NCBI GenBank assembly: GCA_944321945.1
Contig: CALUNE010000012.1
Location: 1 to 64,000, forward strand
Direction of reading: 5' to 3'
DNA length: 64,000 nt
DNA from: an uncultured Alistipes sp.
GTDB taxonomy: Bacteria; Bacteroidota; Bacteroidia; Bacteroidales; Rikenellaceae
Shown here: positions 1 to 64,000 of the stretch, piece by piece
Numbering within the stretch: the first letter of the stretch is position 1
Layout of the letters: each line of letters begins with the position of its first letter
Notes under the pieces: generated by a model
Seen by the model: the letters and a program-made list of their open reading frames with translations, nothing else
Told to the model about the DNA's origin: nothing
Database searches by the model: none
Position numbers and translations under genes: made by a program

Positions 1-120
1 GGGAAATGCGGCGAGGCTGTGACGCATAAAGGAGACTTCTCAAGCCGGCTTCTTGTGGCCGTCCAGTCCGGTTTATCGCACACGACGATGCGAGACACGA
101 TGAGGGTATGGCGCATAAAA

Positions 121-137
121 GAGGCTTTTTAAGCCTC
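121..137 (-). terminator. Terminator of thiL
   Basis: A 7-bp hairpin with a 3-base loop (121-127 pairs with 131-137) is followed on the minus strand by four T (117-120). The thiL stop codon lies inside the stem. Nothing supportable is seen in bases 1-107. Confidence 0.7.
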
Positions 138-1166
138 CTCGGGAAATCCCTGGGCCTTCAGCTTGATCTCCTGGCCATCGGGCGTTACGAGATAGGCGCC
201 GGTCGATTCGGCCGTGATGTGGCCGATCACGTCCACCAGCCCCAGCCGCATTACCTGTTCCTGCAGAGCCAGCGGCACGGTGAACAGGAGTTCGTAATCC
301 TCACCGCCGTTCAGCGCCGCTACCACCGGGTCGAGATGCATCTCTTCGGAGAGGGCCGTGGTCTGCTGGGCGATGGGAATGCGGTCGAGGTAGATCCGGG
401 CGCCGCATTTCGACGACTTGCAGATCTGCATCAAATCGCTGGCCAGCCCGTCCGTGATGTCGATCATCGCGGTCGGGACGATCTTCTCCTCGGCCAGCAC
501 CTCGATGATGTCCATCCTCGGGCGAGGTTTCAGATACTTCTCCAGCAGGTATTCGTATCCCTTGAACTGCGGTTCGGGGTTCTTCACGTCGGCCAGGACG
601 CGCTTTTCGCGTTCGAGCAGGTGGAGCCCCATGTAGGCGGCGCCGAGATTGCCCGTGATGCAGATCAGATCGTGGAGCCGGGCTCCGCTGCGGTAGACGA
701 TCTCCTTCTGCGGGGCATGTCCCAGCACGGTGACCGTGATGACCAGTCCGGTCATCGAGGCACGCGTGTCACCGCCCACCAGGTCGATCTCCAGCTCCTT
801 GCAGGCAAACGCAATCCCGGCGTAGAGATCCTGTAGCGCCTCGACCGGCAGTTTGGCCGACACGCCGAGCGAAACGGTGATCTGCGACGGGCGGGCATTC
901 ATGGCCAGAAGGTCGCTTACGCCGGCCGTCACGACCTTGTATCCGAGGTGCTTGAGCGGATAGTAGGTGAGGTCGAAATCGACCCCTTCGTAGAAGGAGT
1001 CGGTGGTACACAACACCTCCTCGCCGGCCGGCGGCGTGATCACCGCGGCATCGTCGCCGATGCCCTTGAGCGTCGAGGCCTGCTGCACGGGGAACTCCCT
1101 GGTCAGGAGGTCGATCAATCCGAATTGTCCGAGTGTCGAGATTTCGGTGCGTTTTTTGGGCTCCAT
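129..1166 (-). CDS. thiL: Thiamine-monophosphate kinase ThiL
   Basis: ThiL phosphorylates thiamine monophosphate with ATP to give the coenzyme thiamine diphosphate, the last step of thiamine synthesis, in the cytoplasm. The 345-residue protein has the family pattern: GIGDDA (residues 35-40), SDLLAMNA (84-91), GGDT (131-134) and DITDGLASDL further on, which bind Mg-ATP and substrate. The start at 1166 (MEPKKRTE) is chosen because an upstream in-frame ATG would put 25 unconserved residues before the family N-terminus and would lie upstream of the predicted promoter. It is transcribed divergently from adk; no other thiamine gene is nearby. The length is close to the family norm. Confidence 0.93.
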   Translation of the reverse strand: MEPKKRTEISTLGQFGLIDLLTREFPVQQASTLKGIGDDAAVITPPAGEEVLCTTDSFYEGVDFDLTYYPLKHLGYKVVTAGVSDLLAMNARPSQITVSLGVSAKLPVEALQDLYAGIAFACKELEIDLVGGDTRASMTGLVITVTVLGHAPQKEIVYRSGARLHDLICITGNLGAAYMGLHLLEREKRVLADVKNPEPQFKGYEYLLEKYLKPRPRMDIIEVLAEEKIVPTAMIDITDGLASDLMQICKSSKCGARIYLDRIPIAQQTTALSEEMHLDPVVAALNGGEDYELLFTVPLALQEQVMRLGLVDVIGHITAESTGAYLVTPDGQEIKLKAQGFPEEA

Positions 1167-1183
1167 ATTCTTGAGATTTTTTA

Positions 1184-1217
1184 CAAATTTAGCCAAACAT
1201 TCTTGATTTGGGCAAAA
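1184..1217 (-). promoter_or_regulatory. Promoter of thiL
   Basis: On the minus strand TAAATTTG (1184-1191) fits the Bacteroidetes -7 box TAnnTTTG, and a TTTTG at 1213-1217 sits at about the -33 distance. The leader to the ATG at 1166 would be very short. Confidence 0.55.
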
Positions 1218-1231
1218 ATAACGTATTTTTG
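1203..1231 (+). promoter_or_regulatory. Promoter of adk
   Basis: TTG at 1203-1205, 18 bases, then TATTTTTG at 1224-1231 match the Bacteroidetes housekeeping promoter. It is interleaved with the thiL promoter on the other strand. Confidence 0.65.
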
Positions 1232-1261
1232 TCCGATTCAAATCTTAAAAACGGGTCAGTT

Positions 1262-1840
1262 ATGTTAAATATCGTCTTATTCGGGGCACCGGGTTGCGGC
1301 AAGGGAACCCAGGCCCAGCGTCTGAAGGAGCATTACGGTCTCGACCACGTCTCGACGGGTGAGGTCATTCGTGACGAAATCCGTCGCGGCACGGAGCTCG
1401 GCCGCAGCATGGAATCCTACATCAAGGAGGGCAAACTCGCTCCCGATTCGATTGTCATCGGCATGATCGCCAACTACGTGGCCGACCATCTCGATGCCAA
1501 GGGTTGCATTTTCGACGGCTTCCCCCGTACGACGGTCCAGGCCGAGGAGTTCGACAAGATTCTTGCCAAGCACTCTCTGAAGGTCGACATCATGGTGGAC
1601 ATCCACGTTCCGGAGGAGGAGCTGGTACACCGCCTGCTGCTGCGCGGCAAGGATTCGGGACGTGCCGACGATGCCTCGGAGGAGGTGATCCGCGAGCGTC
1701 TGTCGGTCTATCACCAGCAGACGGCTGTCGTGGCCGACTACTACGCCGGTCAGGGCAAGTATGCCTCGGTCAACGGCGTCGGAACGATGGACGAGGTCTT
1801 CGACCGGATCGCCACGGTGATCGACGGACTGAAGAAATAG
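1262..1840 (+). CDS. adk: Adenylate kinase
   Basis: Adenylate kinase interconverts ATP plus AMP and two ADP in the cytoplasm. The 192-residue protein starts MLNIVLFGAP and has the P-loop GAPGCGKGT (residues 8-16), the AMP-binding STGEVIR and the DGFPRT motif (85-90), followed by a short lid (LLLRGKDSGRADD). It lacks the long zinc-binding lid, so it is the short-lid form common in Bacteroidetes. An ATG 54 bases upstream is in frame but gives a low-complexity N-terminus that lies before the P-loop strand and overlaps the promoter, so 1262 is preferred. It appears to be monocistronic, with its own promoter and terminator. Confidence 0.96.
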   Translation: MLNIVLFGAPGCGKGTQAQRLKEHYGLDHVSTGEVIRDEIRRGTELGRSMESYIKEGKLAPDSIVIGMIANYVADHLDAKGCIFDGFPRTTVQAEEFDKILAKHSLKVDIMVDIHVPEEELVHRLLLRGKDSGRADDASEEVIRERLSVYHQQTAVVADYYAGQGKYASVNGVGTMDEVFDRIATVIDGLKK

Positions 1841-1864
1841 TGCATCCCGCTGCCGGATGCTGTG

Positions 1865-1895
1865 CCGGTTCGCCTTCGGGCGGACCGGTTTTTTT
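1865..1895 (+). terminator. Terminator of adk
   Basis: A 10-bp stem with one mismatch and a TTCG loop (1865-1888) is followed by seven T. The remaining bases to 2084 hold nothing recognisable. Confidence 0.85.
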
Positions 1896-2080
1896 GTCTG
1901 CATTTCGGCGTCGGGTGGTTGCGAACGGGCTCGATCTGTCGTCTGTCGGGAGTTGCGGGGTAGCGGTTGACTGCTATCGGAGGCTGGTTGCGGCGGTTGA
2001 TTCAGTCTGCAATGGGGCGCCGCCGTGTTCTCTTCGGGGTGCCGCCTCCCGGTAGGGTGTTTTCGTTCCGCGCCAGGAAA

Positions 2081-2112
2081 AGACAAGGCCCGGACTTTGC
2101 GGTCCGGGCCTT
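2081..2112 (-). terminator. Terminator of rpsT
   Basis: A perfect 11-bp hairpin (2085-2095 with 2102-2112) sits just below the rpsT stop; on the minus strand it is followed by a T-rich run. Confidence 0.8.
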
Positions 2113-2131
2113 GCTGTTGTTGCTCAAGAAT

Positions 2132-2383
2132 TTAGAGGGAGTTCACGTGGAGCTGGATGGCGCTCTTCAGGTTGCCTGCCTTGTTCTTGTGCATGATGTT
2201 GTGCTTGGCCAGTTTGTCGAGCATTGCCGTTACCTTGGGCAGCAGAGCCTCGGCAGCACTCTTCTCCGTCGTGGCGCGCAGGGCCTTCACGGCGTTACGC
2301 GTCGTCTTGTGATAGAGACGGTTATGAGCCCGTTTCGTCAGCGTCTGACGAATACGTTTCTTGGATGACTTATGGTTTGCCAT
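2132..2383 (-). CDS. rpsT: 30S ribosomal protein S20
   Basis: S20 binds 16S rRNA in the body of the small ribosomal subunit. The 83-residue basic protein begins MANHKSSKKRIRQ and has the alanine- and lysine-rich helical pattern of the family through NKAGNLKSAIQLHVNSL. The length is typical. It lies 240 bases downstream of tRNA-Glu on the same strand, with no clear promoter of its own seen between them, so cotranscription with the tRNA is possible. Confidence 0.97.
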   Translation of the reverse strand: MANHKSSKKRIRQTLTKRAHNRLYHKTTRNAVKALRATTEKSAAEALLPKVTAMLDKLAKHNIMHKNKAGNLKSAIQLHVNSL

Positions 2384-2529
2384 AATCCGTTGTTGATTTA
2401 TTTTTTACTTTTTCAGTTCGTTGTGGTTGAACGGCCTTGGCCGCTTTCGGATAGACCTTGCGGTCCGCTCCTGAATGGTTTGTCACCCGTCAAGGCTGTC
2501 GGATGGTTGCGGAATTGCGCGGGAACGTT

Positions 2530-2585
2530 TTTGCCTCTCTCTCTTCCTTCTCTCTCTTCGTTTCTCTTCTCTCTCTTCCTCCCCG
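2530..2585. repeat. Polypyrimidine tract
   Basis: About 55 bases made almost wholly of C and T with repeated TCTCT units lie between tRNA-Glu and rpsT. Any transcript running into rpsT would read this as a purine run. Confidence 0.6.
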
Positions 2586-2623
2586 GCCCGGTCCCAGTAC
2601 TTTCGCCCTCTCCTTTGGCCCCT

Positions 2624-2698
2624 TGGTAGCCCATAGCAGAATCGAACTGCTCTTTCAAGAATGAAAATCTTGCGTCCTAACCGATAGACGAATGGGCC
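2624..2698 (-). tRNA. tRNA-Glu (TTC)
   Basis: The minus strand folds as a full cloverleaf. The acceptor GGCCCAT pairs with ATGGGCT with one G-U pair. The D-arm is CTATCGGTTAGGAC, the anticodon stem CAAGA/TCTTG encloses the loop TTTTCAT with anticodon TTC, and the T-arm contains GTTCGATTC. The CCA end is encoded (2624-2626). Confidence 0.96.
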
Positions 2699-2741
2699 TC
2701 TACCACTATCGCGCTGCCCGAAATGGGGCGCTTTAGCGGTG

Positions 2742-2772
2742 CAAAGGTAAGTAAAAAAGTTTCTTGTGCAAA
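2742..2772 (-). promoter_or_regulatory. Promoter of tRNA-Glu
   Basis: On the minus strand TTTG (2769-2772), 19 bases, then TACCTTTG (2742-2749) match the Bacteroidetes consensus exactly, about 44 bases before the tRNA. Confidence 0.8.
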
Positions 2773-2830
2773 AAAAATGAGGAAAAAATGTGAAAAAAAT
2801 GAGAGGCCCGTTTTGAAATCATCTGAGATT

Positions 2831-2862
2831 CCATCCGATAGGCCGTGGGGACTATCGGATGG
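2831..2862 (-). terminator. Hairpin after the ABC importer operon
   Basis: A perfect 11-bp inverted repeat (2831-2841 with 2852-2862) lies 7 bases past the ATPase stop. The T run after it is weak. Confidence 0.55.
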
Positions 2863-2869
2863 ACGTTGA

Positions 2870-3628
2870 CTAACGCAGACGGACGCTGCGGGTTGTCGGA
2901 TCGAAACAGGCACTCCGTCCCGAAAAGAGGCGTTCGAGCAGCCCGCTGCCGACCATCTCGTCGGCGGGCAGGCTGTGGAGTTGCGGCGTGTCGATCAGCG
3001 CCACCCGGTCGCAGAGCGAGAGGGCAATGTCCAGATCGTGGGTCGAGAAGAGGATGCATTTGCCCTCGTCGCGGGCCAGACGCCGCAGCAGTGTAGCCAG
3101 TTCGTAGCGGTTCGGAAGGTCGAGGAAAGCCGTGGGTTCGTCGAGCAGGATCACCGGAGTGTCCTGGGCCAGCGCCCGGGCGATCATCACCCGCTGGCAT
3201 TCGCCGTCCGACATGCGGTCCATGGTCTTGCGCGCGAAGGCCGACATGCCGACCAGCCCGAGCGAATGTTCGACGATGGCCCGGTCGTCGTCCTGCATGC
3301 GTCCGATCCAGTTGGTGTAGGGGGCGCGGCCCAGCGAGACGACATCTTCGCACGTGAGGTTGGCGATGCGCACCTTGTCGGTGGTCACGAACGAGACGGT
3401 TGCGGCCCGTTCGTGCGGCGAGAGCCCTGCCAGCGGTCGCCCGCACAGTTCGACGGTCCCCGCCGTGACGGGGCCCAGTCCGGCGACGGCCCGCAGCAGG
3501 GTGCTTTTGCCGGTTCCGTTGCGACCGATCAGGGCCGTCAGCGAACTCTGCGTGAAGTCGGCGCAGACGTCGGCAAGCAGTGTGCGGCTGCCGTACGAGA
3601 GGGTGATATGGTCGAGGCGGATGCTCAT
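2870..3628 (-). CDS. ABC importer ATPase, FecE/BtuD/HmuV type
   Basis: The 252-residue ATPase powers uptake of an iron complex, heme or cobalamin through the neighbouring permease. Walker A is GRNGTGKS (35-42), the signature is MSDGECQ (139-145; D and E depart from the usual LSGGQ), Walker B is VILLDEPT (159-166) and the switch histidine is in STHD (195-198). The start at 3628 (MSIRLDH) leaves 5 bases to the permease stop. An open frame runs further upstream but only inside the permease gene. The substrate cannot be read from this protein alone. Confidence 0.9.
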   Translation of the reverse strand: MSIRLDHITLSYGSRTLLADVCADFTQSSLTALIGRNGTGKSTLLRAVAGLGPVTAGTVELCGRPLAGLSPHERAATVSFVTTDKVRIANLTCEDVVSLGRAPYTNWIGRMQDDDRAIVEHSLGLVGMSAFARKTMDRMSDGECQRVMIARALAQDTPVILLDEPTAFLDLPNRYELATLLRRLARDEGKCILFSTHDLDIALSLCDRVALIDTPQLHSLPADEMVGSGLLERLFSGRSACFDPTTRSVRLR

Positions 3629-3633
3629 GGCGT

Positions 3634-4635
3634 TCAGAAGAGGTTTCGGTTGCGGATGACGACGAAGATCACGACCGGGATGCCCATCAGCGCCGTGATG
3701 GTGTTGATCGGCAGGGTCAGCGTCTTGGCCAGCAGGTCGCAGATCAGCAGCAGGGCCGCTCCGGCGAGCATCGAGGCGGGCATCAGAATGCGGTGGTCGG
3801 CCGACGCGAAGATCATGCGGGCCAGGTGCGGGACGGCCAGTCCGATGAATCCAACCGGGCCGCAAAAGGCTGTGACGCTGCCGGCCAGCAGCACCGTCGA
3901 GAGGAAGATCAGCGTACGCGTGCGCTGGACGTTGAGTCCCATCGTGCGGGCGTAGTTCTCGCCCAGCAGCAGCAGGTTCAGGGGTTTGATGACCGCCACG
4001 GAGAGCATCAGACCCGCCGCAACGGCCGGCAGCAGCAGGGCCAGCCGGCTGCCCGTCACGTCGCCCAGCGACCCCATGGTCCAGATGACGAACGACTTGA
4101 GTGCCGCTTCGTTCGAGAGGTACTGCAGGATCTCGACTACCGAACTGACGCCCGAACTGAACATCATGCCCAGGATGAGGATGACCATGATGTCCTTGAT
4201 GCGGCGGCTGACGGCCATGACGATGGCCAGCACGAGGGCCGATCCGATCCAGGCGGCGCCGGCGATGCCGAGCGACTGGACGAACGAGTGCCCGGCGACG
4301 CCCAGCAGCGGGGCTCCGAGCAGGAAGAGTGCCACACCCAGCGAGGCGCCCGAACTGATTCCCAGTACGTAGGGGCCGGCCAGCGGGTTGCGGAAGAGGG
4401 TCTGCATCTCCAGACCGCTGGCGGCCAGCGCACTGCCGGCCAGCAGGGCCGTGAGGGCCTTGAGCAGGCGGATCTTGAGGATGATCGTACGGTTGGTCGG
4501 ATCGCAGTCGCCGCCCGTGAGTGCGGCCCAGACCTCCCGCAGGGGGATGTCGACCGATCCGACGGCCAGATCGCCGACGAACAGTGCGGCGGTGAGCAGT
4601 GCAAGCAGCGTGAAGAGCAGGGTCGTGCGGGACAT
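3634..4635 (-). CDS. FecCD-family ABC permease
   Basis: The 333-residue inner-membrane protein has about nine to ten hydrophobic segments and family motifs including NPLAGPYVLGISSGASLG and FIGLAVPHLARM. It forms the channel of a BtuC/FecC/HmuU-type importer. It lies between the binding lipoprotein (28-base gap upstream) and the ATPase (5-base gap), in the usual operon order. The substrate is an iron chelate, heme or vitamin B12; no adjacent TonB receptor helps to choose. Confidence 0.92.
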   Translation of the reverse strand: MSRTTLLFTLLALLTAALFVGDLAVGSVDIPLREVWAALTGGDCDPTNRTIILKIRLLKALTALLAGSALAASGLEMQTLFRNPLAGPYVLGISSGASLGVALFLLGAPLLGVAGHSFVQSLGIAGAAWIGSALVLAIVMAVSRRIKDIMVILILGMMFSSGVSSVVEILQYLSNEAALKSFVIWTMGSLGDVTGSRLALLLPAVAAGLMLSVAVIKPLNLLLLGENYARTMGLNVQRTRTLIFLSTVLLAGSVTAFCGPVGFIGLAVPHLARMIFASADHRILMPASMLAGAALLLICDLLAKTLTLPINTITALMGIPVVIFVVIRNRNLF

Positions 4636-4663
4636 CGGTATCGGCTGTGGTTTCGGTTCCGCC

Positions 4664-5803
4664 CTATTCGAGACGTTTATAATAAAAGGTCGAGTCGCTG
4701 CCTCCGCAGAGGATCGTGCGCAGGTCGCGCAGGATGAGGTCGGGGTGGACGACGCCCGATTCCCAGAAGTCGGAACCTCCGGCCGGGGTCTGGCGACGGT
4801 TGTTGTTCCAGACGCAGCGGTCGACGACGGTCGGCACCTCGGCGAATTTCGGATTCTGGGCCGTCAGCTCCTCCAGCGTGTTGCAGGCCCCGACGTTGAT
4901 CCAGAAATCGGCGCTGTTGGCCAGCAGGTAGGCCTCCTCGAGATCCACGGCCACCGAGGCGTTCGACTGGTTTTTCGTGTAGATGTAGCTTCCGCCGGCA
5001 TCCTCGATCAGACGGACCATGTAGCTGTGGCTCGAGGGCATGAACCACGTGTCGCGGTAGGGGGTGTTGAGCATCACCTTCGGGCGGGCGTCGGCCGGAT
5101 CGAGGCGTGTTCGGAGGGCGTTGTAACGGGTGGCGATGCGGCGCAGGGTGTCTGCGCCGGCCGGGCGCAGATCGCACAGTTCGGCCGCCGCAACCAGCCA
5201 TTCGGCCTTGCCCAGCGGAGATTCCTCGACATAGTCGCCGATATACAGGTAGGGGATTCCCAGTTCGCGGAGTTTGCCGGTGATGGTGGTATTTTCACCC
5301 GAGATGCCGTAGAGCAGGATGACGTCGGGGTGGAGGGCGGTGAGCAGTTCGAAGTTGAGATTGGTGTCGTAGCCCACGTCGCGGACTTCGCCGCAGAGGC
5401 GGCGTTCGCGGATGCGGGGGTTCATGATGTAGTCGAGACCCGACACGCCGACGATCCGGTCGGCCTGCCCCAGGGCATCGAACAGAGCCACGTGGCTCGA
5501 GGACATGCAGACGACGCGTTGGACGGGGGCGTGGACGGCCTGAATTTCCGCATTGCGGGGGGCTTTGGCCTTTCCGCGCAGCAGGATCAGGTGTTGTTCA
5601 GCGGTATGGTCCCCTTGCCAGGGGTTGTGGACCGAGAGGAGTGTGGAGGCATCCTTTTCGGTGCCGCGGATGTCGAATCCCGAGGCGTAGGTTGGGGTGT
5701 AAACAATTGTCGTGAAGTCGCTTAGGTTGCGCTCCGCGGAGCCCGAGCAGCCCGATGCAAAGGCTGCTGCGAGGGTCATGATAAGAAGGGCCAGACGTTT
5801 CAT
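4664..5803 (-). CDS. Periplasmic substrate-binding lipoprotein of the ABC importer
   Basis: The 379-residue protein starts with a lipoprotein signal (MKRLALLIMTLAAAFASGC). It then shows the two-lobed BtuF/FecB fold: VQRVVCMSSSHVALFDALGQ and DRIVGVSG in the first lobe and LLTALHPDVILLYG before the linker. It captures the metal complex or cobalamin and hands it to the permease. A TACTTTTG box (minus, 5809-5816) sits almost on the start codon, so the transcript may have a very short leader. The tRNA-Pro promoter on the other strand is close by. Confidence 0.88.
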   Translation of the reverse strand: MKRLALLIMTLAAAFASGCSGSAERNLSDFTTIVYTPTYASGFDIRGTEKDASTLLSVHNPWQGDHTAEQHLILLRGKAKAPRNAEIQAVHAPVQRVVCMSSSHVALFDALGQADRIVGVSGLDYIMNPRIRERRLCGEVRDVGYDTNLNFELLTALHPDVILLYGISGENTTITGKLRELGIPYLYIGDYVEESPLGKAEWLVAAAELCDLRPAGADTLRRIATRYNALRTRLDPADARPKVMLNTPYRDTWFMPSSHSYMVRLIEDAGGSYIYTKNQSNASVAVDLEEAYLLANSADFWINVGACNTLEELTAQNPKFAEVPTVVDRCVWNNNRRQTPAGGSDFWESGVVHPDLILRDLRTILCGGSDSTFYYKRLE

Positions 5804-5839
5804 TTCTGCAAAAGTAGAAAAAATAATTGCAGAAAAGTG

Positions 5840-5868
5840 TTGTTTAATAAAAAAAGTGTGTATATTTG
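5840..5868 (+). promoter_or_regulatory. Promoter of tRNA-Pro
   Basis: TTG at 5840-5842, 18 bases, then TATATTTG at 5861-5868, about 42 bases before the tRNA. Confidence 0.75.
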
Positions 5869-5909
5869 CAGTCCCAAAGCGAAGGGTTTTGGCCCGGAGC
5901 GAACGGAAT

Positions 5910-5984
5910 CGGGGCGTAGCTCAGTCCGGTTAGAGTACACGTCTGGGGGGCGTGTGGTCGCTGGTTCGAATCCAGTCACCCCGA
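5910..5984 (+). tRNA. tRNA-Pro (GGG), integration target
   Basis: The cloverleaf has acceptor CGGGGCG against CACCCCG (one C-A mismatch at pair 6-67). The D-stem is GCTC/GAGT, the anticodon stem CACGT/GCGTG encloses CTGGGGG with anticodon GGG, and the T-arm is GCTGGTTCGAATCCAGT. No CCA is encoded. From 5943 onward the tRNA belongs to the repeat shared with 15576-15617, so its 3' half was probably supplied by the inserted element, which keeps the gene intact. Confidence 0.93.
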
Positions 5985-6039
5985 CTGATGAAAAGGCTTG
6001 ACAATCTGACGGTTGTCGAGCCTTTTTCGTTTCTGCACC
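5943..6039 (+). repeat. Left attachment repeat (97 bases)
   Basis: This copy runs from the anticodon loop of tRNA-Pro through its terminator. It matches 15576-15672 with mismatches only at 5989, 6033 and 6037; the first 46 bases are identical. Confidence 0.92.
5991..6028 (+). terminator. Terminator of tRNA-Pro
   Basis: An 11-bp stem with one wobble position (arms about 5994-6004 and 6013-6023) is followed by five T. It is duplicated with the right repeat at 15624-15661. Confidence 0.8.
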
Positions 6040-6054
6040 TGCCCTTCGCCCCAG

Positions 6055-6077
6055 CCGTGGAACATAAATGGAACATG
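6055..6077 (+). repeat. Left 23-base element-end repeat
   Basis: It contains TGGAACA twice, 11 bases apart, and matches 15446-15468 in the same orientation with one mismatch. Its position near each end of the element suggests an integrase or excisionase arm site. Confidence 0.55.
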
Positions 6078-6123
6078 GAAGGCTGCGATTGGAAATTCCA
6101 GAATTCGCTAAAAGGTTAAGGCG

Positions 6124-6519
6124 CTATTCTGTCGGAAGATGAATCAGTAATAACACGGAAAGAGTATTTCCGGAGAGTTTTGTGTCCGCATTACAACCCC
6201 AGACGATATTGGCTGATGGCATGGAATTGTGGATGATGGTTAAAAGTTGCACAATGATATTGTAATTCAATTCGGAGTGTGGGGTGTGACATACTTTTAA
6301 TGCAATGTCACAAGTCGTGTTGAGAGGTAAGATGTCCGTCAGTTCTGAGCGAAGTTGTTGCATTATGGTTGTAATTGATCCTTTGAGGAAAATCAATCTA
6401 CAGTGCGTTGTGTCGTTCAGGATACGGTCGAAATCTTCCCGTGTTATTGAATCCGGATTATTACCCATTGTTTCCCAAACTGAGTTTAGGTATTCCCTGA
6501 TTGTTTCGTTGTCTTTCAT
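6124..6519 (-). CDS. Small protein resembling the FtsZ C-terminal domain
   Basis: The 131-residue protein has no signal or membrane segment. From about residue 24 to the end its order of segments follows the tubulin-like C-terminal domain of FtsZ: DFDRIL, then LIFLKGSI, a helix, ALKVCHTPHSELNY (where FtsZ has a strand before a conserved helix), and finally SANIVWGCNADTKL with a last strand LSVLLLIHL, where FtsZ has the NIIFG...D pattern. The FtsZ GTPase domain and its GGGTGTG loop are absent. A role in binding host FtsZ or in self-assembly is only inference. It is the last gene on the left of the element; coding capacity is convincing, function is not known. Confidence 0.7.
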   Translation of the reverse strand: MKDNETIREYLNSVWETMGNNPDSITREDFDRILNDTTHCRLIFLKGSITTIMQQLRSELTDILPLNTTCDIALKVCHTPHSELNYNIIVQLLTIIHNSMPSANIVWGCNADTKLSGNTLSVLLLIHLPTE

Positions 6520-6889
6520 CGTGTTTGTGCTTTAATGACTCCTTGTAAAGATGAATACGCAACGTGGATGCAAAGCCAGAGATTTTATCTTGTGCACTGG
6601 ATCGGTAATTTTCAATAGAAGGCCTATACATTGGCCCCAATTAGGCGGTAAATAATTTTTATTGAGTCTGGGGTTATATGAGCTGTAATTGCCCCTGAAG
6701 CGCCTCTATCGGGATTTAACAAAACGACCTGCCGAGTGGCGGCAGGTCGGAGAACGGTCGGGATAAAAGTTGAATGAGGCGGGTGGATGGATAACAACTT
6801 ACAACTATGGTTTTATCCGCGACCGGATTTGTATACGAAAATCGATATTAATATAGATCGTATTTGCAATTCTAATTTAACGAAACTCA
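6520..6889. other. Intergenic stretch of the element
   Basis: No convincing gene is seen. It holds the terminator at 6721-6749; a short plus-strand open frame at 6787 runs into the antisense of the next gene and is not credible. Confidence 0.5.
6721..6749 (-). terminator. Terminator of the MORN operon
   Basis: A perfect 10-bp stem with a 5-base loop (6725-6734 with 6740-6749) is followed on the minus strand by TTTTGTTA. Confidence 0.8.
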
Positions 6890-7813
6890 TCAAAATAAGT
6901 CGACATAACGCTGAGCTGCTTGCTCGTCTGTTAGATTATCGGTTTTTATACGAGGAGACAGAGGAACACTATAGGCTTGACCGTTGGCTCGCCACGTCGC
7001 TGTATTTTCCCCATTGACCAAAGCTTTCATAACAGCGACCTCTCCAGGGGTATTCTTTTCCTCAAAAATGGCTATAAATTGGTCGATAAAACTTCTGACT
7101 CCCAAAGCCTGAAGCGCACCATCCATGGTGATATCCTTTTCACTGAACGATGCAACAATCTCTTTTGCATTAGGCCGAGATCGAAGATCTTGGATTTGCT
7201 TTCTCATAGTTTGGGCAGCATGAGGAATATCTTCTTTGTTAAGCCGCGATAGAGAAATTTGGAGATTCTGCTCTTTTTGATCCATGTAGTTCTGAAGAAC
7301 TACTTCCATTGTGTGCACGGCATTCATTCCACTGGCAAAATGCTTGACGGCAAGAGACGCCATAATGCTGGCGGTTATTACCATGACGATTATACATCCG
7401 ATCAGCCTGAAACTCCATTTCTTGATTGTGCTTTTATGGGGAGCGAGTTTGTTCGCTACTTTGTTGGAAAGAATAGCCATCCAGCCATTGGGATGAACTG
7501 AATTGTAGTGCTTAATAAATAGCCGCAAATAGAAATAATAGAATACCCATGCAATAGGAGACCATAAAGAGGCGAGTAACGGCTCGTCTCCGATGGATAA
7601 GATAATTAGGGCTGCGAAAAGTAGAATAAACCAGGGCGCTATGGATATGAGGAATCCGAGTGCTATATCTTTCACCCAACACCAAACAACCGGAGATTCA
7701 GGTTTCCCCTTCATCCGTCTGGAAAGATGGCGGTAGTTGGTTTCCATATACCAGCCAAGTAGAAATACAAATGGAGCTAGAATAAATGTAATAGAAATAA
7801 TTGAAACGGTCAT
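6890..7813 (-). CDS. Membrane protein of unknown function
   Basis: The 307-residue protein has hydrophobic segments at about residues 3-22, 50-75, 80-97 and 137-158. A long, charged and probably helical soluble tail of about 150 residues follows (with RLNKEDIPHAAQTMRKQIQDL). I do not recognise the family. It is the third gene of the operon behind the MORN and propeller-like proteins, 21 bases below the latter, so the three probably act together at the cell envelope. The coding sequence is much richer in A and T than the chromosome. Confidence 0.75.
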   Translation of the reverse strand: MTVSIISITFILAPFVFLLGWYMETNYRHLSRRMKGKPESPVVWCWVKDIALGFLISIAPWFILLFAALIILSIGDEPLLASLWSPIAWVFYYFYLRLFIKHYNSVHPNGWMAILSNKVANKLAPHKSTIKKWSFRLIGCIIVMVITASIMASLAVKHFASGMNAVHTMEVVLQNYMDQKEQNLQISLSRLNKEDIPHAAQTMRKQIQDLRSRPNAKEIVASFSEKDITMDGALQALGVRSFIDQFIAIFEEKNTPGEVAVMKALVNGENTATWRANGQAYSVPLSPRIKTDNLTDEQAAQRYVDLF

Positions 7814-7834
7814 AATGTCTGAGTTTTTAGATGG

Positions 7835-8602
7835 TTAAAAGTTAATAGAAGGTTCGGTTAGTTGTATTTCTGTTTTTCCATCCGGAGAAATGGCGGCTTC
7901 GTACCAGTGGCGGCCTCCTTCTCCTTCGATAAAACAAGATTTGGTGACTTTGAGAAATCCGATATGCGGTGAATCTAATATTAAACCTTGGAAGATCCCG
8001 TCCGAGAGACATGTTATTTCCCCGGATGGAACATCGCATCGGTACACCCCGTATGAACTGACCGAAATGCTGCCACAGGTGAAGAAAACTGCATCCGATT
8101 CGAGACTCCACTCCAAGTTCGTGATATAATTGCCGATATCCTCACTGCCTGGAATGACAAGCTCCTCAACCTGCCCGGTTTGTTGATCAATCAAATTGAT
8201 TCCGTTAATGTATTGGGGCCCTTCTTTTGTGTATGTGCCTTGAATGATCTCTTGCTGAACATACGGATCAAGAGCCTTTGAAATATAGGCCGCATAGTTC
8301 ATGTCCGGAGAGAAAAATCGTTCCGCATTCTCATTGTCCGCTTCTGCTTGTGCGTTCAGCTCGGCAATATACATTTCGGCTTCCGGTGATGCATTTATGC
8401 AGAGTTGTTTTTCTCCGCTACTGTCCGGAACAATTGGTGGGGAGAGTTGGGCTTGTTGGGCCTTGATAACGGCTTCTATTTTCGCTTTTTTCTTTGCGTA
8501 CTGTTTGGCAAAGGGATCGCCCCGAAATATTATGTCGAGTAATAGCAATAGTGCGATTGTCCCCAGTACGATCTTGACACTCTGTTGTTTCATCAGTACC
8601 AT
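7835..8602 (-). CDS. Anchored protein with propeller-like repeats
   Basis: The 255-residue protein has one N-terminal hydrophobic anchor (KIVLGTIALLLLLDIIF) and a charged helix rich in K and A. About 170 residues follow with motifs of the TolB/DPP-IV propeller kind: FFSPDMNYAAYI, LEWSLESDAVFFTCG, YRCDVPSGEITCLSDG and AAISPDGKTEIQLT. There are only two to four blades, so a closed propeller would need partners. Its start overlaps the stop of the MORN gene by 10 bases; a second ATG (MKQQS) begins at 8593. The function is unknown. Confidence 0.72.
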   Translation of the reverse strand: MVLMKQQSVKIVLGTIALLLLLDIIFRGDPFAKQYAKKKAKIEAVIKAQQAQLSPPIVPDSSGEKQLCINASPEAEMYIAELNAQAEADNENAERFFSPDMNYAAYISKALDPYVQQEIIQGTYTKEGPQYINGINLIDQQTGQVEELVIPGSEDIGNYITNLEWSLESDAVFFTCGSISVSSYGVYRCDVPSGEITCLSDGIFQGLILDSPHIGFLKVTKSCFIEGEGGRHWYEAAISPDGKTEIQLTEPSINF

Positions 8603-10200
8603 ATTACAGATCCTTGACCCTCGTTTGAGGTGTATTCCGTCAGTTTGCCGTTTACGAACGTATAGGTGTTGACGGGCGTGATTACGGCGGCGATCAACGC
8701 ATTTTGAAATCCTCCATAGGATAGAACCGTGATGCGTTTGTTGTCGGAAACGTAATGCTGAATCTTGCCTTTCCCTTTTATGGCTTGGACCATTTCGACA
8801 CTCATCCCCAACTCGATCTTTCGATTCAATACGGCATTCCCGTATTTGCTGCCGTATAAGCGGACATAATGATTCTGTGCAGTTCTGTAAGCGCGATCTC
8901 TGTCCGAAACCAGCCAGAGCGGACTCATCGGGAAGGCGTACATGGTGGATGAATAAGCGTCACACGCATAATAAGTATCCGTTAATTCCTTGGGATAGTT
9001 GAATGTATCGTCATCCGTATTCCAGTAGCTCGGATTATTGGTCCATTTAATTCTTCGAGAATACAATACCTTTTCTCCACCCTTGCTGGTGCATTTTATG
9101 ACCATGAGTCCTTTGTCCTTGTCAAATTGGATGTCTTGGCAGGTATAAATTCCGTCCTGCCATCTCACGCTTTTCCCGATGAATAATTGAGATATTTTAG
9201 TGACAGCTCCCGAGAATAAATGCTTGTTGGTGTCCGGCGTAATGGAATAGCTGTCGTCCAAACGGGATTGCACGTACTTTTCAAAGGATTCGAGTTCTTT
9301 CTTTTTCTGAATAATAGTTTGCGCCCGGGCGATCGAGTCCTTTTGCCGTTCTCGGATTAGATATTCGCTCGGGGACAATCCGTCCCGCCATTTCCCGGTT
9401 TCGCTTCGTCCCGTGGCGGCATAAATCATGGTCCCTTCGTCCGGCGCTCCATTGTGGAGTTGCCCGATGAACTGATCGCCGACGTTATTGGTGATTTTCA
9501 TGTCGACCGTACCTGAAAAGGAGAAAAGATCTCCGTCGAAGGTACATCCGGCAGGGAGCGTCCATCGGTGATTCGTCTTGGTTATGTTCGTAATGCTTCC
9601 GTAGCAATATTTACCACTTGCCGGTTTGTCGGATAGGAATTTTCCTTCGAAACTGTCACCATTGGCATATTTGATTTCGCCTGACTCAATATGTCCATGG
9701 GATATTTTCCCGGAAAAACGGTCGCCGTCTCGCGTTGTCAGAGTACAATCAAAAGAACCCGTATAAGGTTTTTTGTTTTTGATTGTCCCTATAAAACAGC
9801 AATTATCGGGGTAGTGCCATGTTTTATAGCCCAGTATAATGGATCCTTCGTTTGCGAATGTTGCTGAGCCTTGGTAGTATGTGGCATCCTCGTGGTAGGT
9901 GATTGCGCCTTCAAGGATATCGCCATTTGTAAACCGATAAATACCTCGTACGCATTTGTCATTACGCCAGTCTCCGTTCAGTTGATCTCCGTTTGCATAA
10001 TAGAGGATGCCGTTCCCGTGTTTGAATCTTTTGACGCCGGCAACAATCTCTTCTTTGAGGCATTTTCTTGTTTCTCCGATGTATTTGTCTCCATTCTTAT
10101 ATTTGATGGTGGTTTGTTTAGCCTTGACTGCTTGAGCCAGACTGTTGGGTGTAATAAACAGTAAACCGATCAGGACTGCAATGTGGAGTACATGTTTCAT
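8593..10200 (-). CDS. Exported MORN-repeat protein
   Basis: The 535-residue protein has a cleavable signal peptide (about residues 1-22, ending NSLAQA). About residues 30-280 then contain imperfect MORN repeats (YKNGDKYIGE, YANGDQLNGDW, FTNGDILEGAI, YANGDSFEGKF, VGDQFIGQL). A coiled, K/E-rich linker (about 290-315) leads to a C-terminal domain of about 210 residues that I do not recognise; it includes a segment resembling secreted-protein folds (KIELGMSVEMVQAIKGKGK). MORN repeats form extended hairpin sheets, often at membranes. It is the first gene of the cargo operon. Confidence 0.8.
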   Translation of the reverse strand: MKHVLHIAVLIGLLFITPNSLAQAVKAKQTTIKYKNGDKYIGETRKCLKEEIVAGVKRFKHGNGILYYANGDQLNGDWRNDKCVRGIYRFTNGDILEGAITYHEDATYYQGSATFANEGSIILGYKTWHYPDNCCFIGTIKNKKPYTGSFDCTLTTRDGDRFSGKISHGHIESGEIKYANGDSFEGKFLSDKPASGKYCYGSITNITKTNHRWTLPAGCTFDGDLFSFSGTVDMKITNNVGDQFIGQLHNGAPDEGTMIYAATGRSETGKWRDGLSPSEYLIRERQKDSIARAQTIIQKKKELESFEKYVQSRLDDSYSITPDTNKHLFSGAVTKISQLFIGKSVRWQDGIYTCQDIQFDKDKGLMVIKCTSKGGEKVLYSRRIKWTNNPSYWNTDDDTFNYPKELTDTYYACDAYSSTMYAFPMSPLWLVSDRDRAYRTAQNHYVRLYGSKYGNAVLNRKIELGMSVEMVQAIKGKGKIQHYVSDNKRITVLSYGGFQNALIAAVITPVNTYTFVNGKLTEYTSNEGQGSVIWY

Positions 10201-10393
10201 GGCGTGTAGGGGTTAAGTAATTTGAATCACTTATTGGTATACGAATTCCCTTTCAGGGATGATGCTCATATTGTCCTTGAGCCTATAGACGGTAAATACC
10301 ATGTTAGCGAAATAATAAGTATTGCTGCATAAAACCTGGCTCTGGGGTGGTTGGGGGAATACTTTCCATAATTGTGTTGATTTTTGGGGTCGA

Positions 10394-10858
10394 TTATTTA
10401 GATGCTGTCTTTTTCCAAAGAGAAGAGCGAGACGTTTTCCCGTTCATATTGGAGGATGTTGCATCTCCGATTTTTTCGATTTGTAATGCCTGACTGTTTA
10501 ATCTGAGATAATTCCCAATCTGATTTGCTATGGCAAAATGAGGGTCTTGGATGTTTCCTTTGTTTGCAAGAGCGTTCAACATCCGGTCGTAATACGTTTT
10601 GAAGTCCTGAGAAAAGCGGCTGGTGATGCGATGCGAATCGAAGATCGGTTCGGCAATGTTCTCGTAAATGTATTTACGCAGTCGGTGATTGCCTAATTCT
10701 TTGAGAATACGGTAAGTTTGGGTCATAGCAACAAAGGTTGTTGCCATTCGACTCCGGTATGGCGGGATTTGTACAAAAAGAAAGTGTGGAGTCGTTAGTT
10801 TATCTATGCAGAGGCTCTGGTAAAGCCCGAATGTAAATAAACAGATACAATACCCCAC
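10394..10858 (-). CDS. Hypothetical protein of the element
   Basis: The frame encodes up to 154 residues, but the first 37 look unlike a protein N-terminus. More likely starts are at 10747 (MATTFVAM, 118 residues) or 10725 (MTQTYRIL, 110 residues). The rest is basic and helical with no membrane segment and no motif that I know. A promoter at 11007-11033 lies upstream. It could be a replication accessory or cargo protein. Confidence 0.5.
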   Translation of the reverse strand: MGYCICLFTFGLYQSLCIDKLTTPHFLFVQIPPYRSRMATTFVAMTQTYRILKELGNHRLRKYIYENIAEPIFDSHRITSRFSQDFKTYYDRMLNALANKGNIQDPHFAIANQIGNYLRLNSQALQIEKIGDATSSNMNGKTSRSSLWKKTASK

Positions 10859-11419
10859 ACCTGTATAGTATGGGATGACATATCACATACCAATACAGAT
10901 GATGAGTGTTGTAGCAATCCTTACATTCAGTGAAATTTACCAGATTTCTGCATAAGGATAAAAGCTAAACACTTTCATCAAATATGTACGTCGCCTGCGC
11001 GACATACAAAGATAGAAAATGTTTTTTAAACAACACTCGTTGGATGGGGTATTGTGGGCATCAAAGTTAAATGATTGATAAATGTTATACTAAAAGTCGT
11101 TTCCCATTGATACGACAGCTGTGATAAGTATGTCAAACAAAACCCTCTTCGAAGCATTCCACGTGAGGTATCAGACAAAACTTATCGAGGCTACCTGGGG
11201 AATGGACTATAAGCCACATTCTCGGGGTCTCTTTCCATGCTGCCTTGTAGCCTGCTTCATACGGATACTCTTTCATGAATTCTGTCTATTTTATTCTTGT
11301 TTTGTTGATTTCTGGAGCAAAGTTATTGTTGGTGTGTGCTGAAATTTTGCGTACATGGCTGTGCCTTTACGAAAAAAGGATCGACTATTGCCGATCCCTT
11401 GAATGAATTTGTCCGGAGA
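10859..11419. other. AT-rich intergenic stretch of the element
   Basis: 561 bases with no convincing gene. The only clear signal is the minus-strand promoter at 11007-11033. A plus-strand frame at 11121-11342 (73 codons) has no family resemblance. The stretch may hold cis sites such as an origin for the adjacent primase, but nothing shows this. Confidence 0.4.
11007..11033 (-). promoter_or_regulatory. Promoter upstream of the hypothetical gene
   Basis: TATCTTTG on the minus strand (11007-11014), with TTG at 11031-11033 after 16 bases. Confidence 0.5.
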
Positions 11420-12388
11420 TTATTTGAATGTAATGCCATGTTTCAGACAATAGTAGAAAAACGTACTGATTCCCACAGAGTCGTGATGAGACATGCACCA
11501 ATTAAACATTTCGTCGCATTCTGAACCATAATAGTCCGGATATTCCATGCTCACCAGATGAAAAAGTCGTCGGCCTTCCTGTACTCCAAACTCGCTGGCC
11601 AAAGCCTGTCCGATTGCACGCCATGCACCATAGTCCGAAGTGATGTCGATCCTCAAGGTGTTTATTTGTGAGATGCAGACACGAACTCTTGCTCGTGTCT
11701 TGATGTCGACATGTGCAGATCTTTTGTCCCAGCGAGGCTCCTGGCAGCCATTTAATCCCAGAAGAAAGTAAGGTTTTGCGTTGGGATTAAAAATCGGGTT
11801 GGGATCATAGCTTGCGACTCGTAATCGGGTAATGTCGCAGCATGAGGTATCGGCGATCAATCCGAATTGCATTTGAAGTTCATTGACGAGTGCGCAATAT
11901 TGGCTTTTGTGCTTTTCTGAGTATGCAATTCGGAAGACAAGGCATAGTCCATTACCTCCGATGGAGAGTCCCGCGTAACTCAGACAGCAGAACGCATTAG
12001 CCAATTCCTGTTTGACGAGTTCCCATCGCCCGTTGATTTGGGGATTGGCTGTACCGTCAATATCGATACAGACATAGTGGCTGTGCCGTTCGATAAGCCT
12101 TTTGGGACTTCGAGTATCAAAAACCCCTGAGACCGTTACGCAGGGAAGTCTAAACTTTTTTATCTTTTTGCGAGTTTCAGGATCTTGTGTTTGTCGATAT
12201 CTGGTAACCTCGTCTTTGTACCTCGAACTCAGTAAAAACTCCCATAGAGATACTGTTCTTACCGGGATCACGTTGACCATATTCTCGAAAAGAGATACTT
12301 GGGGAGATGGAATTCCTTCGGGAATCCTAACAACGGTGTTTGTCATTTTGTTTTCTATATTTAATAGATTTCTATATTGATATTGCAC
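11420..12388 (-). CDS. Primase-like protein, VirE_N plus PriCT domains
   Basis: The 322-residue protein belongs to the BT4734/BF3469 group of mobile-element replication proteins. Residues of about 15-215 form the VirE N-terminal domain, related to archaeo-eukaryotic primases, with the acidic motif YVCIDIDG, the loop AGLSIGGNGLCLVFRI and CCDITRLRVASYDPNP. Residues of about 235-315 fit the primase C-terminal PriCT_2 domain (WRAIGQAL...W), a helical module. The helicase domain often found after it is missing. It probably starts or regulates replication of the excised element. Confidence 0.82.
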   Translation of the reverse strand: MQYQYRNLLNIENKMTNTVVRIPEGIPSPQVSLFENMVNVIPVRTVSLWEFLLSSRYKDEVTRYRQTQDPETRKKIKKFRLPCVTVSGVFDTRSPKRLIERHSHYVCIDIDGTANPQINGRWELVKQELANAFCCLSYAGLSIGGNGLCLVFRIAYSEKHKSQYCALVNELQMQFGLIADTSCCDITRLRVASYDPNPIFNPNAKPYFLLGLNGCQEPRWDKRSAHVDIKTRARVRVCISQINTLRIDITSDYGAWRAIGQALASEFGVQEGRRLFHLVSMEYPDYYGSECDEMFNWCMSHHDSVGISTFFYYCLKHGITFK

Positions 12389-12442
12389 GCGATTTTTGTT
12401 CCCATCTTTCTGATTTGTAATTGATTATTTTTTAGTTTGTGT

Positions 12443-12892
12443 TCACTTCTTGCCTACTTTCTGCTTGTTGCGTGTCCTGCTTTTGCTGTTTTGTGGTTTG
12501 GTTTCCTGTCCATTGTCAGCAGGTGTTTTGCTGGCAAAGCGGTCGTTCTTCCGCTTGTCGTATTTTTTTGCATCAGCGTCAAGCAGCCGTTTCCATCCAA
12601 CAAAGGATTGCATGATGCGTGACGGCGTATTTTCGGGTGGCAACTCTCTGAAGAAGGCGTAATGTAACAGGACCTTCAAGGCTCGAAACCGAAGACGTTG
12701 AGGCATGAGTTTGATAGCTTCGTAGTAGGAGATGAGAAATACAAAGCCTTCTCTCATCGGCCTTCGTGGATGTTGTCCAAAATTTGGAGCTTGCTTGTCG
12801 CAGTATTCTTGCAATTCTTCTTCCGACATATCTCCTAGCATGTGTAATGGATCGTAATTGTCCATGATATTAGGTATTTTATTATTTGACAT
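12443..12892 (-). CDS. DUF6291-like replication-associated protein
   Basis: The 149-residue protein has a central helical block (REGFVFLISYYEAIKLMPQ through QSFVGWKRLLDADAKKYDKR) that fits the DUF6291 family of phage and mobile-element proteins. These lie beside primases and resemble replisome organisers. The K/R/S-rich tail (residues about 115-149) is disordered and probably binds DNA. It overlaps the end of the excisionase-like gene by 11 bases and precedes the primase by 54, so the three are one operon. The family match is from memory of the pattern, hence moderate confidence. Confidence 0.65.
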   Translation of the reverse strand: MSNNKIPNIMDNYDPLHMLGDMSEEELQEYCDKQAPNFGQHPRRPMREGFVFLISYYEAIKLMPQRLRFRALKVLLHYAFFRELPPENTPSRIMQSFVGWKRLLDADAKKYDKRKNDRFASKTPADNGQETKPQNSKSRTRNKQKVGKK

Positions 12893-13205
12893 GTTCGTTA
12901 CAATATTGTTCGATGGTTGAGGATGAATGTCGTTGCATCCATTCGAGAATCTCTTCCCGGTTGAAAAAGAGGCGACGACCGCCGTGTTCCGGTTTGTGAA
13001 ACGGAATCTTGCGTTCGCAGGTGAGTTTATACACTGTGGCTGCGCTGTAACCCGTTAGCCGCGTAACTCCTTCCACGGTCAAAACCTCGTTCTCCGGATT
13101 GCGAACCGATGCCGGGTTGCCCAGCGTGCGGTCTATGGATAGAATCTGTTTCAGTTGCCCCACTGTTAACATGGCAATTGGGGTATCATCTGTAATTGTT
13201 TTCAT
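12882..13205 (-). CDS. Excisionase-like helix-turn-helix protein
   Basis: The 107-residue protein has a MerR/Xis-type winged helix at about residues 43-95: EVLTVEGVTRLTGYSAATVY, then IPFHKPEHGGRRLFFNREEI and LEWM. This is the arrangement of the excisionase (helix_turn_helix_17) proteins next to Bacteroidales integrases. It probably binds sites near the element ends to favour excision and may control the downstream replication genes, with which it overlaps. Confidence 0.85.
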   Translation of the reverse strand: MKTITDDTPIAMLTVGQLKQILSIDRTLGNPASVRNPENEVLTVEGVTRLTGYSAATVYKLTCERKIPFHKPEHGGRRLFFNREEILEWMQRHSSSTIEQYCNEHVK

Positions 13206-13274
13206 CTTTTTATTTGTTTATAATAGTTTCTATCCATATTTATAATGAGCGAACTTTCTTGTGACCGGGAATGA

Positions 13275-13312
13275 AAATACCCCTTCGAAACCGCAATTTC
13301 GAAGGGGTATTT
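13275..13312 (-). terminator. Terminator after the zinc-ribbon gene
   Basis: A perfect 16-bp hairpin with a 6-base loop (13275-13290 with 13297-13312) is followed by four T on the minus strand. It separates the integrase block from the excisionase block. Confidence 0.85.
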
Positions 13313-13332
13313 CCTGAAAATGATGAATCAGA

Positions 13333-13851
13333 CTACCGGATTTCGCCTGTATGGGTCAATAGCAAGCCTTGGGGACAGAGCTTTTCAAGGAATGGTTTGA
13401 AAATGAGTTCACAGAAATTCATGTCGTCTATCTCTGTGCTCTCAAAGAGTTTCTTGAGGGTTTTGTATATCCGGCTTATGGTTTGATCCGATGTGGCTCC
13501 GATGGCTCTTTTGATGGATTGGATGGAGAGTAATCGGCGATTCGGGATTTGCTGGAGATGTTGTTTGCAGTAATAGAACAGACTGCCGATGTAGAGCCAG
13601 TAGCGAATGTCCGCGCGTGTCCCTTGGAAAATAGTTCCCGTAAAGATTGAAGCGGTTCTCCCACAATCGGGACATCGCAACAGCAATGGGTCTGTTTTCC
13701 TTAAAGGATTGTGAAGAACTTCGTTGCAATTGGGGCAAAAGGTGGTATGCTGTTTTTTGTAGAACGCAATTGCGGATTCTCTGTTGGGGTATGACCTCAA
13801 GAGAGTTTGGTAGCTGAAAGGGACTTTCATAGGATGTGTTTTTTCGTGCAT
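13333..13851 (-). CDS. Zinc-ribbon/HTH protein derived from an IS1595-type transposase
   Basis: The 172-residue protein matches the N-terminal part of IS1595-family transposases. It has a zinc ribbon with two CxxC pairs (CPNC and CPDC, 20-odd residues apart), the family segment TASIFTGTIFQGTRADIRYW and a helical HTH region (IKRAIGATSDQTISRIYKTL). The DDE catalytic domain that should follow is absent: only about 40 unrelated residues remain before the stop. It is therefore probably a DNA-binding protein taken over from a transposase. It sits 30 bases below the integrase stop, ahead of a strong terminator, which suggests a role in integration or its control. Confidence 0.78.
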   Translation of the reverse strand: MHEKTHPMKVPFSYQTLLRSYPNRESAIAFYKKQHTTFCPNCNEVLHNPLRKTDPLLLRCPDCGRTASIFTGTIFQGTRADIRYWLYIGSLFYYCKQHLQQIPNRRLLSIQSIKRAIGATSDQTISRIYKTLKKLFESTEIDDMNFCELIFKPFLEKLCPQGLLLTHTGEIR

Positions 13852-13881
13852 ATAGAATGCAGGGTTATGTAATAGCTGATT

Positions 13882-15156
13882 TTAGAGCACTTTTGCGGCT
13901 TCGTCGATAACCTGGTTGTCAAAACTGTCGAGATAGACATTGGTGGTTTCCAGGTCGGCGTGCCCGAGCATTTGCGAAATGACTTCACGCGGAACATGAT
14001 TACGCTGCAAAGTCATGGCTGCCGTATGGCGGGAGACATAACTCGTCAGGTGAAATGTGATTTGCAACTCCTCTGCGAGCATCCGCAGGTATTGCTGATA
14101 CTTGCCGTAACGCCCCCGAATGTGCATATAGAGTTTCTCATCCGTATATTCCGATCGGGTAATGATCGGTAGCAGATAATTATCTACGGTCGGAGAACCC
14201 GCCTGCAGGCTTTCGATCAGTTGACGGATGGCAGGCGTTATTTTGATTGAGATCGGTTTCACATTCTTTTGTCGCTTGATCTTTTGCCGTTTATAGACAA
14301 TGTAGTCTCCGTCCTCCATATGTTTGATGTGGGAAGTGGTGAGCAGAGCCATGTCGACGAACGAAATCCCATAGCAATAGTAGGAAAAGAGAAACAGTTT
14401 GCGGGCATATTCGCATCGTGGATCACAGGCAGAGGCGTTTTTCAGTTTCAAAAGTTCGGTGGCGGGCAGATACCGTTTGTCGGTGGTCTCTTCAAGTTTG
14501 GAGATTTCGAATCCACCCCGCCCGAATGGATAGGTCGCCTCGGAACCGACTCCTTCGGCATTGGCTCGATTCAAAATGGCCCGCAAGGCCTTGAAGTAGA
14601 ATTTGCGGGTATTGCCCCGGCAACCTCTTTTCTGGAGGAATGCGTCGAATCCCCGGACATAGCGTAGATCAATATCCGAGAAAAGGCGTTGATCCAGTTT
14701 CCGGTCATACAGTTTCAACATATCCTGTGCCTGCTCGTAGGTTTTGGCATTGCCAATGTGTCCGGTCGCATGCAACTCTTCGATACGGGCCGTGAAATAA
14801 TCGTTGAATCGTCCCTGCCTGGAGGTGTTGAGAAAGGCGTCCTCAAACTGATTCAGCGTCCAGTCGATGCCTTCCAGTTCGAAACGGTCGATAATCTCAC
14901 GGGCGCGGACCTTGAATTTGGCCAAGAGTGCGTTGTCGGCTTCACGCTGTTTGTTTTCGGCCTTCTGTTCGGCCCCTTTCAGATTACGCAGGATGATGAA
15001 TTGTTCGCCGGCCTCATCCCAATATTGGGGCAGGACGTAGAGATTGAGTGCGATGTATTTGCGCCGTTTGTCTTTAGTGATACATAACCGGATGGCATAA
15101 CGGCCATTTCGGTCAGAAATATCGCGTCGGCGAGGAAAGCGGATGGAATAAGCCAT
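13882..15156 (-). CDS. Tyrosine recombinase (integrase)
   Basis: The 424-residue integrase inserts the element into the tRNA-Pro gene and excises it. It has the Bacteroidales layout: an N-terminal arm-binding domain (about 1-90), a SAM-like core-binding domain (about 105-205) and a catalytic domain (about 225-424). SYVSRHTA supplies Arg376, LGHADLETT His399, and NVYLDSF the nucleophile Tyr408. At the place where many relatives have the first catalytic Arg (xRGxSFVD) this one reads CYGISFVD, with Tyr262; this variation is known in the group but deserves a check. It lies 420 bases inside the right attachment repeat. Confidence 0.93.
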   Translation of the reverse strand: MAYSIRFPRRRDISDRNGRYAIRLCITKDKRRKYIALNLYVLPQYWDEAGEQFIILRNLKGAEQKAENKQREADNALLAKFKVRAREIIDRFELEGIDWTLNQFEDAFLNTSRQGRFNDYFTARIEELHATGHIGNAKTYEQAQDMLKLYDRKLDQRLFSDIDLRYVRGFDAFLQKRGCRGNTRKFYFKALRAILNRANAEGVGSEATYPFGRGGFEISKLEETTDKRYLPATELLKLKNASACDPRCEYARKLFLFSYYCYGISFVDMALLTTSHIKHMEDGDYIVYKRQKIKRQKNVKPISIKITPAIRQLIESLQAGSPTVDNYLLPIITRSEYTDEKLYMHIRGRYGKYQQYLRMLAEELQITFHLTSYVSRHTAAMTLQRNHVPREVISQMLGHADLETTNVYLDSFDNQVIDEAAKVL

Positions 15157-15575
15157 AGCTATGTACTGTGTTTTTCGTATTCGAGGGTGATTCTCATACT
15201 GTCTACGAAGAACGGATGAGGAAACATTATCTCAGGTACAGAAGCGATGATCTCATCTAACTTGTGAGATAACTAATAAATAGGTCATCTGTTGCAGACG
15301 GAACAAAAATAATGGAACGATAGGCCGGTTTTAAAATTTTCGGAAGTTTTAATTTCTGACCTACTGTTTTCGTCGCGGCTTTAAACAACGTATGTTCGCT
15401 TTTTCATAAAAGCGATATAGCTAAGGGCCCAAGACGAGTTTGCCCCCGTGGAACACAAATGGAACATGCAAAATCGAAATAGATCCATATAACGACAAAT
15501 TGCATGTGACAGGATGTTCGATGAATCCATTGTAAGATAAATCATTACATTTACCTGCAAAATAGAATTTCAACC
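15157..15575. other. Right end of the element, non-coding
   Basis: 419 AT-rich bases between the integrase start and the right attachment repeat. They hold the 23-base end repeat (15446-15468) and presumably the integrase promoter. No gene is supported. Confidence 0.5.
15446..15468 (+). repeat. Right 23-base element-end repeat
   Basis: Same sequence and orientation as 6055-6077, with one mismatch, and the same pair of TGGAACA units. It lies 107 bases inside the right attachment repeat. Confidence 0.55.
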
Positions 15576-15672
15576 CTGGGGGGCGTGTGGTCGCTGGTTC
15601 GAATCCAGTCACCCCGACTGAAGAAAAGGCTTGACAATCTGACGGTTGTCGAGCCTTTTTCGTTTTTGCGCC
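15576..15672 (+). repeat. Right attachment repeat with tRNA-Pro 3' fragment
   Basis: This copy of 5943-6039 contains the tRNA-Pro 3' half from the anticodon loop (15576-15617) and its terminator (about 15624-15661). The 5' half is missing, so it cannot make a tRNA. It is most likely the original chromosomal 3' end displaced by the insertion. Confidence 0.92.
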
Positions 15673-15741
15673 TCTCTGCCGAACGGGCGGTTGACGCCAC
15701 GGTTGATGCGAAAAAGTCAACCAGGAAGTCAACCCAAACCG

Positions 15742-15921
15742 ATGAAAACCTGTGTCTCCGTCGTTTGTTACAGGTACAAGGTACTTGCAAATGGAGAATC
15801 CCCGCTGATGATGCTCCGCCTTCCCAAAGAGGACCGCCGCACGATGAAAAGCCGGAGTTACTGGTTGATCTGTCCGGCTGGAGCTCTTTTTCACCACTGC
15901 CACTTGTCGATGTTCGTATGA
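15742..15921 (+). pseudogene. Relic of an integrase N-terminus
   Basis: The first 37 or so codons read like the start of Bacteroidales tyrosine recombinases: MKTCVSVVCYRYKVLANGES, then PLMMLRLPKEDRRTMK, where intact relatives have a strand, a K-rich turn and PLM(I/L)R. After that the frame loses resemblance and stops at 15921, about 60 codons in total against 380-430 expected. It seems to be the stub of an earlier integrase beside the same tRNA site. Confidence 0.55.
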
Positions 15922-15968
15922 TCCGTTGTGTATTTGTGGACATGACTATGAAAATGGCAAATACAAAA

Positions 15969-15999
15969 TTGTATATTCTCGTATTTTTTCCTATTTTTG
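15969..15999 (+). promoter_or_regulatory. Promoter, possibly of the small lipoprotein gene
   Basis: TTG at 15969-15971, 20 bases, then TATTTTTG at 15992-15999. If used by the gene at 16250 the leader would be about 245 bases. Confidence 0.45.
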
Positions 16000-16249
16000 T
16001 TCTTACCTGAATTGACACGAAGCCCGGGATCCCACGGAAATCCCTCTCGCATGTTTCTGATTCTATGCGGGTGAATCCGTGATTTCCGGAGGCTTCCCGG
16101 CTTTTCGGCCGGGATTGTGGATGGGGTGGCAACGGACGGGACCGCTCGTTCGGGAGAAGGTGGAATTGGGTTTCGTGGTGTCCGGGAACTGGTTCTTTTT
16201 CTTTGGCGAAACTCATTTTCTCTCTTTTTTCAAACTTAAATTAAAAACC

Positions 16250-16684
16250 ATGAAGAAAGTTGCTTTATCCCTGTTCGTTGCCGCTTTTGCAATGACATCC
16301 TGTTCGACCGTCTACAAGACGGCGTCGACACGCAATGTGCAGGCCCCTTTGGTGGCCGCTGTGACCGGAGATCTTGAGGTCTCGAACCACAAGGTTACCT
16401 ATACCTATGTCCCGCCCAGAGAGGTGCGCAAGGGCGGGGTGCAGAACTGCATCAATTCGGCTATTCGTGAAGTCCTGCAGCAGAGCGGTGATGCCGATGT
16501 CTTGGTCGAGACGCAGAAGGCCATTGTTCATAAGCAGGGGCTTCTCAGACTCAAGGTCAAGTCGGTTACCGTTACGGGTTATCCGGCCAAATACCGGGAT
16601 TTCAAATCGGTGGACGACAAAACGTTGAAGAACTGTTTGATCGAGGGCAGTTTCTCGGATCGCCCTATTATCATCAGGAAATAG
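16250..16684 (+). CDS. Small lipoprotein of unknown function
   Basis: The 144-residue protein has a lipoprotein signal (MKKVALSLFVAAFAMTSCST; Cys18 acylated). A small mixed domain follows, with LVAAVTGDLEVSNHKVTYTY, a helix NCINSAIREVLQQSGDADVLVE and two closing strands. This resembles small cell-envelope lipoproteins of Bacteroidetes with a DUF-type fold; no function is known. Upstream in-frame starts would put about 57 unrelated residues before the signal, so 16250 is used. A symmetrical terminator follows it. Confidence 0.85.
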   Translation: MKKVALSLFVAAFAMTSCSTVYKTASTRNVQAPLVAAVTGDLEVSNHKVTYTYVPPREVRKGGVQNCINSAIREVLQQSGDADVLVETQKAIVHKQGLLRLKVKSVTVTGYPAKYRDFKSVDDKTLKNCLIEGSFSDRPIIIRK

Positions 16685-16695
16685 GATAGATGGAA

Positions 16696-16735
16696 ATACG
16701 AAAAGAGGTCTGCGGCTGCAGACCTCTTTTCGTAT
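16696..16735. terminator. Bidirectional terminator
   Basis: A perfect 18-bp hairpin with a 4-base loop (16696-16713 with 16718-16735), with T runs within the arms on both strands. It serves the lipoprotein gene (plus) and prfC (minus), which converge here. Confidence 0.9.
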
Positions 16736-16749
16736 GGTATCCCCTTCTG

Positions 16750-18333
16750 TCAGAATTCCGAGGTGAAGTGGAAGCGGATCTCCTTGAAGTTCTCCTGGGC
16801 CAGAGCCAGCGCATAGCTTGTGTCGGCCAGGAAGACGTCGCGGCCGTGTTTGTCAACGGCCATGTTGGTATGTTTGCGGCGCTTGAAGTCGGCCAGCTGT
16901 TCGGCGTTGTCGCTTTCGATCCAACAGGCCTTGTAGATGGAGATCGGTTCCCATCGGCACGCCGCGTTGTATTCATGCTCCAGACGATACTGAATCACCT
17001 CGAACTGCAGGGCGCCCACCGTGCCGATGATCTTGCGGCCGTTGAGCGATGAGGTGAACAGCTGCGCCACGCCCTCGTCCATCAGCTGGTCGATGCCCTT
17101 GGCCAGTTGCTTGAACTTCATCGGGTCGGCATTCTCGATGTAGCGGAACTGTTCGGGGGCGAACGACGGGATGCCCGTGAACTTGAGCTTTTCGCCCTCG
17201 GTGAACGTATCGCCGATCTTGAAGTTGCCCGTGTCGTGCAGACCCACGATGTCGCCCGGATAGGCGAAGTCGATCACCGACTTCTTTTCGGCCATGAAGG
17301 CCGTCGGCGAGGAGAATTTCATCTGCTTGCCGCTTCGTACGTGGAGATAGTTCTTGTTGCGTTCGAAGATGCCGGAGCAGATCTTCAGGAAGGCGATGCG
17401 GTCGCGGTGGTTGGGATCCATGTTGGCGTGGATCTTGAAGACGAAGCCCGTCATTTTGGGTTCGGAGGGCTCTACCGTGCGGGTTTCGGTCTGCGAGGGG
17501 CGGGGCGAGGGGGCGATGCGGATGAAGCATTCGAGCAGCTCTCTGACGCCGAAGTTGTTGACCGCCGAGCCGAAGAAGACCGGAGCCAGTTCGCCGCGCA
17601 GATAGGCTTCGCGGTCGAATTCGTCGTAGACGCCCTCGACCAGTTCGACATCCTGGCGCAGCTGGTCGGCATATTGTTTGCCGACGTGGTTGTCCAGCAC
17701 TTCGGACGCGAGATCCGAGATCTCGACCGTCGAGGCGTCGGCCGTGAGTTTTTCGTCCGAGGTAAAGAGTGAGAGGTGCCGTTCGTAGAGGTTGTAGACC
17801 CCCTTGAAGGTCGGGCCGTTCGAGATCGGGAAGGTCAGCGGACGCACGCGGATGTGCAACTCCTTCTCCACCTCGTCCAGCAGGTCGAAGGGCTCCTTCG
17901 AGGGGCGGTCCAGCTTGTTGATGAAGACGATCACGGGCGTCTGGCGCATGCGGCAGACCTCCATCAGTTTGCGGGTCTGGGTTTCGACGCCCTTGGCGCC
18001 GTCGATGACGATGATGACCGAATCGACGGCCGTCAGCGTGCGGTAGGTATCTTCGGCGAAGTCTTCGTGGCCCGGCGTATCGAGAATGTTGATCTTGCGG
18101 CCCTCGTATTCGAAACCCATTACCGACGTGGCGACCGAGATGCCGCGCTGGCGTTCGATCTCCATGAAGTCGGAGGTGGCTCCCTTCTTGATCTTGTTGC
18201 TTTTGACGGCTCCGGCCACATGGATGGCGCCGCCGAAGAGCAGCAGTTTCTCCGTCAGGGTGGTTTTACCCGCATCGGGGTGTGCGATGACGGCGAAGGT
18301 CCGCCGCCGGGTGATCTCTTCCTGTAAGGTCAT
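16750..18333 (-). CDS. prfC: Peptide chain release factor 3
   Basis: RF3 is a GTPase that removes RF1 and RF2 from the ribosome after peptide release. The 527-residue protein has G1 AHPDAGKT (17-24), switch I with [15 protein letters not shown] (G3), [10 protein letters not shown] (G4), and the RF3-specific region with [18 protein letters not shown]. The length equals the E. coli protein. It lies 3 bases behind nadB and is presumably cotranscribed with it. Confidence 0.96.
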
Positions 18334-18336
18334 GTA

Positions 18337-19893
18337 TTATGCTTTCGGGTAATCCATATTGTAGTGACAGCCCACCGACTCCTTGATCTCGCGGCCCTGC
18401 TTGATGATCAGGTAGGCCACGGCGATCATGTTGCGCAGTTCGCACAGTTCGCGGTTGGGCTTGGTTTTGCCGTAGAGCTCTTCGGTCTCCTCGAAGAGGA
18501 TCGACAGACGGCGCATGGCGCGTTTGAGCGAGAGGTTCGAGCGCACGATGCCCACGTAGTTCGACATGATCTGCTGCACCTCGCGTTTCGACTGGATGAG
18601 CATCAGCATCTCCTCGGTGTGCTGCGTGCCTTCGAAGTCCCAGTCGGGAATCCCCTCCTGGAAGTTGACCTTGTCGACCAGCTGGGCCGTGTGGCGGGCG
18701 GCCTGGTCGGCGTAGACCACCGCCTCGATCAGCGAGTTGGAGGCCAGCCGGTTGGCGCCGTGCAGTCCCGTGCAGGAGGTCTCGCCCAGGGCATAGAGGT
18801 TTCGGATCGAGGTTTCGCCGTTGGTATCGACCTTCACTCCGCCGCAGCAGTAGTGGGCCGCCGGCGTGATGGGGATCCAGTCCTTGGTGATGTCGATGCC
18901 GATCGAGAGGCACTTCTCGTAGATGTTCGGGAAGTGGCTGCGCACCGAATCGGGATCCTTGTGCGTGACGTCGAGGTAGACGTAGTCCATGCCCAGACGG
19001 GTCATTTCGCGGTAGATGGCGCGGGCCGTCACGTCGCGCGGGGCCAGCGACTTCATCGGGTGGTACTTGTCCATGAACTCCGTGCCGTCGGGCAGGCGCA
19101 GGATGGCCCCGAAGCCGCGCATGGCCTCCGTGATGAGGAAATTGGGCTTTTCGCCGGGGTTGTAGAGCGTCGTGGGGTGGAACTGGATGAACTCCATGTT
19201 CTCGGTGATGGCCTTGGCGCGGTGGCACATGGCGATGCCGTCACCCGTAGCGACGATCGGGTTCGAGGTCGACGAGTAGACGTTGCCGCAGCCGCCCGTG
19301 GCGACGATCGTGAATTTCGAGAGAATGGTTTCGATTTCGTTCGTGTCGAGGTTCAGCACGTAGGCGCCGAAGCAGGCCAGGCCGCGCGTGTGGCGCGTGA
19401 CGAATTCGCCGAGGTGGTGCTGCGTGAGCAGATCGATGGCGAAGTGGTGTTCGAGAACGGTGATGTCGGGGTGTTTGCGGACCGACTCGATCAGTGCGCG
19501 TTCGATCTCGGCGCCCGTAAGGTCCTCGTGGTGGAGGATGCGGTGTTCGGAATGACCGCCTTCGCGGTTGAGTTCGAAACGTCCGTCGGGGGTCTTGTCG
19601 AAGCGGGTGCCCCAGGCGATCAGGTCGGCGATCAGTTCCGGAGCGCGGCGTACGACCAGCTCGACGGCCTTCGGATCACACTTGCCCGCGCCGCAGACCA
19701 GCGTGTCGTGGATGTGTTTTTCGAAGGTGTCGGGAGCGTACGTGACCGAGCAGATGCCGCCTTGCGCGTAGTTGGTGTTGCACTCATTCATTTCGCCCTT
19801 GGTCACGATCGTAACGTGTCCGTGGGCCGCGGCTTTCAGCGCGAAGGAGAGACCTGCGGCGCCGGAACCGATTACCAGGAAGTCGGTTTTCAT
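18337..19893 (-). CDS. nadB: L-aspartate oxidase
   Basis: NadB oxidises L-aspartate to iminoaspartate with FAD, the first step of NAD synthesis. The 518-residue protein has the dinucleotide-binding GSGAAG (9-14) and the flavoprotein motifs TNYAQGGICSV, NREGGHSEHRILHHED, IVATGGCGNVY and ALGETSCTGLHGANRLASNS. The C-terminal helical domain contains MSNYVGIVR. nadA and nadC are not adjacent. Its promoter is part of the inverted repeat shared with queA. Confidence 0.96.
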   Translation of the reverse strand: MKTDFLVIGSGAAGLSFALKAAAHGHVTIVTKGEMNECNTNYAQGGICSVTYAPDTFEKHIHDTLVCGAGKCDPKAVELVVRRAPELIADLIAWGTRFDKTPDGRFELNREGGHSEHRILHHEDLTGAEIERALIESVRKHPDITVLEHHFAIDLLTQHHLGEFVTRHTRGLACFGAYVLNLDTNEIETILSKFTIVATGGCGNVYSSTSNPIVATGDGIAMCHRAKAITENMEFIQFHPTTLYNPGEKPNFLITEAMRGFGAILRLPDGTEFMDKYHPMKSLAPRDVTARAIYREMTRLGMDYVYLDVTHKDPDSVRSHFPNIYEKCLSIGIDITKDWIPITPAAHYCCGGVKVDTNGETSIRNLYALGETSCTGLHGANRLASNSLIEAVVYADQAARHTAQLVDKVNFQEGIPDWDFEGTQHTEEMLMLIQSKREVQQIMSNYVGIVRSNLSLKRAMRRLSILFEETEELYGKTKPNRELCELRNMIAVAYLIIKQGREIKESVGCHYNMDYPKA

Positions 19894-19914
19894 CGTTTTT
19901 GAACATTAAGCGTC

Positions 19915-19942
19915 GCAAAGTTACAAAAAATAGTAACTTTGC
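19915..19942. promoter_or_regulatory. Divergent nadB/queA promoter palindrome
   Basis: A perfect 10-bp inverted repeat (19915-19924 with 19933-19942) places TAACTTTG on each strand: minus 19916-19923 for nadB and plus 19934-19941 for queA. Polymerases on the two sides would compete. Confidence 0.7.
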
Positions 19943-19961
19943 CGCATAATTACGGGCAAAA

Positions 19962-21170
19962 ATGGAAAGACACATCGACATAAACCGATTCGATTACGAC
20001 CTTCCGGACGAGCGGATTGCCAAATTTCCGCTGGCCGAGCGCAGCGCCTCGAAGTTGCTCGTCTACCGCCGCGGAGAGATCTCCGAGCGCCACTTTGCCG
20101 ACATCGGCGAGGTGCTGCCCGCGGGCGAGATGCTGGTCTTCAACAACACGAAGGTGATCCGTGCGCGGATCATCATGCACAAGCCTTCGGGGGCGCGCAT
20201 CGAGGTCTTCTGCCTCGAACCGCACCGTCCGGCCGATTACGAGCGGGCCTTTGCCGTTCGGGGCGAGTGCGAGTGGTCGTGCATCGTGGGCAACCGCAAG
20301 AAGTGGAAGGAGGGCTACGTGGAGATCAACTTCGAACACGACGGCCGGGCCGAATACCTCCGGGCGTGGCTCACGGAGGATCGCGGCCGCGAGTGCACGG
20401 TGCGATTCGAGTGGACGGCGCCGATGACCTTCGGCCAGTTGCTCGAACATCTTGGGCGCATTCCGATTCCGCCCTACCTGAACCGCGAAAGCCAGGAGAT
20501 CGACAATACGCGCTACCAGACCGTCTATTCGAAGTTCGAGGGTTCGGTGGCGGCACCTACGGCCGGGCTGCACTTCACGCCCGAACTGATCGACGCAATG
20601 AAGGAGCGCGGCTTCGAGTTCGAGGAGGTGACGCTGCACGTCGGGGCCGGGACGTTCCTGCCCGTGAAGGACGAGGATGCCGCCCGTCATCCGATGCACA
20701 CCGAACACTTCGAGGTGTGCCGTCGGACGGTGGACCGGCTGCTCGAACGCTGGGGCCACATCACGGCCGTCGGCACCACTTCGGTACGGACGCTCGAATC
20801 GCTGGCAGCGCTCGGATGGCGCATCCGCACGGGCGGGACGCCCGATGCCGACCGGGTGATCGGACAGTGGGAGCTTTACGACATTCCGGCCGACTATACG
20901 GGGCGTGAGGCGCTGGCGGATCTGTCCGGCTGGATGGAGCGCGAAGGGGTCGACCGTCTGAAGGCCGCAACGCAGATCATGATTACGCCGCTGGGCTACG
21001 TGTTCCGCATCGTCCACAACATCGTCACGAATTTCCATCAGCCCAAGTCGACGCTGCTGCTGTTGGTTTCGGCCTTCGTGGGCGACGACTGGCGGCGCAT
21101 CTACGACTATGCCCTCGCACACGACTTCCGTTTTCTGAGCTACGGCGATTCGTCGGTGCTCATGCGGTAG
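19962..21170 (+). CDS. queA: S-adenosylmethionine:tRNA ribosyltransferase-isomerase
   Basis: QueA transfers and rearranges the ribose of S-adenosylmethionine onto 7-aminomethyl-7-deazaguanine in tRNA, giving epoxyqueuosine at the wobble position. The 402-residue protein has the N-terminal family pattern (FDYDLPDERIAKFPLAERS, LVFNNTKVIRAR), IPPYLNR, QTVYSKFEGSVAAPTAGLHF, LHVGAGTFLPVK and FHQPKSTLLLLVSAF. It is longer than the E. coli enzyme (356) through insertions in the middle. It appears to be a single-gene unit. Confidence 0.96.
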   Translation: MERHIDINRFDYDLPDERIAKFPLAERSASKLLVYRRGEISERHFADIGEVLPAGEMLVFNNTKVIRARIIMHKPSGARIEVFCLEPHRPADYERAFAVRGECEWSCIVGNRKKWKEGYVEINFEHDGRAEYLRAWLTEDRGRECTVRFEWTAPMTFGQLLEHLGRIPIPPYLNRESQEIDNTRYQTVYSKFEGSVAAPTAGLHFTPELIDAMKERGFEFEEVTLHVGAGTFLPVKDEDAARHPMHTEHFEVCRRTVDRLLERWGHITAVGTTSVRTLESLAALGWRIRTGGTPDADRVIGQWELYDIPADYTGREALADLSGWMEREGVDRLKAATQIMITPLGYVFRIVHNIVTNFHQPKSTLLLLVSAFVGDDWRRIYDYALAHDFRFLSYGDSSVLMR

Positions 21171-21409
21171 GGGCAGATGCCCGATGGCCTCCGGTTGCGG
21201 GTGCTTCCCGGTTTTTCGGAGGGACTGCGGGCGAGGAGCTCTGAGGTGGCGGGTGGAACCAACGGGTGGAACCGGGGACGGGCGGTACCGGGGACGGATG
21301 GCCGGGCTGTGACCGGGTTGAGGCCGGGCAACTCGATGGTGGCCGGAGGGTCCGGCGACGCGACGGGGTGGCTGGAGGGTCCGGCGACGCGACGGGCTGC
21401 AACGGACGG
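21171..21409. repeat. GC-rich intergenic region with a direct repeat
   Basis: The non-coding stretch after queA holds G-rich degenerate repeats; the clearest is a 23-base unit containing GGTCCGGCGACGCGACGGG present twice, about 32 bases apart (near 21345-21400). No gene is supported. Confidence 0.5.
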
Positions 21410-22039
21410 TCAGAAGTCGTATCCGACGGCGATGGTGAAGCTGCGGCCGTAGAGGCTGCCGATGCCTGCGGGCAGCAGCGGCGTCTGGGCGTCGGGTGAC
21501 GCAAACTGGTTGCACAGCCCGGCATCGAAGGCCCCCTGGATGCAGATCCGCCGGATCGAGACTTCGAATCCAAGCCGGGCGTTCAGATCGCTGCGGCGCA
21601 GGAATCCCGCCGCCCCGAACAGATCGCCCCAACCCTCCGCCGTGCGGGCCTTGCCGCCGATTCCGACGCCGTACTCGATGCCGGCAAAGGGGCGGATCCA
21701 GCACCGTTCGCCAAGCCGGAAGCGCCATGTGAGCAGGGCGGGAATCTGCAGGTACATCGGCCGGAACGACGTCTCCCCGAACCGCCCGCCGCGGCTCGAA
21801 AAGTGGACGCCGGTCTCTATATATAGAGGTATCCGGTGCCACAGCAACACTTGGTCCGAAACTCCGAGCCGGAATCCGATACGCGGATCGGTCGTGCCGT
21901 GCACCTGTTCGCCCCGGGCCCGGATGTATGCGATTTCAACCCCCGCCCGAACACCCAGCAGGTTCTTTTCAAGGGGCTGAGCCTCAGCGCCGAGAATCGT
22001 CGCGAGACCGAACAGCAGGAGCAGGATTCGTCTTTTCAT
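21410..22039 (-). CDS. Outer-membrane beta-barrel protein
   Basis: The 209-residue protein has a signal peptide (MKRRILLLLFGLATILGAEA). Alternating short amphipathic strands follow (GVRAGVEIAYIRA, PLYIETGVHFSSRGG, WIRPFAGIEYGVGIGG, RLGFEVSIRRICIQGAFDAG), and it ends in SFTIAVGYDF with the terminal Phe typical of barrel insertion. This is the PorT/OmpW-like 'porin family' barrel of Bacteroidetes, probably eight strands. The start at 22039 is chosen for the signal; longer frames are unsupported. The specific role is unknown. Confidence 0.82.
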   Translation of the reverse strand: MKRRILLLLFGLATILGAEAQPLEKNLLGVRAGVEIAYIRARGEQVHGTTDPRIGFRLGVSDQVLLWHRIPLYIETGVHFSSRGGRFGETSFRPMYLQIPALLTWRFRLGERCWIRPFAGIEYGVGIGGKARTAEGWGDLFGAAGFLRRSDLNARLGFEVSIRRICIQGAFDAGLCNQFASPDAQTPLLPAGIGSLYGRSFTIAVGYDF

Positions 22040-22122
22040 CTGGATGTCGATTCTTTTCTGATGGGTTCGTTGGGGCTGAAGACCCGGAGGCCTCTGCCGG
22101 CAAACCGCCGTGTTCCCGAGCC

Positions 22123-22153
22123 CAAAGATAACGGTTTTGGTCGTCATCTCCAA
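22123..22153 (-). promoter_or_regulatory. Promoter of the barrel gene
   Basis: TATCTTTG on the minus strand (22123-22130) with TTG at 22151-22153 after 20 bases; leader about 80 bases. Confidence 0.55.
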
Positions 22154-22224
22154 CCGCCGGCTATGGGTTTGGCCGCTTTTCCGTCGCCGCGGGCCCGCCG
22201 GCGTGAAAAAATTAACAATATTAA

Positions 22225-23598
<1,374 letters not shown>

Positions 23599-23747
23599 TT
23601 CTTGCCGGGGGGGGGCATGACCGCGGCCGGACGGGCCGGCGGGAGTGAAGAGGCGAAGATCGGCGCAAGGTGTCTTGCACGTATCGCGGAACCTCGAATC
23701 CCGGGCTTTTGAAGGCTCGGACAATCCCCGAATCCCCGATATGTCGG

Positions 23748-23784
23748 GCGGGAGGATGAGAGAATCATCCTCCCGCTTTTTTTG
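23748..23784 (+). terminator. Terminator of eno
   Basis: A perfect 12-bp hairpin with a 5-base loop (23748-23759 with 23765-23776) is followed by seven T. It lies 150 bases after the stop codon. Confidence 0.85.
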
Positions 23785-24057
23785 TCCGGGTGGCGTCGGC
23801 CTGCGCCGGACTTCTGAGGCCCACCTCCGATGCGGCTTTTCGTGTCCGAAACTCCGGCTTCGCTGACGCTTTTTCCCGCCAATCCCGCTCTTGCCGGACA
23901 ATTTCCGCTCTCGATACCGGCTCCGGCGACTGTACGAAATTCCCGCACGGATCGTACGTTTCTGCCAGCGAGTGAAACAAATGTACCAAAACGTGAAAAA
24001 ATCGTATAAAAACACGTCATACAGGGGATAATGCGATGGGTTTCTGGAAGTTTGGAT

Positions 24058-24065
24058 TAACTTTG
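24058..24065 (+). promoter_or_regulatory. Promoter -7 box of the DUF1080 operon
   Basis: TAACTTTG, 31 bases before the start codon at 24097; the -33 region is poorly defined. Confidence 0.5.
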
Positions 24066-24096
24066 TATGTCTTATCAACTACCAACCTGAACGAAC

Positions 24097-25431
24097 ATGA
24101 AAAAAATCTTTCTTGCTCTGCTGTCGCTGTGCGTGAGCGCCGGAGCACAGGCCCAATGGCAGGATCTCTTCAACGGTAAAAATCTCAAGGGCTGGAGCGT
24201 GGCTGCCGGTACGGCCACCTATAAGGTCGAAGATGGCGCCATCGTCGGAACCAGCCGCCTCGGTACGCCCAACACCTTCCTGAAGAGCGATCGCACGTAC
24301 GGCGATTTCATCCTCGAGATGCTTTTCAAGGTCGACGACGGACTGAATTCGGGCATCCAGTTCCGCAGCCATGTGACCGATGGCCGGGTCCGCGGCTATC
24401 AGTATGAAATTGACCCCTCGTCGCGTGCCTGGTCGGGCGGCATCTACGACGAAGCCCGTCTGGGCTGGCTCTATCCGCTGACGACCAATCCCGCGGCACA
24501 GCGTGCCTTCCGCCCCGGCGACTGGAACAAGGTACGCGTCGAGGCCGTCGGCAACCGTATCCGGACCTGGATCAACGGCGTCCCGGCTGCCGACATTCTC
24601 GATGCGCAGGATGCCGAGGGGTTCATCGCCCTGCAGGTCCATGCCATCGGCAATCCCGAACTCGAAGGCAAGCAGATTCGCTGGAAACAGATCCGGATCA
24701 TGACCTCGGGACTGGAGTATGAGCTCTCGCCCGAGACGGGCATCGCCCAGTTCAACTGCATCCCCAACACGATCTCCGAGCGGGAGGCGGCCGAGGGGTG
24801 GAAGCTCCTCTGGGACGGCCGTACGACCGAGGGCTGGCGCAGCCACAAGGCTCGGCAGTTCCCCTCCAAGGGCTGGCACATCGAAGAGGGCATGCTGGTG
24901 GTCGAGAAGGCCGACGGCGCCGAATCGGGCAACGGCGGCGACATCATCACCACGCAGAAATATCGCAATTTCATCCTTTCGGTCGATTTCAAGATCACGC
25001 CGGGGGCCAACAGCGGCATCAAATACTTCGTCAATCCGGAGATCAACAGCGCCGAGGGCGGTTCGGCCATCGGCTGTGAGTTCCAGGTGCTGGATGATGA
25101 GCGCCATCCGGACGCCAAACTCGGCATCAACGGGAACCGGACCCTCGGGTCGCTCTACGACCTGATCCCCGCGCCGAAGGACAAACCCTTCCGCAAGGGC
25201 TTCTTCAACCGGGCGACGATCGTCGTGCGCGGCAACCACGTCGAGCACTGGCTCAACGACGTGAAGATCGTCGAGTATGAGCGCAACAACGCCATGTGGA
25301 ATGCGCTGGTCGACTGCAGCAAGTACCGCAACTGGGTGAATTTCGGTAACTTCGAGAGCGGCCACATCCTCATCCAGGATCACGGTGACCTGGTTTACTA
25401 CAAGAATATCAAGATCAAGGAACTCGACTAA
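24097..25431 (+). CDS. Exported protein with two DUF1080 domains, probable 3-keto-glycoside hydrolase
   Basis: The 444-residue protein has a signal peptide ([19 protein letters not shown]) and two DUF1080 (3-keto-disaccharide hydrolase, concanavalin-like) domains. The first is about 22-210 ([20 protein letters not shown]) and the second about 230-442 ([42 protein letters not shown]). Members cleave glycosides whose C3 hydroxyl has been oxidised. The next gene is an NAD-type oxidoreductase, and the pairing fits the 3-keto route known for the B. thetaiotaomicron BT2156-BT2160 operon. The substrate here is unknown. Confidence 0.86.
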
Positions 25432-25442
25432 AACCGGAACGT

Positions 25443-26894
25443 ATGTCAGAGAAGAAGATGTCGCGCAGGCGTTTCCTGCAGAATGCCGCCCTGATCGGAG
25501 GGGCGGCCATGGTGCCCTCGCTGGTCATGGGTGGCAACTCGGTCAACGGAAAGAAGCGTAAAAGCCCTTCGCCGAAGGTGATCGGGGCCAATGAAAAGGT
25601 CGATCTTGCGCTGATCGGCATCGGCAACCGCGGTGCCGAGGTGGCCAAGGAGTTCTACAAGACGGGACTGTGCAACGTCGTGGCGTTGTGCGACGTCGAT
25701 ATGGGGGCGAAGCAGACCCGCGAAATCGAGGCCATGTTCCCCGGCGTGCCCCGCTACCAGGATTTCCGCAAGCTGTTCGACGAGATGGCCGACCGCATCG
25801 ATGCCGTGGTGGTGGCGACGCCCGACCACAGCCATTTCCCGATCTGCATGGCGGCCATGCGCGAAGGGATCCACGTCTATGTGGAGAAGCCGCTGGCCCG
25901 GACCTTCCGCGAGTGCGAACTGCTCATGGAGGCTGAAAAGAGATACGGCGTGGTGACCCAGATGGGCAATCAGGGCCATTCCGAAGCGAACTATTTCCAG
26001 TTCAAGGCCTGGAAGGAGGCCGGCATCATCCGCGACGTGACGGCCGTGACGGCCCACATGAACAATCCGCGGAGGTGGCACGGCTGGGATCCCGCCATGG
26101 ACCGCTGGCCCGCGGCCGAGCCCGTCCCCGAGACGCTCGACTGGCAGACGTGGCTCTGCGCCGCGCAGGAGCACGCCTACAACCATGATTTCCACAACGG
26201 GCAGTGGCGCTGCTGGTACGACTTCGGTATGGGCGTGCTGGGCGACTGGGGGGCTCATATTCTCGATACGGTGCATGAATTCCTTGACCTGGGGCTTCCG
26301 ACCGAGGTCGAACCCCTCTATCTGAAGGGTCACAACCGCTTCTTCTACCCGATGTCGTCGACGCTGCGCTTCCACTTCCCCGAACGGAGCGGGATGCCGG
26401 CGGTGGATATTACCTGGTACGACGGTCTGGACAACATCCCGCCCGTACCGGACGGTTACGGCGTCTCGGAACTCGATCCGAACATTCCGAGTGTGGCCGG
26501 CGGCAAGATCCAGCCCGCGAAGCTCAATCCCGGCAAGGAGATCTACTCCCGCGAACTGACCTTCAAGGGCGGTTCGCACGGCAGCACGCTCTCGATCATC
26601 CCCGAGGAGCGGGCCCGCGAGATGGCCGGCCGGCTGCCCGAGGTGCCCAAGTCGCCGTCGAACCACTACGCCAATTTCCTGTTGTCGGTCATGGGGCGCG
26701 AGAAGCCCCGTTCGCCGTTCTCCGTATCGGGACCCCTGAGCCAGGTCTTCTGCCTGGGCGTCATCAGCCAGTGGACCGGCGAGAAGATCTGCTTCGACCG
26801 CACGACCCGGCAGATTGTCAACAACCCGCTGGCCAACCAGTTGCTGTGGGGCATCATCCCGCGCGACGGTTGGGAGGAGTTCTATCGGTTGTAG
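25443..26894 (+). CDS. Tat-exported Gfo/Idh/MocA oxidoreductase
   Basis: The 483-residue protein has a twin-arginine signal (MSRRRFLQNAALIGG). A Rossmann fold follows (LALIGIGNRGAEVAKEF, VVALCDVD) with the family motif YVEKPLARTF, whose lysine is catalytic, and a C-terminal substrate domain with ITWYDG and KGSHGST-like loops. It probably oxidises or reduces a sugar or glycoside using a tightly bound NAD(P) in the periplasm. It is 11 bases downstream of the DUF1080 gene, so oxidation at C3 followed by hydrolysis is the likely joint reaction. Confidence 0.88.
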   Translation: MSEKKMSRRRFLQNAALIGGAAMVPSLVMGGNSVNGKKRKSPSPKVIGANEKVDLALIGIGNRGAEVAKEFYKTGLCNVVALCDVDMGAKQTREIEAMFPGVPRYQDFRKLFDEMADRIDAVVVATPDHSHFPICMAAMREGIHVYVEKPLARTFRECELLMEAEKRYGVVTQMGNQGHSEANYFQFKAWKEAGIIRDVTAVTAHMNNPRRWHGWDPAMDRWPAAEPVPETLDWQTWLCAAQEHAYNHDFHNGQWRCWYDFGMGVLGDWGAHILDTVHEFLDLGLPTEVEPLYLKGHNRFFYPMSSTLRFHFPERSGMPAVDITWYDGLDNIPPVPDGYGVSELDPNIPSVAGGKIQPAKLNPGKEIYSRELTFKGGSHGSTLSIIPEERAREMAGRLPEVPKSPSNHYANFLLSVMGREKPRSPFSVSGPLSQVFCLGVISQWTGEKICFDRTTRQIVNNPLANQLLWGIIPRDGWEEFYRL

Positions 26895-26913
26895 TTCCTG
26901 AACAGTTCCTGTC

Positions 26914-27138
26914 GTGAAGGATACGATCATAACGGCCCGTGCCAAGCGTCGCGAACTGTGGGTGGCGCTCGGATGTTTCGTGGCGGCCTTTGGGGTCAAT
27001 CTCGGGGCCATCATCCACTATGCTACTCCGTGGTACGAACTCTTCTCGCAGCTGGGCTATGTCGTGTGTCTGGCTCTGGGGTTCTACGTCCTGACGTGGA
27101 TCGTTCGGGGCATCGTGCGGATTTTCCGCCGCCGGTAG
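26914..27138 (+). CDS. Small two-helix membrane protein
   Basis: The 74-residue protein begins at a GTG codon. It has a basic N-terminus (AKRRELW), two membrane helices at about 16-37 and 43-66 and a basic tail (RIFRRR). It lies 19 bases after the oxidoreductase gene and 3 bases before the ApbE-like gene and so is probably translated with them. I do not recognise a family. One possibility is a membrane partner for the flavin-modifying neighbour. Confidence 0.65.
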   Translation: MKDTIITARAKRRELWVALGCFVAAFGVNLGAIIHYATPWYELFSQLGYVVCLALGFYVLTWIVRGIVRIFRRR

Positions 27139-27141
27139 CCC

Positions 27142-28158
27142 ATGGAGTTCGAGTACAGCCGGGCCAATCCCCGCGTGACGGTGGCCTTCGCCTCGTTCGA
27201 GGCGATGCACACCGTGCTGGAGGGGGTGGTGACGGACCTGGACGAGCCGGCGGCCCGACAGCTTTTTGCCTCGATCGAGACGCGGGTCCGCGAGATCGAA
27301 TCCCGTCTGAACCGCCACGATCCTGCGAGCCTCTTTGCGCGCATCAACGCTTCGCGAGGCCGCGAGGCCGTGCCGCTCGATGAGGGGACCTACGTGCTGT
27401 TGCAACTGGCCGAGCTCTTCCGCCGCACGACGGACGGTTACTTCGATCTGGCGGCCCTCTCCGACCGTAGCGTCGGGAGCGTAACAGGGTCCGGAAGCGT
27501 AACAGAGACCGGCGATATGGCAGGGTCCGGAGGCATGGCAGGGTTCGGAGGAGTAACGGGTGTCGGCGGTGCAACGGGACCTGAAGGCGTGGCGGGGCCC
27601 GGCGACAAAACGGGGCCCGGAGGTGCAACGGGAGACCGGCGAGGCGCAGCATCCGGTGCTGCGGCGGGTGGTAAAATGGCCGATACGCCGGGGTGCGTGC
27701 TGGACCCGGCGACGCGGAGCGTACGATTGACGGGCGAGGGTGTGCGGCTCGATGCCGGAGGCTTCGGCAAAGGGTATGCGCTCGAACGCATTCGTCCGCT
27801 GCTCACCGAGGCCGGGGTCCGGCGTGCCCTCTTCAACTTCGGCGACAGCTCGGTGATGAGCGTGGGAACCCATCCGCTGGGCGATTGCTGGCCGGTGGGT
27901 GCTGCGGCCGGCGGAGAACCGTTCCGGCTGGTCGGGAGCTCGTTGTCGATCTCGGGTCTGCATCCCGACGGCCGTGCGCACATCGTCGACCCGATGAGCG
28001 GCCGATGGGTCGGCCGTCGGACGATGGTGGCGGTCGAGGGGCGTTCGGCCTTTTTGTGCGAGGTGCTTTCGACGGCCCTGTACGCGGCGCCCGAGGAGCG
28101 TCGGGCCACAATCGCGGCCCGCTTCGAGGGGTATCGATATACGGAAATCGAAATGTAG
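27142..28158 (+). CDS. ApbE-like FAD:protein FMN transferase with collagen-like insert
   Basis: The 338-residue protein has ApbE landmarks: LNRHDPASLFARINA near residue 55, DGYFDLAALS (about 102), RLDAGGFGKGYALE (about 200), LFNFGDSSVMSVG and AHIVDPMSGRW near 280. ApbE links FMN to threonine in exported electron-transfer proteins. Oddities are that no signal peptide is seen, that the metal-site Asp near the C-terminus appears as Glu (CEVLSTALY), and that residues about 110-175 are replaced by a Gly-X-X insert encoded by an imperfect 18-base tandem repeat. Activity is therefore uncertain. Confidence 0.75.
   Translation: MEFEYSRANPRVTVAFASFEAMHTVLEGVVTDLDEPAARQLFASIETRVREIESRLNRHDPASLFARINASRGREAVPLDEGTYVLLQLAELFRRTTDGYFDLAALSDRSVGSVTGSGSVTETGDMAGSGGMAGFGGVTGVGGATGPEGVAGPGDKTGPGGATGDRRGAASGAAAGGKMADTPGCVLDPATRSVRLTGEGVRLDAGGFGKGYALERIRPLLTEAGVRRALFNFGDSSVMSVGTHPLGDCWPVGAAAGGEPFRLVGSSLSISGLHPDGRAHIVDPMSGRWVGRRTMVAVEGRSAFLCEVLSTALYAAPEERRATIAARFEGYRYTEIEM
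27472..27645 (+). repeat. Imperfect 18-base tandem repeat inside the ApbE-like gene
   Basis: About nine degenerate units, typically GG(T/C)CCGGAGG followed by (T/C)(G/A)NAACGG-like bases, keep the reading frame and encode Gly-rich hexapeptides such as GVGGATGPEG. Confidence 0.75.
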
Positions 28159-28167
28159 AGACGGATA

Positions 28168-29421
28168 ATGGACAGACGTGAATTTTTGAAACGAATCGGC
28201 ACTCTGAGTGCGGCCGGACTGGCCTTGTCGGCCGCTCCGTGGCTCGAGGGCTGCACGCCCGAGGGGCAGGCGACGATCCGCGGCGGCAAGGTCCGCTTCG
28301 GAATCATCGGCCCGGGCTCCCGCGGCCAATACCACATGCGCAATCTGGCCGCAGTCCCTCAGGCGGAGATCGTGGCCCTGTGCGACGACTACCCGCCCAA
28401 TCTCGAGGCGGCGGGGCGTCTGGCTCCCGCGGCGAAGCGTTACGACGATTACCGGCAGCTGCTCGACGATCCTCAGGTCGATGCCGTCATCATCGCTACG
28501 CCGTTGCATCTCCACTGCCGCATGACGCTCGACGCGCTGGCGGCCGGCAAGCACGTCCTGTGCGAAAAGGCCATGGCCTATACGATGGAGGACTGCCGGA
28601 CGATGTACCAGGCCGGACGCCGTTCGGGGCGGATCTTCTTCGTCGGACAGCAGCGGCTCTTCGACCCGAAATACATCAAGGTGATGGATTCGGTGCGCAA
28701 GGGGGAGTTCGGGCCGGTGGTCAACGTGCGTAACTACTGGTTCCGCAACAACGACTGGCGGCGCAGCGTTCCGTCGCCCGACCTCGAACGCCGGATCAAC
28801 TGGCGCCTCTACCGCGCCTATTCGCGGGGGCTGATGACCGAACTGGCCTGCCACCAGCTGCAGAACGGTACGTGGGCTCTCGGAATGCTCCCGGTGCAGG
28901 TCATGGGGGCCGGCGGCTATGTCTACTGGAAGGACGGTCGCGAGGTCTTCGACAGTGTCAGCACGATCTATACCTTCCCCAACGGCGTGAACATGACCTT
29001 CGAGTCGGTGATCTCGAACAAACATTTCGGTATGGGCGAGCAGATCCTCTGCAAGGAGGCGACGATCGATCTGGCCGGCGGCCGTTATTACAGCGAGACG
29101 CCGCGTCCGCGGAGCGGAATCCGGCAGCTGGTCGGGGAGATCGAGCAGGGGATCTTCTCCAATTCGGTCTTTGCCGGGACGAGTTGGGCGGCCGAGAGCG
29201 GATCGTCGGATCCGGGTGTGGCGGTCATGCCCGGGGCCGAAGGTGACGGCTCGCTCGAGATGCTCGAGGCTTTCTGTCATGCCATTCTGACCGGCAAGCA
29301 GCCGCCGCATGTGTTGGAAGAGGCCTATTATGGGGCGGTGTTCTGTCTGTTGGGGGACGAGGCGCTCCTTCGCAACGAGATTTTGACCCTCCCCGACGAA
29401 CTGCGCATCGATTATCTCTGA
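28168..29421 (+). CDS. Second Tat-exported Gfo/Idh/MocA oxidoreductase
   Basis: The 417-residue protein has a twin-arginine signal ending near a cysteine (RREFLKRIG, then APWLEGC), so it may be a lipoprotein. A Rossmann domain follows (RFGIIGPGSRGQYHMRNL, EIVALCDDYPPNL). The family EKP motif reads CEKAMAY: the catalytic lysine is kept and the proline is Ala. The C-terminal domain contains ITWYDG-equivalent strands and WAAESG. It is 9 bases after the ApbE-like gene and closes the operon. It differs enough from the first oxidoreductase to suggest a second redox step on the same substrate. Confidence 0.87.
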   Translation: MDRREFLKRIGTLSAAGLALSAAPWLEGCTPEGQATIRGGKVRFGIIGPGSRGQYHMRNLAAVPQAEIVALCDDYPPNLEAAGRLAPAAKRYDDYRQLLDDPQVDAVIIATPLHLHCRMTLDALAAGKHVLCEKAMAYTMEDCRTMYQAGRRSGRIFFVGQQRLFDPKYIKVMDSVRKGEFGPVVNVRNYWFRNNDWRRSVPSPDLERRINWRLYRAYSRGLMTELACHQLQNGTWALGMLPVQVMGAGGYVYWKDGREVFDSVSTIYTFPNGVNMTFESVISNKHFGMGEQILCKEATIDLAGGRYYSETPRPRSGIRQLVGEIEQGIFSNSVFAGTSWAAESGSSDPGVAVMPGAEGDGSLEMLEAFCHAILTGKQPPHVLEEAYYGAVFCLLGDEALLRNEILTLPDELRIDYL

Positions 29422-29560
29422 CCAGTCTGCGGTTTGCGGTCACCAGTCTGCGGTCTGCGGTCTGCATTTGCGGTCTGTGGCCGGCGGCCGGCGTTTGCGG
29501 TCTGCGGCCACCAGTCTGCGATCTGCGGCCAGCGTTTGTGGTCTGTGGCCGGCGGATCGA
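29422..29560. repeat. Intergenic TCTGCGG repeat array
   Basis: About ten degenerate copies of the heptamer TCTGCGG, with longer units such as ACCAGTCTGCGG present three times, lie between the oxidoreductase gene and gntR, which converge here. The remaining bases to 29669 show nothing else. Confidence 0.65.
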
Positions 29561-29669
29561 TCCGGGTGCTCCCGCCCTGCGGCAGGAGTGCTCCTGCGGG
29601 AGTGCGGGCAGGCGGCGGAGCCAGACTTCGGGCCGGTGAGGGCCGGGGCGTTCGCCGCAGCCGGGAGGC

Positions 29670-30401
29670 TCAGCGTTGGGCCTCGATCGTATAGGTGAAG
29701 CTGTCCGCGCGGTAGTAGCCGATGTTGTACTCGACCGGAACGTCGTTGACGTCGTATACGAAGCGCTTGCGGATCAGAATGGGATCATTGGCCGCAATCT
29801 CGAGCTTCTCGGCAATGAAGTCTCCCGCCAGCCGGGCCGAAATCTCCTCCTTGCTCGTTTTGACCACCACGCCGTACTGCTTCTCGAGCAGTTCGTAGAG
29901 CGGCATCGTGAAATCCTCCTCGCCCGTCAGCGGCAGCTTCGGATTGAAGTACGAGATGAAATAGACGAACGGATACTCTTTCTTGCCCCGGACCCGCTCC
30001 AACACGACGCAGCGCTGGTCGGTTTCGTCGTCCAGGTTGAAGAAGTTCCGAATCTCGGGACCCGGGGCCTTGAAGCTGATGTGCAGTTCGAAGTTGCGGA
30101 TCGCGATGCCGAGCATCTTCATCTCCTGCGAGAAGCTCAGCCAGTTCTTGACCCCGCCGACGATCCCCTTGCGGACGACCTTCGTCCCGACGCCCTTCTT
30201 GCGGATCAGCAGCCCTTCGAAGACCAGTTTGTTGATGGCCTGCCGCAGCGTGTTGCGCGAAATGTGCAATTGTTCGGACAATTCGATCTCGTTGGGGAGC
30301 AGTTTGCCGTTCTTGTATTCGTCGGATTCGATCAGCCGGCGCAGAATCTCTTCCGCCTGGAGATGCAGAGGTTTGCCGCTGCTGTGGTCTATCTTCAACA
30401 T
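29670..30401 (-). CDS. GntR-family regulator (HutC type)
   Basis: The 243-residue protein has an N-terminal winged helix (about 10-75; LLPNEIELSEQLHISRNTLR and AINKLVFEGLLIRKKGVGT) and a UTRA ligand-binding domain (about 90-240). HutC-type regulators respond to sugars or sugar phosphates. It is divergent from the mannan operon; the shared 127-base gap contains a promoter for each side and an 11-bp palindrome suited to a GntR dimer. It is therefore the likely repressor of the operon. Confidence 0.9.
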   Translation of the reverse strand: MLKIDHSSGKPLHLQAEEILRRLIESDEYKNGKLLPNEIELSEQLHISRNTLRQAINKLVFEGLLIRKKGVGTKVVRKGIVGGVKNWLSFSQEMKMLGIAIRNFELHISFKAPGPEIRNFFNLDDETDQRCVVLERVRGKKEYPFVYFISYFNPKLPLTGEEDFTMPLYELLEKQYGVVVKTSKEEISARLAGDFIAEKLEIAANDPILIRKRFVYDVNDVPVEYNIGYYRADSFTYTIEAQR

Positions 30402-30433
30402 ATCTGTTTCAAGATCAAAAGGTAAAGGTCGTA

Positions 30434-30441
30434 CAAATTTA
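30434..30441 (-). promoter_or_regulatory. Promoter -7 box of the gntR gene
   Basis: TAAATTTG on the minus strand, 32 bases before the start codon. Confidence 0.5.
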
Positions 30442-30460
30442 CAAAAAATACGGAAAAAAG

Positions 30461-30491
30461 TTTCATGACCCGGATTTATTATTTATATTTG
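30461..30491 (+). promoter_or_regulatory. Promoter of the mannan operon
   Basis: TTTC (30461-30464; one base off TTTG), 19 bases, then TATATTTG (30484-30491), 37 bases before the start codon. Confidence 0.7.
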
Positions 30492-30523
30492 CACAAAATA
30501 TATATGTTCAAACAAATATAAAT
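30481..30523. promoter_or_regulatory. Probable GntR operator
   Basis: Perfect 11-bp inverted arms (30481-30491 and 30513-30523) are separated by 21 AT-rich bases. One arm is the -7 box itself, so a bound repressor would block the operon. Confidence 0.55.
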
Positions 30524-30528
30524 CTGAC

Positions 30529-32253
30529 ATGAGACGCGCCAATTACGATAAATTCCCGGCCACGAAGATCTCCGGACCGGTGGTGCGGGGGTGGGAATCC
30601 ATCCTGTCCGAATTGAAGCGGGCGACGCGGGGCGAACGGGCCCTCGCCGTGGAACTGTACACGGGAACCTGCGAGGAGGAGATTCTGGGTGCCTTTGCCG
30701 GAGCATTCCCCGAGGTGATCCATACGCGGGATCTGATGATCCCCGAGGCCGAGGTCCGCCGTATGACGGAGCGGTTCATGACCGACGACGTGCTGTTCGG
30801 TCATGTGACGGTGCTGGATCTGAACGACTACTTCGACCCCTCGAAGCTCGCCGAAGCCCGTCGTCGCGTGGCTGCCGACCGGAGGATCGTCGTCGTCGGC
30901 ACGGGCGCCTCGCTCGTGGCTCCGGATGATGTCGTGCTGGCCTACGTGGACATGGCCCGCTGGGAGATCCAGCAGCGTTTCCGCCGCCACGAAGTCCGCG
31001 CACTGGGCATCGACAACCGCCAGGATCCGGTCTCCATCCAGTATAAGCGGGGCTACTTCAACGACTGGCGCATCTGCGACCGGCACAAGGATCGGCTGCT
31101 GCGCCGCGTGAACTACTGGATCGACACCCATCGGGCCGGTGCGCCGAAGATGATCGGTGCGGAGACGTTCCTGGCCGGACTTGAGAAGACCGCTTCGCAG
31201 CCGTTCCGCGTGGTGCCCTTTTTCGACCCGGCACCGTGGGGCGGACAATGGATGAAGGAGGTCTGTGATTTGGACCGCAGCGTGACGAATTTCGGCTGGT
31301 GTTTCGACTGCGTGCCCGAGGAGAACAGCCTCTATCTCGACGTGGACGGCGAGCGTTTCGAGATCCCCTCTGTCGATCTGATCCTGCTGAAGAGCCGCGA
31401 GGTGCTCGGCGAGCCCGTTGAGGCGCGTTTCGGCAAGGATTTCCCCATCCGCTTCGATTTCCTCGACACGATGGGCGGCGGCAATCTGAGCCTGCAGGTC
31501 CATCCGACGACCCAGTTCGTTCACGAAAACTTCGGCATCGCCTACACGCAGGATGAGAGCTACTACCTGCTCGATGCCGGCAAGGATGCCACGGTGTATA
31601 TCGGTCTGAAGACCGGCGTCAATCCGCAGGAGATGATCGACGACCTGCGCCGGGCACAGCGCGGCGAGATCGTCTTCGATGCCGAGAAGTACGCCAACAA
31701 GTTCCCCGCCCGGAAACACGACCACTTCCTGATCCCGGGCGGTACGGTGCACTGCTCCGGATCGGAGAGCATGGTGCTGGAGATCAGCTCGACGCCGAAC
31801 ATCTTCACCTTCAAGCTGTGGGACTGGCAGCGGCTGGGTCTCGACGGCAAACCCCGTCCGATCAACGTCGAGCGCGGCAAGGAGGTCATCGACTGGAAAC
31901 GCGATACGGAGTATGTGAAACAATGGCTGTACGACCACTTCGAACCGGTTGCCTCGGGCGAGGGATGGTCGGAAGAGCGTACCGGGCTGCACCGGAACGA
32001 ATTCATCGAGACGCGCCGCCACCGTTTCACGGCTCCGGTACTGCACGAAACCAACGGCAGCGTCCATGTCCTGAATCTGGTCGAGGGCGAGGAGGCCGTG
32101 GTCGAGAGCCCCGACCGGGCCTTCGAGCCCTTCGTGGTGCACTATGCCGAGACGTTCATCGTCCCGGCTGCGGTGGGCCGTTACACGATCCGACCCTGCG
32201 GCGAAGCGGCCGGCAAGGAGTGCATGACCATCAAGGCATACGTGAGATGCTGA
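30529..32253 (+). CDS. Class I phosphomannose isomerase with N-terminal kinase-like domain
   Basis: The 574-residue protein ends in a type I mannose-6-phosphate isomerase cupin domain (about 230-570; MGGGNLSLQVHPTTQFVHE with metal-ligand His residues, DESYYLLDAG, FLIPGGTVHCSG). It interconverts mannose 6-phosphate and fructose 6-phosphate. The first 200 or so residues look like a P-loop nucleoside-kinase fold without the P-loop (ALAVELYTGTCEEEI, then IVVVGTGASLVAP and YVDMARWEIQQRFRR), a fusion seen in Bacteroidetes. First gene of the mannan operon; it brings mannose into glycolysis. Confidence 0.87.
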   Translation: MRRANYDKFPATKISGPVVRGWESILSELKRATRGERALAVELYTGTCEEEILGAFAGAFPEVIHTRDLMIPEAEVRRMTERFMTDDVLFGHVTVLDLNDYFDPSKLAEARRRVAADRRIVVVGTGASLVAPDDVVLAYVDMARWEIQQRFRRHEVRALGIDNRQDPVSIQYKRGYFNDWRICDRHKDRLLRRVNYWIDTHRAGAPKMIGAETFLAGLEKTASQPFRVVPFFDPAPWGGQWMKEVCDLDRSVTNFGWCFDCVPEENSLYLDVDGERFEIPSVDLILLKSREVLGEPVEARFGKDFPIRFDFLDTMGGGNLSLQVHPTTQFVHENFGIAYTQDESYYLLDAGKDATVYIGLKTGVNPQEMIDDLRRAQRGEIVFDAEKYANKFPARKHDHFLIPGGTVHCSGSESMVLEISSTPNIFTFKLWDWQRLGLDGKPRPINVERGKEVIDWKRDTEYVKQWLYDHFEPVASGEGWSEERTGLHRNEFIETRRHRFTAPVLHETNGSVHVLNLVEGEEAVVESPDRAFEPFVVHYAETFIVPAAVGRYTIRPCGEAAGKECMTIKAYVRC

Positions 32254-32282
32254 AAACCGACCTTTTGTAAAGATACTGACCT

Positions 32283-33404
32283 ATGTATGAACAGGACCAA
32301 AGAATCGTGATGACGCTGGATGCCGGCGGGACCAATTTCGTCTTCTCGGCCATGCAGGGAGGATGCGAAATCCTCGCTCCCATCCGGCTTCACGCCGTCG
32401 CCGACGATCTGAAGGGGTGTCTCGACGTGCTGGTCGACGGCTTTACGCAGGTGAGACGGGCCGTCGTGGGCGACCCCGCGGCCATCAGTTTCGCCTTCCC
32501 GGGACCGGCCGACTACCGCAACGGCATCATCGGCGATCTGCCGAACTTCCCGGCCTTTCGGGGCGGGGTGGCACTCGGGCCCTATCTGTCGCGGCAGTTC
32601 GGCCTGCCGGTATTCATCAACAACGACGGAAACCTCTATGCCTACGGCGAGGCCCTTTCGGGCATGCTGCCCGAGATCAACCGGATGCTCGAGGCGAGCG
32701 GAAGCCCCCGGCGGTATGCCAATCTGATCGGCATCACGCTCGGTACGGGGTTCGGTGCCGGGGTGGTGGTGGACGGCCGCCTGCTGACCGGTGACAACGG
32801 CTGCGGCGGGGATGTCTGGCTGATGCGCAATGCGAAATATCCGGAGCTGATGGCCGAGGAGAGCGTCAGCATCCGGGCCGTGCGGCGCGTCTATGCGGAG
32901 CGTAGCGGCGAAGATGCCTCGGCGCTTTCACCCAGGGATATCTTCGACATTGCCGAGGGGGTGCGGCCGGGAGACCGCGAGGCGGCCGTGCGGAGCTTCG
33001 AGGAGCTGGGCGAGGTGGCCGGCGACGCCATCGTGCGGGCGCTGGACATCGTCGACGGACTGGTCGTCTTCGGCGGCGGAATCTCCGGTGCGGCCCGCTA
33101 CATCATGCCGGGCATGATCCGCGAAATGAGACGCTCGGTGGGGACCTTCTCCGGGGCGTCGTTTCCCTGTCTGCAGGCCGAGGTCTACGACCTGTCGGAT
33201 CCCGGGGGGCTGCGGGCCTTCCTCGAGGAGAAGGACCGCATGGTGAAGATCCCCGGCTCCGACGAGGAGGTGCACTACGCCTGCCACAAGAAGACCGGCG
33301 TGGCCCACAGCCGTCTCGGTGCCAGCCGGGCCATCGCTCTGGGGGCCTACGCCTATGCGCTGTCGCAGCTCGACGGTGGGGCGGATGCCGCTGTAAAGGC
33401 CTGA
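32283..33404 (+). CDS. ROK-family sugar kinase
   Basis: The 373-residue protein has the ATP-binding MTLDAGGTNFVFSA near the start, FPGPADYRNGIIGDLPNFP, NNDGNLYAYGEA and LIGITLGTGFGAGVVVDG, as in glucokinase and mannokinase. The zinc motif CxCGxxGCxE of most ROK members is absent; GDNGCGGDVWLMRN takes its place. Between PMI and the mannanases it is best read as the mannose (or hexose) kinase that makes mannose 6-phosphate. The specificity is inferred from context. Confidence 0.85.
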   Translation: MYEQDQRIVMTLDAGGTNFVFSAMQGGCEILAPIRLHAVADDLKGCLDVLVDGFTQVRRAVVGDPAAISFAFPGPADYRNGIIGDLPNFPAFRGGVALGPYLSRQFGLPVFINNDGNLYAYGEALSGMLPEINRMLEASGSPRRYANLIGITLGTGFGAGVVVDGRLLTGDNGCGGDVWLMRNAKYPELMAEESVSIRAVRRVYAERSGEDASALSPRDIFDIAEGVRPGDREAAVRSFEELGEVAGDAIVRALDIVDGLVVFGGGISGAARYIMPGMIREMRRSVGTFSGASFPCLQAEVYDLSDPGGLRAFLEEKDRMVKIPGSDEEVHYACHKKTGVAHSRLGASRAIALGAYAYALSQLDGGADAAVKA

Positions 33405-33441
33405 TCAAATTCGAATAACGAACCTGAAGAGACCGACAATC

Positions 33442-34722
33442 ATGAAAATCAGAACTTTCCTGTGGCTTCTCCTGCCGATGCTTGCCCTTTCGTGCGGAGG
33501 AGACGATTCCGATAATGCGGCTCCGCAGACTCCCGATACGGATCAGGGCGAAAAGCCCGACCGGCCGGATCCGGACGAGGGGCCGGACGAGGAACCGGAG
33601 AATCCCGACGGGATCTCCTACGGCCAGCGGGGCCTCGAGTTTTTCGACCTCGTCAACCGCTACTACCGAATTCAGAACGGCTCGGCCGCCGGGCTTTACG
33701 TCGAAAACTACAACGGAACGACCGGCAGCTCGCCCTCCTATCTATGGGGCTACGACGGCCTGATCTCCGGCGTCGCCACGCTCCATGAACTCGGTTACGA
33801 GGTGAACTACGAGGCGATGGTCGACCGCTTCGAGGCCTATTACCGCACGAGCGGCGCCGTGAATGTCGGCGGCTACGGCTCGGCAACGGATGGACGCTAC
33901 GGCTCCGGCGACCGGTATTATGACGACAATGCGATCGTGGGGCTCGATCTGGTCGAGGCCTACGAACTCACCGGCGAGCAGAAATACCTCGATCGGGCCA
34001 AACGCATCGTCGCATTCCTCCACTCGGGCGAGGATGACCTGCTCGGCGGCGGGCTCTGGTGGAACGAAAGTCTGAAAAACAACCCGAACGACGGCAACTC
34101 GAATAAACCGACCTGCTCGAACGGCTTCGCCACGCTGTTTCTGCTGCGCTATTATGCCCTCTGCACGATGGAGGAGAAGGTCGATGTGCTGGCCTTTGCG
34201 CGGCGGCTGTACGAGTGGCTGGTGGCCAACCTGCGCGACCCTTCGGACGGCTGCTACTGGAACGACAGGTCGGCCGCCGGAGTGATCAATCCGACCAAGT
34301 GGGCCTACAATACCGGCGTGATGATCTCGTGCGGCGTGCGGCTGTACCGGATCACGGCCGATCCGGCCTATCTGGATCTGGCGCGTGAGTCGGCCGACGG
34401 TGCCTACCGCTGTTTCGTGGGACCGGCCGGAGGTCTGACGCAGGCCTATCCCGATCACGACCCGTGGTTCACCATCAAGCTGGTGCGTTCGTTCATGGAT
34501 CTGGCCCCCTATCACGAACCGGCCAAGGAGTATATCGATCTCTTCATCCGTTATCTGGACCACGCCTGGCAGTATGCCCGCACGCCGGAGGGGCTCTTCT
34601 ACGAAAACTGGACCGGCGTGAGCCCCGGCCGCAGCGAACAGCTGCTCATGCAGGGTGCCGCGCTGGAGTCGCTGGGCGCCGTGGCGCTCTACCGCGGGGA
34701 AACCGCTCAAAAGTCGATGTAG
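33442..34722 (+). CDS. GH76 endo-alpha-1,6-mannanase, lipoprotein
   Basis: The 426-residue lipoprotein (MKIRTFLWLLLPMLALSC; Cys18) has an acidic Asp/Pro/Glu-rich linker (about 21-57) of the kind that holds surface enzymes away from the membrane. A GH76 alpha-helical barrel follows: SYLWGYDGLISG and the catalytic Asp pair in YYDDNAIVGLDL (Asp161, Asp162), CSNGFATLFLLRYY, KWAYNTGVMI. GH76 cleaves the alpha-1,6 backbone of yeast or fungal mannan and related glycans. A second GH76 gene follows directly. Confidence 0.9.
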   Translation: MKIRTFLWLLLPMLALSCGGDDSDNAAPQTPDTDQGEKPDRPDPDEGPDEEPENPDGISYGQRGLEFFDLVNRYYRIQNGSAAGLYVENYNGTTGSSPSYLWGYDGLISGVATLHELGYEVNYEAMVDRFEAYYRTSGAVNVGGYGSATDGRYGSGDRYYDDNAIVGLDLVEAYELTGEQKYLDRAKRIVAFLHSGEDDLLGGGLWWNESLKNNPNDGNSNKPTCSNGFATLFLLRYYALCTMEEKVDVLAFARRLYEWLVANLRDPSDGCYWNDRSAAGVINPTKWAYNTGVMISCGVRLYRITADPAYLDLARESADGAYRCFVGPAGGLTQAYPDHDPWFTIKLVRSFMDLAPYHEPAKEYIDLFIRYLDHAWQYARTPEGLFYENWTGVSPGRSEQLLMQGAALESLGAVALYRGETAQKSM

Positions 34723-34723
34723 C

Positions 34724-35890
34724 ATGAAACGAGCCGGATGGATCCTGCTGCTGGCGTTCTGCCTGGCCGGCTGTCGGCAGACCCCCGTGGCCACGCCGAA
34801 CCGCGATCGCGCCGCGGAGATGTTCAAGCGCGTCTGGGAGCTCTACCGCGTGCCGCAGTACGGGCTCTTCTCGGAGTATTACCCCAACAGCTACCGCCCC
34901 GATCTGACCTATTTCAACGACTCGACCCGAAAGGCGCAGGAGGTCTCGTTTCTGTGGCCGATGAGCGGTGTCTTCTCGTCGGCCGTGGCCCTCGCCTCGA
35001 TCGACCCGGATTTCCGGCCCTATGTCGATTCGATGGTCATGGCCGTGGAGCAGTACTACGATACGCAGCGGGTGCCGTTCGGCTATCAGGCCTATCCGGT
35101 CCGCTTCGGCAAGGTCGACCGCTACTACGACGACAACGGTCTGGTGGGCATCGACTACGTCGAGGCCTACCGCGTCACGAAGAATCCCGTCCACCTGGAG
35201 AGGGCCAAACAGGTCATGACGTTCATCCTCAGCGGTTGGGACGACCGTTTCGACGGTGGCGTCACGTGGCTGGAAGGGGTTGGTGACCAGAAGCCGGCCT
35301 GCTCGAACGGCAAGGCGCTGGTGCTGGCGCTGAAGCTCTACGAGGCCACCGGCGATCTCTATTATCTCGAGACCGGGCGGCGCTTCTACGACTGGATGGA
35401 CCGGTATCTGAAGGATCCCGAACGGGACGTCGTCTGGAACTCCTGGCTGACGGACGCCGGCGGGAAGGTCCATCCCGACCTCTATACCTACAACACGGGT
35501 ACGCTGCTGCAGGCTGCCGTGGCCCTCTACCGCTTCACCGGCGAGCCGGAATACCTCGACAATGCCCGGCGGCTGGCCGAAGGGAGCTATCGGGTCTTTT
35601 TCCGGACGACGGACCGCGGGGTGCCCTATATCGATGATCTGCCGTGGTTCAATCTGGTGCTCTTCCGCGGCTACCACGATCTGTACAACGTCACGGGCGA
35701 TTCGAAATACGTCGACGCCCTGATCGAGAGCCTCGACTACGCCTGGGACCATGCCCGTGACCGCGCCGGACTGCTCTATCACGACTGGACGGGCCGCACG
35801 GACGAGAGCCGCCGGCCGAAATGGCTGCTCGATGCCTCGTGCATCCCCGAATTCTATGCCCGCATCGCGCGGATCAAACAAGAAATCTAA
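34724..35890 (+). CDS. Second GH76 endo-alpha-1,6-mannanase, lipoprotein
   Basis: The 388-residue lipoprotein (MKRAGWILLLAFCLAGC) has no acidic linker, so it may act in the periplasm, unlike its neighbour. SFLWPMSGVFS, YYDDNGLVGIDYV (Asp136, Asp137), CSNGKALVLALKLYE and YTYNTGTLLQAAVAL align with the first GH76 at moderate identity. The start at 34724 is 1 base beyond the previous stop, giving a tight pair; an earlier in-frame ATG lies inside the previous gene and has no signal. A surface and a periplasmic mannanase would allow two-stage degradation. Confidence 0.9.
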   Translation: MKRAGWILLLAFCLAGCRQTPVATPNRDRAAEMFKRVWELYRVPQYGLFSEYYPNSYRPDLTYFNDSTRKAQEVSFLWPMSGVFSSAVALASIDPDFRPYVDSMVMAVEQYYDTQRVPFGYQAYPVRFGKVDRYYDDNGLVGIDYVEAYRVTKNPVHLERAKQVMTFILSGWDDRFDGGVTWLEGVGDQKPACSNGKALVLALKLYEATGDLYYLETGRRFYDWMDRYLKDPERDVVWNSWLTDAGGKVHPDLYTYNTGTLLQAAVALYRFTGEPEYLDNARRLAEGSYRVFFRTTDRGVPYIDDLPWFNLVLFRGYHDLYNVTGDSKYVDALIESLDYAWDHARDRAGLLYHDWTGRTDESRRPKWLLDASCIPEFYARIARIKQEI

Positions 35891-35904
35891 ATCCTTCTCC
35901 TGCC

Positions 35905-38259
35905 ATGAAAAAAACAATCTTGTCTGCCCTCCTGACGGGTCTGGTTGCACTGACCGGCTGCAACGACGCGTCGAGCGAGGATTTCAGCCGGTACGTCAAC
36001 CCCAATCTGGGGTCGGTGCACAGCCGGTGGTTCTTCTATACACCGGCGGCCGTGCCCTTCGGCCTTGCCAAGCTCGGTGCCTCGACCAACGGAACTTACG
36101 GCAATGTCCAGGGATGGGAGGCCGTCGGCTACGAGGATTCCCACACCTCGATCGACGGATTCCCCTGCCTGCACGAGTTCCAGATCGGCGGCATTGCGCT
36201 GATGCCCGTCACCGGAGCGCTCAAGACCGTGCCGGGCCGGCTCGAGGATCCCGATGCCGGATTCCGCTCGCGCTTCGACAAGCAGGATGAAGAGGCCCAT
36301 CCGGGTTACTATTCCGTGCTGCTCAAGGACTACGGCGTCCGTGCGGAACTGACGGCCACCGAACGCGTCGGCTTCCAGCGTTACACCTTCCCGGCCTCGG
36401 CCCAGGCGCGGATCCTCTTCAACATCGGCAACCGTCAGGGCGAGAGCGGCCAGGTGAAGGATGCCTGGATCCGCCTCGACGGCAATACGGTCGAGGGATA
36501 CGTCGTGACCGAACCGGAGTATGTTAAGAAATACCAGGCGGGTGCCACCGTGACGATGTACTTCTACGCCCTCGTCGACCGGACGCCCGATTCAGCCAGC
36601 GTCTTCTGCCAGGGCGGCGACCCGGCCGAAGGTTCGGAAATCAAGGGGCCGGGTGCCATGATGAGCCTGAACTACACGACGTCGGCCGACGAGGTGATCA
36701 ACGTGAAGATCGGCCTTTCGTACACCTCGGTCGAGAATGCGAAGCTGAATCTGCTCACGGAGGCCGATCGTCTCGATTTCGACGGAGCGCATGCGGCCGC
36801 CGTGAAGAAGTGGAACGAGGCGCTCGGCCGCATCAGCGTCTACGGAGGTACGCCCGAGAGCCGCGTGAAGTTCTATACGGGGCTCTACCATGCGCTGCTG
36901 GGCCGGGGGCTTGCCAGCGATGTCAACGGCGCCTATCCGCGCAACGACGGCTCGGTGGGGCAGATCCCGCTCGACGGGAACGGCAAGCCTCGCCACAACC
37001 ACTACAATACGGACGCCGTCTGGGGCGCCTATTGGAATCTGACGACCCTCTGGGCGCTGGCCTATCCGGAGTATTACAACGACTTCATCAACAGCCAGCT
37101 GCTTGTCTACGACGATGCCGGATGGCTCGGCGACGGCATCGCCACCAGCAAGTATGTCTCGGGCGTGGGCACCAACATGGTCAGCATCGCCATCGCCGGA
37201 GCCTACAACAGCGGTATCCGCAACTACGACGTCGAAAAGGCCTATGAGGCGGCTCTGAAGAACGAAATCGGCTGGCAGAACCGCATCGAGGGGGCCGGCA
37301 AGATGGATGTCCGCCAGTTCGTCGAGCTGGGCTACGTGCCCTTCGACGACAGCGTCCATTTCGGCGTGAGTCCGAAGGGGGCCTCCTTCTCGGCCTCGCA
37401 TACGCTCGAGTACAGCTTCAGCGCCTATGCCGTGGCCCGGATGGCCCGGTCGCTGGGCAAAACCGAGGATTGCGAACGGCTCATGAAGCTCGCGTCGGGA
37501 TGGGAGCGGCTGTTCGACGATTCGCTGAAGATGATCCGTCCGCGGGTGCCGGGCGGTGCGTTCATCGACCGCTTCAATCCGCTGGAGTCGTGGCGGGGCT
37601 TCCAGGAGGGCAATGCCATGCAGTACACCTTCTTTGTCCCCCATCAGCCCGAAAAGCTGATCGAAAGGATGGGGCGCGACACGTTCAACGCCCGTCTCGA
37701 TTCGATCTTCACCGTGGCGCGCCGCAGCATCTTCGGCGGCGGCAAGGTCGTCAATGCCTTCTCCGGCCTGCAAAGCCCCTACAACCACGGCAATCAGCCC
37801 AGTCTGCACATCTCGTGGCTGTTCAACTTCTCGGGGAAACCCTACCTTACCCAGAAGTGGGTGCGTCTGATCTGCGACGAGTTCTACGGTACGACCGGCG
37901 AGCACGGTTACGGATACGGTCAGGACGAGGATCAGGGGCAGCTCGGCGCCTGGTACGTGATTTCGTCGATGGGCCTCTTCGACGTGAAGGGCGGTACGGA
38001 CGAACGCCCCGAATTTCAGATCGGCAGCCCGCTCTTCGACCGGATCGTCATCCGTCTGAGCCCCGAAAACGCCACGGGCAAGAGCTTCGTCATCGAAACG
38101 GAAGGCAACGCCCCCGATGCCTGGTACATCCAGTCGGCCACGCTCGACGGCAAACCCCTCGACCGTTGCCGGATCTACCGCGACGAACTCTTCAAGGGCG
38201 GTAAGCTGCATCTGAAAATGGGAACACAACCTAACGAAAACTGGGGAAATGAAAAGTAA
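35905..38259 (+). CDS. GH92 alpha-mannosidase, lipoprotein
   Basis: The 784-residue protein has a lipoprotein signal (MKKTILSALLTGLVALTGC). The GH92 pattern follows: YVNPNLGSVHSRW and VPFGLAKLGA at the N-terminal beta-sandwich, the catalytic domain with YHALLGRG, HYNTDAVWGAYWN and YGQDEDQGQLGAWYV. GH92 are calcium-dependent exo-mannosidases removing alpha-1,2-, 1,3- or 1,6-linked mannose. The usual two-Asp base motif GDDCGQ here reads QDEDQGQ. The linkage cannot be told from sequence by eye. It overlaps the MFS gene by 11 bases. Confidence 0.92.
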   Translation: MKKTILSALLTGLVALTGCNDASSEDFSRYVNPNLGSVHSRWFFYTPAAVPFGLAKLGASTNGTYGNVQGWEAVGYEDSHTSIDGFPCLHEFQIGGIALMPVTGALKTVPGRLEDPDAGFRSRFDKQDEEAHPGYYSVLLKDYGVRAELTATERVGFQRYTFPASAQARILFNIGNRQGESGQVKDAWIRLDGNTVEGYVVTEPEYVKKYQAGATVTMYFYALVDRTPDSASVFCQGGDPAEGSEIKGPGAMMSLNYTTSADEVINVKIGLSYTSVENAKLNLLTEADRLDFDGAHAAAVKKWNEALGRISVYGGTPESRVKFYTGLYHALLGRGLASDVNGAYPRNDGSVGQIPLDGNGKPRHNHYNTDAVWGAYWNLTTLWALAYPEYYNDFINSQLLVYDDAGWLGDGIATSKYVSGVGTNMVSIAIAGAYNSGIRNYDVEKAYEAALKNEIGWQNRIEGAGKMDVRQFVELGYVPFDDSVHFGVSPKGASFSASHTLEYSFSAYAVARMARSLGKTEDCERLMKLASGWERLFDDSLKMIRPRVPGGAFIDRFNPLESWRGFQEGNAMQYTFFVPHQPEKLIERMGRDTFNARLDSIFTVARRSIFGGGKVVNAFSGLQSPYNHGNQPSLHISWLFNFSGKPYLTQKWVRLICDEFYGTTGEHGYGYGQDEDQGQLGAWYVISSMGLFDVKGGTDERPEFQIGSPLFDRIVIRLSPENATGKSFVIETEGNAPDAWYIQSATLDGKPLDRCRIYRDELFKGGKLHLKMGTQPNENWGNEK

Positions 38260-39409
38260 GTCCAATTCGCTGACGGGGCTGCTGCCGGTCCTGTTCGGTT
38301 TTTTCATCATGGGGTTCTGCGACATCGTCGGCATCACGTCCGACTACGTGCAGAAGACCTTCGGGTGGTCTTCGACCATGACGGGATTCGTTCCGTCGAT
38401 GGTCTTCATCTGGTTCCTCTTCCTCGGCATCCCGGTCGGAAACGCCATGAACCGCTGGGGCCGCAAGAATACGGTGCTGATCAGCCTCGGGGCCACGATC
38501 GTCGGCATGTTCCTGCCGCTGGTCGTCTACGACGGCGTCACCTGCATGATCGCCTACGCGCTGCTCGGAATCGGCAACGCCGTGCTCCAGGTCTCGCTGA
38601 ATCCGCTGCTGAGCAACGTGATCTCGAACCGGAAACTGTTGACCAGCAGCCTGACGGCCGGTCAGGTCATCAAGGCCGTCTCGTCGCTCGTCGGGCCCGA
38701 ATTCGTGATGCTTGCCGTCTCGCTGTTCGGCGAGCAGAACTGGCACTACTGCTTCCCGATCCTCGGGGCGGTGACCATCCTGTCGGCCGTATGGCTGATT
38801 CTGACGCCGATCCCGAGGGAACAACCCTCCGAAGGCGGCATTTCGTTCGGCGAAACGTTCGGCCTGCTCAAGGACAGGACCATTCTGCTGCTGTTTTTGG
38901 GTATTCTGTTCGTCGTCGGCGTGGATGTGGGCACCAACTTCCTCAGTTCGAAACTCATGGCTGTCCGTTTCGGCTGGAGCGGCGAGCAGGCGAAGTTCGC
39001 TCCGCAGGTCTACTTCTTCAGCCGGACGGTCGGAGCGTTGCTCGGAGCGGTGCTGCTTTCGCGGATTTCGGGCGTGAAGTACTTCCGCATCAACATCCTG
39101 TTGTGCCTGCTGTCGGTGCTTGCGATGATGCTCTCCGGCAACGACATGGCCAGCCTGATCTGCATCGGAGCCGTCGGATTCTTCGCCTCGTCGATCTTCT
39201 CGATCATCTATTCGGCCGCACTGACGGCGCGCCCGGAGGCTGCCAACCAGATTTCGGGGCTGATGATCACGGCGGTGGCCGGAGGCGGCATCGTGACGCC
39301 GGTCATGGGGTTGGGAATCGATCTGGCCGGCATGACGGGCGGGATCGTCATCATCCTGGTGTGCGTGTTGTACCTGGCCTTCTGCGCCTGCCGGATCAAG
39401 GCGGCATAG
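38249..39409 (+). CDS. MFS sugar transporter, FucP-like
   Basis: The 386-residue inner-membrane protein has about 12 membrane segments and the Bacteroidetes FucP/HexP pattern: LFGFFIMGFCDIVGITSDYV, GNAMNRWGRKNTVLISLG, and GIGNAVLQVSLNPLLSN. It probably imports mannose by proton symport. As the last gene of the operon it overlaps the GH92 end and supplies the kinase at 32283. Confidence 0.88.
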   Translation: MKSKSNSLTGLLPVLFGFFIMGFCDIVGITSDYVQKTFGWSSTMTGFVPSMVFIWFLFLGIPVGNAMNRWGRKNTVLISLGATIVGMFLPLVVYDGVTCMIAYALLGIGNAVLQVSLNPLLSNVISNRKLLTSSLTAGQVIKAVSSLVGPEFVMLAVSLFGEQNWHYCFPILGAVTILSAVWLILTPIPREQPSEGGISFGETFGLLKDRTILLLFLGILFVVGVDVGTNFLSSKLMAVRFGWSGEQAKFAPQVYFFSRTVGALLGAVLLSRISGVKYFRINILLCLLSVLAMMLSGNDMASLICIGAVGFFASSIFSIIYSAALTARPEAANQISGLMITAVAGGGIVTPVMGLGIDLAGMTGGIVIILVCVLYLAFCACRIKAA

Positions 39410-39553
39410 AGCCGCCGGGCGTGTGGCGCGAATCTTCCGGAATCCCGGGACTGCCCCTCCGCTGCCTGACGGGAACGGAGAGTGCCTTTGTCCGGCGACC
39501 GGCGGTCGGCCCGACAAAACCGGCTCGTCCCGTGAGGCGGGCGGTAGCGACAA

Positions 39554-39593
39554 AAAGCGGTCCGCAACCTCCAGACAGGTTGCGGACCGCTTT
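39554..39593. terminator. Terminator between the two mannose loci
   Basis: A perfect 17-bp hairpin with a 6-base loop (39554-39570 with 39577-39593). On the minus strand five T follow, so it mainly stops the operon ending at 39625; the plus strand tail is poorer. Bases 39410-39553 show nothing else. Confidence 0.85.
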
Positions 39594-39624
39594 CATTGTG
39601 TCCAAAGTCGTTGGGAGCTCCGGC

Positions 39625-41301
39625 CTACCAGTCCTTCAGACCTCCGCCAAAGTAAGATCCATAGGCCAGTTTATTGGGTTCAAAACCGCCTTGCGAAGCC
39701 AGACCTTCCACTTTGCTGTTGCCTTCATGCAAGGGTAAATTACCCCAGTTCCGGCATAACCCGGGTGCGGCGCCTTCCGTAAAATCCTGCCGATGAGCCG
39801 GAATGTCAAGCCAGACACAGATCCGATACTCTCCGGCATCGTAGTGCTCCTGTGCTTCCATCGAGCCTATTTCCATGATTATGTTTTGGTATTCCGGGGT
39901 GTCTACCGTCAAGACCGAAAGGGGGCTGAAACGGTCGGTCGGCAATCCGATGATCGGCCGGACCTCTGCCTCTCCGGTTCCGAGCGTGCATTTCACATTC
40001 TCGGTACTCCACCATGCATAGTCGAGGTATTCGCCGGCCTGCAAGCCGTCGTGCGCCTCGTAAAGCGCCGCATCTTCATCGGCATCGTAGCTCAACAGGA
40101 TCAGTCTGTCCGGCCCAAGAGCCTCGCGCAGCGCCTTCAGGAATTTCGTGAAGGAGGCTTTGTCCACCGCCGGAGCTCCCTCGGCCGCATAGTTCGCCCC
40201 CTTGTCGTTGAGCGCCACGCCGTCGAGCCCGTATTTCTTCACGAAATCCGCAATCTGCCAGACCAGTGAAGCCCGGTTTTCTGCCGAAAGATTGCACAGA
40301 CCGACGGCGGATTTCGCCAGGGTCTCGATCGATACGCAGATCTTCATGCCTTGCCTGCGCTGCGGATCGACATAGCGCTCCTGATGGGTCAGCACATACA
40401 TCAGGTCGGGATCGGCCTGCAGAGCGGCATCCTGCGTCGCGGCATCCCGCGCGATAAAGAGCGGACGCAGACACTCCACATCGAAGAAGGGCCAATACTG
40501 GAAGTTCCTCGTCTTGCACCGCCGATCCGTCGGCTTCTCCTTGTAAAATTCGAAGACCGAATAGTAGGCATTCAGCACCAGTTGCGGATTGATAACCCGG
40601 CAGTCGGCGAAGGCAATCCCGTAGAAGGGCGAATTCTTCTTGGCATCGGCCATACCCATCTCCACCGGCTCTCCGCTGATATAGAATCCGTAATCGGCCG
40701 GACGAATTCCGATTCCGAGCATCTGATCCTTAACGAGCGGAGCGACCGCACCCTCGATCCGGTCGACACGCAGCGGAAGCATCCACGGTTGCAGCATCAT
40801 CCCGAAACGTCCATTGAGCAGCGTCTCGTCGTAAAGGATCTCGACGGCAAGCGGCTCCGATTCGGTCTTGCCCTTCGGAACGGTCAGTGTCAGCGATGCG
40901 GGCAATGCGTAGTTGCTCTCCGGCAGCAGTTTGTAGCGGTCGCATCCGCCATTGGGCTGATTGGTGATGTCCACCAGCCCTTTGGCATCGTTGTAGGCGT
41001 CGACATCCTCCTGCGTGCCGACCGAAAGGGTGACCGTAACGTCCTCCTCAGCCGGGAAGTCAAGCCGGTAGACCACCGGAACGGTCCGTTCTTCATCCAG
41101 TGCATATTCCGTCAGCTCGGGGTTGTAGGTGCCCTGCACGTAGAGAGCCCCGGTGGGTGTATCGCCGGCCGGCAGGGGCATCTCACCGCCGTCACGCACG
41201 AACTCCTCGCCCTCGCAGCCCGCAAGCAGCACCGCCGCCGCGCCCAGCAGGCTGAGGCCTGCCGCGCGAAGTCGTATTCTCAATTCATTTTTCCGTTTCA
41301 T
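39625..41301 (-). CDS. Surface lipoprotein: DUF1735 plus GH18-like domain without catalytic residues
   Basis: The 558-residue lipoprotein (Cys29 in LLAGC) has an N-terminal DUF1735 beta domain (about 40-170) and a C-terminal GH18-like barrel. Its catalytic strand (near 40200-40240) reads YGLDGVALNDKGANY: the DxxDxDxE catalytic pattern is lost, with Ala, Asn and Lys in place of Asp, Asp and Glu. It is therefore probably a glycan-binding protein rather than an endoglycosidase, as in N-glycan loci of Bacteroides, where such proteins sit next to SusD. It is last in the operon, 13 bases from the next gene. Confidence 0.83.
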   Translation of the reverse strand: MKRKNELRIRLRAAGLSLLGAAAVLLAGCEGEEFVRDGGEMPLPAGDTPTGALYVQGTYNPELTEYALDEERTVPVVYRLDFPAEEDVTVTLSVGTQEDVDAYNDAKGLVDITNQPNGGCDRYKLLPESNYALPASLTLTVPKGKTESEPLAVEILYDETLLNGRFGMMLQPWMLPLRVDRIEGAVAPLVKDQMLGIGIRPADYGFYISGEPVEMGMADAKKNSPFYGIAFADCRVINPQLVLNAYYSVFEFYKEKPTDRRCKTRNFQYWPFFDVECLRPLFIARDAATQDAALQADPDLMYVLTHQERYVDPQRRQGMKICVSIETLAKSAVGLCNLSAENRASLVWQIADFVKKYGLDGVALNDKGANYAAEGAPAVDKASFTKFLKALREALGPDRLILLSYDADEDAALYEAHDGLQAGEYLDYAWWSTENVKCTLGTGEAEVRPIIGLPTDRFSPLSVLTVDTPEYQNIIMEIGSMEAQEHYDAGEYRICVWLDIPAHRQDFTEGAAPGLCRNWGNLPLHEGNSKVEGLASQGGFEPNKLAYGSYFGGGLKDW

Positions 41302-41314
41302 AATCGTTCGTTTT

Positions 41315-42622
41315 TTATTCTTGCTGGTTGAGCATCGGAATTTCGATGGCATTGTTCCACTTGAGCGTCCCCTCCGTGCGGTCGCCGTACTCCATGTTGT
41401 TGGAGCCGGTGAGGCAGACCGCATCGTTGCCATACATCGAGTAGTCCTTCGCCGTGTTGCCCGAACCCTCGTTGAATTTCCAGTAGGCCCGCAGTTCGGG
41501 TTTCGAGGCCGGGTCCGTAATTTCGTACATGTCGCGGAAAATCTCCTCCTCGCTCCGCGCCACGGACCAGATCCGGGCCTCGGAGACCATGCCGTTCAAT
41601 GGGCGGAAGGGGTTGTAGGAGTAGCCGATCAGGAAGCGGTAGGCCGTGTCCTCGGAGCCGCCCTTCGAGACCTGTCCGATGTCGAACGTCTCGGAGTCGC
41701 ACGCCAGACGGTCGGCGTAGGCCAGCCGTCCGTTGACGTAGATGCGGCCCACCTCCTCCTCGATGTCCCACGTGAAGGCGATGTGGTACCACTCGCCCGG
41801 ATCGACCGTCAGCGCCGGAATCACGTTGTTCTCACCTCCCTCCGGGAAGTGGACGTCACCCACCTGCAGCTGGATCTGCTGGCGGGGGTACCCCGAGTCG
41901 CCGATGCGCAGCAGGCAGTGCTGCTCGACGCCCATGACCGAAGTGACATTGATCGTACCTTGACCCGGAATCGAAGTTGTGAATTCCGGCACGTTGACCA
42001 GAATCTCGTAGGTCATGGCCGTCAGCCCCATGATGGGGGCCTGCCCCTCGGAGGTTTCGAACGTCGGCACCCACATGTAGCAGTCGGTAAGGTCCGCTGC
42101 CGTCGTGATTGCCGAGGAGCGCTTCACCAGGTAGTAGAGCGTCTCCGACCCCCGGAGCAGCCCCAGTCCGTTCGATGTCGAGGTGAGCGACACCGGCAGC
42201 AGGTATGTCTCGTTCATCTCCAGTTGGTCGAGCCCCTGGAAATGGATCGTCACCGGATCCGATTCGACCTTTCCGGCCGGGATCTCCGCCGATTGCTGTG
42301 CAAGCCGGTAGTGAATGGCCTCCAGCAGCCCATAGGAGGTGCCGTGGCGGCGGTTGTATTCCGCGACCGCCTCGGCATCGATGCGGAACTCAACCGCAAT
42401 CTCCTCCGACAGCGGAGAGACCAGTTTTACGGAAAATTCCCGGTCGAGCGTCTGGACCGTACGCTTGAAGGTGACGGGGGCATCCGGCGTGGTCTCCGCA
42501 GCCCCGATATAGGCCGTGTTGGCGACCGGCGTCGTGCCGTCGTTATAGTCCTCGGTTTTGCAGCCTGTGGCGGCCGCCGAAACGGCAAGCAGCGCCAAAA
42601 GGATATGTTTCATGGTTTTCAT
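41315..42622 (-). CDS. Surface lipoprotein: DUF1735 plus LamG domain
   Basis: The 435-residue lipoprotein (MKTMKHILLALLAV, Cys21) has DUF1735 (about 35-170; EFRIDAEAVAEYNRRHGTSY is the typical motif) and a concanavalin-like LamG_3 domain (about 205-420; WYHIAFTWDIEEEVGRIYVNG, LRAYWKFNEGSGNTAKDYS). The layout equals that of BT3986 in the B. thetaiotaomicron high-mannose N-glycan locus, a surface glycan-binding protein. The start at 42622 gives the signal peptide; an inner ATG at 42613 is also possible. It is 11 bases after the preceding gene. Confidence 0.85.
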   Translation of the reverse strand: MKTMKHILLALLAVSAAATGCKTEDYNDGTTPVANTAYIGAAETTPDAPVTFKRTVQTLDREFSVKLVSPLSEEIAVEFRIDAEAVAEYNRRHGTSYGLLEAIHYRLAQQSAEIPAGKVESDPVTIHFQGLDQLEMNETYLLPVSLTSTSNGLGLLRGSETLYYLVKRSSAITTAADLTDCYMWVPTFETSEGQAPIMGLTAMTYEILVNVPEFTTSIPGQGTINVTSVMGVEQHCLLRIGDSGYPRQQIQLQVGDVHFPEGGENNVIPALTVDPGEWYHIAFTWDIEEEVGRIYVNGRLAYADRLACDSETFDIGQVSKGGSEDTAYRFLIGYSYNPFRPLNGMVSEARIWSVARSEEEIFRDMYEITDPASKPELRAYWKFNEGSGNTAKDYSMYGNDAVCLTGSNNMEYGDRTEGTLKWNNAIEIPMLNQQE

Positions 42623-42633
42623 GGTCGCGGATT

Positions 42634-43506
42634 TTATGGATGTGCAGGATTCAACAGGCTGATCGCCGCACGCAGGCGCGAATAGTTGCCCGTCAACGAA
42701 TAGTAGTCGGCCGAAACCTCCTCGAAGGCCATGCCCGCCAGCGAACGGGACTGGACCGTTTCGCAAATCTTCGTGGGGGCCGGTTGCGAATTCCCACGCT
42801 CGTCGGCAATCGTTCCCGCCAGCGAAACAAGCGGAAGAATCCGGCCCGGCTCGATGCCGTAGTAGCCCGTCAGGTAGTCCACGCTGCTTTCGACGCCGTA
42901 GATGTCGCTCGAAGCGGTCGCATCGAGCAGGTAGATGTCATACAGTCCGCGGTTCGCGGCTCCCACGAAGGCGGCATTGCCTTCGAAAATCAGCGTCTTG
43001 TCCGTCAGGGTCCCGAGGCGCCGCACGATTTCCGGTTCGACGGCCGAGGCCTCGGCCGTGACGGCCCCCGAATAACGGACCACGACACCGTCCAGGTCGG
43101 ACGACGCGATCTCCTGCAGCGTCGCGTCGAGCCGCTGCAGGGCTGTCGCCGGGTCGGAGCACTCCGCCGTGGCCAGCACCCGCGTATGGCGCTTGCGCAA
43201 CTCGGGAAGATCCTCCCGGTCGAAGTCCGAAAGCGGATTGCGCAGAATCACCGCGTCGAGCGAGTCGGGCAGCGAGCGGATGCAGTCCTTTTCCGATTCG
43301 ATCCGTTCGGGTGCATTGTCAAAGCAGGCGTACGTCAGATAGTGGTCGCCCGCCTTGTAGACCCGGAGCCCCTCGGCGTAGGCCGCCCATTCGGCCGCGT
43401 TCCACGTGTCGAGTGCCCGGACCTGCTGGTCGATCGGCTCGATGCCCGCATCGCAGGCCGCCAGCGCCAGCACCCCCAATATTCCTGTCAGTCGTATGAG
43501 TTTCAT
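42634..43506 (-). CDS. Lipoprotein with degenerate GH18-like fold
   Basis: The 290-residue lipoprotein (Cys18 in LALAAC) has the strand order of a small GH18 barrel: YLTYACFDN, DAVILRNPLSDF, TRVLATAECS, SSDLDGVVVRYSG. The last should be the catalytic DGxDxDxE strand but has Val, Val and Arg in place of the acids, so catalysis is not expected. It probably binds N-glycan at the surface, like BT3985-type proteins. It lies 13 bases below the SusD stop. Confidence 0.75.
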   Translation of the reverse strand: MKLIRLTGILGVLALAACDAGIEPIDQQVRALDTWNAAEWAAYAEGLRVYKAGDHYLTYACFDNAPERIESEKDCIRSLPDSLDAVILRNPLSDFDREDLPELRKRHTRVLATAECSDPATALQRLDATLQEIASSDLDGVVVRYSGAVTAEASAVEPEIVRRLGTLTDKTLIFEGNAAFVGAANRGLYDIYLLDATASSDIYGVESSVDYLTGYYGIEPGRILPLVSLAGTIADERGNSQPAPTKICETVQSRSLAGMAFEEVSADYYSLTGNYSRLRAAISLLNPAHP

Positions 43507-43519
43507 AGATTCGTGCTTT

Positions 43520-45133
43520 TTAGTTCAAGGTTCGTTTGTCCCACCAGACCCGGCTTCCGAAGGTATCCGTGCCCTTCAGCTCGCCCGCCACGGCTGCCGT
43601 GACGTTCGCCCGGTTCTCGTTGTACTCCTCGGTGGGGTATTGCAGGCGGCGGGCCCCCCAGCGCGACGTAACCGTCCCGCCCGACATGTTCCCCGCATCG
43701 GGAACCGGCATCAGATGCGGATAGCCCGTGCGGCGGTACTCGCTCCACGCCTCGTTGCCCAGCGGGAAGATCGCAATCCACTTCTGTGTGATGATCCGTT
43801 CGAGAGCCGTTGCCGCATCGTCGGCGTCGTTCCACATCGGCGTGATCGTCGACTGCGCCGAAAAATCGTAGCCCGTGCCCAGCGGATCCACAAAGTCCGC
43901 CGGTCTGGCTTCGGTTGCCAGGTACTCGTCGGCAGAGCCCGCGCCCCACTGTTCGAACGACAGGGCAACCCCCTGGCGGTAAAGATTCCCCGCTTCGGCA
44001 ACCGAGCCCCAGCGAAGTTCCCACTCGGCCTTCAGGAAGGCAACCTCCGCCGCCGTGAGCCAGATGATCGGATCACTGTCGACGATATCCGGGTGTGAAA
44101 GCTGCGTCGTGGCCGCATCCTTGTCCTCGGGCGTCGTACCGATGCGCTGCCCCCGGTACCCGTCCTTCGTCACCGTTACGGGCTCCTGCGTCTCGGGATT
44201 CAGGGTCGTCTCGGTGATCTTCACCGACGTGAACATCTTCCCGCGGCGCGGATCCGCATAGCCGTTCATGTAGCTGTCCAGGTCGGCCGAGATCGGGTGC
44301 TGTTTCCATTCGCTGAAGCAGATCGCCGTGCGGTTGACCGTCGGCTTGAACATCGCATTGTCGGCATTCGTCGTGATGACCCCCGCCGCAAGGGCTTCGG
44401 CCGCCTTCGTGCGGGCCATCGCCGCGTCGACCTCCGTCAGACGCATCGCCATGCGCAGCTTGAGCGAATTGGCGAAGAGGATCCACTTCGTCAGATCCCC
44501 GCCGTAGACCAGATCGTACTCTCCGAAGGCCTCGGTCGACAGCGTCCGGTTCTCGTTCAGCACCGAAACCGCCGCATCGAGCTCCGCGAACATCGTTGCG
44601 TAGACCTCCTCCTGCGTATCGTAGGCCACGGCCAGCGAGTTCTTCCGGTCCTCGACCACCTTCGAGTAGGGGATCGGACCGTACTGGTCCGTCAGCCGGT
44701 GCATGATCGCCACGCGCAGCAGCGAAGCCAGTGCCAGCGGCACTTCATCCTCCGTGGCGGCCAGAATCCCGCGGTAGGGTGCATAGGTGTCGGTCATCAG
44801 CGTCACGAACGGAGCCTTGAGCCAGTCCGCCGTGGGGTTGAAGGTCGAAAACTTGCCCGTCCACGTCGGAATGGCCTCCGAATAGCCTCCGTAGGCCATG
44901 CCGGCCAGGATCTCCGTGAACTGGTACAGGTGCTCCTGCGAGGGAATCACCTCGTTCTGCAGCTGGAGCAGTTTGGCGCCCACGTTGTAGTTGTCGCGCT
45001 CCAGTTCGCTGTCGGTCGTCTCGTTCGGGTTGTGGTTGTACTCCTCGAAATTGCCCGTACAGGCCCCGGCCACCGTCACAAGGGCGGCTGCCACAAGCAG
45101 ACGCAGCGTATTTATTCCGTATCTTGTCTTCAT
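43520..45133 (-). CDS. SusD-like glycan-binding lipoprotein
   Basis: The 537-residue surface protein (lipoprotein signal ending VAGAC) forms the lid of the SusC channel. SusD-family features are FNPTADWLKAPF, the helical tetratricopeptide-like scaffold (YDTQEEVYATMFAELDAAVS, WILFANSLKLRMAMRL) and a closing segment with WAIFPLGNEAWSEYRRTGYP. It belongs to the SusD_RagB superfamily form with the large C-terminal insertion. It lies 5 bases after susC. Confidence 0.92.
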   Translation of the reverse strand: MKTRYGINTLRLLVAAALVTVAGACTGNFEEYNHNPNETTDSELERDNYNVGAKLLQLQNEVIPSQEHLYQFTEILAGMAYGGYSEAIPTWTGKFSTFNPTADWLKAPFVTLMTDTYAPYRGILAATEDEVPLALASLLRVAIMHRLTDQYGPIPYSKVVEDRKNSLAVAYDTQEEVYATMFAELDAAVSVLNENRTLSTEAFGEYDLVYGGDLTKWILFANSLKLRMAMRLTEVDAAMARTKAAEALAAGVITTNADNAMFKPTVNRTAICFSEWKQHPISADLDSYMNGYADPRRGKMFTSVKITETTLNPETQEPVTVTKDGYRGQRIGTTPEDKDAATTQLSHPDIVDSDPIIWLTAAEVAFLKAEWELRWGSVAEAGNLYRQGVALSFEQWGAGSADEYLATEARPADFVDPLGTGYDFSAQSTITPMWNDADDAATALERIITQKWIAIFPLGNEAWSEYRRTGYPHLMPVPDAGNMSGGTVTSRWGARRLQYPTEEYNENRANVTAAVAGELKGTDTFGSRVWWDKRTLN

Positions 45134-45138
45134 GGCGG

Positions 45139-48100
45139 TCAGAATTTAATGTTTACGTTGAAACCGATGTTCCGGGTCGAGGGCATCATGAAATAGTCCA
45201 TCCCCGTATAGAAATTCTCGGTCGAGGCGACACTCTCGGGATCGAACGGCGCCTTGCAGTACATCATCCAGAGGTTGCGGCCCACGAGCGACACCGTGAT
45301 GTCGCACACCTTGAGCCACCTGCGCGGAATCGTATAACCCACGGACAGCTCCTGCAGGCGCACGTTCGTCGCGTCGTAGGTATAGTACTGCGGGATGCCG
45401 GCTCCGGCACCGATCGTCGTGTACCACATCTCCGGGTCGACCATCGCCCGGCCGTTAACCAGCACGCCGCCTGCATCGCGCGCCGCAGCCGAGCTCTCCG
45501 AAACCCCGTACAGGTCCAGATTGGCCTGCGTCGCCGAGTAGACCACGCCGCCGATGCGTGCCGCGACGAGGACCCCGAGGTTCACACCCTTCCAGCGGAA
45601 GTCGTTCCGCCACGCCAGGTTCGCCTTCGGAAAGACCGAGCCCAGTTTCATGTCCGGGAGGTTGTTCTCCACGTAGACGTTGCCCGCCTCGTCGATCTCG
45701 ATCCGGCCCTTGTCGTCGCGCCTCAGGTCCGAGTTCGAATAGATGTCGCCCATCGAGCCGCCCTCTTTCAGGATGAAGCGCACCTGCCCGAGTTTGTTGA
45801 TCTCCAGCCGGTCCTTCGAGATGACTTCGCCCGAAAGCGGATTGTACCAGTCGCGCATCAATTCGCGGATCTCGTTGCGGTTGCTCGACACGGTGAGGTT
45901 CGAATTCCAGGTGAAGTCGCGCCACGTGTGCGAATAGCCCAGACTTGCCTCGATACCCGTATTGCGGACGTGTCCCGTCTGCACGTACATGTCGGCATAG
46001 CCCGACGAGGCCGAAACCTGCGGATTGAACGTCTGGTTGTAGGTGTCGGCCAGATACCACGAGAAGGAGAGGTCGAAGCCGTTCAGGAAGCGTGCGTCGA
46101 AGCCCAGTTCCCAGGTCTTCGTCCGTTCGGGGCGCAGTTCGCCGATCGGGTAGTTGGTCTTGTCGTCCCACGTCTGGCCCGTATGGTCGTAGGGGTGGGT
46201 GGCATAGGTCAGCTCACGCGGAAACGGCGTACCCACCGAGGCCCACGACGCCCGGATCTTCAGATAGGGAAAGAGCTCCGGAAAGTCGAAGGTCGCCGAT
46301 GGAAGCCACGAAACGCCCACCGACGGATAGAAGAACGACGACTGCGGCGATCCGGCCAGTTGCGAGGCCCAGTCGTTGCGGCCCGTCACCGTGAGGAAGA
46401 GCTGCGACGCCCAGCCCAGTTCGAGCGATGCGAACAGCGACTGCGTCTGTTCGTGCCACCCCGAGCGCGTCACCTTGCGTTTCGTCGGGTCGATGGCCTC
46501 CGGGTGGAAGATGTTCGACGGCTTCTGCAGCGGACCGTTCAGCTCGAGACCCTGCAGGCGAGTGTCGTTGAGCGAGGCTCCGGCATGCGCCGCCAGCGAA
46601 AAATGCTCGCCGAACGTCTTGTTGATATTGACCATCACGTCGCCGTACGTCTGGCGCGACTTCTCGCTCAGCTCCGTGTAGTGCCCGTACTTGCTCCCTT
46701 CGAGCAGCGTGGAGTTGGTCGTGGCGTAGAGTTTCTGCGTGAACGACCGGTCGGTGTTGTCGATGCGGATACGGCCCGAGACATCCAGCCAGTCGAGGAT
46801 CGAATAGCTGGCCGAGGCCGACAGCAGGTAGCGGTGGCGGTTGTTCTCACGCGGGTTGCGGTAGGCGATCCAGTAGGGGTTCTGCATCTCCAGGTCCCCG
46901 GCGCCCTGCGGCCAGAACTGCGCGTAGATCTTCCGGGCCGGATCCCAGCGCTCGAACGTGCGGACCAGATCGAAATTGTCGCCCCGCGGGAAGAGATAGG
47001 CCGATACCAGCGGGTTCGAATAGACACCCTGGTTGGTCATGTTGCGGTCCTGCTGGATGATGTACGAGGCCGAGGCGTCTAACGTCAGCCGGTCATCGAG
47101 GAAATGCGACGTATTGCGGAACGTGAAGTTGTAACGGTTGTACTCGTTGTTGGGAATCAGTCCGTCGGAATTGACCGCCGCAGCCGAAAAGTAGGTCTGG
47201 TTGCGCTCCGTGCCTCCCGAGACGGTCACGGAATTGGTGTAGACGTGGCCCGTTTCGAGAAAATCCTCCGGCGTGTAGCCGTAGCGGGCACTCTCCGAAA
47301 GGCGCGGGCCCCAGCTGTGGATCTTCGAGCCCGAGGTTTTGCCCTTGCGCCCCGTGCCGTAGCGGTTCTGGAACTCCGGAAGCCAGAGCGGCTCCAGAAA
47401 CTCGATGTTCGTCGAGAGGGTGACCTTCAGTTTCCCGGCTTCGCCGCGTTTGGTGGTGATCAGCACCGCACCGTTTGCGGCCTCCGAACCGTAGAGTGCC
47501 GCGGCGGCAGCTCCCGTCATCACCGACATCGACGCAATGTCGTCCGGGTTCAGATCGGCGATGGACTCCGTGGCGCCCTTCGAGTCGAACTCCATGCCGC
47601 CCTTCGACGAGTTGTTGAACATCGGGATACCGTCAATCACGTACAACGTGTTCGACGACTGCATGATCGACTTCATGCCGCGCATGACAACCTTCGAGAC
47701 GCCGCCTACGCCCGACGACGAGGCGTTGACCACGGCGCCGGCCACCTTGCCCGAAAGGGCATTGATGAAGTTGGCATCCTTGACCGTCGTCAGCTCCTCG
47801 GGGGCAACCTGGGCCACGGTATAGGCCAGAGCCTTCTCGGAACGTTTGATACCCAGAGCCGTGACCACTACGCTTTCGATCTCCGAGGTGGCTTCCTGCA
47901 GGGTGATCTCGAATCGGGTGCGGCTGCCGACCGGCAGCGTCTGGGATTCGCAGCCCAGGTAGCTGAACTCCAGCCGGGCCGTCGCGGGGTTCGGAACGGT
48001 CAGGGCGAAACGCCCCTCGGCATCGGTCGAAACGCCGTTTGTCGTCCCTGCAACCAGCACCGTCGCGCCGATGATCGGACGGTTCGAGGCGTCACGCACC

Positions 48101-48453
48101 ACGCCCGACACCTCGGCGGAAGGGGTCTCCGGACGTTTCGACAGGGTGATGGTCGTTGTCGATTCGATGATCGTATAGGTGTAGGGTGTCGGGGCCAGCA
48201 GGCGGTCGAGCAGCGTGCGGATCGAACTGGATTCGGCTCGCAGGCTCACCCGGTGTTCGAGATTCACCTCCGGACTTGGCACAAAACGATATGCGGACTG
48301 TTGTTCGATGGCCTGTATGGCCTCTTTCAGCGGTGCCGCTTCGAGGTCGAGGCGGATTTCCCGCGTCTGCGCATGTCCCGCAAAGGGCGCCTGCAGCACG
48401 AAAACAAAGAGTGCAAACGCCATAAACGCTTTGATTTGCGCATATTTATTCAT
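45139..48453 (-). CDS. SusC-like TonB-dependent transporter with STN domain
   Basis: The 1104-residue outer-membrane transporter has a signal peptide (about 1-28). An STN domain follows (about 30-105; REIRLDLEAAPLKEAIQAIE), then a carboxypeptidase-regulatory-like domain (about 113-195; VSGVVRDASNRPIIGATVLV), the plug (EELTTVKDANFINALSGKVAG, NTLYVIDGIPMFN) and the 22-stranded barrel ending NIGFNVNIKF. The STN domain signals to the FecR anti-sigma factor, which is encoded just upstream. It imports oligosaccharides, probably high-mannose N-glycans. The predicted antisense RNA lies over its leader. Confidence 0.94.
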   Translation of the reverse strand: MNKYAQIKAFMAFALFVFVLQAPFAGHAQTREIRLDLEAAPLKEAIQAIEQQSAYRFVPSPEVNLEHRVSLRAESSSIRTLLDRLLAPTPYTYTIIESTTTITLSKRPETPSAEVSGVVRDASNRPIIGATVLVAGTTNGVSTDAEGRFALTVPNPATARLEFSYLGCESQTLPVGSRTRFEITLQEATSEIESVVVTALGIKRSEKALAYTVAQVAPEELTTVKDANFINALSGKVAGAVVNASSSGVGGVSKVVMRGMKSIMQSSNTLYVIDGIPMFNNSSKGGMEFDSKGATESIADLNPDDIASMSVMTGAAAAALYGSEAANGAVLITTKRGEAGKLKVTLSTNIEFLEPLWLPEFQNRYGTGRKGKTSGSKIHSWGPRLSESARYGYTPEDFLETGHVYTNSVTVSGGTERNQTYFSAAAVNSDGLIPNNEYNRYNFTFRNTSHFLDDRLTLDASASYIIQQDRNMTNQGVYSNPLVSAYLFPRGDNFDLVRTFERWDPARKIYAQFWPQGAGDLEMQNPYWIAYRNPRENNRHRYLLSASASYSILDWLDVSGRIRIDNTDRSFTQKLYATTNSTLLEGSKYGHYTELSEKSRQTYGDVMVNINKTFGEHFSLAAHAGASLNDTRLQGLELNGPLQKPSNIFHPEAIDPTKRKVTRSGWHEQTQSLFASLELGWASQLFLTVTGRNDWASQLAGSPQSSFFYPSVGVSWLPSATFDFPELFPYLKIRASWASVGTPFPRELTYATHPYDHTGQTWDDKTNYPIGELRPERTKTWELGFDARFLNGFDLSFSWYLADTYNQTFNPQVSASSGYADMYVQTGHVRNTGIEASLGYSHTWRDFTWNSNLTVSSNRNEIRELMRDWYNPLSGEVISKDRLEINKLGQVRFILKEGGSMGDIYSNSDLRRDDKGRIEIDEAGNVYVENNLPDMKLGSVFPKANLAWRNDFRWKGVNLGVLVAARIGGVVYSATQANLDLYGVSESSAAARDAGGVLVNGRAMVDPEMWYTTIGAGAGIPQYYTYDATNVRLQELSVGYTIPRRWLKVCDITVSLVGRNLWMMYCKAPFDPESVASTENFYTGMDYFMMPSTRNIGFNVNIKF

Positions 48454-48460
48454 ACTTTTG
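48430..48460 (+). promoter_or_regulatory. Promoter of the predicted antisense RNA
   Basis: TTTG (48430-48433), 19 bases, TACTTTTG (48453-48460) match the Bacteroidetes consensus exactly, on the strand opposite susC and across its start codon. Confidence 0.7.
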
Positions 48461-48466
48461 TGAATT

Positions 48467-48544
48467 AAGGTTTAGGTTACTTCGATGAATAGCTTGAACC
48501 CGGGTCTGCGGAGTGCGCTACCACTGCTGCAGACCTCTTTTTTA
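48467..48544 (+). ncRNA. Predicted cis-antisense small RNA at the SusC leader (DonS-like)
   Basis: A consensus promoter (48430-48460) and an intrinsic terminator (arms 48503-48509 and 48529-48535, inner stem 48512-48515 with 48522-48525, then TCTTTTTT) frame an RNA of about 78 bases. It is antisense to the 5' leader of the SusC-like gene, 14-91 bases before its start codon. Small RNAs of the DonS family occupy this place, between anti-sigma gene and susC, in Bacteroides glycan loci and repress them. No expression evidence is available here. Confidence 0.65.
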
Positions 48545-48639
48545 TATACGGGGGTTCAAAATACCGTTTCAGGTCGTACAAGGGGAAAGGGATCGGATTA
48601 TCTCATAGGCAGGTCGGTTTTCTGGGTTGGATGCATCGT

Positions 48640-49602
48640 TTATCGGTTGCGCACGACGATCGTACGCTGTTCGGGGTCGAATTCGTAGGTGATGGGGTAG
48701 ATCGTCTGCAGGACCTTCATGGCGTTGTCCACGCCGTCCTGGATGTGGATCTTGCCCCACTGGAACTTCGTTTCGGGGATCGTTACCTCCTCCAGCCGGA
48801 TCTTCACACCGTAGACCTGCCGGTAGCGGTCGATGATTTCGCGGAAGGTGTGGCCCCGGAAGTTGATATACCCTTCGGTCCAGAGGTAGTCGTCCGAGTT
48901 CTCGATTCTTCCGACGGCCAGGTGTGAGCCTTCGAGGCGCACCGTCTCGTTGGGGCGGAGCCGGACGGTCTGGTCGGTTTGGCGGTTGCGGACCTCGACG
49001 CTTCCTTCGAACAGGGCTGTCGAGAAACTCCCGCGCTCGCGGCTGGCCGCCACGTCGAACTCCGTGCCCAGCACCCGCACGTCACAGGTGTGGGTCTCCA
49101 CGACAAACGGGCGGTCGACATCGTGCGTCACATCGAAACGGGCTTCGCCGTCGATCCGTACGCGGCGCTCGGCGGCGGCAAAGAGCGCCGGGTATTCGAG
49201 CCGGGTTCCGGCGTTGAGCCACACCTCGGTGCCGTCCGGGAGCGAGATCCGCAGATGCTGCCCGGCGGGAACATCCAGGGTGATATTCCGGGCGCCGAGG
49301 CGTTCGAGCATCCGGCTTTGGTGGTAGTAGTAGCCCCCGAAGAGGAGGAGGGATACCGCGGCAGCGGCCGAAAGTCCGGCCACGGCCCAGCGGCGCACCA
49401 AGCGGCGGACGTTGTTTTTCCGGTCGCGGTCGTAGAGTTCGTTGATGAGCGGGGCGCTCAGGGCGGCCAGATCGTGACGACGATGGACCTTTGCGAGCAG
49501 GCGTTCGTGTTCCGGGTCGGCATTCAACCAGGCAAGGATCTCCTGCTCCTCTTCCGGGGTGGTTTGGCAGCAGACGTAGCGATATAAGAATTCTTCAGTC
49601 AT
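48640..49602 (-). CDS. FecR-like anti-sigma factor
   Basis: The 320-residue inner-membrane protein has an N-terminal sigma-binding helical part (about 1-70), one membrane helix (AVAGLSAAAAVSLLLFGGYYY, about 84-104) and a periplasmic FecR domain (about 110-225; LPDGTEVWLNAGTRLEYP, GEARFDVTHD). A C-terminal DUF4974 domain follows (about 245-318; FREIIDRYRQVYGVKI). It holds the neighbouring sigma factor until the STN domain of SusC reports substrate. Confidence 0.93.
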   Translation of the reverse strand: MTEEFLYRYVCCQTTPEEEQEILAWLNADPEHERLLAKVHRRHDLAALSAPLINELYDRDRKNNVRRLVRRWAVAGLSAAAAVSLLLFGGYYYHQSRMLERLGARNITLDVPAGQHLRISLPDGTEVWLNAGTRLEYPALFAAAERRVRIDGEARFDVTHDVDRPFVVETHTCDVRVLGTEFDVAASRERGSFSTALFEGSVEVRNRQTDQTVRLRPNETVRLEGSHLAVGRIENSDDYLWTEGYINFRGHTFREIIDRYRQVYGVKIRLEEVTIPETKFQWGKIHIQDGVDNAMKVLQTIYPITYEFDPEQRTIVVRNR

Positions 49603-50067
49603 TTTTTTTCGGCTTGTTTCATTATATTATCACTTGAGCGGGGCAAAATCGTGAAAAATCCGACCGCCGGATGCAAATAAATATCTTTACGAATTTCTTC
49701 AGATTTTTCACGAATGTAAAACGGATAAAATCAGTATGTTGCTTATCCGATAGGTTTCGGGCGAGACGTGGCGGCGGGGAGAAAAAACGGACGGGCAGCG
49801 GCCGTATGACAGTGACGGTTTCGGGTGGAACGGGCGGCGGAGCCGGTTCGGACCGGACGAGGATGATCGGTGCTCCGGGTGGGGCCGCTGGCGGAGACGG
49901 TGGGGCGACAGGGCAAGGCTGAGGAGCGAGAAGACGAGGCGGTGGCGGCAGGACGAGGTTGAGGGGCGAGAGGGGCGAGAGGGGCGAGAGGGGCGAGAGG
50001 CCGAGGCGGCGGGAGTGGCGGGATGAGACTGCGAAGCCGGAGAGAGGCCGGCGGCGGAATCAAGGAT
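49603..50067. other. Gap between FecR and sigma genes
   Basis: 465 bases: AT-rich near FecR, then GC-rich degenerate repeats up to the sigma stop. No gene is supported. Confidence 0.45.
49956..50001. repeat. Tandem GAGGGGCGA repeat
   Basis: Four to five direct copies of a 9-base unit lie just downstream of the sigma gene stop. Short tandem repeats of this kind can vary in number by slippage. Confidence 0.7.
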
Positions 50068-50643
50068 TCACAGGAAGGGGATGAGCCATGCGGCCATAGG
50101 AAGATAGTCCTTCAAGGCTACCCGGAGCATCCTCTTTGCGGCCCGGATTTCGTAGTCCACCTGGCTCTCCGTGAGCGAACAGATTGCCGCAATCTCCCGG
50201 TAGGACATCTCCTCATAGCGGTAGGCAATGAAGACCCGACGTCGTACCGGCGACATCCGCAACAGCTCCTGCTCGATGATATGCAGCGCCTCGTCCAGCA
50301 ACAGTTTTTTGGGATCGTCGGCCGTCTGTCGCAGCACGTAGTCCGAGAGGATGCGCAACTCCGTCCGCTGGAGGTTGTCGTGAGCCCGCAGGTGTTGCTG
50401 ACGGTCCCGAAGCCAGTTGCGGCACTTGTTGATGATCACCGTGTAGATATAGGCCGGGATGTTCCGCTCGTCGAGGTCGCGACGATTCTCCCAGAAAACC
50501 ACAAAGCTGTCGGTCACGATATCTTCGGCCGCCATCCGGTCACGCACGTACGAGAGGGCGATCCGCACGAAATAGGTCTTGTATTTCGCGTAGATCTCCT
50601 CGAAGCCGTGGGGCAAAGCGATGGTTTTCGGCTGCTTTTCCAT
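50068..50643 (-). CDS. ECF sigma factor
   Basis: The 191-residue sigma factor has region 2 (about 12-80; FEEIYAKYKTYFVRIALSYV, AAEDIVTDSFVVFWENR) and region 4 (about 115-180; LLRMSPVRRRVFIAYRYEEM and SYREIAAICSLTESQVDY). It is of the Bacteroidetes SusC-linked ECF type. The start at 50643 (MEKQPKTIAL) is used because the longer frame has a non-conserved N-terminus. It should direct transcription of the susC operon once FecR lets it go. Confidence 0.93.
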   Translation of the reverse strand: MEKQPKTIALPHGFEEIYAKYKTYFVRIALSYVRDRMAAEDIVTDSFVVFWENRRDLDERNIPAYIYTVIINKCRNWLRDRQQHLRAHDNLQRTELRILSDYVLRQTADDPKKLLLDEALHIIEQELLRMSPVRRRVFIAYRYEEMSYREIAAICSLTESQVDYEIRAAKRMLRVALKDYLPMAAWLIPFL

Positions 50644-50920
50644 ATCGGTCCGCTCTCCAACAAGAGGTAAAGATAGTATTTTTCGGATGGGATGACAAAT
50701 TTTCGGACCCGGATTTACCATCGGCAGCGCGTTCGGCCCCGCCTTCGCCAGCGGCACCTTAACGTCCGGACTGGCCATGGTTGTAGGGGATTCTGTCTGG
50801 CGGCAGAGGCTCCGCATGGTGGGGATATGTCGATGCAAGGCGTTGTTGGAGAATGTCTTGCGTGTAAATCGCAATCTGTCTTCGGCCCGGGCGGAACGGG
50901 TCGCTATTTGGCCTCGGACA

Positions 50921-50950
50921 CGCTGCCTGAGAATGCATTTTCAGGCAGCG
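50921..50950. repeat. Thirty-base palindrome
   Basis: Arms 50921-50930 and 50941-50950 are perfectly complementary, and the centre AATGCATT is itself a palindrome. No T run follows on either strand, so it does not look like a terminator. Confidence 0.6.
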
Positions 50951-50960
50951 TGCAAAAATG

Positions 50961-50997
50961 AAAAAGCCTTACATATCATTGATACATAAGGCTTTTT
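50961..50997. terminator. Symmetrical terminator
   Basis: A perfect 11-bp stem (50961-50971 with 50987-50997), extended by an inner stem, with five A and five T at its outer ends. It would work in either direction. Confidence 0.75.
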
Positions 50998-51183
50998 GCT
51001 TGTTTGTGCGCTTTCTTGTCCACTCTTTTGGGCATCCTTTCCTGCGCCCTGGGGTGGAAGAAGGGGCTCGAACCTATGATTATTTACCTCTATATATCAA
51101 TGTGTTGTAGCTGATTCTCCGTTGTCGGGTCACTGGTTTGTTAGGGCCATTTTACGTTCCAATACTTTCCCTTGCTACAAAGC

Positions 51184-51191
51184 AAAGATAT
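51184..51191 (-). promoter_or_regulatory. Orphan minus-strand promoter box
   Basis: TATCTTTG fits the Bacteroidetes -7 box and points into the tRNA-like fragment and the terminator at 50961. Confidence 0.4.
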
Positions 51192-51271
51192 GAAATTTGT
51201 TGTAAATTCTGAAACCTGGATTGTTTTTTGGTGATTATGGAATCCCGGAGGACAACTGTTGTGGTCAAAAA

Positions 51272-51299
51272 GAACCCCGGCAGCATATTTCTGCCGGGG
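51272..51299 (-). terminator. Terminator of the galactan locus
   Basis: A perfect 9-bp GC-rich hairpin (51275-51283 with 51291-51299) is followed by TTCTTTTTG on the minus strand. Confidence 0.88.
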
Positions 51300-51326
51300 A
51301 TTCTGACTGTCGGAAGATTTTGATGA

Positions 51327-53771
51327 TTATTCGGGAATTACCGGGATCTCCATGCTCGCGGATTTTACACCCGGGGCCGAGACGGTGAATCGCACCGTGC
51401 CAGGCGTTCGACTCGACCGTACGATCGCTGTGGCTGCACCACTGAATAATTTCATCCGCGGCTCCTGGAACGACATCGTACAAGTCGGATCCCCGTTGGC
51501 CGTGGCCTCGAAGGTCCCCGCCCCCTCGACCCGGAACGTCACCATCCGCGTGTCGGCCGGAACCCGGTTACCGTTGCGGTCTTCAACCTCCACGGTCACA
51601 TACAGCAGGTCGTCGCCCGTCGCGGCAAGCCGTTGACGGTTGGGAGTCACGGCAAGGCGGTAGGCCTTCCCGGCCGTGCGGACAACTCGCTCCTCGACAG
51701 GCCGGTTCTCCGTATCGTAGGCCACCACGCGGATCTCTCCGGGTTGGTACTTCACATCGTTCCACATCAGCCGGTAAAGCTGCACGGGATCGCCCGACGA
51801 CGCCTTCTCGCAAACGCCCTGACTCTCGCCGTTGACAAAGAGTTCGGCCTTCGGGTAGGAGGTATAGACAAATACCGGCGTTGTCTCCCCCTCGCGTCCC
51901 GGCCAGGTCCAGTGGGGCAGCACATGGAGCGTCTCCTCGCGATCGTTCCACTGCGAACGGTAGAGCCAGTAGCGGTCCTTGGGCAGCCAGGCCAGGTCGA
52001 TGATCCCGAACAACGAGCTGTGGCTCGGCCAGGCATCGGTATCATAGGGCGAGGGCTCCCCGAGGTAGTCGAATCCCGTCCAGACAAACTGTCCGAGCAC
52101 CCACTCATGGTCATCATCGCGCGCGAAGTCGAGGTCCGGAGTATTGGACCACGAACAGGATTCGTTGTCGTAGCTCGACGACTGATGGTCGGGGTGCAGC
52201 ACCACGTTGTGCTCGGCGAACGTAACGGGGAAGTGGTAGACGCCGCGCGACGAGACCGTCGAGGCGGTCTCCGAGCCGAGGATCAGCCGCTGCGGAAGGC
52301 ATTCGTAGGCCTCGTCGTAGTATTGCGGTTTGTAGTTGAACCCCGGAATGTCGAGGGCTGCGGCGAATCCGTTGTCCAGTACGGCGTCGATCTGGTCCAT
52401 GCCGCAGGTGACCGGGCGCGTCGGGTCGAGGCGGCGCACCAGATCGCGCAGCATCACCAGCTCGTCCATCCCGTCAGGGCCCCACTGCGAGGGTACCTCG
52501 TTGCCGATCGACCACATGACCACCGAGGGTGCATTGCGGTAGGCGCGGACCATGTTCGTCATGTCGCGTTCGGCCCACTCCGCAAAGAAGCGTCCGTATC
52601 CGTTGGGCGATTTGGGACGGAAGCCCCAGTCGTCGAAGGGCTCGACCATCAGCATCATGCCCATCTCGTCGCACAGCTCGACCAGTTCGGGGGCCGGCAT
52701 GTTGTGGGCCGTGCGGATGGCGTTGGCGCCCATCTCCTTCAAGAGCTCGATCTGGTAGCGGAGCGCCGAACGGTTGACGGCAGCCCCTAGCGGCCCCAGG
52801 TCGTGGTGATTGCACACCCCCTTGAATTTGGTCGGACGCCCATTCAGGAAGAAGCCCTTCTCGGGAACATATTCTATCGTGCGGATGCCGAAGCGCGTTT
52901 CGTACTCGTCGAGCACCTCGCCGTTGCGTTCGATCCGCGTGCGGGCCGTGTATAGCGTCGGCGACTCGGGCGACCACAACTGCGGTTCGTTCACCAGAAA
53001 GTGCTGCGTGAAGCGCTGGCCGCGGTAGACATAGCGGTTGCGGGCCGTGGTGACCGTGTTGCCTGCGGCATCGAGGAGGTCGGAGACCAGGTCGACGCTC
53101 TGATGCTTCGCAAGCCCCTCGACCTCGATCTCCAGAGCGACGCTGGCGTAATCGTCGTGGACCGTAGGCGTGGTGATGCGGGTCCCCCAGACCGGAATAT
53201 GAACCTTGTTTGTGGAGATCAGATGCACGTTGCGGTAGAGACCCGCTCCGGGATACCAGCGCGAAGCCTTTTCGAAGTTTTCGAGCGACACTTCGATCCG
53301 GTTCTCACCGGGTACGGCCACCGGGGTGATGTCCACAAAGAACGAGTTGTAGCCATAGGGCCAGTAGGCCACCTCGCGGCCGTTCACCCGCACACGGGCA
53401 TTGCTCATTGCACCGTCGAAGAGCAGCACGTGGCTCCGGTCGGTGGTGTCGGGAATCGAGATTGTCCTGCGGTAGCAGCCTTTGCCGAGGAAGGGAAGAC
53501 CACCCGTGCGGCCGGTCTTGACCGTAGCGACCTGCTCGCCGTTCTGTTCGACGGCCACCTCCTGCAGGTCGTTGTCCCGCGAGAAGGGACCGTAGATGGC
53601 CCAGTCGTGCGGAATCCGGACCATTTGCCATTGTGAATCGGCGGTCGCCTCTCCCCGGGAGAACTCCCATCCTTCGTTGAGAGTCACAACCGACCTCGGA
53701 GAGGCGGCGTGACAGGCCGCGACCCCCGAAAGGACCATGGCCGTACACAGGAATAAGATACGCTTCATCAT
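51327..53771 (-). CDS. GH2 beta-galactosidase, exported
   Basis: The 814-residue enzyme has a signal peptide (about 1-22), a GH2 sugar-binding domain (about 28-190), an immunoglobulin-like domain (about 195-298), the TIM barrel (about 300-590) with acid/base Glu425 in WSIGNEVPS and nucleophile Glu501 in ILGSETAS, and C-terminal DUF4982 and Ig-like domains. Together with the GH53 endo-galactanase it would remove galactose from galacto-oligosaccharides. Its start overlaps the GH53 stop by four bases. Confidence 0.92.
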   Translation of the reverse strand: MMKRILFLCTAMVLSGVAACHAASPRSVVTLNEGWEFSRGEATADSQWQMVRIPHDWAIYGPFSRDNDLQEVAVEQNGEQVATVKTGRTGGLPFLGKGCYRRTISIPDTTDRSHVLLFDGAMSNARVRVNGREVAYWPYGYNSFFVDITPVAVPGENRIEVSLENFEKASRWYPGAGLYRNVHLISTNKVHIPVWGTRITTPTVHDDYASVALEIEVEGLAKHQSVDLVSDLLDAAGNTVTTARNRYVYRGQRFTQHFLVNEPQLWSPESPTLYTARTRIERNGEVLDEYETRFGIRTIEYVPEKGFFLNGRPTKFKGVCNHHDLGPLGAAVNRSALRYQIELLKEMGANAIRTAHNMPAPELVELCDEMGMMLMVEPFDDWGFRPKSPNGYGRFFAEWAERDMTNMVRAYRNAPSVVMWSIGNEVPSQWGPDGMDELVMLRDLVRRLDPTRPVTCGMDQIDAVLDNGFAAALDIPGFNYKPQYYDEAYECLPQRLILGSETASTVSSRGVYHFPVTFAEHNVVLHPDHQSSSYDNESCSWSNTPDLDFARDDDHEWVLGQFVWTGFDYLGEPSPYDTDAWPSHSSLFGIIDLAWLPKDRYWLYRSQWNDREETLHVLPHWTWPGREGETTPVFVYTSYPKAELFVNGESQGVCEKASSGDPVQLYRLMWNDVKYQPGEIRVVAYDTENRPVEERVVRTAGKAYRLAVTPNRQRLAATGDDLLYVTVEVEDRNGNRVPADTRMVTFRVEGAGTFEATANGDPTCTMSFQEPRMKLFSGAATAIVRSSRTPGTVRFTVSAPGVKSASMEIPVIPE

Positions 53772-54832
53772 TGTTTCTGGGTTTTGAAGGCGTCGAGCGC
53801 CGAAGTCGGCGCACCGTTGTCAAAACAGCCCATATTATACCCTCCGTTGTAGCCGTTCGGTGCTTCGGGCTCCCAGTAGAAGATTCCCTCGACGTCGGCC
53901 GTCATCATCTTCTCGATGAGCTGCCGGCACGCCTCGGCCTGGTCATAGGGCATACCGATTTCGCAGATCATGACCGGCTTGCCGTAGGTCTCCCGCAGGT
54001 GCTCGATGTTGGCCAGACAGTCGTCGGCGACCTTTTCCCAGCCGCCCGTTTCCCCGGCCTGCTCCGCCCAGTAGGGATAGACCGACATGCCGATCATGTC
54101 GTAGCGCCCGCCGTAGTTCTCCAGAATGCCGAACATCCGGTTGTAACGCCACTGGTCGTTGCCGCCGTCGAGATGCACGATTACCTTCGCGTCGGGGCAA
54201 ACCTCCTTGACGGCGTCGTATCCGGCGTTGTTCAGCGCCACGAGTTGTTCGGGGGTCTCGACCGAACCCATCGGGAGCAGCATGCCCGGCGTCGTTTCGT
54301 TGCCGATCTGCACCCACTCGGGGGTGACGCCGACGGCCGAGAGGGCCTTCAGCGTCGTGGAGACATGGGCGGCGACGGCCTCGCAGAGCTCTTCGAGCGC
54401 GAAACTGCTCCATGCGGCGGGAATCTGCTGGTTGCCGGGATCGGCCCAGGTGTCGGAGAGGTGGAAGTCGATCATCGTGCGCAGTCCCAGCCGTTCGGCG
54501 CGGCGGGCCTTCACCACCACGTCGTCCACGCCGCACCAGCCTTCGGCCGGATCGACCCACACGCGCAGACGGATGGCGTTGACGCCGCAGCAGTCGCGCA
54601 GCAACTGCATACACTCCATCTCCTCGCGGTTCTCGCCCGGGGTGTAGAATTTCAGCCCTTCGGACTCCATCTGCGTCAGCCAACTCACGTCGGCACCGCG
54701 GGCAAAGCCGGTCTCTTTTTCGGGAACGATGATCTCCTCCTGGCGCGGATTGGTCACGGGACCCTCTTCCGTGCAGGATGCGCCCAGCAGTGCCGAGCAA
54801 AACAGAATGGATGCTATGGTTGTCATTTTCAT
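53768..54832 (-). CDS. GH53 endo-beta-1,4-galactanase, lipoprotein
   Basis: The 354-residue lipoprotein (Cys20 in LLGASC) has the GH53 pattern: FARGADVSWLTQMESEG, LRDCCGVNAIRLRVWVDP, DFHLSDTWADPGNQ, acid/base Glu179 in WVQIGNET and nucleophile Glu291 in VMICEIGMP. It cuts the beta-1,4-galactan side chains of pectin or arabinogalactan I at the surface. It is 11 bases after the SusE-like gene. Confidence 0.94.
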   Translation of the reverse strand: MKMTTIASILFCSALLGASCTEEGPVTNPRQEEIIVPEKETGFARGADVSWLTQMESEGLKFYTPGENREEMECMQLLRDCCGVNAIRLRVWVDPAEGWCGVDDVVVKARRAERLGLRTMIDFHLSDTWADPGNQQIPAAWSSFALEELCEAVAAHVSTTLKALSAVGVTPEWVQIGNETTPGMLLPMGSVETPEQLVALNNAGYDAVKEVCPDAKVIVHLDGGNDQWRYNRMFGILENYGGRYDMIGMSVYPYWAEQAGETGGWEKVADDCLANIEHLRETYGKPVMICEIGMPYDQAEACRQLIEKMMTADVEGIFYWEPEAPNGYNGGYNMGCFDNGAPTSALDAFKTQKQ

Positions 54833-54843
54833 GGGTTATGCGA

Positions 54844-56559
54844 TTATTTGAGCGTATAGGTATAGGTCTGTTTCCCGAGGTCGACGGTCAGCAGGTAGGT
54901 CTGGCCGATCTCCAGGTCGTTGTCGCCGTCGAAGCCGTTCGTGGCATCCGAGTGTCCCAGAAGCAGCGTTCCGCTGCCGCCTCCGAAGAAGAGTCCCCAG
55001 TCGTGGTTGATCAGCACCTTCACGCCCCACGGGGTCTCCTTCTCCTTGACAAACTCCCCGACGAAGACCTCGGGATTCTCTTCGGATTGTGTCATTTCGT
55101 GCTCCGACCAGTCGTCGTTCAGTCCGGTGAAGGTCACCGATTCGACGGCCGTCAGGGTATAGGTCAGGTTCTTCATGCTGAAATCCATGACATAGAGACC
55201 TGCCTCGGGAGCCGGAATGTTTGCGTCGGATTCGGCCAGCATCAGCGTGCCCGAGAGCCCGGTCGAGCCGGCTCCGGCGTGGTAGGCGGGATCCCACTCC
55301 TGGGCGGGATAGACCCGGTAGCCCCATTCGGAGTCGATCCAGTGCGCTCCGCCGTAGCTCAGCGACGGTTCGTCGTAGAGCGTCAGATACTCGTCAGGAA
55401 CGCTGCCCCAGGTGACGAGTCCCGAGAAGTAAAGTAGGGTGGCTATTTCGGGCTCCTCGGCCGCCTCGCCGGTTGTGAGCGTCCAGCATTGTGGGTCGGA
55501 GAGGTCGAGGATAAGGGTGCTTTCGCCGGCCGGAACATCGACGCTGATCGTTGACCCCGTTTCACCGAACTGCAGGTTGTCGCTCGCACCGCTGAAGGCC
55601 ACGCTCTGTGCAATGGCGGGCCCCATGTCGGTCGTTTCACGGTTGTAGAGGCTGCCGGCTCCCGAGATCGTGATGCTGGCGGTCGTTGCGGCCGAAAGGT
55701 TGACGGGAAGCGTCCACTGCAGGGTCTTGCGGTTGAACTCCATCTCGCCCGAGAGATCGCCCGCAACGGTCAGATTGCCGATGTGGAGTCCGCTCCACCA
55801 TCCTTCGACCGTATTGAGGGTCGTGTAGTAGCATCCTGCAGGTTCCGGGAACCAGAAATTCCAGTGGCTGTCATCCGACGAAGCGTAGAAGGTCTTGCCG
55901 TCCTCGCCGAGGTTGCCCCACACCACGTTGTTCGCCTCGCGGAACCACCAGTTCTCCCATCCGGCGACGCCCATGAAGCCCGTATAGATGCCGTTCTCCT
56001 CGGGCGATGCCAGACGCATCGAGGTCTCACCCCAGTTGCTGTCCAGCACGGTGCCGAGCACCAGGCTGATGCGGTAGATCTGCACGTTGACCTCCAAAAC
56101 ATTGGAGTAGGTCGGGTCGATGTTGGCGCCCAGCACCGAACGGATTCGGATATAGAGGGGTGCCATCCGGTCGGCTTCGTATCCCAGCCGACCGAGCAGG
56201 GCGTTCAGATCGTCGTTGAGGAACTGGTACGAACGGGCCTCCTTGTCGAGTGTGATTTCGAGCTTGTTGACAAACTCGGCGTCGCTCGCCAGCTCGATGA
56301 TCTGTTCGACATAGTTTACGGGGGCCTGCAGTTGCGGGTCGCTCAGCGAGATCTGTCCGTCACCGCTCCAGTAGAGGGTCAGAACAAGGGCATCCGGGGT
56401 GTCGGGACTCAGCGTGATGTCGTGCGATCCACCGCCGAGTGAGATGTCGTCCGTCGGTTCGATGTAGACCGGGTCGATGTCGCTTGCGCAGGAGGCAACT
56501 CCCAAAAGCGCGGCGCAGAGCAGACTCCGGCAGAGGATGGATTGAAATATGTTTTTCAT
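54844..56559 (-). CDS. SusE/SusF-like surface glycan-binding lipoprotein
   Basis: The 571-residue lipoprotein (signal ending LLGVASC) begins with the SusE N-terminal Ig-like domain (about 38-150; LTLYWSGDGQISLSDP, YVEQIIELASDAEFVNK). Several beta-rich modules follow, of which the last two resemble the repeated SusF/SusE binding domains (YVMDFSMKNLTYTL and LLTVDLGKQTYTY). It binds galactan at the surface and aids SusC/SusD. Its position between SusD and the hydrolases is the usual one. Confidence 0.85.
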   Translation of the reverse strand: MKNIFQSILCRSLLCAALLGVASCASDIDPVYIEPTDDISLGGGSHDITLSPDTPDALVLTLYWSGDGQISLSDPQLQAPVNYVEQIIELASDAEFVNKLEITLDKEARSYQFLNDDLNALLGRLGYEADRMAPLYIRIRSVLGANIDPTYSNVLEVNVQIYRISLVLGTVLDSNWGETSMRLASPEENGIYTGFMGVAGWENWWFREANNVVWGNLGEDGKTFYASSDDSHWNFWFPEPAGCYYTTLNTVEGWWSGLHIGNLTVAGDLSGEMEFNRKTLQWTLPVNLSAATTASITISGAGSLYNRETTDMGPAIAQSVAFSGASDNLQFGETGSTISVDVPAGESTLILDLSDPQCWTLTTGEAAEEPEIATLLYFSGLVTWGSVPDEYLTLYDEPSLSYGGAHWIDSEWGYRVYPAQEWDPAYHAGAGSTGLSGTLMLAESDANIPAPEAGLYVMDFSMKNLTYTLTAVESVTFTGLNDDWSEHEMTQSEENPEVFVGEFVKEKETPWGVKVLINHDWGLFFGGGSGTLLLGHSDATNGFDGDNDLEIGQTYLLTVDLGKQTYTYTLK

Positions 56560-56568
56560 GGTTCGGTT

Positions 56569-58182
56569 CTAGTAAAGCGGGTTCGAAAGGTTGGGATTGG
56601 CCGTAAGATCCGTGTCGGGGATCGGGTAGATGTTGTAGCGGGCGTTGACCGCGCGTCCGTCCAGCACGCCGCCCTTCCACTGCCAGAGGTAGCTGTCCGT
56701 CGTGAAGCGGTCGAAGCGGATCAGGTCGGTGCGGCGCACCGATTCGAGATAGAGCTCGCGGCCCCGTTCATCAAGCAGGAAGTCGAGTGTCAGGTCGGCA
56801 TCGGCGATTTTGCCGCTCTCGTCCTGCCGGTAGGCGCGCAGCCGCACCTGGTTGACCAGATCGAGCGCTTCGCTGCGCGACAGTCCCGCACCGCCGCGAA
56901 GACAAGCCTCGGCTGCCATCAGATAGACGTCGGCCAGGCGGAACAGCGGGTAGTCGGTCGAACAGCCCGTGGCTGCAGAGTTCGAAGCCGCCTCGCCTTC
57001 GTCGGTCAAGTTGGTGAATTTCTCGAAGAAGTAGCCTTCGGCCTGGTTGTCGATAGCTCCCGTGAAGTATTGGGCCTGTCCGTCGGTGTAGAACATCGCG
57101 CGGCTGTCGGCTGTCGCTGCCACGTCGCCGAACTTCCCGACGATTTCGCCCCGCGCCCGGAACATGCCCCAACCGTTGGAAAGCCCGTATTTTGCGGGAT
57201 CCTGCGAGCTGGAGTTTCCGCACGACCCGCAGACGAGGTAGGTGCCCCCGCCCCACGTGACGGAGGTGGTGGCGTCGCATACCATGGCAAAGAGAATCTC
57301 GTGGGTCCGCTTGTGGTTGTCGGCATTGAAGAGCTTCGCATAGTCCGGCTCCAGGAAGAAGGACGGATTGCCGATGATCTCTTGGCAGGCTGAGATGCAC
57401 TTCGTGTAGTATTGCACGTCGACGCTCCCGCGGTAGACGGCGCTGTTGAGGTAGAGGCGTGCCAGAAGCGCCCAGGCAACGGGTTTGCCGGCCCGGCCGT
57501 ATTCGTTCGTGTCGGGGAGAGCCTGTCCCGAGGCGTCGTCGACAAGGGTGGTCAGCTCCGACTCGATGAAGTCGAACAGCCCGGGACCGTCGAACGCTTC
57601 GGGAATGTAGCCGCTGACAGGGGTATTTTCATCGACCTTGGGGCCCTGGCGGTAGAGGTCGAGCACCATCCAGTAGCTCAGGGCGCGCATGAAACGTGCC
57701 TCGGCGCGGTAGGTGCGGATCTCGGACTGCTCCGAGGCCTCGAAACGGGCGATCTCGCTCTCCGTGCAGTGGCGCAGGAACTCGTTGCAGAGCGAAATGT
57801 TGAAGTAGAGCCAGTAGTAGGAGTCCGAAACCCACGAATCCTTCTCGCTCCAACTCATGTAGGTCAGATCCGAGAGGTTGTTGCCCGAGAGCCACGTGTT
57901 GGCCACTTCGTCCGTGGCGGCCTCCTGCAGGTTGAAGTAGCCGCGCGAGAAATCCTGCCCGTTGATCGTCGTCAGGTCGCCGTCGGCTCCGCCCTGACCC
58001 TGCCCGGCAAGGACGTATGAGGCGTAGATCTTCGCCAGGACCATCCGGTAGTTCGAGGCTTGTGCGTAGACCTCCGAGGAGGTGGTTTCGGTCGTGGGCA
58101 TCTGGTCGAGGTCGCCGACACACGATGCGGTCAGCAGCCCCAGCCCGAAAAGTGCAGTATATAGAATGGTTCGAATTTTCAT
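56569..58182 (-). CDS. SusD-like glycan-binding lipoprotein (galactan locus)
   Basis: The 537-residue lipoprotein (signal ending LLTASC) has the RagB/SusD architecture: TSSEVYAQASNYRMVLAKIY, AEARFMRALSYWMVLDLY, GRAGKPVAWALLARLYLNS, PLFRLADVYLMAAEACLRGG and a typical end (ERGRELYLESVRRTDLIRFD, NPNLSNPLY). It is 10 bases from the SusC stop and is its partner. Confidence 0.95.
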   Translation of the reverse strand: MKIRTILYTALFGLGLLTASCVGDLDQMPTTETTSSEVYAQASNYRMVLAKIYASYVLAGQGQGGADGDLTTINGQDFSRGYFNLQEAATDEVANTWLSGNNLSDLTYMSWSEKDSWVSDSYYWLYFNISLCNEFLRHCTESEIARFEASEQSEIRTYRAEARFMRALSYWMVLDLYRQGPKVDENTPVSGYIPEAFDGPGLFDFIESELTTLVDDASGQALPDTNEYGRAGKPVAWALLARLYLNSAVYRGSVDVQYYTKCISACQEIIGNPSFFLEPDYAKLFNADNHKRTHEILFAMVCDATTSVTWGGGTYLVCGSCGNSSSQDPAKYGLSNGWGMFRARGEIVGKFGDVAATADSRAMFYTDGQAQYFTGAIDNQAEGYFFEKFTNLTDEGEAASNSAATGCSTDYPLFRLADVYLMAAEACLRGGAGLSRSEALDLVNQVRLRAYRQDESGKIADADLTLDFLLDERGRELYLESVRRTDLIRFDRFTTDSYLWQWKGGVLDGRAVNARYNIYPIPDTDLTANPNLSNPLY

Positions 58183-58192
58183 GGTTGTAGGT

Positions 58193-61100
58193 TTAGAAGT
58201 TGAGACCGATTGTCAGCGAATAGATGCGCGGACGGGGATAGATCGAGGAGTCGACGCCGTTGGCCGTTTCGGGATCGACGCCCGTATATTTCGTAATCGT
58301 AAAGACGTTCTGCACCATGGCCGAGACCTGCAGGTTGAGATGCTTGCACACCTTTCCGAAATCGTAGGTCAACTGCAGGTTGTCCATCTTCAGGAACGAG
58401 GCGTTCTCCAGGTAGTAGTCGCTTAGATACTGGCGCTTGGTGAAGCGCGTGTCGAGGAAGCTGCGGCTGAGGTTGTTCAGCTGGTAGTCGTTGTAGCTCA
58501 TCGTCTCCCAGGCTCCCGTGTTCATCGCCATGCCGTTGAAGATGTATCCGCCGAGGTTGGCGCGCAGCGAGGTCGAGAGGGTCCAGTTGCGGTACCGAAC
58601 CGAGGTCGAGAATCCGAGGATCCAGTCCGGGGCCGGCGAGTGGCAGTGGTAGCGGTCGTTGGTCGTGATCTCCCCGTCGCCGTCCAGATCGGCGTACATG
58701 CCCTCGATCGGGCGTCCCGTCTCGGGGTCATAGAGCTGCTTGTAGAGGTAGAACGAGTAGGGGGCGTAGTTCGTCGAGAAGACCTGCATCTGGTAGGCAT
58801 CGATCCACGGTCCGACCTCCGTGTCGGGGCTCGGAGCCCCGGGCGTCAAGGTGAGGTTGCGGATCCGCACCTGCTGCCAGGCGGCGTTGGTGCTGGCCGT
58901 CCAGCTCCAGTCCTTCGTGTTGAGGATATGAGCCGTGACGGAGAGCTCGACACCCTGGGAGTCGACGTTGCCCACGTTTTCGAGCATCAGTTTGTCGAAG
59001 TTCGTACCTGCGGGAACGGGCACCGTCGCCAGGAGGTTCTCGGTCTTGCGCGTGTAGTAATCCGCCGAGAAGGTGATCCGGTTGTCGAGCAGTGCCAGAT
59101 CGAGGCCGTAGTTCCACGCCTTGGTCGTCTCCCACTTCAGCTCGGGGTTGTAGGCCTCGGGGCGGTAGGTATAGACGGGGTTTCCGCCGAACTGGTACTG
59201 CGCACCGTCGAGTCCCGGCGTGTAGACGGGAATGTAGCCGTAGTTCGTGATGCCGTCCTGCTGACCCGTCACGCCGTACGAAACGCGGAGCTTCAGGTCG
59301 TTGACCACCCGGCGCAGCGGTGCGAAGAACTCCTCCTGCGAGATGCGCCAGGCAAGGGCTACGGAGGGGAAGGTACCCCAGCGATTATCCTTCGAGAAGC
59401 GCGATGAACCGTCGCGGCGCATGGTGACCGTCAGCAGGTAGCGGTCCATCAGGGTGTAGTTCAGACGTCCGTAGTAGGAGATCAGGGCGTGCCGCTGGTC
59501 GGTGGCCGCCGTCGAGGATTGTTGTACGCCGTCGACGTTGAGTTCGGCGTAGAACGGCGTCGTGTACTTCCAGAACTGGTAGTCGTAACCGACCGTCAGG
59601 TCGATGTTCGAACGGATGGCCTCGATGTCGCGGTTGTAGTTGGCATAGAGGGTCAGCAGCCGGTTGTAGTTACGCTGCGGACCGTAGTTGTAGTTGCGAC
59701 CGCCGGTCGTATAGTAGGCGTAGGCCTCCTTCGGTACGTAGATGTGCCCCTCGCCCTGCGACCAGTCGTAACCGCCGGTGGCATGGAGCCGCAGCCCCTT
59801 GACCCAACGGACGTTCCAGTCGATGTCGACGTTTCCGACCACGCGGTAGACATCCGACGTGGATTCGTATTGATTCAACCGTCCTACGGCGTTGGCCAGG
59901 GCGCCCGTGACGGGTGCGCCGTTGTTGTCGACCGCCTCGGTGTAGCCGCCGAAGGCGTCGCTGCCCGAATAGACGGGGATCGTCGGGTTGAGCGTCGCAC
60001 CGCCCCAGATGGCCGAGGTGTCGGCAAAACGGTTCTTGGAGTAGGCCCCTTTCAGACTGATGTTGAACCGGAGATCGTTCTGGAAAAAGGTCGGGCTGAG
60101 GTTCAGGTTGCCCGTGAATCGGCGGGCGTTGTCGGTCTTGAGGATACCGTCCTGATAATAAGCCCCGGCCGAGACGCGGAAGGGCAGCCACTTGGCCGCG
60201 CGTCCCGACAGGCTGAGGTTGTTGTCCGTGCCGAAGGCCAGCTGGTAGATCTCGTCGTTCCAGTTGGTGCGGGCCGTTCCCAGCAGCGATTTCTGACGGT
60301 CGGTGCCGTACTGGTTCACGATGGAGATGAATTCGTCGGTCGAGAGCATGTCGGCCGTGTGGGTCTTCGTGGAGAGGGAGTTCGTCGTCTGGAACGAGAG
60401 CTTCAGGCCGTCGCCCGAGCCCTTCTTCGTCGTGATGATGATGACGCCGTTCGAGGCGCGCGATCCGTAGATGGCCGTCGACGAGGCATCCTTCAGCACC
60501 GTCATGCTCTCGATGTCATTGGGGTTAATCAGACTCAGGAAGTTGCCGCTTCCGGAGACCGAACCGCCCACTTCCATCGGCACACCGTCCAACACGATGA
60601 GCGGGTCGTTCGAGGCGTTGAGCGAAGCCCCGCCGCGGATGCGGATGGTCGATCCGGCCGTCGGCGAACCGCCTCCGTTGACGATCTGCACACCGGCGAT
60701 CTTTCCGTTGACCAGTGCCTCGGGCGAGGAGATCATACCTTTGTTGAAATCCTTCTCGCCGACCGAGGCCACCGAACCGGTCAGGTCATTCTTTTTGCGG
60801 ACGCCGTAGCCGATGACCACGATTTCCTCGACACTCTGGGCGTCGGTGCGGAGCGTAATGTCCATGACATCGGCGGTGATGTCGACCGTCTGCGTGACAT
60901 ATCCAACATAGGAGACGATCAGTTGTGCTACAGTCGTCGGGACGTTCAGTTGATACGCGCCGTTTAGATCTGTTGCGGTTCCCACGGTGGTGCCGACCAC
61001 CTGGACCGTAGCGCCGATGAGCGGCATCCCGGAGTCGTCGGAGACGGTGCCCGAGATCTTTCTCGTGTTTTGGGTAAATGCGTCTGTCGGGCAGAGCAGC

Positions 61101-61231
61101 ATTGCTGCAAGCAGGATCCACATGCAGCGCCACAGGATTTGCACCTTCCCGACCTTTTGCCGTCGGGTCGGAACGGGTGAGTGCGATGCCATCGAATGGG
61201 GCATCCATGCGATGAGTTTAGGTTCAGTCAT
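58193..61231 (-). CDS. SusC-like TonB-dependent transporter (galactan locus)
   Basis: The 1012-residue transporter has a delayed signal segment (ILWRCMWILLAAMLLC, about 32-47) after a polar stretch, so the true start may be one of the inner ATGs (61204 or 61192). A carboxypeptidase-regulatory-like domain follows (about 57-140; ISGTVSDDSGMPLIGATVQV), then the plug (GSVASVGEKDFNKGM, DPLIVLDGVPMEVGG) and the barrel ending IYSLTIGLNF. It lacks an STN domain, in keeping with control by the hybrid two-component protein instead of FecR. It imports galacto-oligosaccharides. Confidence 0.95.
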   Translation of the reverse strand: MTEPKLIAWMPHSMASHSPVPTRRQKVGKVQILWRCMWILLAAMLLCPTDAFTQNTRKISGTVSDDSGMPLIGATVQVVGTTVGTATDLNGAYQLNVPTTVAQLIVSYVGYVTQTVDITADVMDITLRTDAQSVEEIVVIGYGVRKKNDLTGSVASVGEKDFNKGMISSPEALVNGKIAGVQIVNGGGSPTAGSTIRIRGGASLNASNDPLIVLDGVPMEVGGSVSGSGNFLSLINPNDIESMTVLKDASSTAIYGSRASNGVIIITTKKGSGDGLKLSFQTTNSLSTKTHTADMLSTDEFISIVNQYGTDRQKSLLGTARTNWNDEIYQLAFGTDNNLSLSGRAAKWLPFRVSAGAYYQDGILKTDNARRFTGNLNLSPTFFQNDLRFNISLKGAYSKNRFADTSAIWGGATLNPTIPVYSGSDAFGGYTEAVDNNGAPVTGALANAVGRLNQYESTSDVYRVVGNVDIDWNVRWVKGLRLHATGGYDWSQGEGHIYVPKEAYAYYTTGGRNYNYGPQRNYNRLLTLYANYNRDIEAIRSNIDLTVGYDYQFWKYTTPFYAELNVDGVQQSSTAATDQRHALISYYGRLNYTLMDRYLLTVTMRRDGSSRFSKDNRWGTFPSVALAWRISQEEFFAPLRRVVNDLKLRVSYGVTGQQDGITNYGYIPVYTPGLDGAQYQFGGNPVYTYRPEAYNPELKWETTKAWNYGLDLALLDNRITFSADYYTRKTENLLATVPVPAGTNFDKLMLENVGNVDSQGVELSVTAHILNTKDWSWTASTNAAWQQVRIRNLTLTPGAPSPDTEVGPWIDAYQMQVFSTNYAPYSFYLYKQLYDPETGRPIEGMYADLDGDGEITTNDRYHCHSPAPDWILGFSTSVRYRNWTLSTSLRANLGGYIFNGMAMNTGAWETMSYNDYQLNNLSRSFLDTRFTKRQYLSDYYLENASFLKMDNLQLTYDFGKVCKHLNLQVSAMVQNVFTITKYTGVDPETANGVDSSIYPRPRIYSLTIGLNF

Positions 61232-61298
61232 ACTTCGTGACTTTTCGGTTGGTTAGTGAATAGGTTGGACGGGCCGGAGGTCATCCCGGCCGTCATCA

Positions 61299-61306
61299 CA
61301 AAATTA
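61299..61306 (-). promoter_or_regulatory. Promoter -7 box of the galactan operon
   Basis: TAATTTTG on the minus strand, 67 bases before the start; the -33 element is poor, as expected for a promoter that needs the HTCS activator. Confidence 0.55.
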
Positions 61307-61393
61307 CCGAACCCGAACGAGCCCGTCTCGCACAAAAAAGACAAATCATGCAACATATGGGACGTCGATCCGCATGTGTGTCTGTGCAAGGGG

Positions 61394-64000
61394 CTATTTG
61401 TCAGGCGTCTCCGAATATTGACTCGGTTTGCAGCCGTATTGGGCGATGAAACATTTGGTGAAGTACGACGGGGTTCCGAAGCCTACCATGTAGGCGATCT
61501 CGGCGATGGTGAACTTGTGCTGCGACAGCAGTACGACGGCCTGCTTCATGCGGATCTGGCGGATGTATTCGACCGGCGTGACGCCCGCATATTTCTTGAT
61601 CAGGCGGCCGAGCTGCTTGTTCCCGATTCCGGTTTTCTCGCAAAGCGACTTCACGTTCAGTTCGGTGTCGTCGATATGCTCCTCGATTGTGCGGGTCACC
61701 AGGTCCAACAGGCGTTCGTTGCCCGATTCGGCGACGATCGGTGCGACGGAGGTGATCTGCTCGATGCGCAGCGACTCCCGGACCGCGTCCTTCACCTGCA
61801 GCCGCTGCTCCACCAGAGCGCGCAGCAAGGGCGCCTCGAAGGGCTTCGAGAGGAACGTGTCGATGCCGAGGCGTGCCGCCTGCGTCTCCGTTTCGTTGTC
61901 CTCTCGGGCCGTCACCATGATGATCGGGGTGGATGCAAAGGCCGGCATTGCCTTGATGCGCCGGCACATCTCCATCCCCGACATGACGGGCATCATCTCG
62001 TCGGTGAGGATCAGCTCCGGGCGGAACGTCGGCAGCAGCGCGAGGCCCGCCCGGCCGTTCGAGGCAATCTGGCACTCGCAAAGCTCCGAAAGGATATCTC
62101 GGATGAGTTCGGCAACGGCCCGGTTGTCCTCGACGATGAGGATCCGGGGCCTGGCCAGATCCGGGCTTGCCTCGTGGGTCGGGGCTGCGGATGCCTCGGG
62201 TGCCTCGTAGGGGAGCCGGACAGTGAAGGTTGTGCCCATGTTCTCGCAACTCTCCACGCCTATCTCGCCGCCGTGCATCTCGACATAACGCTTGACCAGA
62301 TAGAGCCCGATGCCGGTTCCATTCTTCAGCTCAGCGGTCCGCGACGAGCGGAACAGCCGCTGGAAGATCAGCTGCTGCTCCCCGGCGGGAATCCCCACAC
62401 CATCGTCCGAAACGCGGATCTCGATCGAGTTGCCGACCCGGCGGATGGAGCATCCGATCGTGGCGTCCTCCTTCGAATACTTGCACGCATTGGAGATGAG
62501 GTTGTTGAAGACGGATTCCATCTTCACGACATCCCACTCTGCCGTCAGGGGTTCGTTGTCCGCCGTGAAGACGAAATGCACCGACGGCCACGCTTCGGCG
62601 TAGGAGTCGAAGATGCTCCGGCAGAACTCCGTGACATCGACCCGCGAGCGGATGATCGGGGCCTCCGTTTCGAGGTCTACCCGGTCGATCTCGACGGTCT
62701 TGTGCACCATCTCGTTGATCCGGACGGCGTTCTTGTGGATCACGTCGAGCGTGTGGCGCATCTTCTTGTCCGTGACCTCCTCGCGCAACTGGCTCACCGG
62801 GCCGAGGATCATCGAAAGCGGGGTTTTCAGTTCGTGCGAGATGTTGGTCAGAAACTCCATCTTGTGACGGATGCTCGACAACGTCTGGTCGCGTTCGCGC
62901 TGTTCGAGACGTTTGCGGTCGCGGCGCCGCAGCAGGACGATCGTCGAAAGCGTCGCCCCGCCGAGGATGAGAAGGTAGGCGCAGATGGCATACCAGCGCG
63001 CATACCACGGCGCGAGCACCTTGATCTGCAGCGTTATCGGCGTCGCCCCGGCGGCGTAATGCTTGATGAACAGTTCGTGGGCCCCGGACGGCAGATGCGG
63101 GACGGAGAGGGTGTTCTCTCCCGGAGGCAGCACTACGTAATCATCCGTAATCCCGGGAATGTGGTATGCGTAGCGATAGGTCATTACCGGGTTGCAGTCG
63201 AGCGAACTCAGCTCGATCTTCAATTCGTTGGAGGCGGACTTCAACGTGATGGCTGACAGCTCGGTCCCCGCGAGAAACGGCGTCGACGCAACCTTTCCGT
63301 CGACGATTGTCCGCATGATGTTCACCCTTTTCTCCCGGATGTCGTCGACAATCCATCCGGGGTTGACCTGAATGATTTCGTCGATGCTCCCCAGCAGAAC
63401 GCTTCCGTCCGCGGGGTCGAGGTAGATGGAGGAGTACGATCGGTCGGGAACGGGCAGCAGGTTGACCTCGCCCGAATCGGTGTCCAAGGTCCATACGCCC
63501 GTCGAGGTGACAATCCACAGGTCGTCGCCGACCTTTTCCAGGTCGATGATGTTGTCGCTTCCCGATCCGCTGGCCGGAAGCCGGTATACGCGGGTCTGGT
63601 CCATCGCCTGCGACACCCGCAGGAGTTTGTCGGTGGCTCCTACCCAGATCTCGTCGTCCGGGGCGATGTAGAGTGTGTTGGGGTAGTTGCCGGTCAGCTC
63701 CTTAACGCTGATGCGCTGCAGGCTGTTGTTGCCGATCCGGATCAGGGTGTCGTCCCGGAAGAGGATGGCCCACAGGGTCCCCCGGCTGTCCAGGGCGATC
63801 CGGTTGACCAGATTGTTGGGCAGTCCCGTCTCCGTATTGATCGCCTGCTGTGCCCGGCATACCTCGCCGGCTTTCAGTGTTGCGGGGTCCACGGCCATGA
63901 TGCCGCCCAGGTAGCTGCCCACCCACAGATGGGCGTCGGCATCCTCGACAATACTGTAGCACCAGTTGGCGTTGTATTTTCCGCTGGCATCCTCGATATG
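61394..64000 (-). CDS. Hybrid two-component regulator (HTCS), 5' end outside the window
   Basis: At least 868 residues are visible; the frame stays open through the window edge, so the first part of the periplasmic sensor is missing. In order are two-component propeller blades (HLWVGSYLGGIMAVDP, LWAILFRDDTLIRI, IWVGATDKLLRV), a Y_Y_Y domain, one membrane helix (AICAYLLILGGATLSTIVLL), a histidine kinase (NISHELKTPLSMILGPVS; NLISNACKYS; DDGVGIP; GTGIGLYLVKR), a receiver (ILIVEDNR, LILTDEMMP) and an AraC-type DNA-binding domain (IAEIAYMVGFGTPSYFTKCF). It senses galactan fragments and activates the operon downstream. Confidence 0.95.
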   Translation of the reverse strand, partial: HIEDASGKYNANWCYSIVEDADAHLWVGSYLGGIMAVDPATLKAGEVCRAQQAINTETGLPNNLVNRIALDSRGTLWAILFRDDTLIRIGNNSLQRISVKELTGNYPNTLYIAPDDEIWVGATDKLLRVSQAMDQTRVYRLPASGSGSDNIIDLEKVGDDLWIVTSTGVWTLDTDSGEVNLLPVPDRSYSSIYLDPADGSVLLGSIDEIIQVNPGWIVDDIREKRVNIMRTIVDGKVASTPFLAGTELSAITLKSASNELKIELSSLDCNPVMTYRYAYHIPGITDDYVVLPPGENTLSVPHLPSGAHELFIKHYAAGATPITLQIKVLAPWYARWYAICAYLLILGGATLSTIVLLRRRDRKRLEQRERDQTLSSIRHKMEFLTNISHELKTPLSMILGPVSQLREEVTDKKMRHTLDVIHKNAVRINEMVHKTVEIDRVDLETEAPIIRSRVDVTEFCRSIFDSYAEAWPSVHFVFTADNEPLTAEWDVVKMESVFNNLISNACKYSKEDATIGCSIRRVGNSIEIRVSDDGVGIPAGEQQLIFQRLFRSSRTAELKNGTGIGLYLVKRYVEMHGGEIGVESCENMGTTFTVRLPYEAPEASAAPTHEASPDLARPRILIVEDNRAVAELIRDILSELCECQIASNGRAGLALLPTFRPELILTDEMMPVMSGMEMCRRIKAMPAFASTPIIMVTAREDNETETQAARLGIDTFLSKPFEAPLLRALVEQRLQVKDAVRESLRIEQITSVAPIVAESGNERLLDLVTRTIEEHIDDTELNVKSLCEKTGIGNKQLGRLIKKYAGVTPVEYIRQIRMKQAVVLLSQHKFTIAEIAYMVGFGTPSYFTKCFIAQYGCKPSQYSETPDK

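Follow-up and report, generated by a model that had tools for sequence, protein, structure and literature searches.

What could be the use of a promoter that lies on the start codon of a SusC gene and points away from it? The question is raised by a predicted antisense RNA gene in the window, the stretch of 64,000 nucleotides analysed here. Its presumed target is a SusC/RagA TonB-dependent receptor gene on the minus strand (45139-48453), which encodes carboxypeptidase-like and plug domains and, at the N-terminus, an STN-like stretch that scores 25.0 bits, under the Pfam cut-off of 28.4. Upstream on the same strand are genes for a FecR-type anti-sigma factor (48640-49602) and an ECF sigma factor (50068-50874, domains at residues 90-254), the real start of which is probably internal to this ORF. 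Between these two lies a perfect 9-bp tandem repeat of GAGGGGCGA (4.4 copies, 49961-50000). Downstream of SusC, the minus strand encodes a SusD-like lipoprotein (PF12741, 43520-45133) and a GH18 BT1044-like protein (42634-43506), with BT_3987-like and GH18 proteins further along the locus. Judged by these families, the set of ECF sigma factor, FecR, SusC, SusD and GH18-type genes fits an N-glycan polysaccharide utilization locus (PUL), that is, a PUL for host (mucosal) glycans with an ECF sigma/FecR pair as in DonS-type systems. The closest named match to the SusC protein was that of Alistipes locus L215 (58% identity), in a search that may omit near records, which makes Alistipes the probable host.

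The promoter itself is a plain match on the plus strand. Its -33 element TTTG (48430-48433) falls within SusC codons 7-8, and its -7 element TACTTTTG (48453-48460) begins with a T that pairs with the A of the SusC ATG. With the 19-nt spacer between them, the two match exactly the sigma-ABfr consensus, described in PMC7366714 as TTTG near -33 and TAnnTTTG at -7. A second TTTG (48435-48438) would leave a spacer of 14 nt. The RNA therefore has, by its sequence, a predicted sigma-ABfr-type promoter of its own, as expected of a DonS-type RNA. The original prediction had described a consensus promoter with ideal spacing, a terminator 43 bases past it and a position antisense to the SusC leader between the FecR and SusC genes. 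All of this held: the exact TTTG-N19-TAnnTTTG occupies 48430-48460, a hairpin begins at 48503, 43 nt after the -7 box, and the gene coordinates confirm the placement. Such a promoter by itself is common in the draft genome, where exact -33/-7 pairs with spacers of 18-22 nt occur 135 times, versus 22 times for the reversed pattern; what is rare is its location. It was invisible to the program's promoter scan of 47000-50000 because that scan looks for sigma-70 promoters. The scan of the same interval also listed no terminator of any kind, which we attribute to a bulge in the stem.

Started at this promoter, the predicted RNA would cover 48465-48543 of the plus strand and measure 75-80 nt, its 5′ end being placed from the promoter to within about 4 nt. 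As in DonS-type systems, it would run divergently from the minus-strand SusC gene and antisense to its 5′ end; it is complementary to the leader from about -12 to -91 relative to the ATG and ends short of the start codon. Sequence, folding and covariation all point to an intrinsic terminator at 48503-48543 (plus strand), GGTCTGCGGAGTG-CGCTAC-CACTGCTGCAGACC then TCTTTTTT, with hairpin arms GGTCTGC...GCAGACC and a T-run that ends at 48543. When 80 nt of the predicted RNA are folded, two hairpins form (-33.5 kcal/mol, z -5.0); the complementary strand gives a weaker fold (z -2.2). A coding role was rejected: the sole internal ATG, at about 48485, opens a frame that reads through the terminator and is lost in 2/4 orthologues. 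The 5′ bases of the predicted RNAs (TGAATTAAGGTT and its relatives, alignment columns 1-13) are better conserved than the stretch before the terminator.

Our preferred answer, which we hold to be probable, is that an antisense RNA of about 78 nt is made here and holds down susC and its PUL until the ECF sigma/FecR pair drives sense transcription. The housekeeping (sigma-ABfr) promoter in the first 24 nt of susC would fire away from the gene, and its structured product, ended by the intrinsic terminator, would pair with the leader between roughly positions -12 and -91 relative to the start codon. This pairing would damp basal expression of susC and the PUL, and strong sense transcription driven by the ECF sigma/FecR pair would override it. 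Directly supported are the promoter and terminator sequences, their conserved position and the covariation of the stem. We infer three further points, namely synthesis of the RNA, its pairing with the leader and its repressive effect, assuming that the susC transcript and the antisense RNA overlap; the label 'repressor' is carried over by analogy from Bacteroides fragilis. The case for the RNA is a case from sequence, and it rests on register, terminator and covariation.

Register was assessed in four sets of SusC leaders. The genus set comprised 60 leaders selected by eye among the matches listed for 101 genomes, with starts found for 59 (including L117 and L155); L144 was left out and L122 had too little upstream sequence. 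An order set of 32 leaders (20 regions and 12 loci) came from a 247-genome sample, and a named set held 43/80 loci, those matched from query residue 44 or earlier. The fourth set was the best 30 of 112 profile matches in genome G425, which we take to be B. fragilis NCTC 9343. SusC start codons were set by a signal-peptide rule, which can err, and exact duplicate leaders were removed before the counts of register, terminators, mini-ORFs and -33/codon 8. Among the resulting 159 distinct leaders, 65 carried a perfect -7 box at the register seen in the window, versus 23 over the other 252 positions together and at most 3 at any one of these. By group, the register was found in 30/59 genus leaders, 8/31 from other members of the order, 14/40 named and 13/29 from B. 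fragilis. Counts across paralogues are non-independent, and the sole correction is single-linkage clustering of 172 N-termini at 40% identity, which gave 62 clusters, 21 of them with at least one exact box; 47 of the boxes fall in one cluster of 61 N-termini. The register is not a chance match, and the sequence comparison indicates that it very probably marks a real switch of a known type.

The arrangement reaches well beyond Bacteroides, because the exact box was present in 15/43 named loci and the carriers that also have a terminator include Bacteroides propionicigenes, B. ihuae, Chitinophaga silvisoli and members of Sinomicrobium, Flaviramulus, Mariniphaga, Parapedobacter and Pedobacter. 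These loci were selected by similarity to the SusC of the window, and therefore no phylum-wide frequency follows. In G425, 13 of the best 30 SusC leaders had the exact -7 box in register and one more had five of the six letters. All 14 were linked to FecR; for the 13 exact boxes, a terminator was found in 12 and a complete -33 element in none (best 3/4 letters).

The source genome offers an internal comparison. Its 2.23-Mb draft (24 contigs, 77.65% complete) contains 42 plug-domain genes; in 10 of them the plug is preceded by 200 residues or more. The exact -7 box sat on the start codon in six of these 10 long-N-terminus SusC genes versus 0/32 others, and the six had TTTG (five genes) or GTTG (one gene) at a distance of 19-20 nt inside the gene. 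Five further loci of this genome thus share both boxes with the window (one with GTTG for TTTG), and four of them have a clear terminator; one of the six, L050, was first met as a 28-base DNA match to the window. The leader of L046, in this genome, and that of L136 have exact antisense boxes and a strong hairpin with no T-run; their RNAs may end by another mechanism. It had also been claimed that the galactan locus lacks an equivalent, and its SusC gene (L047, 58193-61231) indeed showed no antisense box from -250 to +120 of the chosen start. The claim that the RNA belongs to the N-glycan locus fared less evenly: the neighbouring genes do fit such a PUL, but the RNA goes with FecR-linked SusC genes as a class and is no specific sign of the N-glycan locus.

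Within the genus, the promoter appears to leave a trace in the protein. With a 20-nt spacer, the -33 TTTG corresponds on the sense strand to a CAA codon at position 8 plus the A of codon 9. A complete -33 box was found in 23/30 box-positive genus leaders versus 0/22 with a poor box, and codon 8 was CAA in 22/30 of the former, versus glutamine in 0/22 of the latter. In an earlier, wider set, which omitted 16 leaders with 5/6 letters and five box-positive ones without a terminator, codon 8 was CAA in 25/40 box-positive leaders (every one of the 25 glutamines being CAA), versus glutamine in 0/39 comparison leaders; in seven more of the 40 it was AAA, each with a 19-nt spacer like that of the window. 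As the codon for glutamine elsewhere in the SusC genes of this genome, CAG outnumbers CAA by 987 to 57. The CAA bias alone is weak because within codons 1-14 of the other SusC genes CAG occurs five times and CAA seven times; the strong evidence is the codon position. Glutamine 8 of the SusC signal peptide, in this genus, thus appears to track the -33 box rather than an evident need of the protein. A signal-peptide amino acid would seemingly be fixed by an antisense promoter, not by the protein, and a single synonymous change in codons 7-9 can destroy the -33 box and leave the protein unchanged. The first 60 nt of susC are identical in five orthologues, and over the 180 nt that follow 17/60 third positions vary.

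A phylum-wide constraint on codon 8 was considered and rejected, since outside the genus glutamine 8 was found in 5/35 box-positive and 3/48 poor-box leaders. A complete -33 box was likewise present in 0/13 B. fragilis, 0/8 other-order and 4/14 named box-positive leaders, with no clear gain in box-positive over box-negative leaders outside the genus. In Flavobacterium johnsoniae, too, a -33 motif could not be identified, according to PMC7366714.

The terminators follow the box closely. Defined as an antisense hairpin followed by T's, with dG at most -12, a terminator was present in 59/65 box-positive leaders, 16/24 with five of six letters and 7/70 with at most four (Fisher 4e-23 for six versus at most four letters, a figure that ignores relatedness). 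It was found in 1/32 other SusC genes of this genome, and a sense-strand control gave 0/65 among the box-positive leaders. In a wider count, 7/73 box-positive leaders lacked a terminator by this criterion, L046 among them. Covariation was examined in 23 genus RNAs picked for similar spacing (L215 was prepared and not aligned). The seven outer stem pairs were 97.5% standard and five of the seven changed on both sides; 0/500 shuffles scored as high and slid controls were 33-47% paired. A terminator of the TATCCGGA...TCCGGATA type lies 80-128 nt upstream of SusC at L166, L167, L198, L202, L217, L248 and L325; within this subgroup the exact register box occurs only in L325, and antisense transcription of the other members may start elsewhere.

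Is the RNA itself the active agent? A polymerase that starts on the susC start codon could instead collide with sense transcription or occlude it, the RNA being a by-product. This is a serious rival because the register, not the length of the RNA, is the most constant feature: the box is locked to the start codon while the hairpin follows it at anything between 39 and 88 nt, and outside its 5′ end and stem the RNA shows little conservation among paralogues. Yet nothing outside the stem is conserved better than that 5′ end, and the stem is maintained by covariation, although interference would need a terminator too. The apex of the terminator also argues for an RNA-based function. TG-N5-7-CA, a motif chosen after looking at the set, is found in 24/52 distinct apices versus 3/48 other terminators in loci of the same genome, and a protein might bind there or the loop might pair with another loop. 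Apices of this form recur in several families, for example at 48514-48525 of the window. Overall, interference as the main mode of action strikes us as rather unlikely.

A second alternative grants the RNA a function and reverses its sign or its reach: it could act positively by stabilizing the susC mRNA, or in trans in the manner of FopS. Some antisense RNA-PUL pairs of Bacteroides thetaiotaomicron are reported as positively correlated (PMC10994844), and FopS sRNAs (4/14 antisense RNAs) as binding susC start regions in trans (PMC11697453); the terminator apex and the 5′ end could be shared contact points for such action. Set against this, the B. fragilis member that was tested represses its PUL, according to PMC7366714 and PMC11697453. 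At gathering thresholds, moreover, Rfam gave no family match in the window or in 19 related loci, from a copy that possibly lacks a FopS model; relaxing the limit to E 5 added a single snoRNA hit (E 1.2, minus strand of 48350-48700), which we take for chance. Positive or trans action is accordingly given a small place, and we regard it as improbable.

More radically, there might be no antisense RNA; the box would then be an A-rich context for the start of susC translation and the hairpin a structure of the mRNA leader. Bacteroidota start sites do favour A at -3, -6 and -11 to -15 (PMC7366714), and the sense strand of the box places A at -6 to -4. Such a context leaves unexplained the C at -7, the T at -1 and, in the genus, the -33 TTTG with its CAA codon 8; it is also at odds with the absence of the box from the 32 other SusC genes of the genome and with T-run hairpins that favour the antisense strand so completely. 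We consider it very improbable. A chance match to a loose consensus, for which the abundance of exact pairs in the draft might speak, is hardly credible in the face of the register, terminator and clustering statistics.

The SusC leader holds one more conserved feature. In the window, a mini-ORF, ATG AGA TAA (48598-48606, minus strand), preceded by GCCT and an AAA, is invariant in four orthologues. The pattern AAA-N8-GCC(T/C)ATG recurs in many leaders, upstream of the region to which the antisense RNA is complementary; at 61/67 GCC(T/C)ATG sites the reading frame closes within six codons, each of the three stop codons being represented. The control frames of the same 67 sites gave 8/67 (+2) and 52/67 (+1), the latter because ATGA contains TGA. 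Where a box-positive leader has the GCC motif, a mini-ORF of at most three codons occurred in 28/38 cases (shuffles: mean 8.9, maximum 16), and where it lacks the motif, in 16/27 (mean 8.4, maximum 16, so that some shuffle equals the observed count). There was no excess in leaders without an exact box (26/94, shuffle mean 20.8) or in the other SusC genes of the genome (3/32, mean 3.4). The site lies 120-164 nt upstream of SusC in 35/36 box-positive leaders that have one, and 85-95 nt upstream in 5/10 such poor-box leaders. As a -10 element of the susC promoter, GCCTATG was rejected: nothing is conserved at -35 spacing, and an in-frame stop follows the ATG. A candidate ECF promoter of susC in the window, TGAAAC-N15-CGTATA, differs in spacing in the G013 orthologue. 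As for what the mini-ORF does, ribosome loading or coupling to susC are our guesses. In plasmid R1, the antisense RNA CopA acts against the CopT leader, which contains the tap leader peptide coupled to repA. The likeness, an antisense RNA opposed to a leader with a small upstream reading frame, is a resemblance only, and the mini-ORF here differs in its 1-6 codons and in lying upstream of the antisense target.

These elements may form a composite leader across Bacteroidota, in which an antisense promoter on the start codon, a terminator whose apex recurs and a mini-ORF of 1-6 codons act as one switch for FecR-linked TonB receptors. We offer this tentatively, with a confidence somewhat short of even. 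If true, sense expression and antisense initiation would exclude each other and, in the genus of the window, the -33 box would also dictate signal-peptide residues 7-9. With a fixed register, such RNAs would become predictable from DNA across many Bacteroidota. Two findings are possibly new, the upstream mini-ORF and, outside Bacteroides, the register on the start codon: no published statement of either was found in a partial view of the literature, outside which lies Cao et al. 2016, and no paper came up in a full-text search that combined Alistipes, antisense RNA and polysaccharide utilization loci.

Known RNAs of Bacteroides provide the closest parallels. The FopS/GibS sRNAs of B. thetaiotaomicron resemble the predicted RNA in having a short 5′ stretch and a terminator hairpin, and they act on susC start regions, including that of a high-mannose N-glycan PUL (PMC11697453). 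As described there, FopS acts in trans by a shared seed and is bound by RbpB; the RNA predicted here, in contrast, is complementary over its whole length to the gene next to it. The Bacteroides cis-antisense RNAs that accompany PULs, DonS among them, go back to Cao et al. 2016 (cited via PMC7366714, PMC10994844, PMC11697453 and PMC9723704). Family members measure 78-128 nt (PMC7366714), and 15 PULs of B. fragilis are reported to have such an RNA (PMC9723704). In that species DonS acts as a repressor of its PUL (PMC7366714, PMC11697453), by a mechanism that PMC11697453 states to be unknown. For B. thetaiotaomicron, 32 antisense RNAs are reported, and correlations for RNAs other than DonS are both negative and positive (PMC10994844, PMC7366714, PMC11697453); in B. 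thetaiotaomicron five in DonS-like orientation were confirmed by Northern blot, some of them anti-correlated with susC (PMC7366714), and two more were confirmed later (PMC10994844).

DonS and the RNA predicted here are both cis-antisense to the susC leader of an apparent N-glycan PUL, divergent, ended by a terminator and located between FecR and SusC, with a sigma-ABfr-type -7 box on the start codon; the primary sequence differs. The 75-80 nt predicted here, counted from a predicted 5′ end, straddle the lower limit of the published lengths. L325, which we take for donC by a GH18 gene about 5 kb downstream, is among the 13 box-positive leaders of G425 and has a weak -33 element and a TATCCGGA-type terminator 88-122 nt upstream of the ATG. 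The 13/30 register leaders of that genome compare with the 15 published PULs, the loci being not matched one to one and the -33 element being different. Because the -33 element of B. fragilis is weak, it is register, terminator and gene order that carry the likeness. The DonS-type comparison drawn in the original prediction is thus supported by position between FecR and SusC, divergence, promoter, terminator and the -7 register shared with G425, and the best reading of the sequence is that the predicted RNA belongs to the known PUL-associated, DonS-type antisense RNAs.
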